DNA of 64,000 nucleotides from positions 66,061,001 through 66,125,000 of the forward strand of contig NC_088922.1 in NCBI RefSeq assembly GCF_038396675.1, written 5' to 3'. The stretch's first letter is position 1. Each line of letters starts with the position of its first letter. Shown one piece after another: positions 1-64,000 of this stretch. A program made the translations under genes and the position numbers. The DNA comes from Hydra vulgaris. Lineage: Eukaryota; Cnidaria; Hydrozoa; Anthoathecata; Hydridae. The notes beneath the pieces were generated by a model. That model was not told the origin of the DNA, did no database searches, and saw only the letters and a list, made by a program, of their open reading frames with translations.

Positions 1-520
1 ATATATGAATGCGCTGTTAGCTTGACTTGTTTTTCCATCATCATATTTACATAATCTAGTATGCTTACAAGCTGTATAACTAAATCTGATCTATCAGTAG
101 TAACCCATTGGTTAAATGCGATAGTAACTTCTTGATGAGGTTCTGATGAGTTCGGCAGAACACACCATTTAGGTCTTAAAACACTTGGAAAAACTTAACT
201 TTACATGTGGATATAAAATTTTAAATGAGACAAATAACTCTTTTAAGCTTGATAATAGTAGTCACTTTTGCATATGGACTTTCCAACTAATACTTACAAA
301 ATCCTTTTGACAAGACATCTGGCGAGAGTTTTTACTATCTTCTTAAAAAATTTTTAATTAAGTGTATATTTGATTAGGCAGCATTTTACCTCGTTTAGTT
401 TGTGGAACTGCAAGAACTCCTTCCTTCTTTGCTGAGTATCTAAATTTTATTATTGGATATTTTGAAACACCACTAGCTGCTTCAATTGACCATTCTTAAG
501 GGCACAATGTCGATATTTGA
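1..520 (-). pseudogene. Unclassified transposon protein remnant (PGxKQ/TSHGK family), runs off the left edge
   Basis: The reverse strand encodes, in broken frames, the middle of the same protein family found nearly complete at 30.7-32.8 kb. Readable segments in order are a stretch with 'KKEGVLAVPQTKRGKMLP' (about 360-500), then 'SRQMSCQKDFVSI' and 'LLLSSLKELFVSF' (about 190-320), then 'LRPKWCVLP' and 'FNQWVTTDRSDL' (1-190). The other copy has equivalents 'SRMCPGMKQYVSI', 'LRPKWCIP' and 'FNQWQKANKKHD'. At least one stop and one frameshift interrupt it, and the segment between LRPKWC and FNQW is deleted. The C-terminal part lies beyond base 1. No function is established for this family that I can name; transposase is inferred from the long TIRs around the other copy. 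Confidence 0.6.
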
Positions 521-1498
521 ATTTTGTCCATAAATGAACAGCATTTTTCAAGTTTATCTTTTATCAAAACTAACATTTTTTCGAACCGAAGAATTTTTTT
601 TAAATCAAGAATATATTCATTATCAAAAACTTCAACTTCTGTCAATGGAATTTTTAAAGAACTTAATAACTTTTTTTTAAAACTGTTGTAATATATTTAG
701 TTGTTTTTTTATGTTCCAAATACTCATACGATTCGAAAATGGTTTTCCATGAAACTTAACTGGTGACACGCCAATTATACTGAGAAAATTAGAAATTTTT
801 GTCTCTTTTTATTTATATCACCTTCTTGTTGAACATTAAATACGTTTTCTTTATATATACTTTCATTAGTGTAATCAGGAGCAATATCAATGTTATCAGT
901 AATAATTTCAGTGAAAGCTTATTATTTGACTAAGCAATTTATACAAATTTTTGACCTGAATGAGGTGCATTATTGAACCTGTTGTTTAAAGCTCTGGTTC
1001 TTAATGTGACTTTTCTGAGTTATGCTAAATTAAAAAATACAACTCAATAAAAGAAAATGTGCCTAGTATTAACAAACATAAAAAAATTAAAATTATGCCA
1101 AAGTAACATTTATAAAAAACTTTATGTCAAGCTTCACTAAGCTTTGCACGGTCTTCTGTGAACTAACAGCGGATCACAGCTTTTATTCTGAAACATAGGG
1201 AACCTCTCAAAATAGAACTTTTAATGATGAAAACATAAGTCAATAATTAAGACAGGAGAAACAGCAGACCTCAGCAGATCTCATTTTAAGATTTATTCAA
1301 TGAATTGTTTATAAGTTAAGTTTTTTTTACTACCTAAAAATTATCAATAAGCAGGAATTTACATTTGATTTATTAGAGTTGAGAATTATGGTTCAAATTT
1401 ATTTGAATAAAACTAGAAGGAAAGTATATTTGAATAAAACTTTGAATAAATCTTACTCGATTTGTTTTGTCAAATAGATATGCAACCAATATTGCCAC
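521..1498. other. AT-rich stretch without recognised gene
   Basis: No reading frame with recognisable protein similarity on either strand. It may include the decayed N-terminal part of the adjoining transposon protein. Confidence 0.4.
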
Positions 1499-1546
1499 AG
1501 ATAGAGCAAAAACTAAATCTAATAAGACAAAGTTTTTGCTCTATCT
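1499..1546. repeat. Short perfect hairpin
   Basis: Arms 1499-1514 (agatagagcaaaaact) and 1531-1546 (agtttttgctctatct) are perfect 16-nt reverse complements around a 16-nt loop. Such short foldbacks recur through the window and are probably remnants of palindromic mobile elements. Confidence 0.6.
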
Positions 1547-2889
1547 TTTGAAGCTATCACCTATATTATAACTGCTATCAGTTATATTATAATATAATTG
1601 ACAACTTCTTCAATAAATTAGTATAACAATAAAAAAGTATGACAAATGTTTCACCTGGCTATTTCATTAACTATGACGTTATATTTTGCATCCACAAATG
1701 AAAGTGCAAGATGATCATCATTTAAAAGCGTTTTTAAAAGTTTTCATAGAACGTCAGAAAAGCTGGAAACTTTTATAGAAAATAAAATATACTGTGTTGG
1801 TGAAACTTGCTATTGGTGTTGTGTTGTGTTAGTGACGTTAGTGAAAATGTTATTGTAAAAAATTATTAACAAAGCTCACACCTATTGTTATAAATGAAGA
1901 TTTTAAATGCAGTATTTATTTGGGCAATTTTTTAAAGAAAACTATAGTGAAAAAAGAATAAGATTTATTTAGCCAAAAAAATGACTCAGTGATTTCATAA
2001 GAAAAGATATAATAATTAAACAAGCTCATCTAATTAAAAGTGGGGACGGTTTTTTTTTACTTGTTTGATAAAGATGATGATGAGTCTTTTAGAAAAAAAT
2101 CAAACATTTTAGTTTTAGACAAAACCTTCAATTGTCACATTTTTTTTGTTATTTCAAATTTACAGCGTTTTTATTAGGATTTTTTTCGTTTTATTATATG
2201 AGTTGGAATATATTAGTAGGGTTAAAAATTTCCCTGAAATTTTCAACTCGAAAAATTTTCTGCGGAAGTTTTAAAAATTTTTTAAAAATATTATTTATCT
2301 TTAAAATTAAGTTTAGTTATAAAATTAGTAATTTTGAAAATTAATGGGTAATGTTTTATATCTTATTTAGGCATTCGTTATGGACAACTTTATGGTAAAA
2401 TATTTTGAAGTAGATTTAAAAAGTTTTAAAAAGCTCCCTAAAAAACTTTTTTTTGGTATTTTGTTGAGTTTTTTATTGTAACTATAAGTAGTAACTATGA
2501 TAATTTGTTTTCAATGTTTTTTATGAATGTCCTGTTTTTGCTAAGTATATCGATGTTCGTTGCCAAAGCAAGCTTTGTTTAAGTCTGAATTTAATTTGCA
2601 GTATCTTGATTGAGTATGTGCAGTATTTTACAATTTTTCTTGGTTTAAATAAGGCAAAAAAAATAATAACAATTTTGTTGCTAAATTTGAACTATTTAAA
2701 AATAGTAAACAATAAAAATAAAAAACGAATGACTTCAAGATCATAAACTCCGCTGCTATGTTTAAATAAGTCAATGTTGGCACTCAAAATCCCACCCAAA
2801 AACCCAAGAGCAAAAACCAACCAAAAACCCAATTTAATGAGTTTTTGGTCTTTTTTATTTATAATTATTTTATTCATAAATTAATTTCC
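1547..2889. other. AT-rich stretch, nothing recognised
   Basis: Short open frames at 2132-2344 (+) and 2692-2877 (-) encode hydrophobic or low-complexity peptides typical of chance frames in AT-rich DNA. No support for a gene. Confidence 0.4.
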
Positions 2890-4110
2890 ATTCACACTCA
2901 AGATTTGATGCTGCTCAAAAATTGTTCTAAAATCATAAATGAGAATTTATTTTATTTGGAGCATTAATATTCAAGGTTAAAGGTTTAAAACAAAGTTTTT
3001 AACGATTTAGTCATCAGCAATTGTGACTTTAATGTATGTAAATTCGTACAAGCACTTTTGCTTTTCCTCTTTCTAGAAGATTCCTAATTTTGCTTCAAAT
3101 AAAGCTAAAAGATGAGAAAAATCTTTAAATGGACTAGCTGGACAAATGTGCAAATGTCGTTATAATCTTGCAAAACTTGCTAGCAATTTTGAAAATTTTC
3201 CTTTAATTCGATAATTCTTCACCAATTTGCTCCTGATTTTGTGCTTTTTACGCTATCATTAAATAAATATGTTGGGTAACAATTCTTTTTTTAGCTTAAA
3301 TGTTTAGTAGCCTGGCATAAATTTTGGATAGATTTCATTTAACATTCCTCAGCTTCTTTTACTTATCCAATGTTTTTTACGTAATTAATTAAAGTTATAA
3401 GATTAGTAAACTTAAAAGAAAATTTTTTATCTGTATTTATTTTAATTTGATCAGAAGCAAGCTTCTTTTTACAATTTTAGAGTTACCTTCGTTATTTGTA
3501 ATTATATTTTGGATCTGTTAAATTGGCCAGAAAATGAAATGAAACCCTTGCTTTTTGAAAACCTCTTTAAAATATTATCTTTGTATCGTCTTGGATACTA
3601 TGAGCAAATATGAAATCATTACAGTACTCTAATCATCTTGAAATAGGGTAACATCACAATCATCATCAAGATCATCTTTCATTATATTGATTACTTCTTC
3701 ATTTACCTTTGCTAAAAGTTCTAAAGATATCTGTTTTTTAATTGAGGACTCAGGTCTAAATATTATAAGCGGCTTGGTTAAATGGTATATTTATTGAAAA
3801 AAAACCTCGCAATTTGCAAATCCAGTTCATTCATTGATTACTTGTTGTTGTAGAAGCAAACTTAGAAATGGATGTTTGTCGTTGCATCGCCATTGCAGTT
3901 GAATAAACAATTTACAAATAAGAAGAACCACTAATAAAGCTTAAACGATCTTGATCATTATTTTCCAACTGGTTAGACTTGTTTGATGCGGCATATGCAG
4001 ATGGCCTTGACTCTAAAACTGATATATCGCTAAATACTTCTTCGGAATCATTAGCGCATCCTTTTTTCATTCTTCTGGATTTATCAAAATGGATCTTAAC
4101 ACTCTCTATT
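2890..4110 (-). pseudogene. hAT-like transposase remnant, N-terminal half
   Basis: Reverse-strand conceptual translation with several stops gives, from 4100 downward, an acidic leader, then 'MQRQTSISKFAS', then 'DLQIARFFF', then 'KVNEEVINIMKDDLDDD' near 3640-3730. The arrangement of 'LQIARFFF' before a long helical region resembles the region before the catalytic core of hAT proteins with a DUF659-like domain. Below about 3400 the translation is too damaged to place. The assignment rests on motif spacing only, so a different transposon origin is possible. Confidence 0.35.
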
Positions 4111-4368
4111 TTTTTAAACTATGCTTTCTTGCAATAATTACATATTACTCAATTTGGTTGATCACTTAATTTGGTCACTGTTTTATTTCAAAAACTCTAC
4201 AAAAATACTAAACAATAAAACTTGTTAACCTTAAAAAGATGTGGGTTTTGTAATTTTTTTAGATCGTAATTGTAAAAAGTTAAAGCACAAATATGTTATA
4301 GGATAGAATGGGGCTGAGCAATTTTTATATGAACTCATGAACGGTCGTCGGATTTACACAATTTTTTC

Positions 4369-4434
4369 AATATTTGAAAGATAATTTAACCTGCTAAACT
4401 TTTGTTTAGCAGGTAAAATTATCTTTCAAATATT
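4369..4434. repeat. Near-perfect hairpin (31-bp arms)
   Basis: Arms 4369-4399 and 4404-4434 are reverse complements with one mismatch around a 4-nt loop. The tip reads cctgctaaac/gtttagcagg. It lies directly left of the 28-bp minisatellite. Confidence 0.8.
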
Positions 4435-4454
4435 TCAAAAAAATTAAAAAATAG

Positions 4455-4818
4455 CAGTTTTTTAATTTTTTTGAAAATAAACAAGTTTTTTAATTTTTTT
4501 GAAAATAGATAAGTTTTTTAATTTTTTTGAAAATATATAAGTTTTTTAATTTTTTTGAAAATATAATAGTTTTTTAATTTTTTTGAAAATATATTAGTTT
4601 TTTAATTTTTTTGAAAATATATAAGTTTTTTAATTTTTTTGAAAGTATATAAGTTTTTTAATTTTTTTGAAAATATATAAGTTTTTTAATTTTTTTGAAA
4701 ATATATAAGTTTTTTAATTTTTTTGAAAATATATAAGTTTTTTAATTTTTTTGAAAATATATAAGTTTTTTAATTTTTTTGAACATATATAAGTTTTTTA
4801 ATTTTTTTGAAAATATAT
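4455..4818. repeat. 28-bp minisatellite, 13 tandem copies
   Basis: A 28-bp unit built from gttttttaa, ttttttt and gaaaatatataa is repeated 13 times with few substitutions. Copies differ mainly at the last four to eight bases (aaacaa, agataa, atataa, atatta). Strand composition is strongly skewed, with T-runs on the + strand. Confidence 0.95.
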
Positions 4819-4837
4819 GGTCCTATGCTTGCGGAGC

Positions 4838-4892
4838 TGCTCAACCTGCCCCATCGGGACAAATTAAGCAATAGTGTGGGGCAAGTTGAGCA
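4838..4892. repeat. Inverted repeat, TGCTCAAC-TGCCCCA type
   Basis: tgctcaacctgcccca (4838-4853) and tggggcaagttgagca (4877-4892) are reverse complements at 15 of 16 positions. Related wording (cttgcccctatgctcaac) recurs near 5552, suggesting pieces of a non-autonomous DNA element; its ends are unclear. Confidence 0.55.
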
Positions 4893-6794
4893 ATCAACAA
4901 ATGAATGAATACACATGTTACAAAACTTGGATAAATTATCAATAAAACTTAAACTAACAGAAAGCATGTGTGTAATTTATAAAACTTTCGTTTTACACAC
5001 TTTAATGACGTAAGTTAAAGAAAAGAAAAAATTTAATAATAAGAAAGTGTCATAAAATATAAAAATATTATTTTATACAACTATATTGAACTATGAAGCC
5101 CAATTTATAAATTACTAACTTTAAGCATATATATAAATAATATACCGCTAAATTATTTCTTATCAAAGTTATATGTTTGCATTCGATAGCTCAGTTTTAT
5201 TTTTTTTTTTTCAAAGCTGGTCAACTTACTCCTATTAGACAAGGTGAAACATTAGTTAGGTTTTAAAGAGAACAATAAGACTTAGGAAAAAAAGATTAAT
5301 TTTAATCAAAAGTCCAATAAATTGGCAAAATATTAACATATAAGTGAAAGCAGATAAAAAAAGTTATAAGCATCGAAAAAAAATTTAAAAATTTTTTTTT
5401 TTACTTTTCTTGATCTAAAATAAAAAAATATCTTTCTCAATTGCTTTCCAGCAATCTTTTGTTGCATAATGTGTTAACACTCTAATTCCTAACTTTTATC
5501 CATTAGATGTTTCGACATGTGATGCGTAGTTTTTGAGATATTTTAATTGCCTATCTTGCCCCTATGCTCAACTAGAGCCGCTCTACTCAACACAAGCTCA
5601 AAAGACAAGCTAACTCGGAAAACATCTACTTTTTGTTGTTTCACAAAGTTAGTATACTTATAAAAAAGTAATATATAATAACTGTTTTGTAATATATAAT
5701 AAGTGTTTTGTTTATAAAAAAAATACGGGATTCTTCAATTGATAAACTTGATTAAGGAAATTTGGTTATAATATGTGTATTTCTTGCTTGTGGGTTTTTA
5801 TTATCTTAAATTTTTTATTCAAATATTCAAAAAATACCCAAATATTACAAATGATAAACACATATTTTTTGAAACAAAGAAATGATTTTTACAAAAGTAT
5901 ACAAGTTTATTGCAGTTTATAAGGAAATTTGCAACCCTTTATATGAGTATATCATAGAAATATTGGCTAAAATACTTCATAATGACAAAATTTAACATCA
6001 TTTGTTGATTTATTTAAAAACATGAATGTTTTGATGAAAGCAGTTAATGAAGTTCTGCGTTTCTAAATTTTGCTGATGTCGGGGTTTTTGGGAAAGACGA
6101 CGGAAAATGGCTTCACTCTTTAATTATAAAGTATAATTTGTCAAAAATTGAAAAGTGTAACTTTTTAGTTATAAAGCTTTATAGTTATAATTTTAAAAAG
6201 AGTATAGTTTTATCCAAAAAAAAAAACGTTTTTTGTCATTGTAATTTGCTATAAAATAAGATATCTTAACGTATATTTTTATTTCTTTCCAAATAGCCCC
6301 AATTTACGGTAACTTTATATTAATTACATTTACAATAAGTTTTTTTATTTATAATTATAATTGCCTATTTAGTATTCTTGATAAACAGTTACTCTATGAA
6401 GTAACTTAACTCAAAGTCCTAAATTTAACTTTAAATAGATTCTTTCAAAATCTTTTAACTTTAACTAAATCAAAAGTACTTATGAATACTTTCGGTTTAT
6501 ATGAAAGTCATCTTCCTCGAGTCTTTATAATGACTTAATAAGGAATTTTTCTATAAAAGATTACTTTTATATAAAAGTATTTTTTTCAGTCATAAAATCG
6601 CTTTGTCTACTTTAGGCATAAAAAATACTATTTTAAACGAAATGCTTTGACGGGTTAATATATCGATTGGGATAGACGTTTAAAACACGCTATTTTTACT
6701 TCTGCGCAAGACAAGACGCGTTTAAGATTAATGAGTCTTGTGTCTGCTGAGTAATTACATTTGAAATTTAATTAGGTTCTAGCGTTCTAAATAA
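4893..6794. other. AT-rich stretch, no gene recognised
   Basis: No coding similarity on either strand. Contains the second TGCTCAAC-type motif near 5552 and nothing else I can identify. Confidence 0.4.
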
Positions 6795-6880
6795 CCCAGT
6801 GGATATGCGTTGTCCGGGGGACATTTGGTGAACGTCTCACGGAAGTTTTGACCTCCCGCAGACGACGCATGCCCACTAGG
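6795..6880. mobile_element. 86-bp palindromic element of the CCCAGTGGGCA type
   Basis: GC-rich island in AT-rich DNA. Outer arms gtggatatgcgttgtc (6799-6814) and gacgacgcatgcccac (6861-6876) pair along 16 positions with two G-U wobbles and one A-C mismatch in RNA. Inner segments cggggg and cctcccg can extend the stem and gtga/tcac forms an apical hairpin. Ends reading ccagtgg...ccactagg resemble short palindromic repeats with CCCAGTGGGCA termini that I recall as widespread in invertebrate genomes. It could instead be a structured RNA. Confidence 0.55.
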
Positions 6881-7096
6881 AACAGAGTAATTAAAATAAT
6901 AATACTAATAAATAATAGCCTATATTTACAGTCTTCCTAGTTATTAGCCGTGTACAAAATTAGGCAGTATACTAAACTCGAATCAATCGTCTCCTTCTTT
7001 CTTTAATACTAGATAGATATAGATATAAGCGCGACGAATTACTACTAATGCTTTTTCCTATTTTTTTGATTTTACACTTTTTGATTTGACAGAATT

Positions 7097-7320
7097 GACA
7101 TCTGTTCAAAACCTTTAATAATTTATTTAAATTAATTATTATTATTTGTATATTAAAAGTTAATTTAAATGTTAAGTTAGTTAAATTAATTAAATGATTT
7201 ATCATTAATAATAGTTAAATTAATTTAATGATTACACTGGACATCTGTTCAAAACCTTTATTACACTAAGCATTTGTTCAATACAGGATATCTGTTCAAA
7301 ACCTTTATTACACTGGACAT
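7097..7320. repeat. Degenerate tandem motif gacatctgttcaaaaccttta
   Basis: The motif occurs at about 7097-7117, 7240-7260 and 7286-7306 (gatatct variant), with a shortened relative at about 7269-7281. The later copies are joined by ttacact. It looks like a small degenerate minisatellite. Confidence 0.65.
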
Positions 7321-7363
7321 ATTATATTAAAAACGATGATTTGTCATACATTTTTGTACCTCA

Positions 7364-7405
7364 AAGGTATAGTTTTCTACCTTAAAAGGTAGAAAGTTAT
7401 ACCTT
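7364..7405. repeat. Hairpin with aaggtata ends
   Basis: Arms 7364-7383 and 7386-7405 are reverse complements with two mismatches. A second related inverted pair (taagggtata...taccctaa) follows to about 7435. Confidence 0.6.
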
Positions 7406-8020
7406 ACTAAGGGTATATCACGTATCTTACCCTAAGGTAGATTATCTTCCTTATTTATTTAGTGTGTAGGTTATTTAAACTAACATTGTGGCTTTTGAGG
7501 TACGGTTGTTTTTGCGGTACATATACCAGAGCTAAAGGCCGATTCTTGACACCGAAAGAACCACACAAGACTTGCGAGTCCCAAGCCAGGCGTGGTTGCC
7601 AACATCCGGTATAAAATTTGAATAATATAACGTAGACTGTGTACTAGCATAAATCTTTTTTTTTTGCACAGCAGATTAGCCAAAAACAACTTTGAAAAAA
7701 TAATATTGTAACGAGTAAATATCTTGTGTGCACTAATTTAGTTATGTATGTGTCGGTTCTTCTCAAAGCACAAAAGGTTTATAAAAATAAAATTAAACAT
7801 AACTTTTTTAGAACACTGAAGGTTCAACGAGTGTGTAATACTAGACTACAAACGCTGTCTAATTTTCTTTTTTATAAGTAATTAATTTTATTTAAAAAAG
7901 TAAAATTTTTGCCGTCAACTTATCTTGAATATATTGCCAACAATTGTCCAAAAAACTTTAACTCCTTTCCTCCCCCTACATTTTGTTGGCGTAATTAATA
8001 AATAGCCACTAGGACAAAAC

Positions 8021-8023
<3 letters not shown>
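7406..8023. other. Non-coding stretch with a GC-richer island at 7490-7615
   Basis: About 125 bases are clearly GC-richer than the surroundings. Open frames across it give no recognisable protein and I see no tRNA or snRNA structure. Unidentified. Confidence 0.35.

Positions 8024-8108
<85 letters not shown>
8024..8108. repeat. (TA)n microsatellite at CR1 copy 1 3' side
   Basis: Uninterrupted TA array directly abutting the truncated 3' end of the reverse-strand CR1-like copy. Confidence 0.98.
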
Positions 8109-8110
<2 letters not shown>

Positions 8111-8188
8111 TACTGTAGCAGAAGTGAGATCCTTTTCAACCTCAAATGTTCCCTCCAAGCAATCAGAGAGTGTTGGAAGCTCAAATGC

Positions 8189-9418
8189 TCACTCCAAGCA
8201 ATCAGAGAGTGTTGGCTTCTTATCACGACAAGAATAAATGGTACTATCATCAGAAAACAACACCACCTTAAATAAGAGAATATCTGGAAGATCGTTAATG
8301 TAGATTAAAAAGAGTATAGGGCCAAAGGTTGAACCTTGAAGAACCCCTGAAATGACAAGATATGACAAAGAAAGCTGTCCATCGAGGACAACTTTTATAC
8401 TACGATTGGAAAGGAAGGATTCAATAATCTTAAAGATGTTACCAGATACACCATATAAAGAAAGCTTATGGAGAAGACCAGCATGCCAAACTTTATCATA
8501 AGCTTTAGAAATGTCAAGACCAATGTCCTTAACCTCTCCACCTTTATCTAATGTACGATAAAAAGTATTGGTTATTACTATTAGCAAATCAGCTGTAGAA
8601 CGAGAAGATCGAAACCCATATTGATGATCAGAAAAAAAGTTATTAGATTCAAGATTAGAGATTAACTCTTTGTTAATTAAAGATTCAAAAACCTTGCTTA
8701 TGATAGGAAGAAGACTAATGAAACGGTAGTTAGACAAATTAGACTGCTCTCTAGAATTTTTAAAAATCGGGATAACAGGTGCCGCTTTCCAGCAGGCTGG
8801 AAAACAAGACTCTGATAAGCACTTGTTGATTAGTTTTGAAAGTATAGATGACAGCTCCGGAGAACACTTCTGCAAGACTAAAACAGGTATGTTGTCCAGA
8901 CCACAAGCTGTAGAAGAGTCTAAGCAAAAAATTTCTATAGAAACAGAAGCTGGAGTGATACGAATGTCAAGCGATGGATCAACCTGTTTGTAGGCTATAT
9001 CAGGTAGAACCCAACTAGTGGAATCAAGAGATGATATTGATGAAAATTTCTTAGAAAACGATTCAGCTTTGTCTTTAGGAGAGAAGACAATGTCTGAACC
9101 ATATAAGAGAGGCGGAATAACAGATTTACCCTTATTGTTGATACTATTAAAGATTCTCCAGAAGTCACGAGAGCTAAATTTCTGTGATGAAATATAAGAT
9201 TTCATGACCTGAGAATAGCGGCTTTTGGCGTTAGACAAAACCTTTTTACAATTGTTTCTAGCAGTAATAAACAGACGTCTATTTTCTGGAGAATTGTTTT
9301 GCTGATAAACATGGAAGTAACGGTTTCGATTGGCAATTGCAGCAGCACAGTGTGAGGAAAACCATGGAGGAGAAAGAGGCTTGACCTGGAATCGTCGAGA
9401 GGGAACAAAAGATTCCAT
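8189..9418 (-). CDS. Reverse transcriptase fragment, CR1/Jockey-like
   Basis: A 409-residue open frame. It would copy element RNA into DNA at the nicked target. After a ~180-residue linker shared with the copy at 58.5 kb, RT motifs appear in order: 'NYRFISLLPIISKVFE' (~230-245), 'HQYGFRSSRSTADLL' (~267-281), motif A 'LDISKAYDKVWH' (~302-313), motif B 'SGVLQGSTFGPILF' (~356-369) and motif C 'FSDD' (~388-391). The catalytic aspartates are kept although F/YADD reads FSDD. A stop truncates the frame about 25 residues after motif C, so the thumb region is lost. The first ATG is probably not a true start, because the endonuclease should be fused upstream. Confidence 0.85.
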   Translation of the reverse strand: MESFVPSRRFQVKPLSPPWFSSHCAAAIANRNRYFHVYQQNNSPENRRLFITARNNCKKVLSNAKSRYSQVMKSYISSQKFSSRDFWRIFNSINNKGKSVIPPLLYGSDIVFSPKDKAESFSKKFSSISSLDSTSWVLPDIAYKQVDPSLDIRITPASVSIEIFCLDSSTACGLDNIPVLVLQKCSPELSSILSKLINKCLSESCFPACWKAAPVIPIFKNSREQSNLSNYRFISLLPIISKVFESLINKELISNLESNNFFSDHQYGFRSSRSTADLLIVITNTFYRTLDKGGEVKDIGLDISKAYDKVWHAGLLHKLSLYGVSGNIFKIIESFLSNRSIKVVLDGQLSLSYLVISGVLQGSTFGPILFLIYINDLPDILLFKVVLFSDDSTIYSCRDKKPTLSDCLE

Positions 9419-9419
9419 G

Positions 9420-10490
9420 CCAGCTTGAATTCACGAAGTTATGTGAGAAGCACATTTTTCGACAGAAAGAAAAAAGATTTCTACCTGGGACATCACGAAG
9501 AAAATCGCGGAAAGAATCCCAGTCAGCTCTAAGGTAGTTGTAAGAGATACGATAATAGGGGGATTCAGATCATGAAAAAGAATGAGATAATAGTTTAAGA
9601 GAGATCAAACTGTGATCAGAAGCACCTAAGGGTGAATGTGGAGAAACTGAGCACTGACTAGGATTCAAAAGAAAAGTGAAGTTGGAAAGTTGACTATTTG
9701 AGTCTGAAAAGTGAGTTGGAAAGTTGACTATTTGAGTTAGGGATTGAGAAAGGCTAAAGTTGTGGGCTTTATTGCCTGCAGAGTCACTGACACTAGATCC
9801 AAGCCATTCAGTGTGATGAGCATTAAGGTTAACGACAACAAAAATATTGGCTGATGGATAAAGAGAGCGGGCTGGGTTAAGTTGATCAGAAATAACATCA
9901 AAAAGAGTGCAGTCTTAAGATGAAGGAGAACGATATAGAACAAAGAGAAAGGCGAAGTGGTGCTAAACGAAAGCACATGTGCACATGAAAGAGAATAGTC
10001 TGCACATGAAAAAGAGAATAGTCTGTGGATTCAAACCTAGTTTAACGGCAAATGGGTGAATTTTACGAATATAAATGCCCAGGCCAAGTATATGGCTATT
10101 GGAGTCTTTAAGAATTGAAGGAAGATAACCATCAACACTAAGATCACAATATGATAAGCTGAACTCAAATTAGTTTCACCAAGAGCTAGTAGGTTTAGTG
10201 AACTTTGCAAAAGGTAAGACTCGACTGAAGAAAGCTACTTCGAAGACCACAAATGTTAGTCAATAATAGGTTTAGAGAACTTGATGGTCTTTTGTGTTTT
10301 ATAGTTTTTGGTACTTTTTTCAATTTTAAATCTGTTAAAGAACTTGACTTAAAGTATAGATAGTAATAAGTAAACTGTTTAATAGTCCTAGCAATTGCCT
10401 CATTACTATTAATAAACTCTAAGCCGTAACAAAGGGCTCCAAATATAGCCTTGGCAGTGCACACCAATAGTACAAACAGGGACACCATCC
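9420..10490 (-). pseudogene. Apurinic-like endonuclease domain of CR1 copy 1, broken
   Basis: The endonuclease that would nick target DNA for this retrotransposon is readable but interrupted. An N-terminal start 'LLLTNICGLRSSFLQ' (about 10210-10270) matches the opening strand of such domains. Around 9790-9850 'VVVNLNAHHTEWLGS' matches the GDFNAHH-type motif with G and D lost. 'ASDHSLISL' near 9610-9640 matches the SDH active-site motif. Stops and frame changes between these segments make it inactive. Confidence 0.75.
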
Positions 10491-10560
10491 ATGCGAAACA
10501 TGGTACTGTTAATACTTTAACATTTTTCAGCTTTTGATGGATTCAGCCTCTCTGAGAGCT

Positions 10561-11079
10561 ACCACAGAGTTCGGGAAACCTGACTACCAGCCTGCCTAAG
10601 AACCATAAAAATGAGTTTTAGAGCTGTACTTTCATTAGGAGATAATAGAATGAGTTGCCTATTCATAAAAACAGAGACACAAGCAAAACCCATTCATTGA
10701 GTCAAGAAGATCCAGCATTCAACATCCTAAACTGGAAACAATGTATTAAAAATACATCTGCGTCAGCCTAATGGATGAAGAAGGGGTGCGAGGCTGGTCA
10801 ACAGATAGAATCTGTTTACCCCTTAAGTCTTTGCCTAGGAGGCCTTCTACAAGACAGTAGTCGGATGCATTTAACATCTACCCAAGATGAGTATTTTTAT
10901 CGAGACACCATCTCTAATAGAACTCTAACAGAAAAAGTTTTATAGACTCTAAAATAGATAAAACTCTAATAGAAAACTAATAGAAAATAAAGTCATGTTG
11001 TCAACTTATATTAATTGGCAATATTTTATTGCTCTTATCTAATATCGGTAGATAGACAAATTAACTAAAAAACCAAAGT
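10561..11079. other. Non-coding interval, possible CR1 leader
   Basis: No protein similarity found. The part to about 10900 is less AT-rich and may be the 5' leader of the neighbouring reverse-strand CR1 element. Confidence 0.3.
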
Positions 11080-12060
11080 TTTTTCTTCTGATTTTCTGGT
11101 TCCTTTATAACTTTATCTGTCAATCTTCCTGTCCCATTTAATTTTTTTCCATCACTTAGTATTTTTCCCTACATACTTTGAAGCAAACTGCAGCATCGTG
11201 TACCTAATCGCTTTTGAACCTGGCCAACACATTCTAATTTTTCAATTTTTATTTCTTCGCCATATGGTTTAGAAGACTTGACTTTATTAAAAGATGATGT
11301 TTCACCATCACCAATATATGAAGTGTAACGCAAACCGCAATTTTTTACTGATCGAGAAAATATTAAAATTGCACCAGCAGCCTCCATAAAACCTTAAGAT
11401 TTTTTGTGATTCGCTTGGTAGGTATGATTTGTTTTCCTGTTCAGGTACCCTGATTTGTTTTTTTTTCCTTTTCACATGGTACGTCCCTTGCAATATTTGG
11501 ATAAAACTGCTGAGTCTTAACACTTTCCATTTTCTCTTAAAATTAAAAATACAGCACCGTTTAATGTCGAATACCCACGTTTTTGCCTTGTACCATCAAC
11601 TGAGACCTGGAAATTTGTAATGCTATTGTTATTAAAAGTATTGGTAGCAAGTAAACTCTAATTTTCTAAAACTGCATTGCTCATGCTTTCTGAAGCTGCG
11701 TTGTTATAAAAAGTATGTAATTTATAACTTATTAATTGATATCCAGGAAATGAAAATGGTGTTGGCATGTTCATTATGTTTGCAAATGTACGGATTCCCT
11801 GATAACCTTGACCAATATCACGAATAGCTATAACCATTTGATAATTAATGTAGCATACAGCTTTTCCTAAAGTAAATTTATTTTTTTCTGTGAGATTTTC
11901 AAATTCATATTTTCAGTCACAATTTGTGCAATTCAAATATAGAAGATACAAAAATCCCTTTCTCTTATGGAAATTATTTGATAAAGTTACTGTTTTCCTA
12001 CAATTAGGACAAAAAATAAATTTTACAAGCTCACTGAAGAATCGAAAAGTTTATTAAAAT
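11080..12060 (-). pseudogene. Mutator-like transposase remnant
   Basis: Reverse strand, several frames. Order from 12060 downward: zinc-ribbon-like 'FCPNCRKTVTL' and 'LYLNCTNC'; 'INYQMVIAIRDIGQGYQGI'; 'VSVDGTRQKRGYSTLNGAV' (about 11550-11610), whose D fits a DDE catalytic aspartate; 'MEAAGAILIFSRSV'; 'LRYTSYIGDGETSSFNKV' and 'KPYGEEIKIEKLECVGQVQK' (11190-11390); and 'LTDKVIKEP' near 11110. This order matches the Mutator-like transposase-domain proteins common in arthropods and cnidarians. Frameshifts at about 11390 and 11525 and stops between segments make it a pseudogene. TIRs were not found. Confidence 0.7.
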
Positions 12061-12780
12061 GTTATAATCATTGTTGTTACTAAACAAACTACTGCATTTT
12101 TTGTTTTGAGTTTTCTTTCACTTGAACGAGGTTATTCGAATTGCATGGTTTTATCATCAAGCTTTTTGTTTTTTGTAAATCTGTTACCTTTGAACTTCAT
12201 CTTTTTCTTTGCTTTTAAAGACTTTAGCATCTTAATACTAATATACTTAATAAATGTTTTTATAATTCTAAATAAAATAAATAAGAAACAACACCAAACA
12301 ATCAATTACTGTGTTTGTAGTTAGGTGTCTGTTTCACTTTAGAATTTGAAAATTGCAGTCGTGATTTAAGGAAAATAATGTGATTTTAGCTAATGAATTT
12401 AAGACATTTTATCAAAAAAAATTATTTGCAAAATTCGATTTGACCCCTGTTTAAAAACATAAATATATTACTAGAATTTTGGGCAAAACCAAATCTTGCA
12501 TGGCGTTGCTAAGGCGTTGCTAAGTGAATAAAATTATAACCGGTTTTTTAAAAATCTTATATCTCTTAATATTATTAAAAAAACTTATCAAAGTTATACA
12601 TATTTGAAACTAGAATTAAATTCTGCATATATTCAAAATAAAAATCCCAAAATCGTTTTTATGCTTTAGTTTAAATTAAAGGTCCTTAAATTAAAAATCC
12701 AACATATCTAACTCTAGTTCTTCAGTCTACTGAAGAACTAGACTTAGAAATTTAACTGGTACAAAATTTGCAATACATGC
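12061..12780. other. AT-rich interval with a perfect 14-bp hairpin
   Basis: No gene seen. Arms 12713-12726 and 12729-12742 (tctagttcttcagt/actgaagaactaga) form a perfect stem with a 2-nt loop. Confidence 0.5.
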
Positions 12781-13557
12781 AGCCATTTCATTTACATTAA
12801 TTTGGCAGTAGAATGATTGATATAGAAGGAAACAAATTGACTCTATATGCGTAAACTGCAAAAATCTCTCTTCAAATTATTTTTGAGGCACTTGAGGATG
12901 CTTAGTAAATAATGATTCGTTTAATTCATATTTTCTTCATATGTGGGAAATCCACGAGAGAATTGATCTGCAGATGAGATTTTAACAAATCCAATTTAGC
13001 TTTAACTTACTTTAAGTAGCTTATTATTATCAGCTATGTTTTTTTTTCTTTCACCTGCAACTCCAAATTTAAAAAATTCAGTTTTTCCATGGTGTCTGGG
13101 ATAAATCCCAAAATAATCAACCAGAGAGAGTTTGCTTGTTCATCATAATTTACCCTTTTATTGCTTATAGATGTTTTTATTTCTAACAAGGTATTTAAAA
13201 AATGTATTGCTAAGGAACTGGTCGAATAGAATTTATAACTTTTGTAAGAATTTTTATAACGTGTTCAAATGGCAATATATTACAGCACAGAGCTTCCTGG
13301 TGGATAATACAGTCGTCGGACATAAAGTTTGAAAATGATTCATCCTTCCTACAAAGGGCAATAAAACCTTTGTTTTTACCAAACAATGCTGGTGACCCAC
13401 CTGTGGTTTTCGCAGACAGCTTGTGCAAAGGCAAATTTATTGACTTGGCGTATGTTATTAATGTATCATAAAAATCCTCACCCCTTGCTTGTACTTTCAT
13501 AGTTAATATTTGCAATGCATCCTCTTTTACTGTGAAGTTACGAAATACCATTCTCAC
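12780..13557 (-). pseudogene. hAT-derived ZBED5/FAM200-like transposase fragment
   Basis: The open part (13210-13557, 115 residues) carries the second catalytic region of this hAT branch: 'TTGGSPALFGKNKGFIALCR' (family form DGAPAMxGKxxGF; here D is replaced by G) then 'CIIHQEALCCNILPFEHV' and 'VINSIR'. Downstream on the reverse strand (about 13000-13110) a damaged 'MEKLNFLNLELQVKEKK' matches the 'LNxLNLKLQGK' helix. No N-terminal zinc finger or dimerisation domain is present. Such sequence can be a transposon relic or a domesticated gene; the lost aspartate and stops favour a relic. Confidence 0.65.
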
Positions 13558-13964
13558 TATAACTGCTGACTGAAGTTCAATAATGAAATCTCAAGTATTG
13601 CGTAACTGTATTGTGTGAGTTTACTCATTCATAGTTGTGCTGTATGAACAAAAGTGCAATAACAATTGCTGTGTTAAAACTTTAAACAATTTTTATTATT
13701 ACTATTATTATTGTTGCAGCCGTAAAATATACATACAATATATACATACAATATATACATACAGCGAGCAGGGAAAGCACTCTACTATAAACAACCAGTT
13801 TTATAAGAAAGTAAAATAGAGTAGAAAGTTACTTTCTCAGGTAGTTCCTACCAGTATTTTGCTGATCTATGATATGGTTGGTTGTGTGTTGGAAAACAGT
13901 TTGGAACATATTCAAGCTTTATTTTAAGATATTGATCACGTGACAAGGAGTTAATGACTTTTGG
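13558..13964. other. Non-coding interval
   Basis: Contains a small triple repeat of atacatacaatat (13728-13762) and no recognised gene. Confidence 0.4.
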
Positions 13965-16900
13965 CTCACCCTAAATAGACATATGTAACACAAACAAAAA
14001 AGTCTGCTGTTGTCCTTTTGGGGGACAAAGTATATTCCCTTGTGTACCTAAAGCATAACAAATGTAATTCTTCTACTGACATCTAAGATGGATATTTCAC
14101 TTTGAATTTGATAAATAAAATTACTGCTTTTTTAAATATTTGACGAATGTATATGTGCCTCCGTCATCAAGTACATCAGTTTTTAGTATATAATGAATAA
14201 AATAAAAGTTTTAGCTAATAAAAAATTAGAAAATTTGCTTTTTATAACCATTTCACAAACATCTATAAATGTTGAGTTAAAATTACGAAATATAAATACA
14301 CCTAAATTATGAGCATTTAATAAATGACAACAAAATACCAGAACGTGCTAATTTATTATTTTTGGCATTTATTCCGGGAAACACTACTCAACAACCCATA
14401 ATGTGATATGTGTATGGTATTAATTGTTAGATTTTGTGTCTAAAAAATTAAAAATACCTGCAAAAACCAAGACACATGATGAATTTCGTGAATGTGTGTG
14501 CTTCCTTTGCATGAAGAAAAGTGACCAAGATTTTCAAAAAACTAGAGTATTACAGACCATTGGCCAATCATAGACTTTACCGATGCAAGAACAACTCTTA
14601 GATTTTGCATGAAGTGCAGATTTCTTATGATCAATTATGACAAAGGTGACAAAGAACTCCTATCCCAGCTCTATGTAATTTCAAGTCTATCACAATCAAA
14701 CCACTAACGAGGAAAAGTCTGCAACTGACTGCCTCATTTGCAGCATTGGAAGACTCCAACTGAATAAGCCTCATTTATTGCGAGCTGTTAGCCAACCCAG
14801 CACTTCAACAGGTCCACCTAGACCAGCTGCATCTGCCGTGAAAGAGTGTGTCAAATATCTCACAGTTCTTCATCATGGATACCCACACAATTGAACACCC
14901 AAAACAAGACATTTAAACTTGCAAAAACTTTTTCAATTTGCTGCTCTTCGAGCCTTCCTCAGTAATCAAAAACACTGTCCTCTCCTAGTGGAACAATTCG
15001 ACTAAGGAAAACGTCTGCCTATACAAAAATTTTTTGAAAGAAAGTAGGTATATAGCTATAGGCAAAGTATTACCACTGTGTTTTCCGTTATTTAGGTTAA
15101 TCTTTGCACTAGCCACCACTACCAAAAACCTTGACTACAGCTGGTCTTTTGCAAGTGCAATTAAATACTGGCTTATGAAATTCAAAAATGAGACAGCTGG
15201 CTACTACACTGAATCAAGTTGGTGCAGGCAGAGTTGTTGAGCCTTACTTTTCCCAAAAGTTTGCTGACAAAGGCAAAAGCTTTGATGATGTTTTCCCCAT
15301 TTCTTTGATTTCATTCATCCTTTGAAAAAACCGAAACAGAATCTGCCGCAAGACAAGTTGTGTATTGTATTGATGTAAAGGACCTTTGTTCGAAGATTGT
15401 TTAAGAGAGAAAAGTTTCTGCCAACCACCTTTTGAAATTTGACCTAGATGGTTCAAGAGGAAGTTTTTTGAAAATGATTGTGTGCATCATTGATCACAAC
15501 AAAGAAACAAAGAGCCCCGAGCAGAAAATTTTGCGGTTTGCATCAAGGACTGTTGCCAGAGACACTGGAGTTAAGCATTTACTCTTGATTCCAAATGTTG
15601 CAAGATGTTTTAAAAACTTACTTCAATGTCAAAAAACTATTTGATCTTGTTTAAGCAAAAAAGCTTCAATTCATTGTTAGGACTAATCTTATACTAGCCA
15701 ATATCATATGTGGCAAGCAAAACAGCAGCCAGCATCCTTGCTGCTGGTGTGAAGCTGAATTAGGCAAACTCAGTGACATTGGAGCCTTAAAAAACATTGG
15801 ATCTCCCTTAAAAGAGACTATCAAGCATATATCGGGAAGGGAGTAGACTCAAAGACAGCAAAGGATTTTAAAAACTCAGTTTATTCCTCCTTCTTCCCCC
15901 TCCTTCCCCCCTCCTGCCTCCATCCTTCTTGATTTACCAGATGATTAACTGGTTTAGAAACTACTTCCACCGATAGAATTGCACTTACTTCAAAGGGGTT
16001 GTGAACCATTCATTCAAAAGTCTTTGTCAAGTTTGGTGAGGAGCAAGTGAGTGCCCGGCCACTCTTCACATTGCTATTCAGCCCTACCAAAGTGGTGATG
16101 GCGGCCCGAAATGACTCCCTTTATAGAAATATTTCAAAAGTTCAACGAGGTGATATCTGCCTGCTTTGGAAACTTCCTTAATCCCAGCTACAAAGAAATA
16201 ATTGATTAGTTCAAAGAGTTATTTATGAAACCGCGAATTTCAGTGACGCCCAAAGTGCACACAGTCTTTTTCCGTGTGCCACATTTCATCCGCATTCACG
16301 GACAAAGTCTTGGAGATTTCATTGAACAGGCAACAGTGGCTTTACAAGCGAATTTCAAGGTGCACTGGCAAATATGCAAGAGACAACCAAGCCACCCTGA
16401 GTATGGTTATAATTTGCTCAATTGTGTTCTCAACTACAATTTTAAGCACTTGTAAAGTAGGACAAAAAGTCAAGTCTTGCTCAATAACCACAAAGTTATC
16501 AAGAAGTCATTAAAATACCAAAAGAAGAATATTTTAAAGAAAGAAGTATTATGTAGAAAAGCTTTGGAAAATTTTGTACATCATTTTGTTTCCTAGTAAA
16601 ATTGTTTATGTTTGTAATTTATTTTGTTGAAAGTATTAAAGTCCTTTAAGAAAAATGAATTTCAGCAAATATGTATTTTTTTCAATGTATTAGTGAAATA
16701 TTGCTTACAGGTATACTTAAAAGAGGCACATATACATTTGTCAAATATTTAAAAAAGCATTAGTTTTGGTGATCAAATTAAAATTAAAATTTCCGGCTTT
16801 TATGTCAGTAGAAGGTTTAAATTGTTTATGTTTTATGTATCCAAGAATATATATACTTTGTCCCCTCAAAAAGGCAACAACAGACTTTTTTGGTCATGAT

Positions 16901-17200
16901 TACTTTAAACAGGGTGTCTTGGTTGATATTTATCATAAGGGATGTGACCTTTTGGTAAATTTTTGGTATCTCCAGTTTCAATATAAAAAACAGGTGAACT
17001 TTTGATTGAAAGTAATTGAAAAGTTATTGGTTTTATTTAATTTTTGAAAAAGGTTACCCACCATGACCTTTGATTACACACTGGCTTCATATATGAGTGT
17101 ATTTTTTTTCTTCAAAAGTATATTAACCTGGGTCTCAAAAGAAACAGAATTTTATAGTGATTTTAAAACTTGTAATCTTTTCTACTGTAACATTATTACA
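13965..17200 (+). mobile_element. Long-TIR DNA element with unclassified protein (LGDFIEQAT family)
   Basis: The left inverted repeat (about 13965-14162) is matched in reverse complement at about 16723-16925; both include 'aaaaaagtctg' followed by 'ttgtc/ttgcc', and both end inward with 'aaatatttgac' and 'aatgtatatgtgcctc'. The right side extends another ~270 bp outward without a left partner, and that extension is itself repeated in inverted orientation to about 17460. The interior carries a decayed + strand protein. Terminal bases and target duplication could not be fixed. Confidence 0.65.
14460..16455 (+). pseudogene. Unclassified transposon protein, decayed
   Basis: Successive forward-strand frames give 'FRECVCFLCMKKSDQDF' (two CxxC-like pairs), 'TLRFCMKCRFLMINYDKGDK', 'DCLICSIGRLQLNKPHLLRA', 'NQVGAGRVVEPYFSQKF', 'FDLDGSRGSFLKMIVCIIDH' (15435-15500), 'CCWCEAELGKLSDIG', and finally 'KVHTVFFRVPHFIRI', 'GQSLGDFIEQATVAL' and 'LLNCVLNYN' (16225-16455). 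The cysteine-rich N-terminus and the C-terminal 'GxSLGxxxEQ' block are typical of uncharacterised repeat-encoded proteins I recall from Hydra and insects. At least six frame changes or stops are present. Transposase is inferred only from the flanking TIRs. Confidence 0.5.
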
Positions 17201-17460
17201 AAAAAAATATTGCAAACAAAATGTCATAAAAAGCGACCTTTTAAATTTTTAGTTAAAAATTGTTGTTTTTTGTATATAAAATTTAAGCCATTCATTTTTA
17301 TTTAAAACCATTATTATATCTAAAATCTCTATGAAATTCTGGTTCTTTTGAGACCCAGGGTCTGGTTCTTTTGACTTTTCAGTTTCTTTTAAACCAAAGT
17401 TCATCTATTTTTTACATTGGAAACTGGAGGTACAAAAAAGTCATGTCCCCAATCTATCAT
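16960..17460. repeat. Large imperfect inverted repeat
   Basis: 'ggtatctccagtttca...gaactttt' (about 16968-17010) and 'acctgggtctcaaaagaa' (about 17128-17145) recur in reverse complement at 17397-17440 and 17339-17356. The two arms face each other across about 130 bp, as in a head-to-head duplication of a transposon end. Confidence 0.65.
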
Positions 17461-17479
17461 TAATTAGATTGAATCAATG

Positions 17480-18110
17480 TATTAGTTTAAAAATTTGGAC
17501 AATATCGTATTCTAGTATCCGTACATCAAATTGGAAAAACATTATTAGAGAAAACCATTAAATGGTCACATTGCTGGCTCATGATCTTTAATACTGACAA
17601 GTGTAGAGTTATGCATACTGACCAAGAAAGAATAAAAGTTATCAAAACGAGACTATTTCATGCAAGGACCAGACTGCCTACCACTTGCAATCGAAGTTAC
17701 TCATTTAGGGAGATATCTTGGAGTTCTTATTTCGGATGATCTTAAATTTAATACTCAAGTTTCAGCAGATACAGTGAACACTAATCGCTCTTTAGGGAGG
17801 CTGTAAAAAACTTTTTGTAGCCGCAGCTGTGGAAAAAAATATAGACCACCATTGTGGAAAAAAATGAAGACCACCATTGTGGAAAAAAATGTAGACCACA
17901 TATGTTCGTCTTCACCTTGAGTACGGTATCCAAGCCGTACCAACGCGCAGATATAGAAGCGCTAAAAAAAGTTTAAAACCGTGCTACAAAAACAATTTCT
18001 GAGATTAAACATCGCGTCACCGAGTAGCAAAGAATTAGGTCTTACGACATTTGAATTGATGTATACAAAAACGTTCTAAGTCATAAAAACTATTTTTTCG
18101 GAGAACGAGA
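17480..18110 (+). pseudogene. Non-LTR reverse transcriptase, C-terminal remnant
   Basis: Broken + strand frames show 'IFNTDKCRVMHTDQE' (about 17585-17630), 'LGRYLGVLISDDLKFNTQV' (about 17707-17763), then 'KKVQNRATKTISEIKHRV' (about 17965-18020). This is the usual order after motif C in CR1/L2-type reverse transcriptases (FNxDKCKVMH, LGVxISxDLK, KVQxRATK). No catalytic core is left. A 28-bp motif, tgtggaaaaaaat plus agaccaccat, is inserted in three copies at 17828-17905. Confidence 0.7.
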
Positions 18111-18344
18111 AAAAACTTTTTAAATCCAAAATTATTACTTTAATAAATTCAAAAAAAATCTGGGTGCTTTTTGACATCTTTAAATATTAGATTTGTTAAA
18201 ATATATATCAAAGTTTGTGATATATATATGTGATATATATATGTACAAAAAGCTATTAAAAATCAAAGGTCAAACTATTACACATATTAAATCACACAAT
18301 GTATAAAAGGACCAATCACAATGTCTTTGTCAGACATCTCACTG
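18111..18344. other. AT-rich interval
   Basis: Contains gatatatatatgt repeated twice near 18218-18244 and no gene. Confidence 0.4.
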
Positions 18345-19260
18345 AATATCGTGTTCTTCTTCCCCGTCACTCGCCCCGTCGGTTGTTGGCAAGCTCATGA
18401 GTTCATCATAAAAATCACTAAACTCATCCGGAACATATTGCATTAGCTTCCTAACATCCTCCAGTTTTACTCTTTTTATCGGAACATTAACCAATGGGTA
18501 GCACACATTTTGCGGAAACTCGACGATGCGATGACGACTTGAGACATCTTTTAACTTTGGACCATCAGCCCATCAATGAGTGACCTACAGACAATTACAC
18601 CTGGAGAAGTCCCGTAAGTGAAGTGCTTTAGAGAACTTATTCCAAAACTTATCTTATCTTTAGCAGGAACTTTCTTTCTCCGTGTTTCTTCCAAAATGCA
18701 AGATTTTTTGTAGAATGTTGGCCACCACTTTTTAAAATCTACAATATCTTTTGTTGCAACTTCTTCAACAGTAAACTTACCAGTAGTTCTAGAAGTAATG
18801 ATAAGTTCAGTTATCTGGTGAACAGTGTACACCCTGTCATACCTTTTCAGTTTTCATTTTATTACCGCGAAGTCCAGGTCACAAGGTATGTGTGACCGGG
18901 ACTTCGTGTGACCTCTTATCGGGTTGTACTGCTCGATTCAATCAAACTGGCCAGTATCTGTGAGAGCCAAAAAGACTCTGTTTATTGCATTGTTTTTATT
19001 TTGCCCTCCGCAGTAATCTGAGTAGACATGGACTTCAGTAAACTGTGGAGGAGCAGACATTAGGTAATTGTACACAAAAGAGCACACCTCATCAGGGCTT
19101 TTTCTGGCTGTACCTTCATGGTACACATAAACATGACCTTTATTGCATTTCACACGTGAAAAATGAAGAGGTTAATAGATAGCTGTCTGAGGTAAAAAGT
19201 TTCTGAATGGTATCATCGGTAAAAGGATATTCGGCATGTAGTCAAATGCGATCGCTAAGA
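18345..19260 (-). pseudogene. DUF7869-like transposon protein remnant
   Basis: Reverse strand, from 19250 downward: 'FDYMPNILLPMIPFRNF', then 'KCNKGHVYVYHEGTARKSP', 'VHVYSDYCGGQNKNNAI' (18970-19030), a stop, 'YNPIRGHT' and 'HIPCDLDFAVIK' (18850-18920), 'RVYTVHQITELI', and a C-terminal acidic tail 'VPDEFSDFYDELM'. The order SDxCGGQNKN, xxPxRGHS, CDxDF is that of a protein family I recall as DUF7869, repeated in arthropod and cnidarian genomes. The aspartates in SDYCGG and CDLDF remain. At least two stops break the frame. Confidence 0.65.
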
Positions 19261-19452
19261 CATGCGGTTCATTTTGTTTTGTTTCCGGGTTGCTTTTATT
19301 TTGGAGTTTGTTGTGAAATAACATACGTAACATAATTATACATAACATACATAACGTAATTTAACAAGGTTGTCAAAGATTAACGTTAAATTAATAAATA
19401 ATGTTTCTTATCATAAAATCTAACAGTTTTCTTTTTTTCAAGTCTTATTATT

Positions 19453-19692
19453 CAGTAGCGTCGCTAGAGGTGTGTAGACCGCACCGAGTGACACCATAGC
19501 AAAGTGACACAGAAGGGTGACACCAAAATGAATAAAAAGCAAATATGCCAGAATTTTTTTTTTAATTTTTTTCTTTTTAGAAATTTTTAGGTGTAAAGAA
19601 TTTTTTTTAGTTTCACCCTTCAGCTGTTAGTTTGGAGGGGTGACACCAAAAGTTTACCGCTACGGGTGACACCTACCTCAGCGACGCCACTG
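19453..19692. mobile_element. hAT-type MITE, 240 bp
   Basis: Ends read cagtagcgtcgct...agcgacgccactg, inverted repeats of about 13 bp with one mismatch. Flanks ttattatt (19445-19452) and ttatcatc (19693-19700) agree at 6 of 8 positions, as expected for a decayed hAT 8-bp target duplication. Interior repeats gtgacacc several times and has no coding capacity. Confidence 0.8.
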
Positions 19693-19839
19693 TTATCATC
19701 GAGTACCTCTTTAAATGGTTAAATAAAATCTAACTAATTTTTTTTTATATAGTCAAAAATGGTTAAACAATATACAGTCAGTGATACACATAAATTTTTT
19801 AGTATAAATCTTGCTGTTAAGTTTAATACATGTCGATAT

Positions 19840-21400
19840 ATTTGTTGATATTAAGTATGAGGTGTTTTAATTTTTTTTTGAAGGTGGCAGGATTATTTAA
19901 CGCTTTAAGTTCTACATTTTTGGATACTATTTTGTTATAAAGGTTCGAACCCCTGAAGGAAATAGAGAATTGTGAGAATTTTTTTTTCTTTAGGCAATGT
20001 GAAGTTCCATGTTGCTCTTGTGATATATCTATTAGAGTTAACTTGAAAAAAGTTGTCTAAAAAATGCAATGGGACTAGTTTGAGATTGTATATAAGTACG
20101 ATAAGAATATTTTAAAAGATGTTGATTTGTAAAACATTTAGTGCATTCAAGGCTTTTATTAAGGGTTCAGCATGGTCGAGTTTATCTTTATTATTAATTA
20201 ATCTTGATGCATGTTTTTAAATTATATAAAGAGTACTCAATTTGGATTTGTGTGTACTTGCCCTTGAAATATTAGCCTACGTAAGATAACTTTCAATGTA
20301 AGAAAAATAGAGAGATTTCTTGAGGCAACATAAATTAAAATTTATAAAGTATTTTTATAAATTTAATTTTTATGAATTTAAATTCAATAAACACCAATAT
20401 TTTTTGAAATTTTGGTGTTTATTGAATTTACATGGGCTCTCGAAGATATATTTTCGTCAATAGCTATCAATTTCGCCAAAAAATTTAGTTATTTCTGTTT
20501 TTTCGATGTTTATCTTATCTATTTTTAGTGAAGGAAGTATATTTGGTATGTAATTTTTTCGTTTTTCGGAATAAAACAATATGTATTTTGTTTTTTCTGT
20601 ATTTAGTAATATCTTATTTAATTGAAACCAGATGTTTAATCTTTCAAACTCTTTGTTCATACATTTGTAGAGGTCTTTGATTGAGTTCGAGGAATAAAAT
20701 AAATCGGCATACATTATTACATCAGGTTTTTTGGAGGTTTTTGAAAGGTCTTTTAAATATAGGAGAAACAGAAGAGGTCCAAAATGGAACCTTGGGGGAC
20801 GCCGCACTTCATTATTAATATTTATGAATGTTTATAATCGTCTGAAATAACATATGGTTGCTTGGTGCTTAAGTAGTTTTTGAACCAGTTAACGGTGACG
20901 TTTTTAATCCCATAGCTTTCCATCTTTTTAAGTAAGATATTATGGTTAACAATGTCAAACGCTTTTGACAGGTCTATAAAGATGCCTAGAACATATTGTT
21001 TTTTACCGAAAGTAAAAGCTGTTTCAAATTCTTTTAATGTCTTGTCAAAATAATACAAGATTTTTTCATTTGATGGTGTTAGATAGGCTTTATAAGAATT
21101 AAAAATTGTTTACTGTAAAAATTATTTTTAGTTTTCTTTCAGAAGATCCATATAAAAGTATTTATCATTCGTTGTGCTTTTATTTTTAAGAAATTTATTA
21201 TACAGTTTTTGTTTGATTTTAGAGCTTTTTATAAGTGTTTTGTTCATCCAGGGATCAGCAAGTATTTTTGTTTTTATTTTTAATACTTCATTAGGACAAG
21301 CTTCATTAAAAAATCTCTTGAAATTTGTTTAAAAATAAATTACATTCTTCATTTCCATTTTGATTTTAATAAACATCACTCCAGTTCTCTATATATAGTT
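19840..21400 (-). pseudogene. Jockey/CR1-like reverse transcriptase, second family
   Basis: From the right: linker 'ILADPWMNKTLIKSS' and 'KQKLYNKFLKNKS' (about 21190-21270); RT motif A 'GIFIDLSKAFDIVNHN' (20950-21000); 'WFKNYLSTKQPYVI'; a break at about 20815; 'FHFGPLLFLLYLKDLS'; motif C 'MYADLFYSSNS', where the YADD box reads YADL so one catalytic aspartate is lost; then 'WFQLNKILLNTEKTKYILF'; and a C-terminal part to about 19850 including 'DHAEPLIKALNALNVLQINI' and 'ISFRGSNLYNKIVS'. This family differs from the copies at 8, 56 and 60 kb and is closer to the copy at 46-47.7 kb. Inactive. Confidence 0.8.
20382..20432. repeat. 17-bp hairpin inside the RT remnant
   Basis: aattcaataaacaccaa and ttggtgtttattgaatt form a near-centred perfect stem, probably a small palindromic insertion. 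Confidence 0.6.
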
Positions 21401-22107
21401 TGTTTGTTAGATTGTTTTTACTAAAAGTTGAAAGTTTGCGTTCATTTATTTTTATAATTTTGGGTAGATCATTTGGAATAACTTTCATATCTTTTATATT
21501 GGAAAATGATAACAAGTATCAGAAAAGGAAGTTGTCACTTCCTTTTCTGCTCATTATCTCCAAAACAAGTTTCGAAGGCCATAAACATTTTTGCACCGTC
21601 CACCTCTTTTTTTAAGAATATTATCTTAAACACAATCAGATCTATCTCGAAGCAATTCCGTTCCTTTTATTAGCTTTTATATGCAGTCTAAATATGCATT
21701 GATAATCACGTTTTAAATTTAACATTCTTAAATTATTATTTTGAGAATTATTTGTTTTTTGTAATTACATCCTAATAACCAGTTTTATCATTCATTCAAC
21801 TCAATTATAAAATAAATATAAAACAATCGTTTTATATTTATTTTATAATTTTTAATTATTTTAATGACAGATTGCTGTCATTAAAAATCATTAAAAAAAT
21901 TTTAAAGCTAAGGTAAATTATGAACTAGTTTTTAACTAATTTATTAGTTTTTAAAACACTTCGATTATGTTTCTAATATGGTTCTTACAACTTGGGAAAT
22001 TTAAAGTGATTTTAGGGTATTATTTTTATTTTCTGAAAGAATAATTTTTTCATCTCATGCAAGTAGACAACAGTTTTATAAATTTTGAAGTTTTTACAGA
22101 TTCCCAA
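21401..22107. other. AT-rich interval with small hairpins
   Basis: Hairpins at about 21517-21545 (agaaaaggaagt/acttccttttct) and about 21807-21845 (palindrome around acaatcgt). No gene found. Confidence 0.45.
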
Positions 22108-23399
22108 ATGTCTGGAGACCTGAGTGTAACATACACATGTATATGACATATTTTATATTGACCACGTATAGGTGATGTGTAGAAAAAATCTCCTAGCTCT
22201 ATTGCTTCATTTTGCGTCAATCTATTAATTTAAAGTTACGCGAGAAAACAGAGGTTAATCAATCAATCACTAAAACTGTACAGATTTTGGCGCAATATGA
22301 ACCAATAATCATAGCAACCTAAAAGTTTGTGTGCAAGCTCCTTAAGGATATAGGAGTCAGGTTTAAAATATACATATGAGTATCTTAGGGTAAAGTACTT
22401 CCCCATGGGGGAAGCACCCCACCTTGACTTCGGTTTTAATAGGGCTATTAACTTAAAGTAATTCCATGCATAATTAAATTGTATACTATTTTGTTACAAT
22501 TACATTCTTTCATTTTGAGAGAAGGTGGGGATTAGATATCGTCTCAAAATCTCTTCCCCTCCCTTATGCCCACCCAATAATTTATGTATTGTAGGATACT
22601 ATTTTTTTAATATTTTGGCCTAATTGAACTAGATCGAGTTAAGGATTTACTCTTTCTGGTAACAATCTAAACAATTTATCCATAGATAAAGTGTATATAA
22701 CCTTTACATATCGGAAGTAATGTACATTTGTACTCAACTTTCCAATATTAACATGTTTTATCTACCCTATAAGTTTTTGATTTGTTTAATCTTTTTTTTA
22801 CATCTTAACTATTTCATGCATTTATCATATTTATAAATCCATCAAGATGTCCAAATCAATCCATCAAGATTATCAAATCCAAACCAGTCAAGATGTCCAG
22901 TTAGGCTGCCAACCAGAGCTGACGTTATCAAGCACTTCCTCTATCTGAAAGAGAAGAATAGTCCAACTTCCTGTCTTTTAAGTAACAGCTTCGGGTAACT
23001 TTTTAAAAAGAACCTAACACAAATATAGTATGCTTTTTCAACTTTTTTTTCAAAGTAAGAAAAAATTGTTTTTTGCTTACTTTGAAATCATGAAAAAGGT
23101 AACAAGTCCAATCATGAAAAAACAGGTTTTTATCCATGGTTGGACCTGTTACCCTTCAAATGAATACATCAAAATATATTGATATATACTTGAACCTTAA
23201 GAAAAGCCAGCATAACAGTCAGAGAGGATATGCTCAATCACATGTGCAATTTGTGAGATCATTTTGTGGTTCCTTATCAATCTTTTTAAGGATAATTTTT
23301 TTTTATTTATGACAAATTAAATATTTTAAAAATTAGGATTTAATTTTCTTAGTAAGTTTTAAAACGATTTTTTATGATTAGGGCTGTTCTGACTGAGTG

Positions 23400-26107
23400 A
23401 TACAAAGAAGAGTCTAATAAAAGCTATCAAAGCAGACAAGGATTGGCTTCCATCTGACAAGTATGAGGATATAATTTTTCTGAATGATCAGAAGGGAGAA
23501 AGGAAAATGACTCAGGGACCTATTGACAAGCAAAAAAAGGAGATCAAATTGAAGAGAGTGGAGCATGTAAAGAAATCCGTTACTGTTATTTAATCTACAG
23601 AAGATGAGCCTATTCCTAGTACCTTAGGAGTGGCAAAACAGAATCAATTTCTGAGTCCAACTCAGAAAATGAATTCACACCTGTTTTGAAAAACAAAAGA
23701 CAGTATTAGACCATTACGTTACTGAAGAATTTATTGAAGAAACCAGCTCATAAAATGACTGCAACATTAACTAAGCTGAACAGAATTACAGAAGCAGGGG
23801 GAGATCCCAATGAATTACTTCTTTCCTATACTAGAAATTTAATATCATTAACCAAGATGCAGACAATATAAAGATTTTCATAAAAAATGAGATTAAAAAT
23901 GATAGTAAGAAGATTCAGTTATACTTTGATGGAAAGCTCTTCAAGTTTATTATATATGTTACTAAAAAATAAGCAAATTGAACTGATATTTTGTAAACAC
24001 CTACCTTATAATGTTTCCAGGATTTGATAAAACCTCATGACGATAAGGCAGTTGACAATTATTTCAAGAGCAGGACAAATTGATCATCTACTTGGTGCTC
24101 CAGAAATTTCTTTTGGAACAGGGCTAAATCTGTTCATTGTTATCAAGTTAATTCTGACAGAGTTTGATGTTGCTGATCAAGTAAGAATTGTTTGCTTTGA
24201 TACAACTAGAAGCAACACTGGAATAATTCATGGTGCAATAGACGGGTAATGATTTACAAGTTTATAACTAAAAGCTCAATCAAATTTACAATATATAATT
24301 TCTAGTTAGTTTTATTCATTATAAACTCACAAAGCATATGGATGTGTATTTTCCTCATATTGCATTTTAGTCTTTGTTTTAATATAACAGTTCTTTTATT
24401 TTTTATTACGTTGTCTGATGAAAAAAAAAATTCTGTTAACATGTGGGTTTAATAAAATAAGCTAGAAAAGAACATTAGTTTATTGAGAAATGATATTGGG
24501 AAACCATTGTTAATATTTTCATGCAGAGATCCTGTTTTAGAATTTATTCTAAAACATTTCTGGATGGCTGTAATTACTGACCAGACTTAAGGGACCTCTT
24601 CAAGGGTTTGAAAGAGAAATGGCATAATGTTGATTTCGAAAACTCTGTCACCTCCCACTTCAAGTGTCAATCTTATCTTGGTACTTGGTTAGAAAAACTG
24701 GCAAATTTGGCTAAGAATAATTTTTTTATTATTTTTTAGGTGCCCCAAGAAGTCCTTACGGTCTTATCTTAGAGCACCGCGGATGAGCATTTAATTGGAA
24801 GTTCACTCCTCTTTCCTAACCGATGTCGCAAAACTTGCCCAGAGGTCGGGTTTAAAACACGGATCCATTTTTTCTGAGGCATGTGCGCTATCACTGCGCC
24901 AAAAAAATATTTTTTATCATGGGAAAAAATATGAACCTTTAATAACTCGAAAAAATATGAATTTTTTAATACTGAACTCCCCTCTTCCCTACCCAGATGG
25001 TGAAGAAAAATAAAAAAACATATTCGCATAAAAAATAAAATAAATTATTTTACATAATAATTTTTTTTATTAATTACATAAACTTGCGGATTTGGCCCTC
25101 ATGTATCTTGGATTCAGCATTTAAGCCTCCCCGCATTCTTAAGCCTGGTGCACCGTGCCCGTTTCACGGCAAAAGATAATTATTACCTGAAAATCACGCT
25201 TTTTCTCAATCAGACCAAGGAGCTCCTGAATCTGAACAAGGAGAGGATATTATATGTGGAAAGGATGGCAAATTTCATCTCCATTTTTTATACTCCCAAG
25301 TTTCCGACTGCTGAAATATCAGACAACAATATTTGATTAACAAAACACCTACCTTTGCAAGACCAGCACTTTGTTTGACAAATGGCCCACCTGGAGGTAT
25401 ATGAACCCGCAGCAGCAGTGGTTTTTCGCAGCTGGGAAAACTACAGTCGGTATTTGAATCCCACAACCGTAATCTTTGACCTTGCCAATTCGGATGAGTC
25501 TGTCTCTAATGACATAAAGGAGAAGATGGCAAGGAAACTAATGGACTGCCCTAGACTAAAGGCCTATGAATTTGATAGAGGTAATAATTCTGGATTTATA
25601 AAAAAAAGGAGGACTTTATCCAGTTAAGTGAGCCACCTACTCTTGCTGATTATGTAGGTTTTGAATCTAGTTTTTGATATCCCGGAACATAATGAACAGC
25701 AAGTCAAGTGGCTCTTGTTTCCTTCTGCTGCATGGAAAGTTGACGCCAACTTTCAAAGCTTTTCTCAAAAACTTGGCATAGTAAATGATGTTGCAAAGAG
25801 AGCAGTAAAGGCATTTCAGGAGTCAGTTGAACTAACTTACCAGGAGAAGAAGCTCCAGAAAATGCTTCTTTTAAAGAGAAAAGTCGACAAACCCCTTTCC
25901 AGAACTAAAGCTGCTTACAAAATAACTGCTGCTGAGCAACTGACTCCAGCAGAAAAACTTAGCCTCATATATGAGGAAAAGGCTTTTGAAGAAACAGAAG
26001 TTTTCAGCAACAGTGAACTTGACAGCAGTATTGATATTGTGGGAGTGAATGATGTTCTGGAGGTTCTGAGAGGAGAGAATGAGGCCCTAAACAATGCTGA
26101 AATCTAA
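23400..26107 (+). pseudogene. CFDTTxSNTG-family transposase-like protein, decayed
   Basis: Segments in order: charged N-terminus 'KADKDWLPSDKYEDI'; 'LTKLNRITEAGGDPNELLLS' (23770-23825); 'IQLYFDGKLFKFI' (23917-23955); 'GAPEISFGTGLNLFIVIKLI' (24085-24160) and 'VRIVCFDTTRSNTGIIHGA' (24180-24240), whose D would fit a second RNase-H-fold aspartate; 'LFKGLKEKWHNVDFENSV' (~24600); 'FTAKDNYYLKITLF' (~25160); 'VVFRSWENYSRYLNPTTVIF'; and a 148-residue C-terminal frame (25661-26107) with 'WKVDANFQSF' and 'LGIVNDVAKRAVKAFQ'. The order matches an uncharacterised family I recall from insects and cnidarians. Stops, frame changes and a SINE make it inactive. Confidence 0.6.
24721..24900 (-). mobile_element. 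tRNA-derived SINE
   Basis: On the reverse strand the head reads ggcgcagtgatagcgcac (24883-24900), a clear RNA polymerase III box A (TGGCNNAGTGG type). About 30 bp downstream is gtgttttaaacccgacc, a degenerate box B (GGTTCGANNCC). A ~110-bp body follows, ending ggactt, cttggggcacc (24739) and an A-rich tail taaaaaataataaaaaaa (24721-24738). Head, spacing and tail are those of a tRNA-derived SINE of about 180 bp. The parent tRNA was not identified. Confidence 0.75.
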
Positions 26108-26661
26108 TATATTTTTTAATTGAATCTTTTTTTTAATTTAAGGTTTCATGTTTCTGCTAAAAGTACATGGAAGGGCAAAAGAATAATATAAAATCCCTCC
26201 CCCTTTCTATATAAATAAAACAATGGGAAAGTCTACAGCTCCCTCCTCTCTCCATATCTAAAAGTTTTTGAATTTTCCTAAGTTTTTAAGATTTCATCAC
26301 TAAATTTTAGTAAGTTATTACTACTGTTGAGAATTGTTACTAAGTGGAAGGGCCAGACCCTCTTGGGGAAAAGTTCTCTGCCTCAAGATACGGAAATTTA
26401 TATTTTAAAACTGGCATCTTTATGCTTAAGGAGCTTGCACACAAAATTTTAGGTTGCTATGACTATATCATAATGCGCTAAAATCTGTTTGATTTTAGTG
26501 ATTGTCCTCTGTTTTCTCGCGTAACTATAAAACATTTGTTTGGTGCAGTATGAAGTAATAGAGTTTGGAGCTTGATTTTTTCAGCACATCATCTATACAT
26601 GGTAAAATATAAAATATATGGTATACACGTGAAATATTTTAAGGCGTCCCTCAAGACCCTC

Positions 26662-27069
26662 GATTATTTAATGGGTCCCTAATATTTTCGAAAAAAATTT
26701 TTTCAAAAATATTTTTTCAAAAACCTTGTACTCAAATGAAGCAAAATTATATAAAAATTTCAAAAAAATATTTATTTAAAAAAAATATTAACTTAATTAT
26801 CAAAATTATCATTAAAAAATTATGTTTTTTAACAAAAAAAATTACGTTTTTTAACAAAAAATGAAGCGGGGTTGGTTGTCGGATTTTTTGGTACGTTTGG
26901 ATTAAAACCAGTTTATGTAAAACGAGTGCCATTAAATAATTTTGTTTATATAATACTAAGAACAATCTGAAAAAGAAAAAATAAGAAAAGGTTATATAAT
27001 AAAAAAAAAGAAAACACTAAATACCGAAAAATTAACCTTTTTTAATATACACACGTATAATACAATTAG
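26662..27069. other. AT-rich interval
   Basis: No gene recognised; probably flank or 3' non-coding part of the reverse-strand pogo-like element. Confidence 0.4.
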
Positions 27070-28800
27070 TTTAGCAAGTGTTTTTAAAACTATGTTTTTA
27101 TAAATTATTGAATGGAGAACATAATTCACAAATAAACTGTTATAAGCCTGATGTGCATTCTTCATGAGCCCATTTTTGGCAAACCTGGCATTAAATTCAC
27201 TGTTCTCTTGATCTGCTGTTAGCAAATTGTTCAAAATAATAGATGCATAGATACTCTTCATCTTCAGATGAATTTAACACTGTAGAATTTTTTGCTTTAG
27301 CAAGATTTGATTTTATCAATTCTTTTTTACTTCCAATCATAAATGGTTTACGATTCTTAATAATAGTTTTTTTATTAGTTTTTTTCTTTTTATTATTAGC
27401 AAGCCATGCTTTGACAGGTGAGTCAGTAAGAATCATAGTTGAACGTTTTTTCCTACCTCTTTTCGATGCTAAACTTGCACCTGCTTTAGGCAGAGGCCTA
27501 ATACTCTCAGGTGGTAGGATTATATTTTTAAAAACTAATGAGGTGTTTGGGTCGTGATTTGAGGTTTTGTTTGATACAACTGGATCTTCTATTGTTATGT
27601 CTACCCGATTATCTGGTATCTGAATAGATTCATTAAAACTTTTATTTGTTGAATCTGGTTGCATTGAATAAGGTTTGCAGTCATTTTTATTTGAGTTAGC
27701 CTGTGAACAAGGTGGGTCAGGGTGATCAGTTACATAGTTAGGATAATAATCACTTTTAGTAAAAATATCTGGATTTAATGGGTAAATACATTTCGCAGCA
27801 TAACCACTTAAAGTATTGTGGGCAGAAACAGCCTTTGGAAATGCAATGTTTCCTAGTTTTGGAATATCATATATTGTAACGGTTTTTCCAGGATTCATTA
27901 CCAACCATGAAGTCATAGCAGTATTTATATAGTTTTTGAAGAGACAGTAAACTGCCTTATTCAAGGGCTGCAACCTATTTATGCAGTGTGGTGGAAAGGT
28001 AAGCATTACTATTCCATTATTTTTTGCCAAATCTAATCCTTCAATATTAAGATGGGTTTCATGATAGTCAAGCAACAATAAACAAGGTTTTTCTTTAGTG
28101 AATTTTGTATTGCCTAAAAAATGTTGCAGATATTTTACAAAGTTTTCTTCTTTCATCCAACCTTTTGCATTAGCATCTCCTGCTTTTTCTGTTAGTGCTC
28201 CTAATTGGAAATGGTCTTTAAAGATTTTACGAGGAAAAATGAAAAAAAGTGGAATGCTATTTCCAATAGCATTTATTGTGCATGCTAATGTTACAAGAGT
28301 TCCTCTTTCAGCTGGCGTGATGGCTCCTACTTGTTTTAACATTTTTTTGGCAATAACCTTTTTAGGTCTTTGTACAGTAGTTACAGCTGTTTCATCCATG
28401 TTCCAAATGTCATTTGGTGAGAACAATTAGTTTTGCATACAGTGCTGCAAATAGCTAAAATATGATGCAACATTCTGCTTATTGAAGCTTATTGCTCGAC
28501 TTAAACTAGAAGCTTCAGGTAGCCTAATGGAAATATTTGAATGGCGCTTTAAAAATCCTGTAAACCAATCCTTCCTAGCTTGTTCCAGCCCAAGAAAAGG
28601 GAACTTTTGTATTATTTTTAATTGCATGCTGGAAACCAAGCTTTTTTACTTCAGTAAGAGTTACACCAAAATAAATTTCTGCTGCTCGCAACAGGTACGT
28701 GACAAGTTCTTTTTCTACTTTGTCTGGCAATATCTGTCGATTTTTGTATCCTATAATATTATAGCAGATGTAATTTTGATTTTAATCAATTAGATCTGTT
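27070..28800 (-). pseudogene. pogo-like (Tigger/Jerky type) transposase with C-terminal PHD-like finger
   Basis: A cut-and-paste transposase of the DDE_1 class. N-terminus (28640-28790): 'LRAAEIYFGVTLTEVKKLGF'; CENP-B-like helix-turn-helix part (28427-28639): 'ARKDWFTGFLKRHSNISIRL' and 'ISFNKQNVASYF'; catalytic region (27197-28426): 'DIWNMDETAVT' (first D), 'LLLDYHETHLN' (second D kept, family N replaced by Y), 'HCINRLQPLNKAVYCLFKNY' (third D of QPLD replaced by N). After a basic segment, 'EQFANSRSREQ' and, frame-shifted, 'CQVCQKWAHEECTSG' and 'ICEL' form a PHD-like zinc finger. Lesions: frameshift near 28590, in-frame TAA at 28427-28429, frameshift near 27195. TIRs not located. Confidence 0.85.
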
Positions 28801-28978
28801 AAAGAGCCTTGGGATGGGTTGGTAATGATAATTTTTTTATAATAACGTGTTAATGTTCTGTAATTAATGCCATTGAGTCATTCCATGCACACTGGACCAA
28901 GGTCCAACATAGACCCCCTCAGATTTTGATGAAACTTAGTAAGTTTGTTAATATCAATGAGAAAAGCAATTCCTAATA

Positions 28979-29050
28979 ATTTCAGCATAAAATCTTTTGT
29001 GGTACATAAGGTATGTACCTTATGAACCACAAAAGATTTTATGCTGAAAT
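28979..29050. repeat. Hairpin, 34-bp arms
   Basis: Arms 28979-29012 and 29017-29050 are reverse complements at 33 of 34 positions around the loop atgt. Confidence 0.9.
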
Positions 29051-29125
29051 TAGATTTGAAAAGATTTAGACTGAAAAAAGTTTTATTATTATTATTATTC
29101 ATTAGACTAAAAAAAAATTTTATGC

Positions 29126-29250
29126 TAAAATATAGAGCATCAAAGTATGAACAAGACATGTTTTTGCTACTGAAGTTTTTATTTTTGGAAAAATCAGAAA
29201 TTTCAGTAGCTAAAACATGTCTTGTTCATACTTTGATGCTCTATATTTTA
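29126..29250. repeat. Hairpin, ~49-bp arms
   Basis: Arms 29126-29174 and 29202-29250 (core 'gagcatcaaagtatgaacaa', 'gacatgtttt') are near-identical reverse complements with a ~27-bp loop. Little divergence implies recent origin or conversion. Confidence 0.9.
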
Positions 29251-30727
29251 AAAACAAAATTTCAGAAAACCTTCTAGCTTTTTTTATTGTATACAACTCT
29301 TGACTTACTTTAATAAAACTTTGCCATTGAATTCTCAAATGTCACATTTTTTCCATAATGGCTACCTAAAAAAGCTAAAAACTTGTTTGCAAATATAAAA
29401 AGTTGATTTTTGATGAGTCAATATGCAAAATCTGCAATTTAAGAAGTGAAAAGACAAACTTTTTTAGTTTCTATATATGGTAGGCTTCCAAATTTTTCAA
29501 AATTTACTGATAAGATACAAATCAGTAAAAAATTATAGACTTCTAAAAATGGCTGCAGCTAAATCTTAGGAAAATGTGCCTCCACTTCAATCCACCGGTA
29601 ACCAAGGACCAACACTGGTTTTAATAATTTTTTTTTTCTTGTTATTTAGTAGACTTTATTTCAGTGATTTCAAAAAAAAAATAGTGGGTACTCATGGGGA
29701 AGTTACAAAACCAGAACAATGAAAATTGCCCAAAATGCATTAAAAACGATTAAAACATAGTTATTGTTTTACTTTAGTTTGTGTTATATATTCTAATACA
29801 AAGTATGTATGAATTTAAAAGTATTTCACAACGAATACTATAGATAAGTTTTTAATTAAGCTTGAATTAAACTCAGTTTTTAAATAGCCTAAGCTCCTAC
29901 CTGCCCCTCCCCCCCAATCCCAAGCATTTACTTTTTAACATGCACATTTTTGTCCAGAACTTAGAAAAAATTTGTAATTGTACACTTTTTATTACACGAT
30001 GCGTCTGGTTTTATCTCTGATGTATGAAGTGCCTTAATACCCAAACATACCACTAAACATACACATATAAAAACTGTGATATTTAGTTTTAAATGTCAGG
30101 CAGTAAAAAAAGACTACATATAAAACTTATAAGTAGCCTATTTAAAATGAAAAAAAAGACTTTCTAGTCTAATTTACCCAATATTTAATACCATGGCCAT
30201 AAATTTTGTAATATTTTTTCAATGCACTCATTATTCCACCCCTCCCCATTAATTTGACGTTTCATTATCATGTTCAAATTTAGATTACAACTTATACCAA
30301 GTTAATATAATAGCTTATATAAGTTATTTGATTTGTCAACACAATGCACAAGTTGATTATGTAATAAATATATTTTCTAATAAACAATCAATAAACATTG
30401 CACTTTCAAATAAATTTTTGCTAAAAAACTATGTTTAAACATTGCATCTTTCAAATAAATTTTTGCTAAAAAACTATGTTTAAACATTGCATCTTTCAAA
30501 TAAATTTTTGCTAAAAAACTATGCTTAAAAAAATAAATCTAATTTATAATAATTTTGCTAAATTGTTATTTGATTATGTTACTTATGCTGTTGTACAAAT
30601 GTAATATTTCAGTTTATTCTTGAGCTGATAGTTCATAGCATCTACCAGTTGTTGATTGAACTTTTAAAGATTAAATTTTGCATAAGATGTGCGTAATTGG
30701 AACCCTGCAAATATCTTCTTTATGTGG

Positions 30728-32760
30728 TCAATTAAAAGTGTTTAACAAAACAGACTGTTTCATGAACTTGATAAGAATATCTTGATTTTCTTCAGACATT
30801 TTCACAATATTGCCTAAAAACCATTTTGCATCATAAACACATGCGATATTAATTCCTGGTGAAAGAGAAGAAAGTGGAACCATATGATGCATTTTAGAAA
30901 CATTTACATTAGTATACATATTATCAAATGACACCCGTCTCATCTGTAAAGTAGTTAATGATTGTGGTATAAAACAAATGGTGGCTTCTTGTTCCTGGAA
31001 TTGTTGAACAAGTAGCATAACGTTCTTCTAATTTAAACTTTATGCAATGTAATACAATTGCATCATTTGAAATGTATTGAAAATATATTCCTTTAATATT
31101 TTGTTTACACCAATCATACATTTTTTCAGGTGAGTTGATAGGATCTGTTAGTGATTGTAAACTGGCCCTAACTACAAGTCTTTTGACAGAGCCCCCAACG
31201 CCATCACAAGCACTCTTTCCATGTGATGTGGTAAAAAAATGCCATTCTGCAGATACTTTATGATCTAGTTCATGGTGACTTAAATTAGATATGTTTTTAT
31301 AATTTTTATGAACCTGCACCATCACTAAAATAAATGCAGTGGTTAAAGTGAAGCAAGATTGTACAAGGTCAAGATGCAGTACAAGGTTTCCATTGGAACA
31401 ACAGTCAAGCAACATTGCATCCTTTTGTTATTTACTATATGGAAGAAAATATGATAAAATGTAAAAGTGTTTGTATTATTTCAGATCATTTGCAACACAA
31501 AACAAACTCAGTTCATTGTTTCATTTATGAAGTAATAAAACATTTAAAAGTGTTGATGAATTAAAAAACTGTAATTTTCAGCAAAGTCTAGTAATACTTA
31601 AATATGATTACTTAGTAATGTTATTTTTAGATGCTGCAAATATGCTGCTTGATTTTTGGCTTTATAATGATGATCTCTTAATTGGTCTCTTTGTTGACAA
31701 GCTTTTTTAACAAAATCATCCACAGGAAGAGTTAGCGTAACTATATCATGTTTTTTGTTGGCTTTTTGCCACTGATTAAATGTGATTTCTTTCAAGCTGT
31801 GCTTATTAAATAAAGCAGTAAGATACTCTTTAAGTGTGTTGGTATCTGGGGAATTATCGCAACTGTGCAGCATGCAATCTCGATTTGTTAAGTCACATGC
31901 AACTAATGTCAAGAGGTCTTTATAGTCTAAAATATCTGGTATTTTTAATGCTAAAAGTTTTTCATTTTAGTGGTACTCACAAACACATACTGAATGGAGA
32001 CCTGAAGCACCTCCTATAGGAATACACCACTTAGGTCTAAGTTCACAAAACTTAAAAAACCCAATCTTGGCGTCAACTGAAATTTTAATGAACTCTAAAT
32101 TTCTTTTATAGTTCTTTTATATTAACTAATAGAAGTCTTTTTTGAAAATGTTGTCTTTTACCATTAACTTGGATTGAGACATACTGTTTCATACCTGGAC
32201 ACATTCGAGAGTATTCATCTGATTGGTAAAATTCATGAACTTGATTTTTTACTTAATCACTAATAGATCTTCCTTCTTTTTTTAGATGGTTCTGCCATTA
32301 TGCCACACATTCGTTTCAAATTCCTTGCAGCTTTTATCATTCTAAGATAAACAAAAGCAAAAAAAAAGTTTTGTGATTTTTTAATGCACCACCTCTCAGG
32401 AACCGAAGTCAGTAATTTAAATTTTTCTGATTTCGAAGAAACATCAAATTTTGCTTTAACTAATTCTATTAATAAATTAAAGTCTTGTTTACTTTTGCAA
32501 CACAGCTCTTTTGTTTATGGTTCATCCTTAATTAAATCTGGAGAAACTCCCAAAACAGTTGCTATTTTCTTTTGGGTTGCAATATGGATTTTGTTCATTT
32601 TTCTTTTTGCATAGCTGATCCTGTCTTTTTTTGTTGTTTTTTTTTCTTAATTCCTCAAAACCTTAAATTTTTTGATTTTGGTTAATTTTACTTCATGACA
32701 ACTATAACTTAATGCTTTTCCAATGGAACATTGAGTTAGATCTAGCAATGCACTCGCCAT
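30728..32760 (-). pseudogene. PGxKQ/TSHGK-family transposon protein
   Basis: Probable start ATG at 32760 ('MASALLDLTQCSIGKALSY'), then broken segments: 'YSRMCPGMKQYVSIQVNG' and 'QKRLLLVNIKEL' (~32110-32230), 'KIGFFKFCELRPKWCIPIGG' and 'HSVCVCEYH' (~31970-32080), 'LTLVACDLTNRDCMLHSCDN' and 'EITFNQWQKANKKHDI' (31598-31912), 'ELDHKVSAEWHFFTTSHGKS' and 'CDGVGGSVKRLVVRASLQ' (~31140-31280), and a C-terminal part to 30728 ('IACVYDAKWFLGNIVKMSEE'). Conserved Cys/His pairs suggest metal binding. I recognise the family as widespread uncharacterised proteins in Hydra, aphids and corals but know no established activity. Length ~650 codons; several frameshifts. Confidence 0.65.
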
Positions 32761-33374
32761 TTACTTTTTATTAATACCTAAAAAGATTTATCAAAAAACA
32801 AGTTTTAAAACAAAGCTTTCCATAAGTTTTGGCACAACAAATATATAGGAACTGATAAAATTTGTAAATGAAAAAAAAAGATATAAAAAGATATAAAGAT
32901 ATAAAAAGAAAACTCAATAATTTGCTTGTTTTTTATGTCACAGCTTTTAAATGTGTATGTTGAATTCTTTGTTTGTGTATATAGACACTTCATACATCAG
33001 GCATTTTTCTTTCTACGTTCTAGGCAAAAATGTGCATATTAAAAAGTAAATGCTTGGGATTGGGGGGGAGAGGCAGGTAGGAGCTTGGGCTATTTAAAAA
33101 CTAAGTTTAATTCAAGCTTAATTAAAAACTTATTTCTAGTACTTATTGTGAAATACTTTTAAATTCATACATACTTTGTATTAGAATATATAACACAAAC
33201 TAAAGTAAAACAATAACTTTGTTTTAATTGTTTTTAATGCATTGGGCAATTTTCATTGTTCTGGTTTTGTAACTTCCCCATGAGTACCCACTATTTTTTT
33301 TTTGAAATCACTGAAATAAAGTCTATTAAATTAGAAGAAAAAAAAAATTATTAAAACCAGTGTTGGTTCAAACT

Positions 33375-33433
33375 TGTGCCTCCACTTCAAACCACCGGTA
33401 ACCAAGGTACCGGTGGTTTGAAGTGGAGGCACA
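33375..33433. repeat. Perfect 26-bp hairpin in the right TIR
   Basis: Arms 33375-33400 (tgtgcctccacttcaaacca + ccggta) and 33408-33433 are exact reverse complements. The left TIR contains only a single arm at about 29577-29602. Confidence 0.9.
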
Positions 33434-33529
33434 TTTTCCTAAGATATAACTGCAGCCATTTTTACAAGACTATAATTTTTTACTGATTTTTATCTTACCA
33501 GTAAATTTTAAAAAATTATTGATATTATC

Positions 33530-34370
33530 ATATTGACCCTACTGGACCATCTAGCCGGATTAAGTTTTTTTAGAGTGTTGTCCAATTCGCCTGTGAATTT
33601 TGACAGTAGATCTCAACGTTTGATGCTGTTACCGAAAAATTTATACAAATCTTGCAACGTTGCAAAAAAAATCTGTATTTCCACCCAACCTCTAACTGCA
33701 TCATTAATCACTAAATTTAAATTATGAGTGGCACAATGTACGTAGTCTGCGTTAGGCTAGATATCTTTAACATGTTTTTGTACACCATTATACACACCAC
33801 TCATCACACTGGCTCCATCATAGCCTTGACCCACACATTTTTTTAAATCAATATTTTTGTCAATAAATAATGTTGTTACTTGGTTTACTAAATCCACTGC
33901 GCCATGTTTGATGGCTGCATAAAAGCCTAGAAACACTTTTTTTACTTTTATATTCATTGGCTGTCCATTTTCCGATCGAGTTATTACTACATATCTTACA
34001 ACAATGTTTAGCTGATCTACCTTCGATATGTCCTGTGTCGTGTCCATTATGATGGCAAAAAATGTTTACGCTCTAATTTGTTATAAAAGGAAAGAGAAAC
34101 ACACTGATACGCTACAAGTGTAGTTGACTACACTGCCAACCTACAGAAAGAATTTAGGAGAATTCCGTTGGCATAACTTTTGAATTTCTCTTAACTGAGT
34201 TTTCATGATTAAATTGGGGTTGCAAGTTGCATCCTAGCATATTTTTTTTGAAAATGGGAGAAATTTCCAAAATTTCAGTTCAATCGAGGTTTCTGGTAAG
34301 GATTCGAGGGCCCCCTAAAATTGAAGGCCCCTGGGCACAGCCCCGCGAAGTCCCTAGGTTTTTACGCTGC
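33530..34370 (-). pseudogene. hAT transposase fragment A with one terminus
   Basis: Reverse strand: 'MDTTQDISKVDQLNIVVRYV' region (34047 down), 'FLGFYAAIKHGAVDLVNQV', 'CVGQGYDGASVMSGVYNGVQ' (33790-33850) and 'HNLNLVINDAVRGWVEIQIF' with 'LKKLNPARWSSRV' to 33530. This is the first and second aspartate region of the ZMYM/DUF4371-type hAT branch. The N-terminal zinc finger and C-terminal dimerisation domain are absent. A likely hAT terminal sequence rich in GGGCC (gagggccccctaaaattg, 34308-34370) ends at the TA array, so the copy seems internally deleted on one side and cut at 33530 on the other. Confidence 0.75.
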
Positions 34371-34371
34371 T

Positions 34372-34648
<277 letters not shown>

Positions 34649-35059
34649 GAAGTTATACACATTGAAATAAAAATTTATAAAATAAAATAAAAAAATTTAG
34701 ATTACAGATATTTAGTTTGACCAAATAATTTTTTAAGCATTAAAATATTCCTCAATGAATGCGGACGGCCTAAAGTTTGAAGTGCACAGAGTTGAGGCAA
34801 TTGTGAAAACCATCCCCATATATGTTGTGACAAGCAACCCCTTTTATGAAAATTGCAAGACACCTGTAAATTTACCTAAAAGCGTGTAAATTTCATGAGA
34901 ATTTTTTGCGGATTAAGTTACTCAAAAGAATAAAAAATTCTAAAAATTTACATTCAAAGCACAATAAAAATATTGGTGACAACCAACCCCGCTCTAAATT
35001 TTTTGTATTTAGTATTTGCAGCTTTTTATAAAAAAAGTATACTTGATTTGTTTATTATT
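34649..35059. other. Non-coding interval
   Basis: No gene recognised; probably the 3' non-coding end of hAT copy B. Confidence 0.4.
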
Positions 35060-37347
35060 TCAACAAGTTATATTACAAATTCTAATATACGATTTTCCAA
35101 CGAAAACGTGTTGACTGCAAAACGGTCAATCACGTTTTTAAGATTTACTGGAATTTCGCTGTGCATATTAAGTAAGGCCAATCCGACTAGTATGTTTTCT
35201 GTCATTCGTGTTCTCAGCCAACTTTTTATTCTTTGCTGGGTTGAGAACCTACGTTCAGCACTGGCGACTCTTACAGGACATGACTTGATAATTTGAAACA
35301 ACTTGTGAGTGATTGGATATTGCACCTGGTCACACAAATCAAAAGCAAAAGAAAGATTAGTAGGTGTTGTGATTTCTCCTTCATCTTTCATCTTTGTACA
35401 TTTGCACTGCCATTGTTCAACTTCCGATGTAAATTCAGGTGCATATAAATTTTGGATACTAGATGCAAGAACGACAGCATAGACATTGCAGAAAGAGTTT
35501 CAACAATATCTTTATGATTCAGTGTAATAATACTTTTTGACTTTAAAGCATAGATTTGAAGACATTGTAAATTTTAATTAGAAAAACGTATACTTTAATT
35601 AGAAAAACGTATGTTCAATATTAACGCATCAAGTAGAGGGATGTAAATTGATCGCCTGCAATATTTTTCCATTGTATTCAAAGGTATATTTTTACGACAT
35701 GTCTTTCGTTGTACTATTCTTTTGAAGGTAAAACTACTATCTTTTGCAATTGTTTGTGGCTAAAAATTTCCTTAAACATTTTTTCGCAGTTTTCTCTTTT
35801 ATGTTTTAAAACAATTAACAGGTTTTTAATGCAATTTTTTCGCTTTATGTAAATCTAAACTTTTTTTTGAAACAACTGACTGAGCCCAATTGTTAAAGAG
35901 AACACATGTACTGCACAGCCTAAAGACACAATAAAATTTCTTTCTCTAATTTATAGTAATATATTTCTTGCTTTTAATGAAGATGTTCTGTCATTTCATT
36001 GAGATATATTTTCCATTGCATCAATTATATGTAGTAATTTAAAACTAAACGTCGGCAAAGCATCATGCCTTTCAACCCATCATGTTTTGCAGAGTGAAAG
36101 CAGTTATAAATTTAGCATTATTTTATAATAAAATTTTGTTTTTCAGAAGCATTAAAAAAAGTAACAACTTCGCTAATAACCCCAAAACAACTTCTTATTG
36201 CTGGTACGTTCGAACTCTTCGATAAAGTTAAATTTAAAGTATGATTATAACATGGACACCAAACAGCATAACAGTACAACCACATTTTGTAAAGAAAGGT
36301 GTAACCTTTTTTCCAACATGTTTATAACCAATTAACCAATAACTTTGCTGTCAAGAATAAGTTGATTGTAATTGGATGCATTATTATTAGTTTGATGATT
36401 TTGATCATACAAATCAACATATCAAAATCTTTTTGAATTAATCCATCAGGCATCAAATAGCGTAATATTATTGTCATTTGTGATTGATGTGATACATCAA
36501 TCACAAATTTTTTTGTCAAACATAATAGCATAGCAATTTGATTCTCTTACACGACTCACAATTTTTCACATATTTCTTCTCCACAGCATTCAATTAAAGC
36601 ATTTTGTGTAGTTTTGCTTATGTATTTTGCAGAAACTTCAGCTGTTTTCAAATAATTTTCTAACTTTAAATTACCACAGTTTACTCTAAATTTTAGCAAC
36701 TCTCGAAAATTATCTTCATTTGTTATAACATTAGAATTGTCATTGTCTATGTCTAATAAGCTGCCTTAATCTTTGGCCTCTAAAAGGAATATTTTGCCTT
36801 CCTAAAAATATAATTGTTTCAACAACAGGTTTCAATTGTTGACAATTTTCTAAAACCTATTGAAGCCATTGAGTGTTTACTTTATTTACAATATCCATTG
36901 CTGGTTTATTATAATTTTTTAAATACGCCTTCCTGTTTCAATAGCTTCATTGTGATATATTTTTTTTCGTGACTTGCTAGATCTCCTTCCTTGCCAATCA
37001 GTTAAGAAAACACCTGTAATAGTTGCTAAACTAACTTCTGAAGTGCAGCTTGTTTGTGAGATCCTGCAGTCCAGTGGTATGAAAATAATGTACAACATTT
37101 GCAGTATAATCCCTTTTTACAATATGAATATACTAACCATTCGTAAGCATTTGTATTTTTCCAGATGAGAATGATTAAGATATCGATTTTCTCGATTCTT
37201 TTTCTTAATGTGAGCTGAATGCGGCATTTCGTAGTCAGTTGATGTTTTCCATGGCAATTCTAACAGATTGTTTATAGTTACATTATCAATAGTTGTACAG
37301 ACAAAGTTTTCAATGTCATTAATAAACCCAGCATTTAAAATCTGACT

Positions 37348-37355
37348 TGTTTGGC
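37348..37355. repeat. 8-bp target site duplication, left
   Basis: tgtttggc, identical to 40219-40226; flanks the hAT element 37356-40218. Confidence 0.93.
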
Positions 37356-40218
37356 CAGGCCCTATCAGAGGGGGGGCCACACGGGCCATTTGGCCTAGGC
37401 CTCGACCTAAATAGGGGCCTCTAAATTTTATCGGAAATTTAATATATTTTTATTAAATTGTAATAACATGAGCAATTACATAAAATTTAATCAATGTTGA
37501 GACAATATTTTAATATACTTAATTAGTTGATTATTAATACACATAATTATTATTTTAATTAAGTTATTTGTGTTGTATTAAGTTTGTTCTAATATTTATT
37601 TTAATTCAGTCATTAATAATTGTTGTTTGCAGCAAGATCGAAAACTTTTAAAACTAATGTCATTGCTAAATTTATACATGAAGAGAAAATTTGAAAGTGG
37701 TGCATCCAAAAGGCGAAAAAGACAAAAAATTGAAGAAGAAACGAAGAGCCTAAAGTCAATAACATCATTTCTAAGACCACTGGAAAATCAAGTCAACCCA
37801 ACACACGGTAAATCAGATATTGAAATATCCGGAACTACATCTTCTGAAAAATCAATGTTACAACAAAACAAAAATCCTCAGATAAATACAAATGTGCAAG
37901 ACATCTCAAATACAACTTGTGTCTCTGAATCTGGAATTACAGATTTAGAAAGCTTGGAATCAAATTGTGAAAATTCATTGATTCACCAAGGCAACAGTCA
38001 GCAAAGGGAAACAAATTTGCAAGCCATCTCAAATGATAATTGCATCTCTGGTTCTGAAATTTCATATTCAGAAAGTTTGGACCAAAAATGTGAATCAGAT
38101 TGTTCTAATATATCAAAATTGATTGTGTCTGACATTGCTTTCTTTTGAACAAAAGTGATTCTAAGGTATCCACCTTTTTAGAAAAGTTAGATTGGAATAT
38201 CACCGGGGTTTGGAGAAAGTTTAAAGACCGAATACCAGCACATGAAATGTCTGTATTATATGTCAAATGGAAATCAGCCAGTAGAGCAGCCATCAGAAAA
38301 AGTTCTATTGATAATTTACTAATAACAGAATTGTCAACTGAAACCAGTAATTGGACAAAACTTCTTAAGCGCCTTTTGAACGTCATTCTTTTTCTTTCTC
38401 AACGTGGGCTTGCTTTATTTGGTTCCAGTCAACACATTTATGACCCTGACAATGGAAACTTTCTCGGAATAATTGAGCTCCTCAGCAAATATGATCCAAT
38501 TTTATCAGAGCATGTAAAAAAGGTCCATGAATCTCAACTGAACAAAAGCGCTTACAAGTTCATTATCTGTCCACCCGGATTCAAAATGAATTTATTGAAC
38601 TCTGTGGATCAATTGTGAACAAAAAAATCTTTTGTTCAAACCAAAATTATTGAAGAGATTCAAAACACCAAATATTTTTCAATTGTTGTTGATGCAACAC
38701 CAGACTGCTCTCACAAGGAGCAAACAACTTTCATTATCCGTTATATAAAAATTGATGGATCTAAATTTTTCATTGAAGAACGGTTTCTCTATTTTGACGA
38801 TTACTCAAAAAAAAACTGGAAAAGAAATTGCAGCAAGGATTCTTCACGTTCTAACTTTGTTGAACATAGATTTTAAACTGTGTACTGGTCAGGCATACGA
38901 CAATGGTCCAAACATGGCTGGAAAATACAAAGGTGTGCAAGCAGTTTTTCTAGAAGAAAACCCAAACTGTATGTTTGCCAGCTGTGGAAATCACACTTTA
39001 AACCTTGTTGGTGTTGACTGTGCTGAATCATGCAAAGAAGCAATTCTTTACTTTGGAATTGTGCAGCAAATGTACAATTTCTTCAGCAGTAGTCCAGAAA
39101 GGTGGGAAATTCTCAAGCAACATGTATCTGCTTCACTACATGGTATTTCCAAGACCCGATGGTCAGCAAGGATTGAAGCAGTAAAACCAGTTGCCCGTCA
39201 CTTGAATTCACTGAGAACAGCTTTAAAAGAGCTGCAATCTCTCAATCTCACAGTATCAGCTCAGTCAGAACTTCAGTCCATTCAAAAGTATTTGTCAAAA
39301 TTTGAATGCAGTGCAATGTCATCTTTATGGATGAAGCTCCTCACAATGATTCACCAAACCAATCTTATAATTGAGGCAAGAAATGCAACTCTAGATGTTG
39401 AAATGGAAAACATTAAAAATCTCATGGACAGCATTCAACAGATTCGTGAAAAATGGGATGCTGTTCTGAGTGAGTCAAAATTAATTGCAATGAATATTGA
39501 CATTTCACCAGAATTTTTTACCACTCGAAAGTTGAAAACAAAATTTGATTCAGAACAGCACAATAAAATCAATGTATTTTATGTAATAATCGGCTCTATT
39601 CTAGAAGGTCTTAAACGTCGATTTGAGTCACAACAACAAATTTGTAGCATTTTTGGATTTCTTTGGCACTTCAACAAGATGAGCAATGAAGAACTACTCA
39701 GTGCCACAACAAACTTTCAAAAAAAGTACCACAAGGAAATACTGTCTGATACTTCTGATGAAATAATCTTTCTGAAACAAATTTACTCCACAAACTTTAC
39801 ATCAGATTGCAAACCAAAAGAATTGTTTCAAGAAATATTAGAACTTGGACTGTCTGGTGTTTTTCCTAACATATCAATTGCTTTGCGAATTTTTATCAGT
39901 TTGCCTGTCTCAGTGGCTTCAGGAGAAAGGTCTTTCAATGTGTTGAAACAAGTAAAGAACTATCACTGTTCAATCATGGGACAAGAACGCTTGAATGGAC
40001 TTGCAATGTTGAATATTAACTGTGATATTGCAAGAAAACTCGATTTTTCAACAGTTGTCAGTGCATTTGCAAAAGCAAAAACAAGAAAAGCATTTTTAAA
40101 ATAAAAATTATGACTAATTTGCTGTTTTTTTATTTATTATGCAATGGCAGTTATTTTATGGTAAGGGCCTCAAAATTTGTAAATGGCCCGGGCCTCACTC
40201 AGTCTCTGAAAGGGCCTG
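37356..40218 (+). mobile_element. Complete hAT element, 2863 bp
   Basis: TIRs begin caggccctatcagag on the left and, reverse complemented, caggccctttcagag on the right, 14 of 15 identical, followed by further similar 'cgggccattt' blocks. Perfect 8-bp duplications flank it. It encodes one transposase in + orientation with only three visible lesions, making it the youngest autonomous-looking copy in the window. Confidence 0.93.
37627..40104 (+). pseudogene. hAT transposase, nearly intact
   Basis: Catalyses excision and integration of the surrounding element. Frame 1 (37627-38148): basic start 'KRKFESGASKRRKRQKIEEE' then 'SITSFLRP' and an acidic, Ser/Thr-rich linker. Frame 2 (38145-38618 and onward past a TGA): 'LDWNITGVWRKFKDRIPAHE', 'GLALFGSSQHIYDPDNGNFL', and 'FSIVVDATPDCSHKEQTTF' with the first catalytic D. 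Frame 3 (38752-40104, 450 residues): 'FKLCTGQAYDNGPNMAGKYK' (second D), 'CGNHTLNLVGVDCAES', 'GISKTRWSARIEAV', and dimerisation block 'LPVSVASGERSFNVLKQVKN' with 'LNGLAMLNINCDIARKL'. Lesions: frameshift near 38140, TGA at 38616-38618, and an indel in an A9 run near 38810. Confidence 0.9.
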
Positions 40219-40226
40219 TGTTTGGC
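40219..40226. repeat. 8-bp target site duplication, right
   Basis: tgtttggc, identical to 37348-37355. Confidence 0.93.
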
Positions 40227-40569
40227 TAATTTTAGTGGTTGTAGAGTCAGGTTGAGACTTACCTAAAATCTGTTCATTTTCTAAAACAGCTGTACCTATG
40301 ACAATTAGAATATTATTCCTATTCTGTTTTTCTCTGTTTATGTTGAATAACAACATAAACGGAGAAAAGACATGTTGAATAGCAATACTAACACTGATTT
40401 CCGGTGGTGGCGCTGATGCGGTTTTGAGTTCCGGTGGTGGCGCTGATGCGGTTTTGAGTTCATTCGTTCTTTTAGTATCCTTAATAGTAGCAGTAAAACT
40501 AGTTGAATGTGCTTCAACAAACTCTTCTTTCTTTGATGCGATAAAGAATGAATCTAAACTACTCTGCAA

Positions 40570-40797
40570 CAGAAAAGGATTAGTTCTCTTAATTGCGTCT
40601 CAAAAAAATAATAATAACTATGGCAACAATATATGACTTTTTTTCTTTTTTTTTTTATTGTAAACTGATATTAAAGTAATATCACAAAATTGTTTAAAAC
40701 TACTGATTTTGAAAGTAATTTTTTTTTTTACTATTATGTTAAAGTGTCGCTTAAGTCAATAACATTTGATCAAAACTTTACTTAATTATTCAATATA
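40570..40797. other. Short AT-rich spacer
   Basis: 5' flank of hAT copy B up to the Tigger insertion; no gene seen. Confidence 0.4.
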
Positions 40798-42988
40798 CAA
40801 TAGTCTCTTGCTTAATTGCGCACCCAATTAGTTGCGCATCCCAGTTAATTGCGCGTTTACGCCCTAAATATTTGTGTTTCAATTTTTTACGTTTTTAAGT
40901 TTTTCGATGAAAGTGTAATTAGATCAGAAAACGTAACTATTATTTTCCTGTGTTAAGTTAAAAACTAGTTTTTATCATAAATATTTTGAGATAACGATTT
41001 TATTAGAATGTAAATACATAAATAATTCAAATTTGAATTCGAATCGAAGTAAATGATAAATCTTATTTTAAACAGATAATAATAAGATTTAACGATTTAT
41101 CAGTCAAGTCTCATTGAAAAAATTTTAATAAAATAACTTAATTTTAAATTTAGCCGTCTAATCACAGTTCTCTTATTCCAACTTTTTTATCCTTACTTCT
41201 TATGGCTAAAGGCAAAGGAATAAGATTATCGGAAGATAAACGAGTTGAAATTATGGCTAAACTTAAAAAAAGTGATGCGCCAAGCAAACGAGCGATTGCA
41301 AGAGAATAAAATGTAACTGAAAATTCAATTTGATTTCTCTGGAATAATCGAGATCAAATAGAAAAAAGAAGTTTACTAATGACAGAAGAAGCTAGAAAAA
41401 AAGTGTTTCGATTATCGTCTGGAAAATTTGAAGCAATAGAAAATGCGCTATATATTTGTATTGATGGATTGCCTCGTTCAAAGATTGAAGTGGCTCCATC
41501 GTTAGCAATTATGAAAGCAAAAGAAATAGCGCAAAAATTATATATGGCTTGCAAACTTTCATCGTCGAGGCTTAAAATCGATGCATCTCTTTGGAGAAGG
41601 AGCTGAAGTTAACGAAGATGATCCTGCTCTTCTTCAGCATTTTGAAGACCTTTACTCAGTTATTAAAATGTACAGACCCGAAAATGTATATAATATGGAC
41701 GAAACTGGATTTTTTTTTGCTTGCTGCCTAGATATTCTCTTTTAATGCCTACTGAAAGCTTAGTAACTACAAGAGGTAAAAAAAAATCTAAAGAAAGAGT
41801 GACTTTAGTTGTTTGCTCCAACGCAACAGGATCTCACAAAATACCCTGTTCTATGATTGGAAAAGCTGCACGACCTGCTTGTATAGTCGGTAGAACATGG
41901 CCTATACCGTATTTTTATCAGAAAAATGCATGGATGGATGTCTCTATATGTTGGAAATGGTTCAATGAAGTCTTTTACCTGAAATTAAACGCAAAACTGG
42001 CTTGCCTGTTCTTTAATTATTAGACAATGCACCTGGACATTTTGAGGCGTTTGAGCGAAATCTTGTCAAAGTTGTTTTTTTCTTCCGTCAAAATTGCACA
42101 AGTTGGAAGCAAGCATGTGATATAGGGATTATTGCGGCTCTCAAGAAGCGATATAAATATCTATATCTCTCAGACATATTGTCATATTACAGCCTTGATG
42201 TAAATACAAAGGAATGTCTGAAAAAAAAATAGTCTTTTGTGCAAAAGAGGTGCAGCAGGAGTTGAATACGGGAAGCCCGCACATCTTAACGCTGCTAAGT
42301 ATGTCGATTTGACTTGGAAATTAATTCAACCTACATCTCTCAAAATTTGCTTCGACAAGGGAGAATTATTTCAGATTTCTTGTTCCGTTAACACTGAACT
42401 ATACTCTGAGGAGGCTGACTTCGCATCTTTTAATATGCTCTTGCTGCTGAACGAAATTGAAGGAATAGGGAATATGATCAGTTCGGAAGATATCAGCAGT
42501 TTCGAATCAATTAACTGTGAAGATTCTCCAACGTATATTGAAGCAATCAAGGAAGATGTTGAAGATTGTTTGTCTCTCGAAGAAATGCAGTTGCTAGAAA
42601 TGCAGTTGCTATGGATAACAATTCTGATAAAGAAGAAGCTAATAACGATGAGATAGACGATGGTACAGACTTCTTAGGTATTGAATTTATACATTTACCT
42701 CTGATCGATATTGGCAAGCAATTAAAATTTCAAAAAGCTAAAACAATTTTAAAAAACGACAACGATAAACTAACGAATAGCTACGAACAACTATCATCAA
42801 ACATACGGTCAGTAATTATGAAAATTAAACAAGAAAAGATGCAGAATGCATATCAGCCTACAATTCATGACTTTTTCCGTCATGCATAATATATTTCTTA
42901 ATAAAGATTTGTTTATATAGTTAATAATTTAGTTAATTGCGCACCGCAGTGCCTGTTTCAGTTTGCGCAATTAAGCGAGAGACTACTG
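40798..42988 (+). mobile_element. Complete Tigger-like element, 2191 bp
   Basis: Left end caatagtctcttgcttaatt and right end (reverse complement) cagtagtctctcgcttaatt form TIRs with further shared tgcgca(c) repeats. Each end is flanked by TA (40796-40797 and 42989-42990), the target duplication of Tc1/mariner/pogo elements. TIR wording resembles vertebrate Tigger ends. The interior encodes a pogo-type transposase. Confidence 0.92.
41202..42890 (+). pseudogene. Tigger/pogo transposase
   Basis: Start 'MAKGKGIRLSEDKRVEIMAK' (ATG 41202) with a CENP-B/HTH N-terminus 'SKRAIARE' and 'SRLKIDASLWRR'. Catalytic residues: 'VYNMDETGFFF' (41690-41720), 'LLDNAPGHFEAFERNLV' (42020-42070; stop within) and 'WKQACDIGIIAALKKRYKYL' (42110-42165). 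The C-terminal frame (42566-42889) is acidic and ends '...QPTIHDFFRHA', a PIP-box-like PCNA-binding motif, which is also known for Drosophila pogo transposase. Damage: TAA near 41308, TGA near 41331, frame changes near 41575, 41720, 42018 and 42600. All three catalytic aspartates survive. Confidence 0.87.
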
Positions 42989-43024
42989 TACTCAAATTAA
43001 TTGCTGTTTTTCGCTGAAAAATTT

Positions 43025-43060
43025 TACAAATAGAGTGCTCAATGTTCTTAAAGAACAGAG
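43025..43060. repeat. Conserved flank motif of the palindromic family
   Basis: ttacaaatagagtgctcaat plus gttcttaaagaacag; the same sequence in reverse complement follows the palindrome copy at 48766-48801. Confidence 0.7.
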
Positions 43061-43072
43061 CAATAAATTAGT

Positions 43073-43216
43073 AAATTAGTAAAAAACACATATCTAACTT
43101 TTATCTTCTACTTTAAGTTTCACCGTTGCTGGATCATCAGGAAAAACTCTTACTGATGATCCAGCAATGGTGAAACTTAAAGTAGAAGATAAAAGTTAGA
43201 TAAGTGTTTTTTACTA

Positions 43217-43220
<4 letters not shown>
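43073..43220. mobile_element. Palindromic MITE family 1, copy 1 (complete)
   Basis: A 148-bp near-perfect palindrome starting aaattagtaaaaaacac and ending gtgttttttactaattt, with centre near ggaaaaactcttactgatga. Arms include 'gtttcaccgttgctggatca'. It abuts a TA array on its right, consistent with insertion at TA. No coding capacity. Confidence 0.88.
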
Positions 43221-43260
<40 letters not shown>

Positions 43261-43276
43261 ATATATATATATATAT
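43221..43276. repeat. (TA)n array
   Basis: TA repeat with one tatcta interruption, sitting between two copies of palindromic family 1. Confidence 0.95.
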
Positions 43277-43376
43277 AAATTAGTGAAAAACACTTATCTA
43301 ACTTTTATCTTCTACTTTAAGTTTCACCATTGCTGGATCATCAGTAAGAGTTTTTCCTGATGATCCAGCAACGGTG

Positions 43377-43379
<3 letters not shown>
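43277..43379. mobile_element. Palindromic MITE family 1, copy 2 (about two-thirds)
   Basis: Left arm and centre are present, but the right arm stops after caacggtgaaa where another TA array begins. Confidence 0.85.
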
Positions 43380-43471
<92 letters not shown>

Positions 43472-43492
43472 GAGAGAGAGAGAGAGAGAGAG
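43380..43492. repeat. Compound (TA)n(GA)n microsatellite
   Basis: TA repeat to 43467 followed by about 12 AG units to 43492. Confidence 0.97.
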
Positions 43493-43997
43493 ATTTTCAT
43501 TCTTTAAACTGTCTATCCAAGTTAAACCCTCACTCAATGTATGCATTATAATACATACACTGACTGAGGGCTTATTTGGCTAATATTAGCCATATTCGCA
43601 CCAGAAGTCCTGGATCTGAATTAATAAATGTGTGGGGATAAAGAAAAATGGTAGCTTTGTTCAAAAATTTTCACAGTAAACAAAAGTTTATCTTTGGGCT
43701 TTCGTTCATAAAAAGAGTTTAAATTAGTAGCTTTACGTATATTCTAGATTTTGAAATGATGATATAGACGTGTGCATTGTGGTTTAATAACAAATTTAAG
43801 ACGTCTGCATTGTGATTTACTACAGTTTTAAAAAACAACAGTTTTAAAAAGGCAAATAAGAAACAAATTCGATTTTATTGCAGAAGTTATTTAAGATAAA
43901 TACAAAAGTCTTTTCCAAACAGATGAAATGAATCATGGTCAAACTTGTACAGCTTATTAAGGTAATTTAGTAGGAGTAATAGAAAAAATGTGAAAAT
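43493..43997. other. Non-coding interval
   Basis: Includes a small inverted pair aaccctcactcaatgtatg / catacactgactgagggctt at 43525-43573. No gene found. Confidence 0.45.
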
Positions 43998-44126
43998 GTA
44001 AAATACAACGTAAACATGATGAAGAGATAGTATATGAAAGCACAATCCACAAGAGCCTATTCAATAGGCTTTAGTGGATTGTGCTTTTATATTCTATCTC
44101 TTCATCATACTTATATTATATTTTAC
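43998..44126. repeat. 129-bp palindrome
   Basis: Symmetrical about 44062 (gcctattcaataggc). Arms share 'gatgaagagata' and 'gcacaatccac' with their complements; only a few mismatches, mostly near the ends. Could be a MITE or the template of a long hairpin RNA. Confidence 0.85.
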
Positions 44127-45239
44127 ACTTCCAATCGGCTATTGGACGACCACAATCTTTGTTTAGGAGTTATACTTTTAAACAGCAACAACAGCAGCAG
44201 CAAGCCGTATATTAGTACTTTACGATTTTTTAACCATTGTTTGAACATATACTACATTGATATCCTTTCACTAAAACAATATTTCTGCTCTGTAGCATTC
44301 TTACAACTTTTTCTTGTTGGTCAAAATTTCCCTGTTTTTATATGAAGAAAGGTTTACAAGGGGTTGCAAGGTATCGTGCAAAGATCATTTTGATGTTACT
44401 GGAGGTACATACAACGGGTTGCACTCAAACTTATACTTTTGCTTTGTTGTGTCTCTCATCTGTTCAAATACATTTGGATAGAGGAAATTTCTGAATTCAT
44501 TGACGCAATTCTTCCAATGTTCCTAATATTGATTGCCCAGATTCATTGATCCAAAGCAAACATTGCAATTTATTTAAAGATTTAATATTTTTTGCCATGA
44601 TATAACTTTAAATGTAAATAAACACTTTTAGTTAAGTAGATTTGACATAAACAAAACTATTTAGATTAAAAAAAAAAAATTTTTAAATCAATATTTTCTG
44701 ACATGATTAAGAACTTAAAACTTAAACCACAATTTGAAAAAAATAGGTTTGACACTTGATATTTAAAAAAAAACATTTACATTAAAAAACAGTCTTCTCA
44801 AAAATTTGTTGTTATTTATATCGCTACCATTTTTATTTTTTGCCCTAGAAACCGCGCTATATGAATCTTTTAAATCTCCACTAAACCTACCCTTTTTTAA
44901 GTCAGTCGGCGGGCGTACACTCCACTATGCGATAGTTATTAAATATTTTTGAAATATCTTTGATTGAAAATCATTTCTACGTGTTGATAACCTGTTTTAA
45001 AACTTGTTTGGTTTTAACTATACTGTAAAGTAAGCATAAAAATTATTCCTGAATAAAAAATACTCAAGTAATAATTATAGATCTTTAAATTTGATACCAT
45101 TCCATCATCCCCCTGGAGATATGTACAACCGATTGCATTCCTGGATTCCCGGCCTTTTTTATGATCCTAAAATCCCTGGATCGTCTGATCTCAATCCCGG
45201 GACCTATAAGATTGAACAAAACAAAGCGTAATTAAAATA
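44127..45239. other. Non-coding interval, probably hAT 5' region
   Basis: Contains GC-richer cccgg motifs at 45140-45205 (attcccggcc, atcccgggacc) that resemble subterminal repeats of some hAT elements, next to the hAT fragment on the right. No gene recognised. Confidence 0.35.
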
Positions 45240-45780
45240 TATAAAAAACAACAGCAATTTGTGAAAAATTGCAGAAAATAATTGTACTTTCAGTTGCATA
45301 AAAAAATGTTGTCGAAAAGGTTTGATTGACAAAGTTAAAAGATGCTGACAATAAAACAAGCAAAGAAATGTTTGCAGCTTTAATGGTTCTTATGCATAAA
45401 CGCCCAACTGATATGAGTAGACTTTTGCAATACCAGTCTGTAAATAATCCTTTATATATTGAAAAAGGAACTTGATCTTGTTATTAAAGAAGAACGATCA
45501 CCGATGCGACCAGTTAGACATAAGACAGAAATGACACCACTTGAAAATGGTGGTACACGAGACAATTATTTAGAAAGAACTTATTCATTTCTAATGACCT
45601 TGAAACTTACAAGTGTTAAGGCTGACCAGGCATTTTCTTCCTCTTAGATGTTCAATACAAAAATTCGTAACCATTTGGACGGTGAAACTTTGGAGACGTT
45701 CTTCCTTAAGTCGCATTTCAAAGCAAATAAAACACAACATATTTCCTTATTTCCAACATAATGAATTATCATTATTTAAC
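45240..45780 (+). pseudogene. hAT transposase C-terminal fragment
   Basis: Broken + strand frames read 'NKTSKEMFAALMVLMHKRPT' (~45350), then 'YLERTYSFLMTLKLTSVKAD' and 'QAFSSS' (45570-45645), then in the next frame 'FNTKIRNHLDGETLETFFLK' and 'SHFKANKT' (45650-45730). This is the dimerisation block of a hAT branch with 'SVEAERAFSxxGxFxTKIRSRL' consensus, different from the branches at 33-40 kb. The E of the ER pair reads D. A TAG after FSSS and one frame change break it. Confidence 0.7.
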
Positions 45781-45829
45781 ATGTTAAATTAACATGTTTT
45801 TTCTCTCATGCATGAAACACTGTAATGTA

Positions 45830-47760
45830 AACTGCCTTGGAACAAAAATTTAAAATACCAAAATGCTAATAAAGCCTATGATATCTTTTTAACTGAATTT
45901 CTAAAATATTATAATGAAGCATTTCCTAAAACTACAACATTAGTCAAATGAAAAAAGGCTTTTAAACATATAGATAACAATAGGAATTCTTAAATCTTCG
46001 AAAATAAAACAAAAACATGGAATATTAATAAAGAGGTAATAAGAAAAGAAATCTAGACAAAAATACTCACCCAAAAGATCTTAAAATTAATAATGATAAA
46101 ATTGTAAATAAATCATTAGTTGCAGAAGCACTTAATAACTTTTTTGTTAATGTAGGATCAAACTTAACATCTCAGAAGAACTTTCATACGTTACATCTGA
46201 TAAAACTGTTATGCAAAATCATGAACTTACAGAAGATAATTATTAAATTCTGTCTCTTTATTAAAACTTTATCAAAATTTAGTTGTCGATGATGTTAGTT
46301 CTAATGTCATTACTAATGCAATAAATCATTTAACAGTACCACTTTTACATATTTTTAGTTTATCTATAAAACTTGGGTTTTTTCCTGACACCCTAAAAAT
46401 TGCAAAGACTACACCAATTTTTAAAACAGGTGATTCTACTGATGTTTTAAATTACAAACCAATTTCAGTTCTCAATTGTTTTTCCAAGATTTTGGAGCGT
46501 ATAATGTATAACAGACTTTTTTCTTTTATAAATACCAAAATATTCTTTACAATAAACAATTTGGGTTTAAATCTGGTCATTCAACCGATCATGCAATCAT
46601 TCATCTAGTAAATGAAATATTTAAAGCCTTTGATAAAAAAAATTTACGTAAGGCATTTTTGTTAAAGTAAAGTTTTTGATATTGTAGATCATATTATTCT
46701 TTTATATAAACTTAAAAATTATGGTATTAAAAATTCTAACTTACTTTGGTTTAGAAGTTATTTAACAAACAGGAAACAGTACATCTCATTCAATGATGGA
46801 AAAGCGGATTTAGCGTCAATTACCTGCGGCGTTCTGCAAGGATCAATTCTTGGGCCTCTCTTACTTTTCATTAATATAAATGACTTGAGTAAATTTTCAA
46901 AGAACGTAAACTCAATCCTAATTGCAGACGATACTAATTTATTTTATTCAGATAAAGAAATTTATTTTATTTGAAACAGTAAACAAAGAGCGAATAAATT
47001 ATCTATAAATATAAAAAAAACAAAATATACTCTCTTCCCTCGTCTTCGTGAAAAAGAACTCATTCCATTAAAACTTACTTATCTCTTTGTTAATAACTCT
47101 TGTCTCATTAGAAAGAATTCATTGTTGTTTTTAAGTGTTGTTTTAGATAAAAAAATGTGACGGGTAGGAAGCACATAAATATAATCCAAAATAAAATTTC
47201 AAAAAATATTGGGCTACTATACAAAGCTTAGCAGTTGTTAGACCCAACCTTTATAAAATATATTTATTTTTCTTTTATTCATTGCTACCTAAATTATGCA
47301 ACGTTGCCTGATATAGCACTAACCTAACTAAAGTAAATAAACTTCTTAGCAAACAAAAGCATCCTTTAATAGTAATTGAAATGGTAGATCGCTTCTCACT
47401 CACTAAAGTACTATATATTAGATTTAATATTCTCAACGTATTTCAATTCAACCTTATTCATATTTTTATTCTTATGTTCAAAGTTGATAAAAAACGGCAC
47501 CCATTATATTTAAATCAATTTTTAGAAAAATAAATTATCTATACCCGACACATTTTTCAGTAAACAATTACATTCAACCTAAAATCTACTAACCTGCTAC
47601 TAAGTTTTTAATTGGAAATAGAGGACCTAAACTATGGAATACGCTTTTGAATAACGAGCAAAATACCATTTCTTCTTTTAAACAATTTAAAAATAGACTT
47701 AAACAAAAACTTTTGATAAATGACAAGAAATCATATTTTTTCTAAAGCTTTTAATTAGTA
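45830..47760 (+). pseudogene. Jockey/CR1-like reverse transcriptase, decayed
   Basis: Forward translation over several frames: 'VAEALNNFFVNVGSNLTS' (~46110-46165), 'HIFSLSIKLGFFPDTLKIAK' (46345-46400), 'TTPIFKTGDSTDVLNYKPIS' (46410-46470), 'GFKSGHSTDHAIIHLVNEIF' (46563-46622), motif A 'KVFDIVDHIILLYKLKNYGI' (46670-46730), motif B 'GVLQGSILGPLLL' (46830-46868), motif C 'LIADDTNLFYSDKE' (46918-46960, both aspartates kept), and a C-terminus with 'FLIGNRGPKLWNTLLNNEQ'-type wording near 47610-47660. Frame changes and stops throughout. Closest in the window to the copy at 19.8-21.4 kb. Confidence 0.8.
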
Positions 47761-48777
<1,017 letters not shown>

Positions 48778-48818
48778 AACATTGAGCACTCTATTTGTAA
48801 TATACACTAACATAATTT

Positions 48819-49147
<329 letters not shown>

Positions 49148-49238
49148 GTTTAAAACATTTAGTGAATTCTATTTTTAAGTGAATATGTTGTTATTGGACA
49201 ATTAAAAAAAAATTAAATGTCATATTTGTATAGTTAAT

Positions 49239-49255
49239 GTTGTAGACAACTATGA
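49239..49255 (+). promoter_or_regulatory. Putative splice acceptor / 5' leader before the TRAF7-like start
   Basis: atgttgtag/acaactatga precedes the start codon. tag at 49243-49245 could be an acceptor (cis or spliced-leader trans-splicing, which Hydra uses), leaving a ~10-nt leader. An in-frame TGA (49253-49255) lies directly before ATG 49256, so the reading frame does not continue from upstream. Confidence 0.35.
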
Positions 49256-49721
49256 ATGGCTTTGTTACCCACAAAATTTGTAATTACTCCTTCAAGTTCA
49301 TTATTTTGTCCTCTCTGTGAGAAACTTTTTAAAGATCCAGTAATTTCAACTTGCTGTGGACATACATTTTGTAGAAAATGTGTAGAAAACTCGTCAATTT
49401 TAAGTTGTCCGCTAGATGGTATCAGAATGGGATCAAATGTAATTGTTTCAAACCGTGCTGTGAATGGTCAGTTAGAAGACCTATTAATCTGGTGCAGACA
49501 TACACTATATAGGGTAGATTCAGAAGATGAATTTCAAGTAGATGAAGATGGTTGTCAAGAACAAATAATGCTTGGTCAAAGAGCTATACATGAAGAATCA
49601 TGTTTGAGTGCATGGATACCTTGCCCAAATAGCTCAAACCATTGTGGAAAATTTAGAAAAATGCATTTTAATGATCATCTTAAAGTTTGTGAATACAAGC
49701 GCTGCAAATTTGCTACAAAAG
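49256..49721 (+). CDS. TRAF7: TRAF7-like E3 ubiquitin ligase, first coding exon
   Basis: Encodes residues 1-155 plus one base (phase 1 donor AAAG|GTATCT). A RING finger occupies residues 18-54: C18, C21, C33, H36, C39, C42, C51 and D54; the eighth ligand is Asp, as I recall for TRAF7. After it come 'AVNGQLEDLLIWCRH', 'GCQEQIMLGQRAIHEESC', 'WIPCPNSSNHCGKF' and 'HLKVCEYKRC', the TRAF-type zinc-finger series, which continues in frame in the exon at 63355. Human TRAF7 has this order, with E3 activity and roles in MAPK/NF-kB signalling through a WD40 domain. The N-terminus is short, with no long Ser-rich leader; TGA before the ATG supports this start. Least repetitive, intact coding sequence in the window. 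Confidence 0.85.
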
Positions 49722-51605
49722 GTATCTTATATTATTAAATGCTATAACTTTGTAATTTTTTTAAAGGAAATTTTGATGACAAAAATATAATACATGAAAA
49801 ATTATTTAAACAAAAATCTGGTGATTTACTGCAATATTTATAAGACCATATGCAGTCAATATTTTCAAATGTTTCTAAATTTCAGTATTTTTAAATTTGT
49901 TTCCTCAAATTTTAACTTAAAATACTATTTAAGACACCAAATGGTTTAGAAATTATGATGTTTTTGCAATGTTGAGTCAATTTTTTGTTTTGTTAGTGTG
50001 GGTGACTCATTTTAGTAGTTGCTCAATTAGTAGACAACAAAATAAAAGACATTAGGCAGTCTAAAGAAAATGTAGCACCTTTATAAGTATTGTAAATTTC
50101 TACACAGTATTTTTGAAACTATAAATGAAATTAACATTTATATTACAATATTTTAGAAATATAATTTATTTTTTATACAATAATCTGCTCTACATATAGT
50201 TTAATAATTAAGTATTATTTCCAAAAATGCAACTTTAATTCACTGGCTGTGTCTAATGTGGAAGTCAATTCTTTTGTCAAATAACTAGAAATTAAATCAA
50301 TTTTTTTTTGAAAAAAGTATTAAATCTACTTACATGAAAACATATTATGCAAATATTTACATTAAAGTTTATATCATTTTAACAAAAAACTATTTTGTTA
50401 ACAAAAAAAGAAACATTAAGAAACTTTTTTTTCTGAGTTTCATCCATATCCCATAGAATCCCGCTAAAAAGTTGGTACATCATTTGTGCAACCAAAAGAT
50501 GTACCAACTGAGCCTTTGAGCTCTTATATCTTCCATTAGCTTCAAATATGGTTAGCTTGTAATTTTCAGTTCATATTTTCATCTGATGATACATTGATTT
50601 GAGGACTTTCTAGTTTCAACACTTTCTTTCGTCTGTTATGAAGAAATTATTAAACCTGTCATGATGTTGTAGTAACCTGTTTAATTTTGGTAATATCAAT
50701 TCCAGGTATTAATGTGGTATGTGGTATATTTTATGCCTTTTTTTGTCAGACAGGAAGTTTAAAATATTAAGAATTATAGATTTGAATCATTGCCACACCG
50801 AAAACAATGAGATTTGGTTTAGGAATAAGTAGCTGCAAAAGTTAATAGGATGGTGTTAGCTGTCCTGGTTGTTGTCAATTTAACTCTATCTTTAATGGTC
50901 AAGTCCAATGAAAGTTCTGTTTTATAAAATGCCTCTAGATTGTCTTCTTTAGGTTTAAGAAGTTGTTTTCAAATAGAAAGTGAATTCTAACATTAATGTA
51001 TCCAGTTTGATTTTGAAATCAGTATACCGGTATGGGCACGCAAATTTGCTCCCAAACTTGCACCCAAACTACCGTACTTAATTATAAATATAATTTTTGC
51101 ATAAGTTTTTTGTATTATGGAAATTAAAGGGAATTCTATAAAATATAGAATAAAAGTTAACGTAACATGCTCCTTGTCATAAATTTAGCGTAAATTGTGA
51201 TTTAATACAGTACCCGTATAAAAAAAAAAATCCTCAGAATGTCCATGGGATTCATATACTGCTGCACCAGTACAACTTCTATGGACATATAAAAAGTTTT
51301 TTTTTTAATGATGTTTCCAAATATCTTGTGTCATTTATTTGTCAATTGCTATGTTGATCTGCTGATAGGGGTTATGTTAGACATTTTTTGGTAAATTGTT
51401 CAGGTTGCTCACAAAGCTTTCAATTAATTTTTCTTATAGTTCCTTAAATGAGGGAAGTTTGTAGTGCATCACAATAGCTGTTAATATTTTTTGGTATTTG
51501 TTATCAAGTATTTTGATTGCATCATCATATGATGTAATCTTGGATTATTGTGAAACTTTCACTTTGCATAGATTAATTAAAACTAGAAACTTGCAGTCCT
51601 CTGGA

Positions 51606-51775
<170 letters not shown>

Positions 51776-51895
51776 TAAGTTAGTAAAAATACTTATCTAA
51801 TTTTTGTTTTCTTCAACACTGTGTTTCACCATCAGTAGGTTCATTAGGAAGAATGTGAAATTAGATCAGTAGGTTCATTAGGAAATTATTTTTAT
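51776..51895. mobile_element. Palindromic MITE family 1, copy 4 (diverged, partial)
   Basis: aagttagtaaaaatacttat then tgtttcaccatcagtaggtt and cattaggaagaatgtgaaat; recognisable left arm and centre, but the right arm is lost. Confidence 0.6.
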
Positions 51896-52053
51896 GTTTT
51901 TAAATAAACATTAAAAAAATTTCAAGTTATAGAAAAATTATTTCACAGGAAGTTGGGAATTGTTATAAATAATTATGTAATAACTGTAGTATTTTGCAAC
52001 CAGGAATCAACTACATTAGATAATTAAAAAATCATGAAAAGAATTCTTTAGAA

Positions 52054-52830
52054 TTAGGATAACTTTGGACTGATCATTTGTTTTTTATAATTTTTTAAAA
52101 GGAACTTGTTTTCATGTCTGCATTTAGAAAATAATTCTGATTTTTTATTCAGTAAATTTTCTTGATCTAAATGAGTAATAATTCCAAATTTTTCTTGTAA
52201 ACATAGTAAACATTTTTTGGAAGTGTTATTATAGGCAGGCGCAGTTTTTAGGATAGACCAGTTTAATTTAAAATTAATATTTTTTTCTTTTAGTTGCCAA
52301 ATATATTTAGACAGCATAGTCTCTTTTGAGTATTTTTTATGTTTAAAAGATTGTTTGTGTTTGGCATAACGTTTTTTCCATTTGCCCTCAGTTAAGCCAT
52401 TTTATTGTTTATCAGGGTTGTTCTGCAAGGAAACAATGCATTTGTAAATAATATTTTTTGATAAGCATTTGCCATTTATAGGGCAGTCAAGTTTTTGCTT
52501 GCAGTTACAATTTTCAGTAATTTTTTCTTTGAGAAATTTTTTTTTATTAATCAATGCAAAATTATGGACTTTTATAATTCTTTCAATATTTTTTGTACAG
52601 CTATAGCTTACTTTAATAGTGTTTCTGATAAAAATTTTGTGCAATTTTTTAGAGGGAGGGAAATGTTTGTCAACTAATTTTAAAAGCGCTTTTCCAATGT
52701 TTGTTGAAACATTTTTGCTGTATGGATGGTTGAACCAAATTATATTTCTATTTCTATTTCGCTTTTTTGCAATTTTTGTTTCAAATTTTAGCTCAACATT
52801 TTTAAATCCGCTGAATGAATGCACATTTAT
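52054..52830 (-). pseudogene. Penelope-like element protein remnant with GIY-YIG region
   Basis: Reverse strand. First frame (52402-52824): 'NRNIIWFNHPYSKNVSTNIG', 'LVDKHFPPSKKLHKIFIRNT', 'KVSYSCTKNIERII', 'CNCKQKLDCPINGKCLSKNI', 'IYKCIVSL'. After two stops near 52400: 'GLTEGKWKKRYAKHKQSF' and 'LSKYIWQLKEKNINFKLNWS' (52054-52317), 'KCLLCLQEKFGII', 'LLNKKSELFSKCRHENKFLL'. The CPxxGKCL / IYxxxV / YIGLTEGxWKxRYxxH / SKYIW order is that of the GIY-YIG endonuclease end of Penelope-like retroelements. The YIG tyrosine-isoleucine has been replaced by stops. The RT domain is absent. Confidence 0.72.
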
Positions 52831-52904
52831 ACAATATTAAAATTGATATTAATGATTTTTATCCCTCAATTACAGCAGAAATTTTAGATAAATATATACA
52901 TATA

Positions 52905-53113
52905 CAACCCTCGGAATTAGGAAAAATGAGGTCGGCAATTATTTACCGACCTAAATCTTTTTGTGGTCGGCATCAGGTCAGCAAAATTATTTGACAAAAA
53001 GGTCTGACCATAAAACATAGAAACGTGGTCGGCAATTTTTTGCCCACCACAAACACTTTAAGGTCGGCAGTTAGGTCGGCATTGCCGAATGCCGACCCTA
53101 ATTCCGAGGGTTG
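52905..53113. mobile_element. 209-bp MITE with 17-bp perfect TIRs
   Basis: caaccctcggaattagg (52905-52921) and cctaattccgagggttg (53097-53113) are exact inverted repeats. catata occurs directly on both sides, a possible target duplication that the TA-rich flanks make ambiguous. The interior repeats aggtcggca several times. Confidence 0.85.
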
Positions 53114-53253
53114 CATATATATATACAACCCGTAGATGTTGTCCGAAAGTTTTTTCCATATTTTTTCTTGACAAAAAGTAAAAATTAAAATGCAAGACCG
53201 CAATTATATTTTTTTATTAATTGATAGACTGCCTGCCCCAACCAAACCCTCAG

Positions 53254-53396
53254 TCGATGTAGCAACACTCCCTTGCGGGTCAGGCTAAAAGATAGTAGAT
53301 GTTGCAGCACTCCCTTGCGGGTCAGGCTATTTGTCAGTTGATGTAGCAGCACTCCCTTGCGAGTCAGGCTATAAGATAGTCGATGTAGCAACACTC
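53254..53396. repeat. 42-bp minisatellite, 3.4 copies
   Basis: Units at 53254-53295, 53296-53337 and 53338-53379, then a partial copy. The unit contains cactcccttgcgggtcaggc. Since 42 is a multiple of three, the reverse strand stays open with a 14-residue repeat around 'SLTRKGVLLHRL'; no function is implied. Confidence 0.92.
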
Positions 53397-53638
53397 TGCG
53401 CATGATTTACAGTAAAAAAAAATAAAAAGAAAAACATTTTATTAAAAAAAATTAAAATAAAAACATTGTTTATATTGTTAAAAACATTCAGAATGTTTTT
53501 AAAACATTCTGGTCAATTAAATTTGCGTTTTTGTGGTTTTTTTTAAAAACGATTTATTTGTAATTAAATTAATGGTTTTTACTTTCGTCCAACATGCAAA
53601 TGTTGGACGAAAGTCAAAAGTAATTAAAAGTGACGCAT

Positions 53639-53639
<1 letters not shown>

Positions 53640-53674
<35 letters not shown>

Positions 53675-53790
53675 TTATTCACCTCCCCAAGGCCCGAGGG
53701 GGGCCACTACAGTCGAGGAGGCGACTCATTTTTTTGTGTTGGCGTAAGAATCACTTTTTTCCTTCCGCTCCTCCCAAAGACAACAAACTA
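53640..53790 (-). mobile_element. Retroposon 3' end with A-tail
   Basis: A run of 32 T (53640-53671) is the A-tail of a reverse-strand insert. The preceding body has GC-rich 'tcgggccttggggaggtg'. It is 5' truncated or very short and its source is unknown. Confidence 0.5.
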
Positions 53791-53796
53791 TAGATC

Positions 53797-53814
53797 TATA
53801 TATATATATATATA

Positions 53815-53845
<31 letters not shown>
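53797..53845. repeat. (TA)n array
   Basis: TA repeat with one tatcta interruption, used as target by the hAT MITE on its right. Confidence 0.95.
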
Positions 53846-53847
<2 letters not shown>

Positions 53848-54776
53848 GGCCGTGTTTATAAGCGTTACGCAGCTCGCATTTTGCTTGCAAAAAGGCGATT
53901 TGCCTACGCGTTCAGCAGTTTTACGCTACGCAAAAACTTATATCTTTTAGAATATTTAAATTATCTTTTGATTATCGTTAACGCGGCGTTTATTCAGAAA
54001 AAAATAAAGTCGTAAGTAAAAGCATTTAACCGCAATTGTAAACTAATAGATTTATTTGTTAAAGAAACAGTTTGTTTCATTATTTTTTTTTTTATTAAAA
54101 ATTAGTTAAAAAAAATAAACTGTTTAAGTTTTATCCTAAGGAATTAAATATATAAATTCTTTTTAAATATAAAAATTATTTTTAGTCATAATAGTTTAAA
54201 AAATGCACGATTTATTTTGATGTAAAAATTTTATTAATAACATATTTTGTTTATTGTTAATTCAATAACGTAAAGTTTTAATGACGTTCATTTAATTTAT
54301 GAAAATAAATTATGATCACGAATATGTTATCGGTAACTGATAAATAACAAAAAAAAACTCTATTGTTTAAAAACATTATTAAAAAGAGTTCACAAATAAG
54401 AAAAAATTTATTAACAATTGATAAAATAACCAAAAACCTAATGTAAAATCATAAGAAAATAAACAAATATTTTACGTTTCATGAAAAAAATATTTTTTTC
54501 AAAATAAAATTTAGTTTATATTTGAAAAAAATAATAAAAATGATTTTTTTAATAAGAACAGATTTTATTTGTAACTTTTGTTATAGTGAGAAAAAAAAAA
54601 CTTTTTGTATGATTTTTAACGCGTTAATAAAATAACTTTATTTACAATGCGGTACTTGTAAAGACGCTAATGACGCAATATAACTTCTAACGATGCAAAA
54701 TATATTTGCTGAGTTGAGTTACTTAAAAATGCGTTACGCGTTTTCGCTACACAGCGAAATCTTGTAACAAGGCCTG
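53846..54776. mobile_element. 931-bp non-autonomous hAT-like element
   Basis: Left end ctggccgtgtttataagc and right end (reverse complement) caggccttgttacaagat are short imperfect TIRs. Both flanks are atatatat, compatible with an 8-bp duplication but uninformative in a TA array. Subterminal gcgttacgc motifs occur on both sides. The interior is AT-rich and non-coding. Confidence 0.7.
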
Positions 54777-55120
54777 ATATATATATACACATATATAGTT
54801 CTATAAATTATTGCATTTGGGAGTACGGGAGGTAAAAAATAATTCTTTTGTTAACAAATATGTCACTTTTAATTACTTTTGACTTTAATCCATCATTTTT
54901 GTGTTGTCAGAAAGTTAAAACCATTAATTTAATTGACCGTTAAAACCATTAATTTAAATCCGCAAAAACGCAAATTTAATTGATCAGAATGTTTTTAAAA
55001 ACATTCTGAATGTTTTTAATAATATAAACAATGTTTTTATTTTTTTAATAAAATGTTTTTATTTTTATTTATTTTTCTGTAAATCATGCACGGAGTGTTG
55101 CTACATCGACTATCTTATAG

Positions 55121-55123
<3 letters not shown>

Positions 55124-55204
<81 letters not shown>

Positions 55205-55216
55205 TATATATATATA
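55124..55216. repeat. (TA)n array
   Basis: TA repeat between the foldback arm and the following RT remnant. Confidence 0.97.
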
Positions 55217-56076
55217 GCTCAATGTGCAAATGCAGTCACTAAATGGTTTCTTGAAAATAAACTTCTGCTTAATCCAAAAAAAAAATATTATTCTTATTAA
55301 CAGGAGCTGTCTTATTTGGAACCAGTAATCAAACATTTAAATTTAAAGAGGAATCCCAATTTTTATTTTCAGGTGCAACTCTTGTTGCTTCAAATTTGGT
55401 AAAAATTCTTGGTATTACCTTAGATTCATAACTCTCTATGGAACAGCATATAAAGAATATTGTAAAATCCTGCAACTACCATATTTGCACACTCCATTAT
55501 ATTCGTCCATTTCTTACCAAACGTGCTGCAAAAATAATTGCCTGTGGAATTGTAAACTCTCATCTTAAATACTGTAACAGTCTTCTATGTGGAATTTCTC
55601 AAAAAACTCTCTTCGACATATTTAAAATAAGTTAGCTCATGTCGTTTGTCACTCTCCTTTCCGTTCACAATCTGAAAATTTGCTTCAATTGCTCCATTGG
55701 TTACCAATATGTCAAAGAATAAACTACATTATGTCTGTCATAATTTATAAACTATATCAACCAAGTCTCCTGCATATCTTTTTGATCTCTTAAAAATTCA
55801 AACCTCCCAGCTTCCCAACACAAGATCGCCAGACAGTTGCCAACCTGTACATTGTCGAGCAAGAACATCACTTGGTACAAAACCTTTCTATACATCTGCA
55901 CCACAAACTTAGAACAATTTAAGTAAAAAATTGCTTAATTCAACATCATTAGAAACATTTAAAAGAGACTAAAAACCGAACTTTTCAAAATTGCTTACTC
56001 GACCTAAACAATGATTTGTTTATTAGTGCTTCCGAATCACTATGTCAAAATTAAGTCACTTTAATCTCAAATTATG

Positions 56077-56080
<4 letters not shown>
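55217..56080 (+). pseudogene. CR1-like reverse transcriptase, C-terminal end
   Basis: Starts after a TA array at 'AVTKWFLENKLLLNPKK' (follows RT motif C). Then 'ILGITLDS*LSMEQHIKNIV' (55407-55460), 'KSCNYHICTLHYIRPFLTKR' and 'IVNSHLKYCNSLLCGISQKT' (55460-55615), and after a break 'LLHWLPICQRINYIMSVIIY' (~55690-55750) and the 'RQTVANLY..HHLVQNL' tail. It is the thumb and C-terminal domain of a CR1/L2-type RT. It ends just before a TA array at 56081. Several stops. Confidence 0.75.
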
Positions 56081-56136
<56 letters not shown>

Positions 56137-56225
56137 CACATATATACATATATACATATGTATATATGTATATAATATATAAATCTATAATCTATAAATC
56201 TTTATATATATGTATATATAGAGAG
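56081..56225. repeat. TA-rich microsatellite between two convergent retroelement 3' ends
   Basis: (TA)n to 56133, then tatacatatgtatatatgta-type repeats and a short GA run. The + strand RT copy ends at its left edge and the reverse-strand copy at its right edge. Confidence 0.9.
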
Positions 56226-58780
56226 AGATTTATAGACCAAGGAAGTGGTTTACAGAAGACTTAAAAAGTTGTTGGTTGTATGAGTCAGGAAAAAATGAAG
56301 ATGGGAGAGAGTTCCAAAGGGTTGAAGTGCGGAGAAATAAACTAGACAAGTAAAAGTTTTTAGACCATGCAGGGACAGATACAGTAAAAGAATGAGACTT
56401 TGATGAATGATGAGCCAATCAAGAATGAGTTTTATTTGATGGAGCTAGAAATGATAGCTCTTTTGAGTAGCATTCATGACAGTAGTTGTAAAAAAGAGTA
56501 AGTGATGTAACTTTCAATGGTAAGAGAGAGGCTCAAACTTGGCAGATAGAACTGGTCCTACTATGTTTATAATATATTTTTGGACCTTGTCTAAGAAGAG
56601 AAAGAGCATCATTAGAGGAACCAGTCCAAATATGACAACAGTATTCCATACAATGCGCAAAGAGATTTGTAGAGGTAGAGAATGGAGTCAGAGGTTAGAA
56701 AATAGCATGCACAATAAAGAGAAGCAACCTTATCAGATGTTAATTTAGCAATCAATTGTAAAGTATGGTTTCCATGATAGGTCAATATTGAACCATAAAC
56801 CAAGACAGCGTAAAGAAGAGTACTCAGTGAGCAGGTTGCCATTAATCAATATAGAAATGTTGACAGTATTGCAATAGTTGTTTGCAATAAGTAATTGAAT
56901 TTTGTTTGAGTTAAAATTTAAAAGCCACTGCAAGCCCCAATCTGTTTAAGAAGTGAGATCAGAATCAATATCGTTGCCTGTTCTATGCGATCAAAAAGAG
57001 AATACTTTTTGCCGAAACAAATATAAAGTATAAAGTTGAGTCATCAGCTAAAGGGCTGCTTTAAATGCAAGCTTGTCAGAAATGTAGATAAGAAACAAAA
57101 CAGGACCAAGGATTGAACCTTGAGGTGCCCCAGAAGTTAGTGGAAAATAAGAAGAGTGTTGGCCTTTGAGGATGACTTTGTTAAATCAGTTAGAAAGAAA
57201 CAATTTGATATTCTCAAAAACTTTCCTTGAGATATCATATGAAGCAAGCTTATGTAGAAGACTAGAATGCCAAACTTTGTCAAAAGGTTTAGATATGTCA
57301 AGAACAATAGCCCTAGCCTCTCCACCTCTAACTAATGCATGATAAAATCTTTCAGTCACAGCAGTTAGTAAGTCACCTGTAGAGCGAGAGGATTGAAAAT
57401 TGTATTAATTGTCTGATAGTAATTTAATTAACTTAAGATAGAATGTTAGAATTTTGTTGAGCAGAGATTCAAACACCTTGCTAATAACAGAAAGAAGACT
57501 GATCAGAAGATAACTGAAGGGGTTAGATTGTTCTTCAGAGTTTTTGAAAATTGGAACCACAGATGTCATTTTCTTGCAGACAGGAAGACTCAGTCAAGCA
57601 ATTATTAAATAGTTTAGAGAGAATTAAATACAGTTTTGGAGAACAATTTTGTAAGACTATGACAGAAGTGTTGTCTGACTAAGTTTAATTGAGAGAAACT
57701 TTATCAACAGAAGCTGGAGTGATTTAAACATAGTTATGTGTCAGTCACCAGGTTTGGACCCAAGGACCTGGTAATTCAGCTGTTTTCCCGGGTACCCGGA
57801 ATCAGTCATTTTTTTGCAGTACCCAGCACTAAGTATCTTGAAAGAAACTTTTAATAAACATAAACCTTAAGTGCTTTAATTATTTGTTTTCGTGGTACTG
57901 TAAATTGTGTCTAAAATTATTAAAAAGATTGCTTTTAGTTTAAACTTCAACCAATAATCTTCTTGAAATAAGTCTAAGAATTTTATAGAGTTGATAACCA
58001 CAAAGTCCTATTTACTCAATATGGACGTGTCTCACTTAAAAAAAAAAAATTTAATATATTTTTTGCAATAATCAGAGTATATTGCATAAAAAGAAACTGA
58101 TTTATACGAATATACATCTAGTACTGCAAAATGAAATAATTAGAGAATATGAAAGTAAAAAATGAAAAAAAATATTTGAATTGGTTCTTTTTATTGTGTG
58201 AGAAAAATATTTTCACAAAAGAATTTCTAGTAATTGAACTTTTAATGAATGAGTTTGATACTTTGATGTAATTGAGTTGTGTTTTTTTTTGCTTTTAAAT
58301 CAGTTTATATTTATGATAACCAAATGTTTTCAATAGCTTAAAGTAAATAACTTTTTAAATAATCATGTTAGATTTCTTACATAATAATTTGTATTCATGT
58401 AAACAATCGTTTGAAGATTTTCCAGGTACCCAGAATCCTGGACTCGGCATAAACTGGTTCTGGCACATCTCTTGTCTAACAATGGGTTAATTTGTTTAAT
58501 TCAAATAAAGGGATTAGAATGGCCGTAAGATTTCGAATTAGAAGAAAAGTTCTTTGCAAACAGATTTGCATTATCCTTGGGAGAGGTAATAAGATCAGTC
58601 GGATGAATGAGAGATGGAATGTTAGACCTACCCTTATTAATGACGCAGTTAAAGGTTTTCCAAATGTCTCTAGAGCCTAACTTCTGAGATATGATACAGG
58701 ATTTAGTAAGCCAAGAACAAAAGAGCTTAGCATCAGACAGCACTGCTTAGCATCAGCAACACAACTTGGCATCAGACAGC
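56226..58780 (-). mobile_element. CR1-like retrotransposon, copy 2
   Basis: Same family as copies 1 and 3. From the right: linker 'SCIISQKLGSRDIWKTFN' and 'SPKDNANLFAKNFSS' (58501-58743); an insertion (57729-58500); RT region with 'LLFLTYLNLLTKFGILVF'-type decay (57137-57420); C-terminal 'SSLRCLGLWFNIDLSWKPYF' (56745-56933), 'KVASLYCACYFLTSDSILYL' (56700-56780) and 'LRTSTLWNSLPSSFFPDSYN' (56270-56340). Its 3' end meets a TA-rich array. Many frame changes; inactive. Confidence 0.82.
57729..58500. mobile_element. Insertion within CR1 copy 2, hAT-like
   Basis: Breaks CR1 homology. Left end atgtgtcagtcaccaggttt and right end (reverse complement) atgtgccagaaccagtttat are similar inverted ends. 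Subterminal motifs cccgggtacccgg (left) and ccaggtaccc (right) match the style of some hAT elements. Interior AT-rich and non-coding. Limits within ~20 bp. Confidence 0.55.
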
Positions 58781-59259
58781 ATATCAGACACATAAAAAGT
58801 TTATTCAAAACAATTTTTTTTTTTTTTTGTGATTTTTTTAAAAGTTTTAAAATCACATTAATACAGCTCCAAGGGAGAGGGAGTAATTTTATTAAAATAC
58901 TTTTGTAATTGAAACTTAATTAAATGAGTTGGATACTTTTAAAGTTGTTTTTGTGTTATGATATTCAAATTTAAACGAACAAATTTTTAAACTGTTTATA
59001 AAACAATGTTTTATTTAAATTAATAAATATCTATTATTTTTGCTTTGAGTAAGTTGTATTTTACACAGTAACTTAAATATTATAGCCTATTAAAAAGTTC
59101 TTTATAAAATTTCTTTAGTTTTTAGAATAAATAGTCTCAATAGGTTAAATTTTATTTTTAAAAAGTTTTTAATTAAAAATATAAAAGTGAAAATTTTAAT
59201 ACCTTTTTTTGTTTGCAACATTTTTTTTTTCAACATCTTTGCTACCAACAAAGCTGCAA
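58781..59259. other. AT-rich spacer between CR1 copies 2 and 3
   Basis: No coding similarity; possible 3' flank of copy 3. Confidence 0.4.
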
Positions 59260-60404
59260 GCAACCACTACTAGAGTTGGAAGTTACTGGAAGAGAAAAAA
59301 AGAAAGTTTATAGAGCAACGGTTGACAGCTGACTTTAAAGATTACAAATTTTATGAATCAGGAAAACAAAATAAATGGAACAAACTCCAAAGATGTTTGA
59401 GGAAGTAAACTAGAAGAATAAGAATTTTTGGAGTACTTAAGAACAGTCACAGTAAAAGTATGAAACTAAATTTTAGTTAAAAGTATGAAAATAAATTTTA
59501 GTAGATGGCACAAGAGGTGCTAACACTTTAGAGCAGCACCCATTAGTAGTATTTATAGAAAAGAGAGAAAAAAGCAACATTACAGCAATGTTATAATAGT
59601 TGGAGGTTGGCTGCAAGAGCAGGTCCAATTATGTTTATAATGCGTTTCTACACCTTGTCTAAAAGAGAAAGCGCATCATTGGAAGATCCGCCCCAGATAT
59701 GGCAACAGTATTCCATACAAGGACGGAATTGAGATTTATAGAAATAAAGAATAGAATCCTGAGTTAGAAAGTGGCAAGCACAATAAAGAGATGCAACCTT
59801 AGCAGATGCTAATTTTACAATTGAATTGATATATGGTTTCCAAGAAAGATCGGAAGAGATAATCCTAGAAGACAAAGGGTAGACGACTCTTTGCATTACC
59901 GCTCATAAATATAGGAAGATCTAGATTATTGCAATAACGATTAGCTGAAAAAAAATTGACTTTTATTTAAGTTAAAGTTCACCAGCCAAATGCTGCAGCA
60001 GAAGTGAGATCTTTTTCAAGCTCAAATGCCCCCTCCAAGCAATCAGAGAGTATTGGTTTCTTATCAAGACAAGAATAAATGGTAATATTATCAACAAACA
60101 ATGCCACCTTAGCTGTGAGAATTTCAGGGAGATTGTTAACGAATTAAAAACAGTATAGGGCCAATGATAGAATCTTTAGGAACCTCTGAAGTTACAGGAA
60201 GAAGAGTGTTGTCCATTGAGGACAATTTTTATACTACTAATTAGTAGGTAAGGAAGGATTTAATTAACAATGTTACCAGATACACCATAAGAAGAGAGTT
60301 TATGGAGAAGACCAGCATGTCAAACTATATCAAAAGCTTTAGAAATGTCATGAACAATCGCCTTAACCTCTCTACATCTATCTAATGTAGGATAAAATCT
60401 ATTA

Positions 60405-61864
60405 CAGTCCCTGACCACAAAATTGTGATCACCTACAATTTTTGTGTATTTTTAACTTTAAGGGTTTGTAAAAAGTATACCAAAAGTACAATTGCAATAT
60501 TAATTATATTTTATTGATAAAACATGTTTCCTTAATAATAAAATAATATTTCAAAATCAATATACACACATTTTAACAAACAATTACTCTTTTTGATTGC
60601 AAGTCATAAAAAAATAATAATATTTTGTTATTCCTCCTTTTAACGAAATGACTTTAGCTATTTGGTCTGGCATACTTTTAATACAGTTTATTGCTGCTGT
60701 CTTAATTTTTTCATTGTGGTGCCAATGATAAAGTAATTTTTCAATCAAGTCCCTTTTGTTTGTTGAAACCTCGGAAGAAATTTCCTTCTTGAGAATGTTC
60801 CACAAATTCTCAATCAGACTTGAGAGTTCCCTGGTCAATATAAAACAGGGATATTTTTTGTTTTAAGGAAGTTTGTGATCATTTTAAGCTTTATGACATG
60901 GAGCACTATCATGCATAAACGTAAATGTATTGTTGTTTGGAAACCATTCTTGTATTTGGGGGATAAGTTAGCTCTCCATAACCTCTTGATATTGTATTTG
61001 GTTCGTCACCCCATTGACAATATAAAGTCTTCCATTGCCTTTACCACTGATAACTGACCACACCATAACTTTAGTTGGATGTTTAACAGTTTGTACAAGT
61101 CCATCTTAAACCAACTTCAGCCCACCGTCTCCTCACTGTGCGCTCCGAAACTTGTATTCCAGACTCTTGAATAAGTTTTGACAGCAAGTGGGATGATTTT
61201 TTTCTATTTTCTAGACAAATATCTCTTATAATTCTGTCTGTCCTGGGAGTGGTTTTACATTTTGACCCACTCCATCGTTTACTTTTTGGAGAAAGAGTGA
61301 TGTTGTTTTCCATTTTATGTTTGCTTTTATTGACTAATGGTTGCGAAACTTTACACATTTTAGCAATTTTCCGTTGTGAATGCTCTGAATGTTGTAAATG
61401 TGCTTTTATTTCTGGAATTTTGCTTGGACTTATGTCCTTACCGGTACCCATGTTTTTTTTTTTATTGAAGTTTTCAATTACAACCTATTACACTAAAAAT
61501 ATTAATAAAATGGTACTATATATATTAATTCTTGCTATTTATAATAACTTTATAAAATGTATTAAAAATAATAAAACACTTTTCACTAAAAAAAAACTGT
61601 TAAAATGTAAACAAATGTATGTGACAAATCAACCACGATTATTTTAAAATTGACAAAAATTCACATTGCTGACTTAAAACACACCTAACTTCACATTGGT
61701 CATGATTATAAAGAAATTTTCTTTTCTATTTTATTTGATAGATGTCAGTATTGTATAATAAGTTAGTAATAATAATATGCTCACCTTGAAATTACTTTAA
61801 AATAACTTTGAAAACAAAATATGTGGAAAAAATGAGGTGATCACAATATTGCGGCCTGGGACTG
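60405..61864 (-). mobile_element. Tc1-like element, 1460 bp, with TA target duplication
   Basis: Left end cagtccctgaccacaaaatt + gtgatcacct; right end, reverse complemented, cagtcccaggccgcaatatt + gtgatcacct: TIRs of about 30 bp with four mismatches. TA flanks at 60403-60404 and 61865-61866. Removing it joins gataaaatctat-ta-gttattacc, matching gataaaaagtattggttattact in CR1 copy 1, which proves the insertion. Confidence 0.95.
60584..61451 (-). pseudogene. Tc1-like transposase, internally deleted
   Basis: DDE transposase relic. N-terminal frame (61083-61451): 'MGTGKDISPSKIPEIKAHLQ', helix-turn-helix 'HSQRKIAKMCKVSQPLVNKS', second HTH 'TPRTDRIIRDICLENRKKSS' and 'SERTVRRRWAEVGLR'. The next readable part is 'TVKHPTKVMVWSVISGKGNG' (~61030-61090), so roughly 75 codons including the first catalytic D (family SDESxF) are deleted. 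Then 'NNNTFTFMHDSAPCHKA' (second D, ~60900-60945), and after a frame change 'SSLIENLWNILKKEISSE' (60770-60830, family DLNPIENLW; the D is lost in the broken segment) and the C-terminus. Cannot be active. Confidence 0.9.
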
Positions 61865-62380
61865 TAGTTATTACCATTAACAAATCAGCAACAGAAAGAG
61901 AAGATCAAAATCCATATTGATGATCAGAAAATAAGTTATTAGATTTAAGATAAGAGATTAAGCATTTGTTAATTAAAGACTCAAAAACCTTGCTTATGAT
62001 AGTAAGAAGACTAATGGGACGGTAGTTAGTTGAGTCAGATTGCTCTCCAGAATTTTTGAAATAAGTGATAACAGATGCTGCTTTCCAGCAGGCTGGAAAA
62101 CAAGACTCTGATAAGCACTTGTTAAATTATTTTGAAAGTATAGATGACAGCTCCAGCAAATATTTCTGAAAGACTGTAACAGGTATGTTGTCGGAACCAC
62201 AAGCTGTAGAAGAGTCTAAGCAGAAAATCATTTTAGATACAGAAGCTAGTAAAGTGATGTGAATGTCAAGCAATCTGTTTGTAGGCTATATTAAGTAGAA
62301 TGTGATTAGTAGAATCCAGAGATGAGTTTGATGAAAAGTTCATAGCTAATAGTTCAGCTTACTTCAACACTTTATTCTAC

Positions 62381-62931
62381 TTCTACCATGCTCTATTTTC
62401 CAACTTTTTACACAGCTTTATTTGTTATGACGACATTGTCTAAAAAAAGTTCTTGAATGTTAAGATAAATAAACAAAAAAACAAAGTTTTGATTGAAACA
62501 CATTTTTGCTTTCCTTCTTTCTTGAATTATTGATTTAACATAGACAATATAGAGTCTTTAATTATTTATGGTTTGACTGATTAAATATAAGCCATTGTCA
62601 AGTCAATAATTGTCAATCAATTAATGTATGTATGTATATATCTATGTATCTATGTACTTATGTATGTGTATATTTATACATATATATCTGTGGCCTTTCG
62701 TCAAATTATGATAAGTGCATAATTGTTCATTTTGAGATAAGTATGCAGTTTTGCTATATTTCGTTAGATCTTTTATTTTGTTAAACTATGTTTGCTGTAG
62801 TTTTTTTTTTAGTTTTAGTTTTATTTTTATGAAAAATAATTTATTTTTTTTTATTACCCGATTTATGGCAACAAATCTAGTTTTCAAGCTCTTTTTCAAA
62901 ATATCATATATTTGCATTAATGGCCACAGAT
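62381..62931. other. Non-coding interval
   Basis: AT-rich with tatgtatgtatatatctatgta-like microsatellite near 62620-62690. No gene found. Confidence 0.45.
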
Positions 62932-63121
<190 letters not shown>

Positions 63122-63354
63122 GCATACATACATACACTATAACGATAGATAACAAATTGTTACTTGTTTTTGCTACCTTTATAGAATACAGCGTTTTCCG
63201 AAAACATATTTTTTATTATTTAGTTTCCATTCAGACTCTATTTTCTTATGACGAAGCATTTTTTTTGTTTTTTCTGTATAGTCTTTTCATATTGTTTTTA
63301 TGGTTATTATTTGCAATAAAATTTTGAATAAGTATTATTGAAAATCAATTTTAG

Positions 63355-63449
63355 GCTGCGAGTTTCGCGGTGGAGATGAAAAACTTCAGTTGCATGAGGT
63401 TCAGTGTTCATTCCAAGAAACAGCTGTTGAATGGGATTCAATTTGTGAT
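63355..63449 (+). CDS. TRAF7: TRAF7-like E3 ubiquitin ligase, next coding exon
   Basis: Bounded by AG (63353-63354) and GT (63450-63451). Joining its first two bases to the last base of the exon ending at 49721 restores a Gly codon and continues 'CKFATKG-CEFRGGDEKLQLH' followed by 'EVQCSFQETAVEWDSICD'. Cys and His spacing (C-x6-C-x13-H-x4-C) completes a TRAF-type zinc finger begun in the previous exon. Phase 0 at the right end; the gene should continue beyond the window toward coiled-coil and WD40 parts. Confidence 0.8.
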
Positions 63450-63495
63450 GTATAATATATTTATTTGATATGTTTTTCATTTATTTTGATTTGTT

Positions 63496-63821
63496 ATGTA
63501 CATGCATACATACATACACACATACATACATACATTCATATATACATATATACATAGATACATACATACATATATACATACATACATACGTACATACATA
63601 CATACATACATACATACATACATACATACATACATACATACATACATACATACATACATACATACATACATTCATATATACATATATACATAGATACATA
63701 CATACATATATACATACATACATACGTACATACATACATACATACATACATACATACATACATACATACATACATACATACATACATACATACATACATA
63801 CATGCATACATACATACATAC
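63496..63821. repeat. (CATA)n tetranucleotide array
   Basis: About 326 bp of cata repeats. A variant block (ttcatatatacatatataca, tagata, cgta) occurs at 63532-63595 and again at 63670-63733, so a segment of about 138 bp was duplicated in tandem. Confidence 0.97.
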
Positions 63822-64000
63822 TAGTAAATGACTGGGGTTGATATTTGACTAGGGCCCGGGCCTGGTTTGATAAAATATAGTCGGGGTTGGGACAGGGGCT
63901 GGGTTTGTGACCAGGGCTACATAAACATTTATATATCCAAAAGTTTTGTTTTTTTTTATTCAAAGTTCATGTTATATTTTTTATATATGTGCATATATAA
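63822..64000. other. Intronic sequence at right edge
   Basis: Contains several gggc-rich words (actagggcccgggcctgg, gaccagggct) within AT-rich DNA; possibly an element end. Not identified. Confidence 0.35.

Follow-up and report, generated by a model that had tools for sequence, protein, structure and literature searches.

The window analysed here, a stretch of 64,000 nucleotides with a GC content of 29.7% at C3:66061001-66125000 of the Hydra vulgaris genome, carries at positions 21989-26638 what is probably the old, dead remnant of an autonomous DNA transposon of the cut-and-paste type, whose decayed protein would be its RNase-H-like DDE transposase, closest to those of the hAT superfamily and with a long stretch inserted between its second Asp and its Glu. 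On the evidence of the comparisons described below, a divergent DDE enzyme of hAT-like type is the most probable identity of this transposase. A repeated protein that was previously uncharacterised is in this way turned into a transposase with known ends, a known duplication length, and proposed catalytic residues, of which intact sister copies exist.

The two flanks of the window copy pair with each other as inverted repeats at 22305-22400/26371-26466 (82%), 22187-22266/26494-26573 (78%), 22264-22300/26468-26504 (84%), and 22134-22159/26606-26631 (85%). A local alignment of one flank against the other scores 240, and 50 first-order Markov shuffles reach 36 at most; the inverted arms of this copy are genuine and far above chance. 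Alignment with other copies in the genome places the left limit of family homology at 21989 and the right limit at 26638. The initial annotation had set the element at 22108..26661, which was wrong, as the better-preserved copies extend to a TAGGGGTGTTCATTTTT-like terminus that is missing from the window copy. According to the inverted repeat and the genome-copy alignment together, the left element end with its terminal inverted repeat (TIR) arm occupies 21989..22495, within which 22133-22411 pairs with the right arm, and the remnant of the right TIR arm occupies 26371..26638; neither feature is assigned a strand. The outermost ~54 bp of the left TIR and ~195 bp of the right TIR are gone from a repeat of ~480 bp. 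The arms of about 260 bp that had been taken as the TIR length therefore need correction to the ~480 bp of a complete copy. Because the window copy is without its termini, no target duplication can be read there.

The pieces of the transposase were mapped by a six-frame search with profile A2, from whose building the window was excluded, with the frames cut into shorter pieces. They follow one another in order on the plus strand between 23381 and 26104, interrupted by stops and distributed over more than one frame. The N-terminal region (profile positions 38-125) lies at 23381..23644 and has one internal stop (iE 2.2e-9). The piece at 23743..24240 (profile 170-314; matches with iE 1.4e-18 and 8.2e-4) again has stops inside and holds both Asp motifs, each located by profile match: the first, YFDGK, whose Asp codon is 23928-23930, stands in a different frame (23838-23948), and the second, CFDTT, has its codon at 24199-24201. 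At 24474..24608 (profile 314-358; iE 5.8e-5), CRDPVLE replaces CRHHxxE, so that the histidine is gone, and the piece at 24593..24709 (profile 357-395; iE 3.7e-5) still has the conserved Trp. The C-terminal piece at 25148..26104 (iE 1.2e-53), which also contains stops, matches profile positions 440-695 over 25148-25936 and continues as an open tail; in the alignment, its NDxSERA motif is altered to NDVAKRA, the codon of the proposed catalytic Glu at 25796-25798 now specifying Lys. A dispersed repeat, perhaps a SINE, detected by genome search, lies between the transposase pieces at 24740..24901 without assigned strand, its left edge having been sought within the query only; it has at least 39 other genome matches of 89-92% identity (40 scored among 3156 candidates). 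ARAGORN finds no tRNA in this insertion, and all its matches to Rfam are far below the curated scores. With its frame breaks, the repeat insertion, the lost histidine of CRxH, and a Lys in place of the proposed catalytic Glu, the window copy is dead. The peptides that had been quoted from this region were recovered, FDGKLFKF in the profile match at 23838-23948, VCFDTTRSNTGIIHGA in the frame 24031-24249, and LGIVNDVAKRAVKAF in the frame 25658-26107; together with the alignment of the arms, this upholds the initial description of a decayed protein bracketed by inverted arms.

Copies of the family were searched for in the whole genome (911 Mb, 15 contigs). By hand grouping, the 29 matches to the left arm resolve into nine two-armed places (19 matches) and 10 single matches, and pieces of the family protein are present at all nine two-armed places. 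Two of these, on C13 and at C3:61.69 Mb, have flanks that are 98.8-99.3% identical and thus represent one segmental duplication, which leaves at most eight independent insertions. Since protein and arms occur together at every two-armed place, the family is a DNA transposon carrying its own transposase. The earlier argument from the TIRs to a transposase accordingly stands, and neither a protein without TIRs nor arms without the protein, the two cases named beforehand as speaking against it, were encountered among the nine. In the copy on C15, both termini are present, the TIR is ~480 bp long (407 identities in 470 aligned bases), and GTGTTTAT stands on either side as an 8-bp target duplication. 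A reading of the terminal bases and of the duplication length, as the initial annotation had suggested, was thereby obtained: a TAGGGGTGTTCATTTTT-like end and 8 bp. The end of the window family is TAGGGGTG. C15 is the sole copy of this family in which both ends can be read and the flanks are not repeats; the remaining copies examined gave no usable duplication, owing to truncation, a position within AT runs, or the presence of one end only.

The protein belongs to a larger group. The C-terminal frame of the window copy has at least 146 genome matches at E <= 0.001 (150 scored of 924 candidates), and a related protein of 722 amino acids (L051:1552-3717) has at least 85 (62 scored of 9211 candidates). 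The sister family of the latter includes seven near-identical full-length copies, six of them without a stop, and two of its copies are 99.7% identical across 3395 bp. By these sequence identities, the 722-aa family is young, and its near-identical intact members suggest recent movement of the group. Both ends, of the form TAGGCAGG, were located in six of the seven copies, and five of these six have exact 8-bp duplications; at two of the five, with ATGGACAG and GCCTGTAG, the flanks are something other than simple repeats. The flanks of the sixth two-ended copy, which sits in an AT-rich repeat, are unequal, and the left end of the seventh copy was not located. Taking the window family and the 722-aa family together, four of the six duplications found have T at position 2 and A at position 7 (nTnnnnAn). 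The sister families carry their own TIRs, of ~160 bp in L051/L052, 130 bp in L057, ~280 bp in L059 excluding its AT run, and ~315 bp in L060. Element ends and a duplication were looked for in L057 and not found; L053, L054, L055, L056, and L058 show no long TIR within the stretch examined, which for L053 was half of the stretch only. L059 and L060 are located in AT runs, so their flanks are little informative. In viral and prokaryote collections, alignment queries confirmed no relative, and although the DNA pattern for FDTTxxNTG occurs in 55 viral and at least 117 prokaryote stretches, none of the 172 listed has a frame of at least 40 aa matching the group profiles.

It might be argued that the transposon merely carries the protein as a host gene or a captured one. 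The protein has no Pfam family, and in the diverged L058 two conserved acidic positions are occupied by Asn and Lys, both of which observations would suit a passenger. Against this, protein and arms occur together at nine of nine two-armed places, the proteins of L051, L057, L059, and L060 each lie between their own TIRs, and the 722-aa elements show no other long open reading frame (frames of at least 150 aa). We rejected a captured gene on this joint occurrence of protein and TIRs, and consider it extremely improbable.

Several residues are conserved in the group. L051, L053, and L054 share as invariant D255 (HxDxK), D332 (CxDTTxxNTG), CRxHxxE, W397, and NDxxERA with E674; when L059 and L055 are added, the same residues remain invariant, apart from the CRxHxxE Glu and the final Ala in ERA. 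In a wider alignment, L058 has Asn at the first Asp, and both L058 and the window copy have Lys at the Glu of NDxxER. This Glu may well be the third catalytic residue. Within the group, the spacing from the first to the second Asp (D1-D2) is 67-68 residues (77 in L051), that from the second Asp to the Cys is 28-29, to the Trp (D2-W) 65, and to the Glu (D2-E) 342-362. In the three canonical hATs measured from this genome, the corresponding values are 66, 66, and 68 for D1-D2, 27, 19, and 26 for D2-C, and 87, 88, and 91 for D2-W; the D2-E distance, measured in two of them, is 330 and 351. By analogy with Hermes, the long inserted stretch that separates the Glu from the second Asp would be helical.

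Domain searches gave little. PF05699 (the hAT dimerisation domain), BED, and THAP match none of five group members, with no Pfam model above its cut-off, and a Pfam search with six proteins or pieces returned nothing relevant, only weak matches below the cut-off. A sequence search of the PDB with L051 and profile A1 found no transposase; as controls, one canonical hAT tried in the same search finds Hermes, and four of four canonical hATs match PF05699, having been chosen by that very model. A local C-terminal hAT model listed five of eight members at no more than 3.3 bits, the best shuffle reaching 9.6. In profile-profile comparison over the whole length, the group scores 26.5 against hAT, which is equalled by one of 150 column shuffles, and the reversed hAT alignment gives 23.3; in whole-length comparison with four single hATs, two (L070 and L074) fall out of register. 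We counted the missing PF05699, BED, and THAP matches, the null result of the C-terminal model, and the marginal whole-length match against the hAT-like reading.

The region from the first Asp to CxxH, picked by motif, behaves differently when set against small comparison sets. It scores 29.2 against the same region of three Hydra hATs, the whole of the hAT set (0/100 and 0/80 column shuffles reach this value), and 25.8 against whole hATs (0/60 shuffles). Against MULE, represented by two distinct proteins, the score is 17.3 (3/60 shuffles), and against one pogo protein it is 10.9 (53/60); on these scores, MULE and pogo were ruled out as nearest kin. The single decayed hAT that also lies in the window gives 12.0 with this region (44/60 shuffles), and 28.4 with the hAT profile (0/60 shuffles). 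Judged by these profile scores, the hAT match is specific among the families tried, without reaching every hAT, for a motif-chosen region and small sets. The initial annotation had supposed that the Asp of FDTTxSNTG would fit an RNase-H fold, and the stretch around it indeed has a profile match in hAT transposases, to their RNase-H-like region. Also on the opposite side of the account we entered the window's unmatched decayed hAT, the differing D2-W distance, and the one of six sister copies without equal flanks.

The same comparison bears on a second possibility, that the group belongs to the P type and has long TIRs. The P superfamily makes 8-bp target duplications, as found here, and the second Asp motif can be aligned with four P-type proteins. 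Long TIRs are described in Galileo, a member of the P superfamily (PMC3688188). However, the score of the D1-to-CxxH region against the P element is 19.0 and is equalled by 4/80 shuffles, against 0/80 for hAT, and no P-type or THAP Pfam model matches the group even though P-type proteins are common in the same genome. Of hAT and P, both named by the initial annotation for profile comparison, hAT came out closer, and the P element was set aside as nearest kin on its score; we regard a P-type origin as very unlikely.

A more serious alternative is that the group forms a separate superfamily, which would be sister to hAT and P and part of neither. According to the account in PMC3985635, hAT and P transposases make up one clade of RNase-H-like proteins, in which only the P elements are without the hAT domain. 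In the present group, Pfam recognises neither the hAT dimerisation domain nor BED or THAP, its TIRs of ~160 to 480 bp stand against the 17-bp TIRs given for Hermes (PMC10368747), and its second Asp motif weakly matches P elements too. On the other hand, it has the hAT profile match, hAT-like spacing, and 8-bp duplications, and TIR length is variable within known superfamilies. We judge it less likely than not that the group stands apart as a separate superfamily. With similar reserve, one might picture a DDE group that forms a third branch next to hAT and P. Its transposase would have a C-terminal region peculiar to it where hATs have their dimerisation domain, and would be without a recognised BED or THAP finger; its TIRs would measure ~160-480 bp and its duplications 8 bp. 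Such a branch would be numerous in one cnidarian genome, where some copies are near-identical and have apparently moved recently.

The alternative to which we give the most weight, with roughly even chances, is that the group is identical with hATm, a family previously proposed within the hAT superfamily, and so is known but poorly described. As proposed in PMC6004678, hATm is a fourth hAT family with termini TAGGGTG/CACCCTA, duplications of 8-9 bp, and more than 74 entries in Repbase, and hAT-hATm is listed among the putatively active elements of Hydra (PMC12220107). In the present group, these termini are found at both ends of L059 and L060 and at the single end seen of L053, and the 8-bp duplications of the window and 722-aa families agree with the published length (PMC6004678); as the L053 and L060 proteins are nearly the same, the TAGGGTG-bearing loci represent two subfamilies. 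Hydra hATm-3 is described with TATATATA duplications (PMC8721813), and several of the copies studied here sit in AT runs. On the contrary, hATm-6 is said to carry PF05699 (PMC6004678), against none of five members here, and the termini are absent from the window family and the 722-aa family, which end in TAGGGGTG and TAGGCAGG, respectively. Such an end is in itself weak evidence, because CACCCTA also lies ~880 bp downstream of the PF05699 hAT locus L064. When TAGGGTG-type ends were sought beside eight PF05699 hAT loci, CACCCTA was present at one, and five of the eight have the ER motif. The terminal consensus of hAT elements is YARNG, and the first five terminal bases are TAGGG in the window family, L053, L059, and L060, and TAGGC in the 722-aa family.

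Under the hAT-like reading that we prefer, the transposase, by analogy with hAT enzymes, would adopt an RNase-H-like fold and bind the long TIRs; the element would then be cut out by excision chemistry of the same kind and joined across a staggered target site, a joining that would leave the 8-bp duplications. If the hAT dimerisation domain is truly absent, the group would show how a hAT-like core can assemble and work without it.

A comparison with known systems summarizes where the group stands. With hAT elements, among them Hermes and the genome's own canonical hATs, it shares 8-bp duplications, and the nTnnnnAn pattern seen in four of the six is the one described for Hermes (PMC10368747). 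Further likenesses to hAT are the D1-D2 and D2-E distances, a CxxH that follows the second Asp, the ER motif near the C-terminus, and a profile match limited to the region from D1 to CxxH; it differs in having no PF05699 or BED match, a D2-W distance of 65 against 87-91, and long TIRs. The dimerisation domain PF05699 is a defining feature of hAT, and because it was looked for and not matched, we call the group hAT-like rather than filing it as hAT. With the P superfamily, it has in common an alignable second Asp strand and the 8-bp duplications, whereas the profile match is not significant and the P-type and THAP models are unmatched. The published hATx-6 is described with both BED and PF05699 (PMC8721813), in contrast to the present group. 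With hATm, it shares the TAGGGTG end in three loci and the 8-bp duplications; it differs from the account of hATm-6 in the unmatched PF05699, and its window and 722-aa families have ends of their own.

The stretches flanking two copies of the window family, which share the terminal inverted arms and transposase pieces of the element, are 98.8-99.3% identical between C13:14.61 Mb (L013/L012) and C3:61.69 Mb (L014/L009); these copies are a recent segmental duplication across two contigs. Within the element itself lies a 162-bp dispersed repeat (window 24740-24901), perhaps a SINE, with 39 further matches at 89-92% identity among the 40 candidates, out of 3156, that were scored.

A diverged member of the transposase group, L058 (C7:20267000-20274000), carries Asn at the first Asp and Lys at the Glu position. 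Because stops are present in its frame, these substitutions are likelier to reflect decay than a new role.

In the same genome, TTTTTGAACACCCTA is located at position 2520 (protein orientation) of L064; the ER motif of the PF05699-bearing hAT at this locus lies approximately 880 bp upstream. Since TTTTTGAACACCCTA is absent from the near relatives of L064 that were compared, it may be part of a different element.

Two decayed hAT-type fragments with PF05699 are also found in the window, at 38749-40101 (plus strand; E 9.8e-9) and 35071-35499 (minus strand; E 4.9e-7), and profile comparison of the former with the element revealed no kinship. A RING-type zinc finger open frame (49256-49735, plus strand; domain match) may represent a host-gene exon. 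The minus strand carries a reverse transcriptase fragment (RVT_1, 8192-9430; E 1.2e-22), a Tc1/Tc3-like helix-turn-helix fragment (61086-61484; domain match), and a 409-codon open frame with DDE_1 (27197-28426; E 2e-11). The last of these lies a short way beyond the right end of the element and, judging from its motif, looks to be of the pogo/Tigger type.
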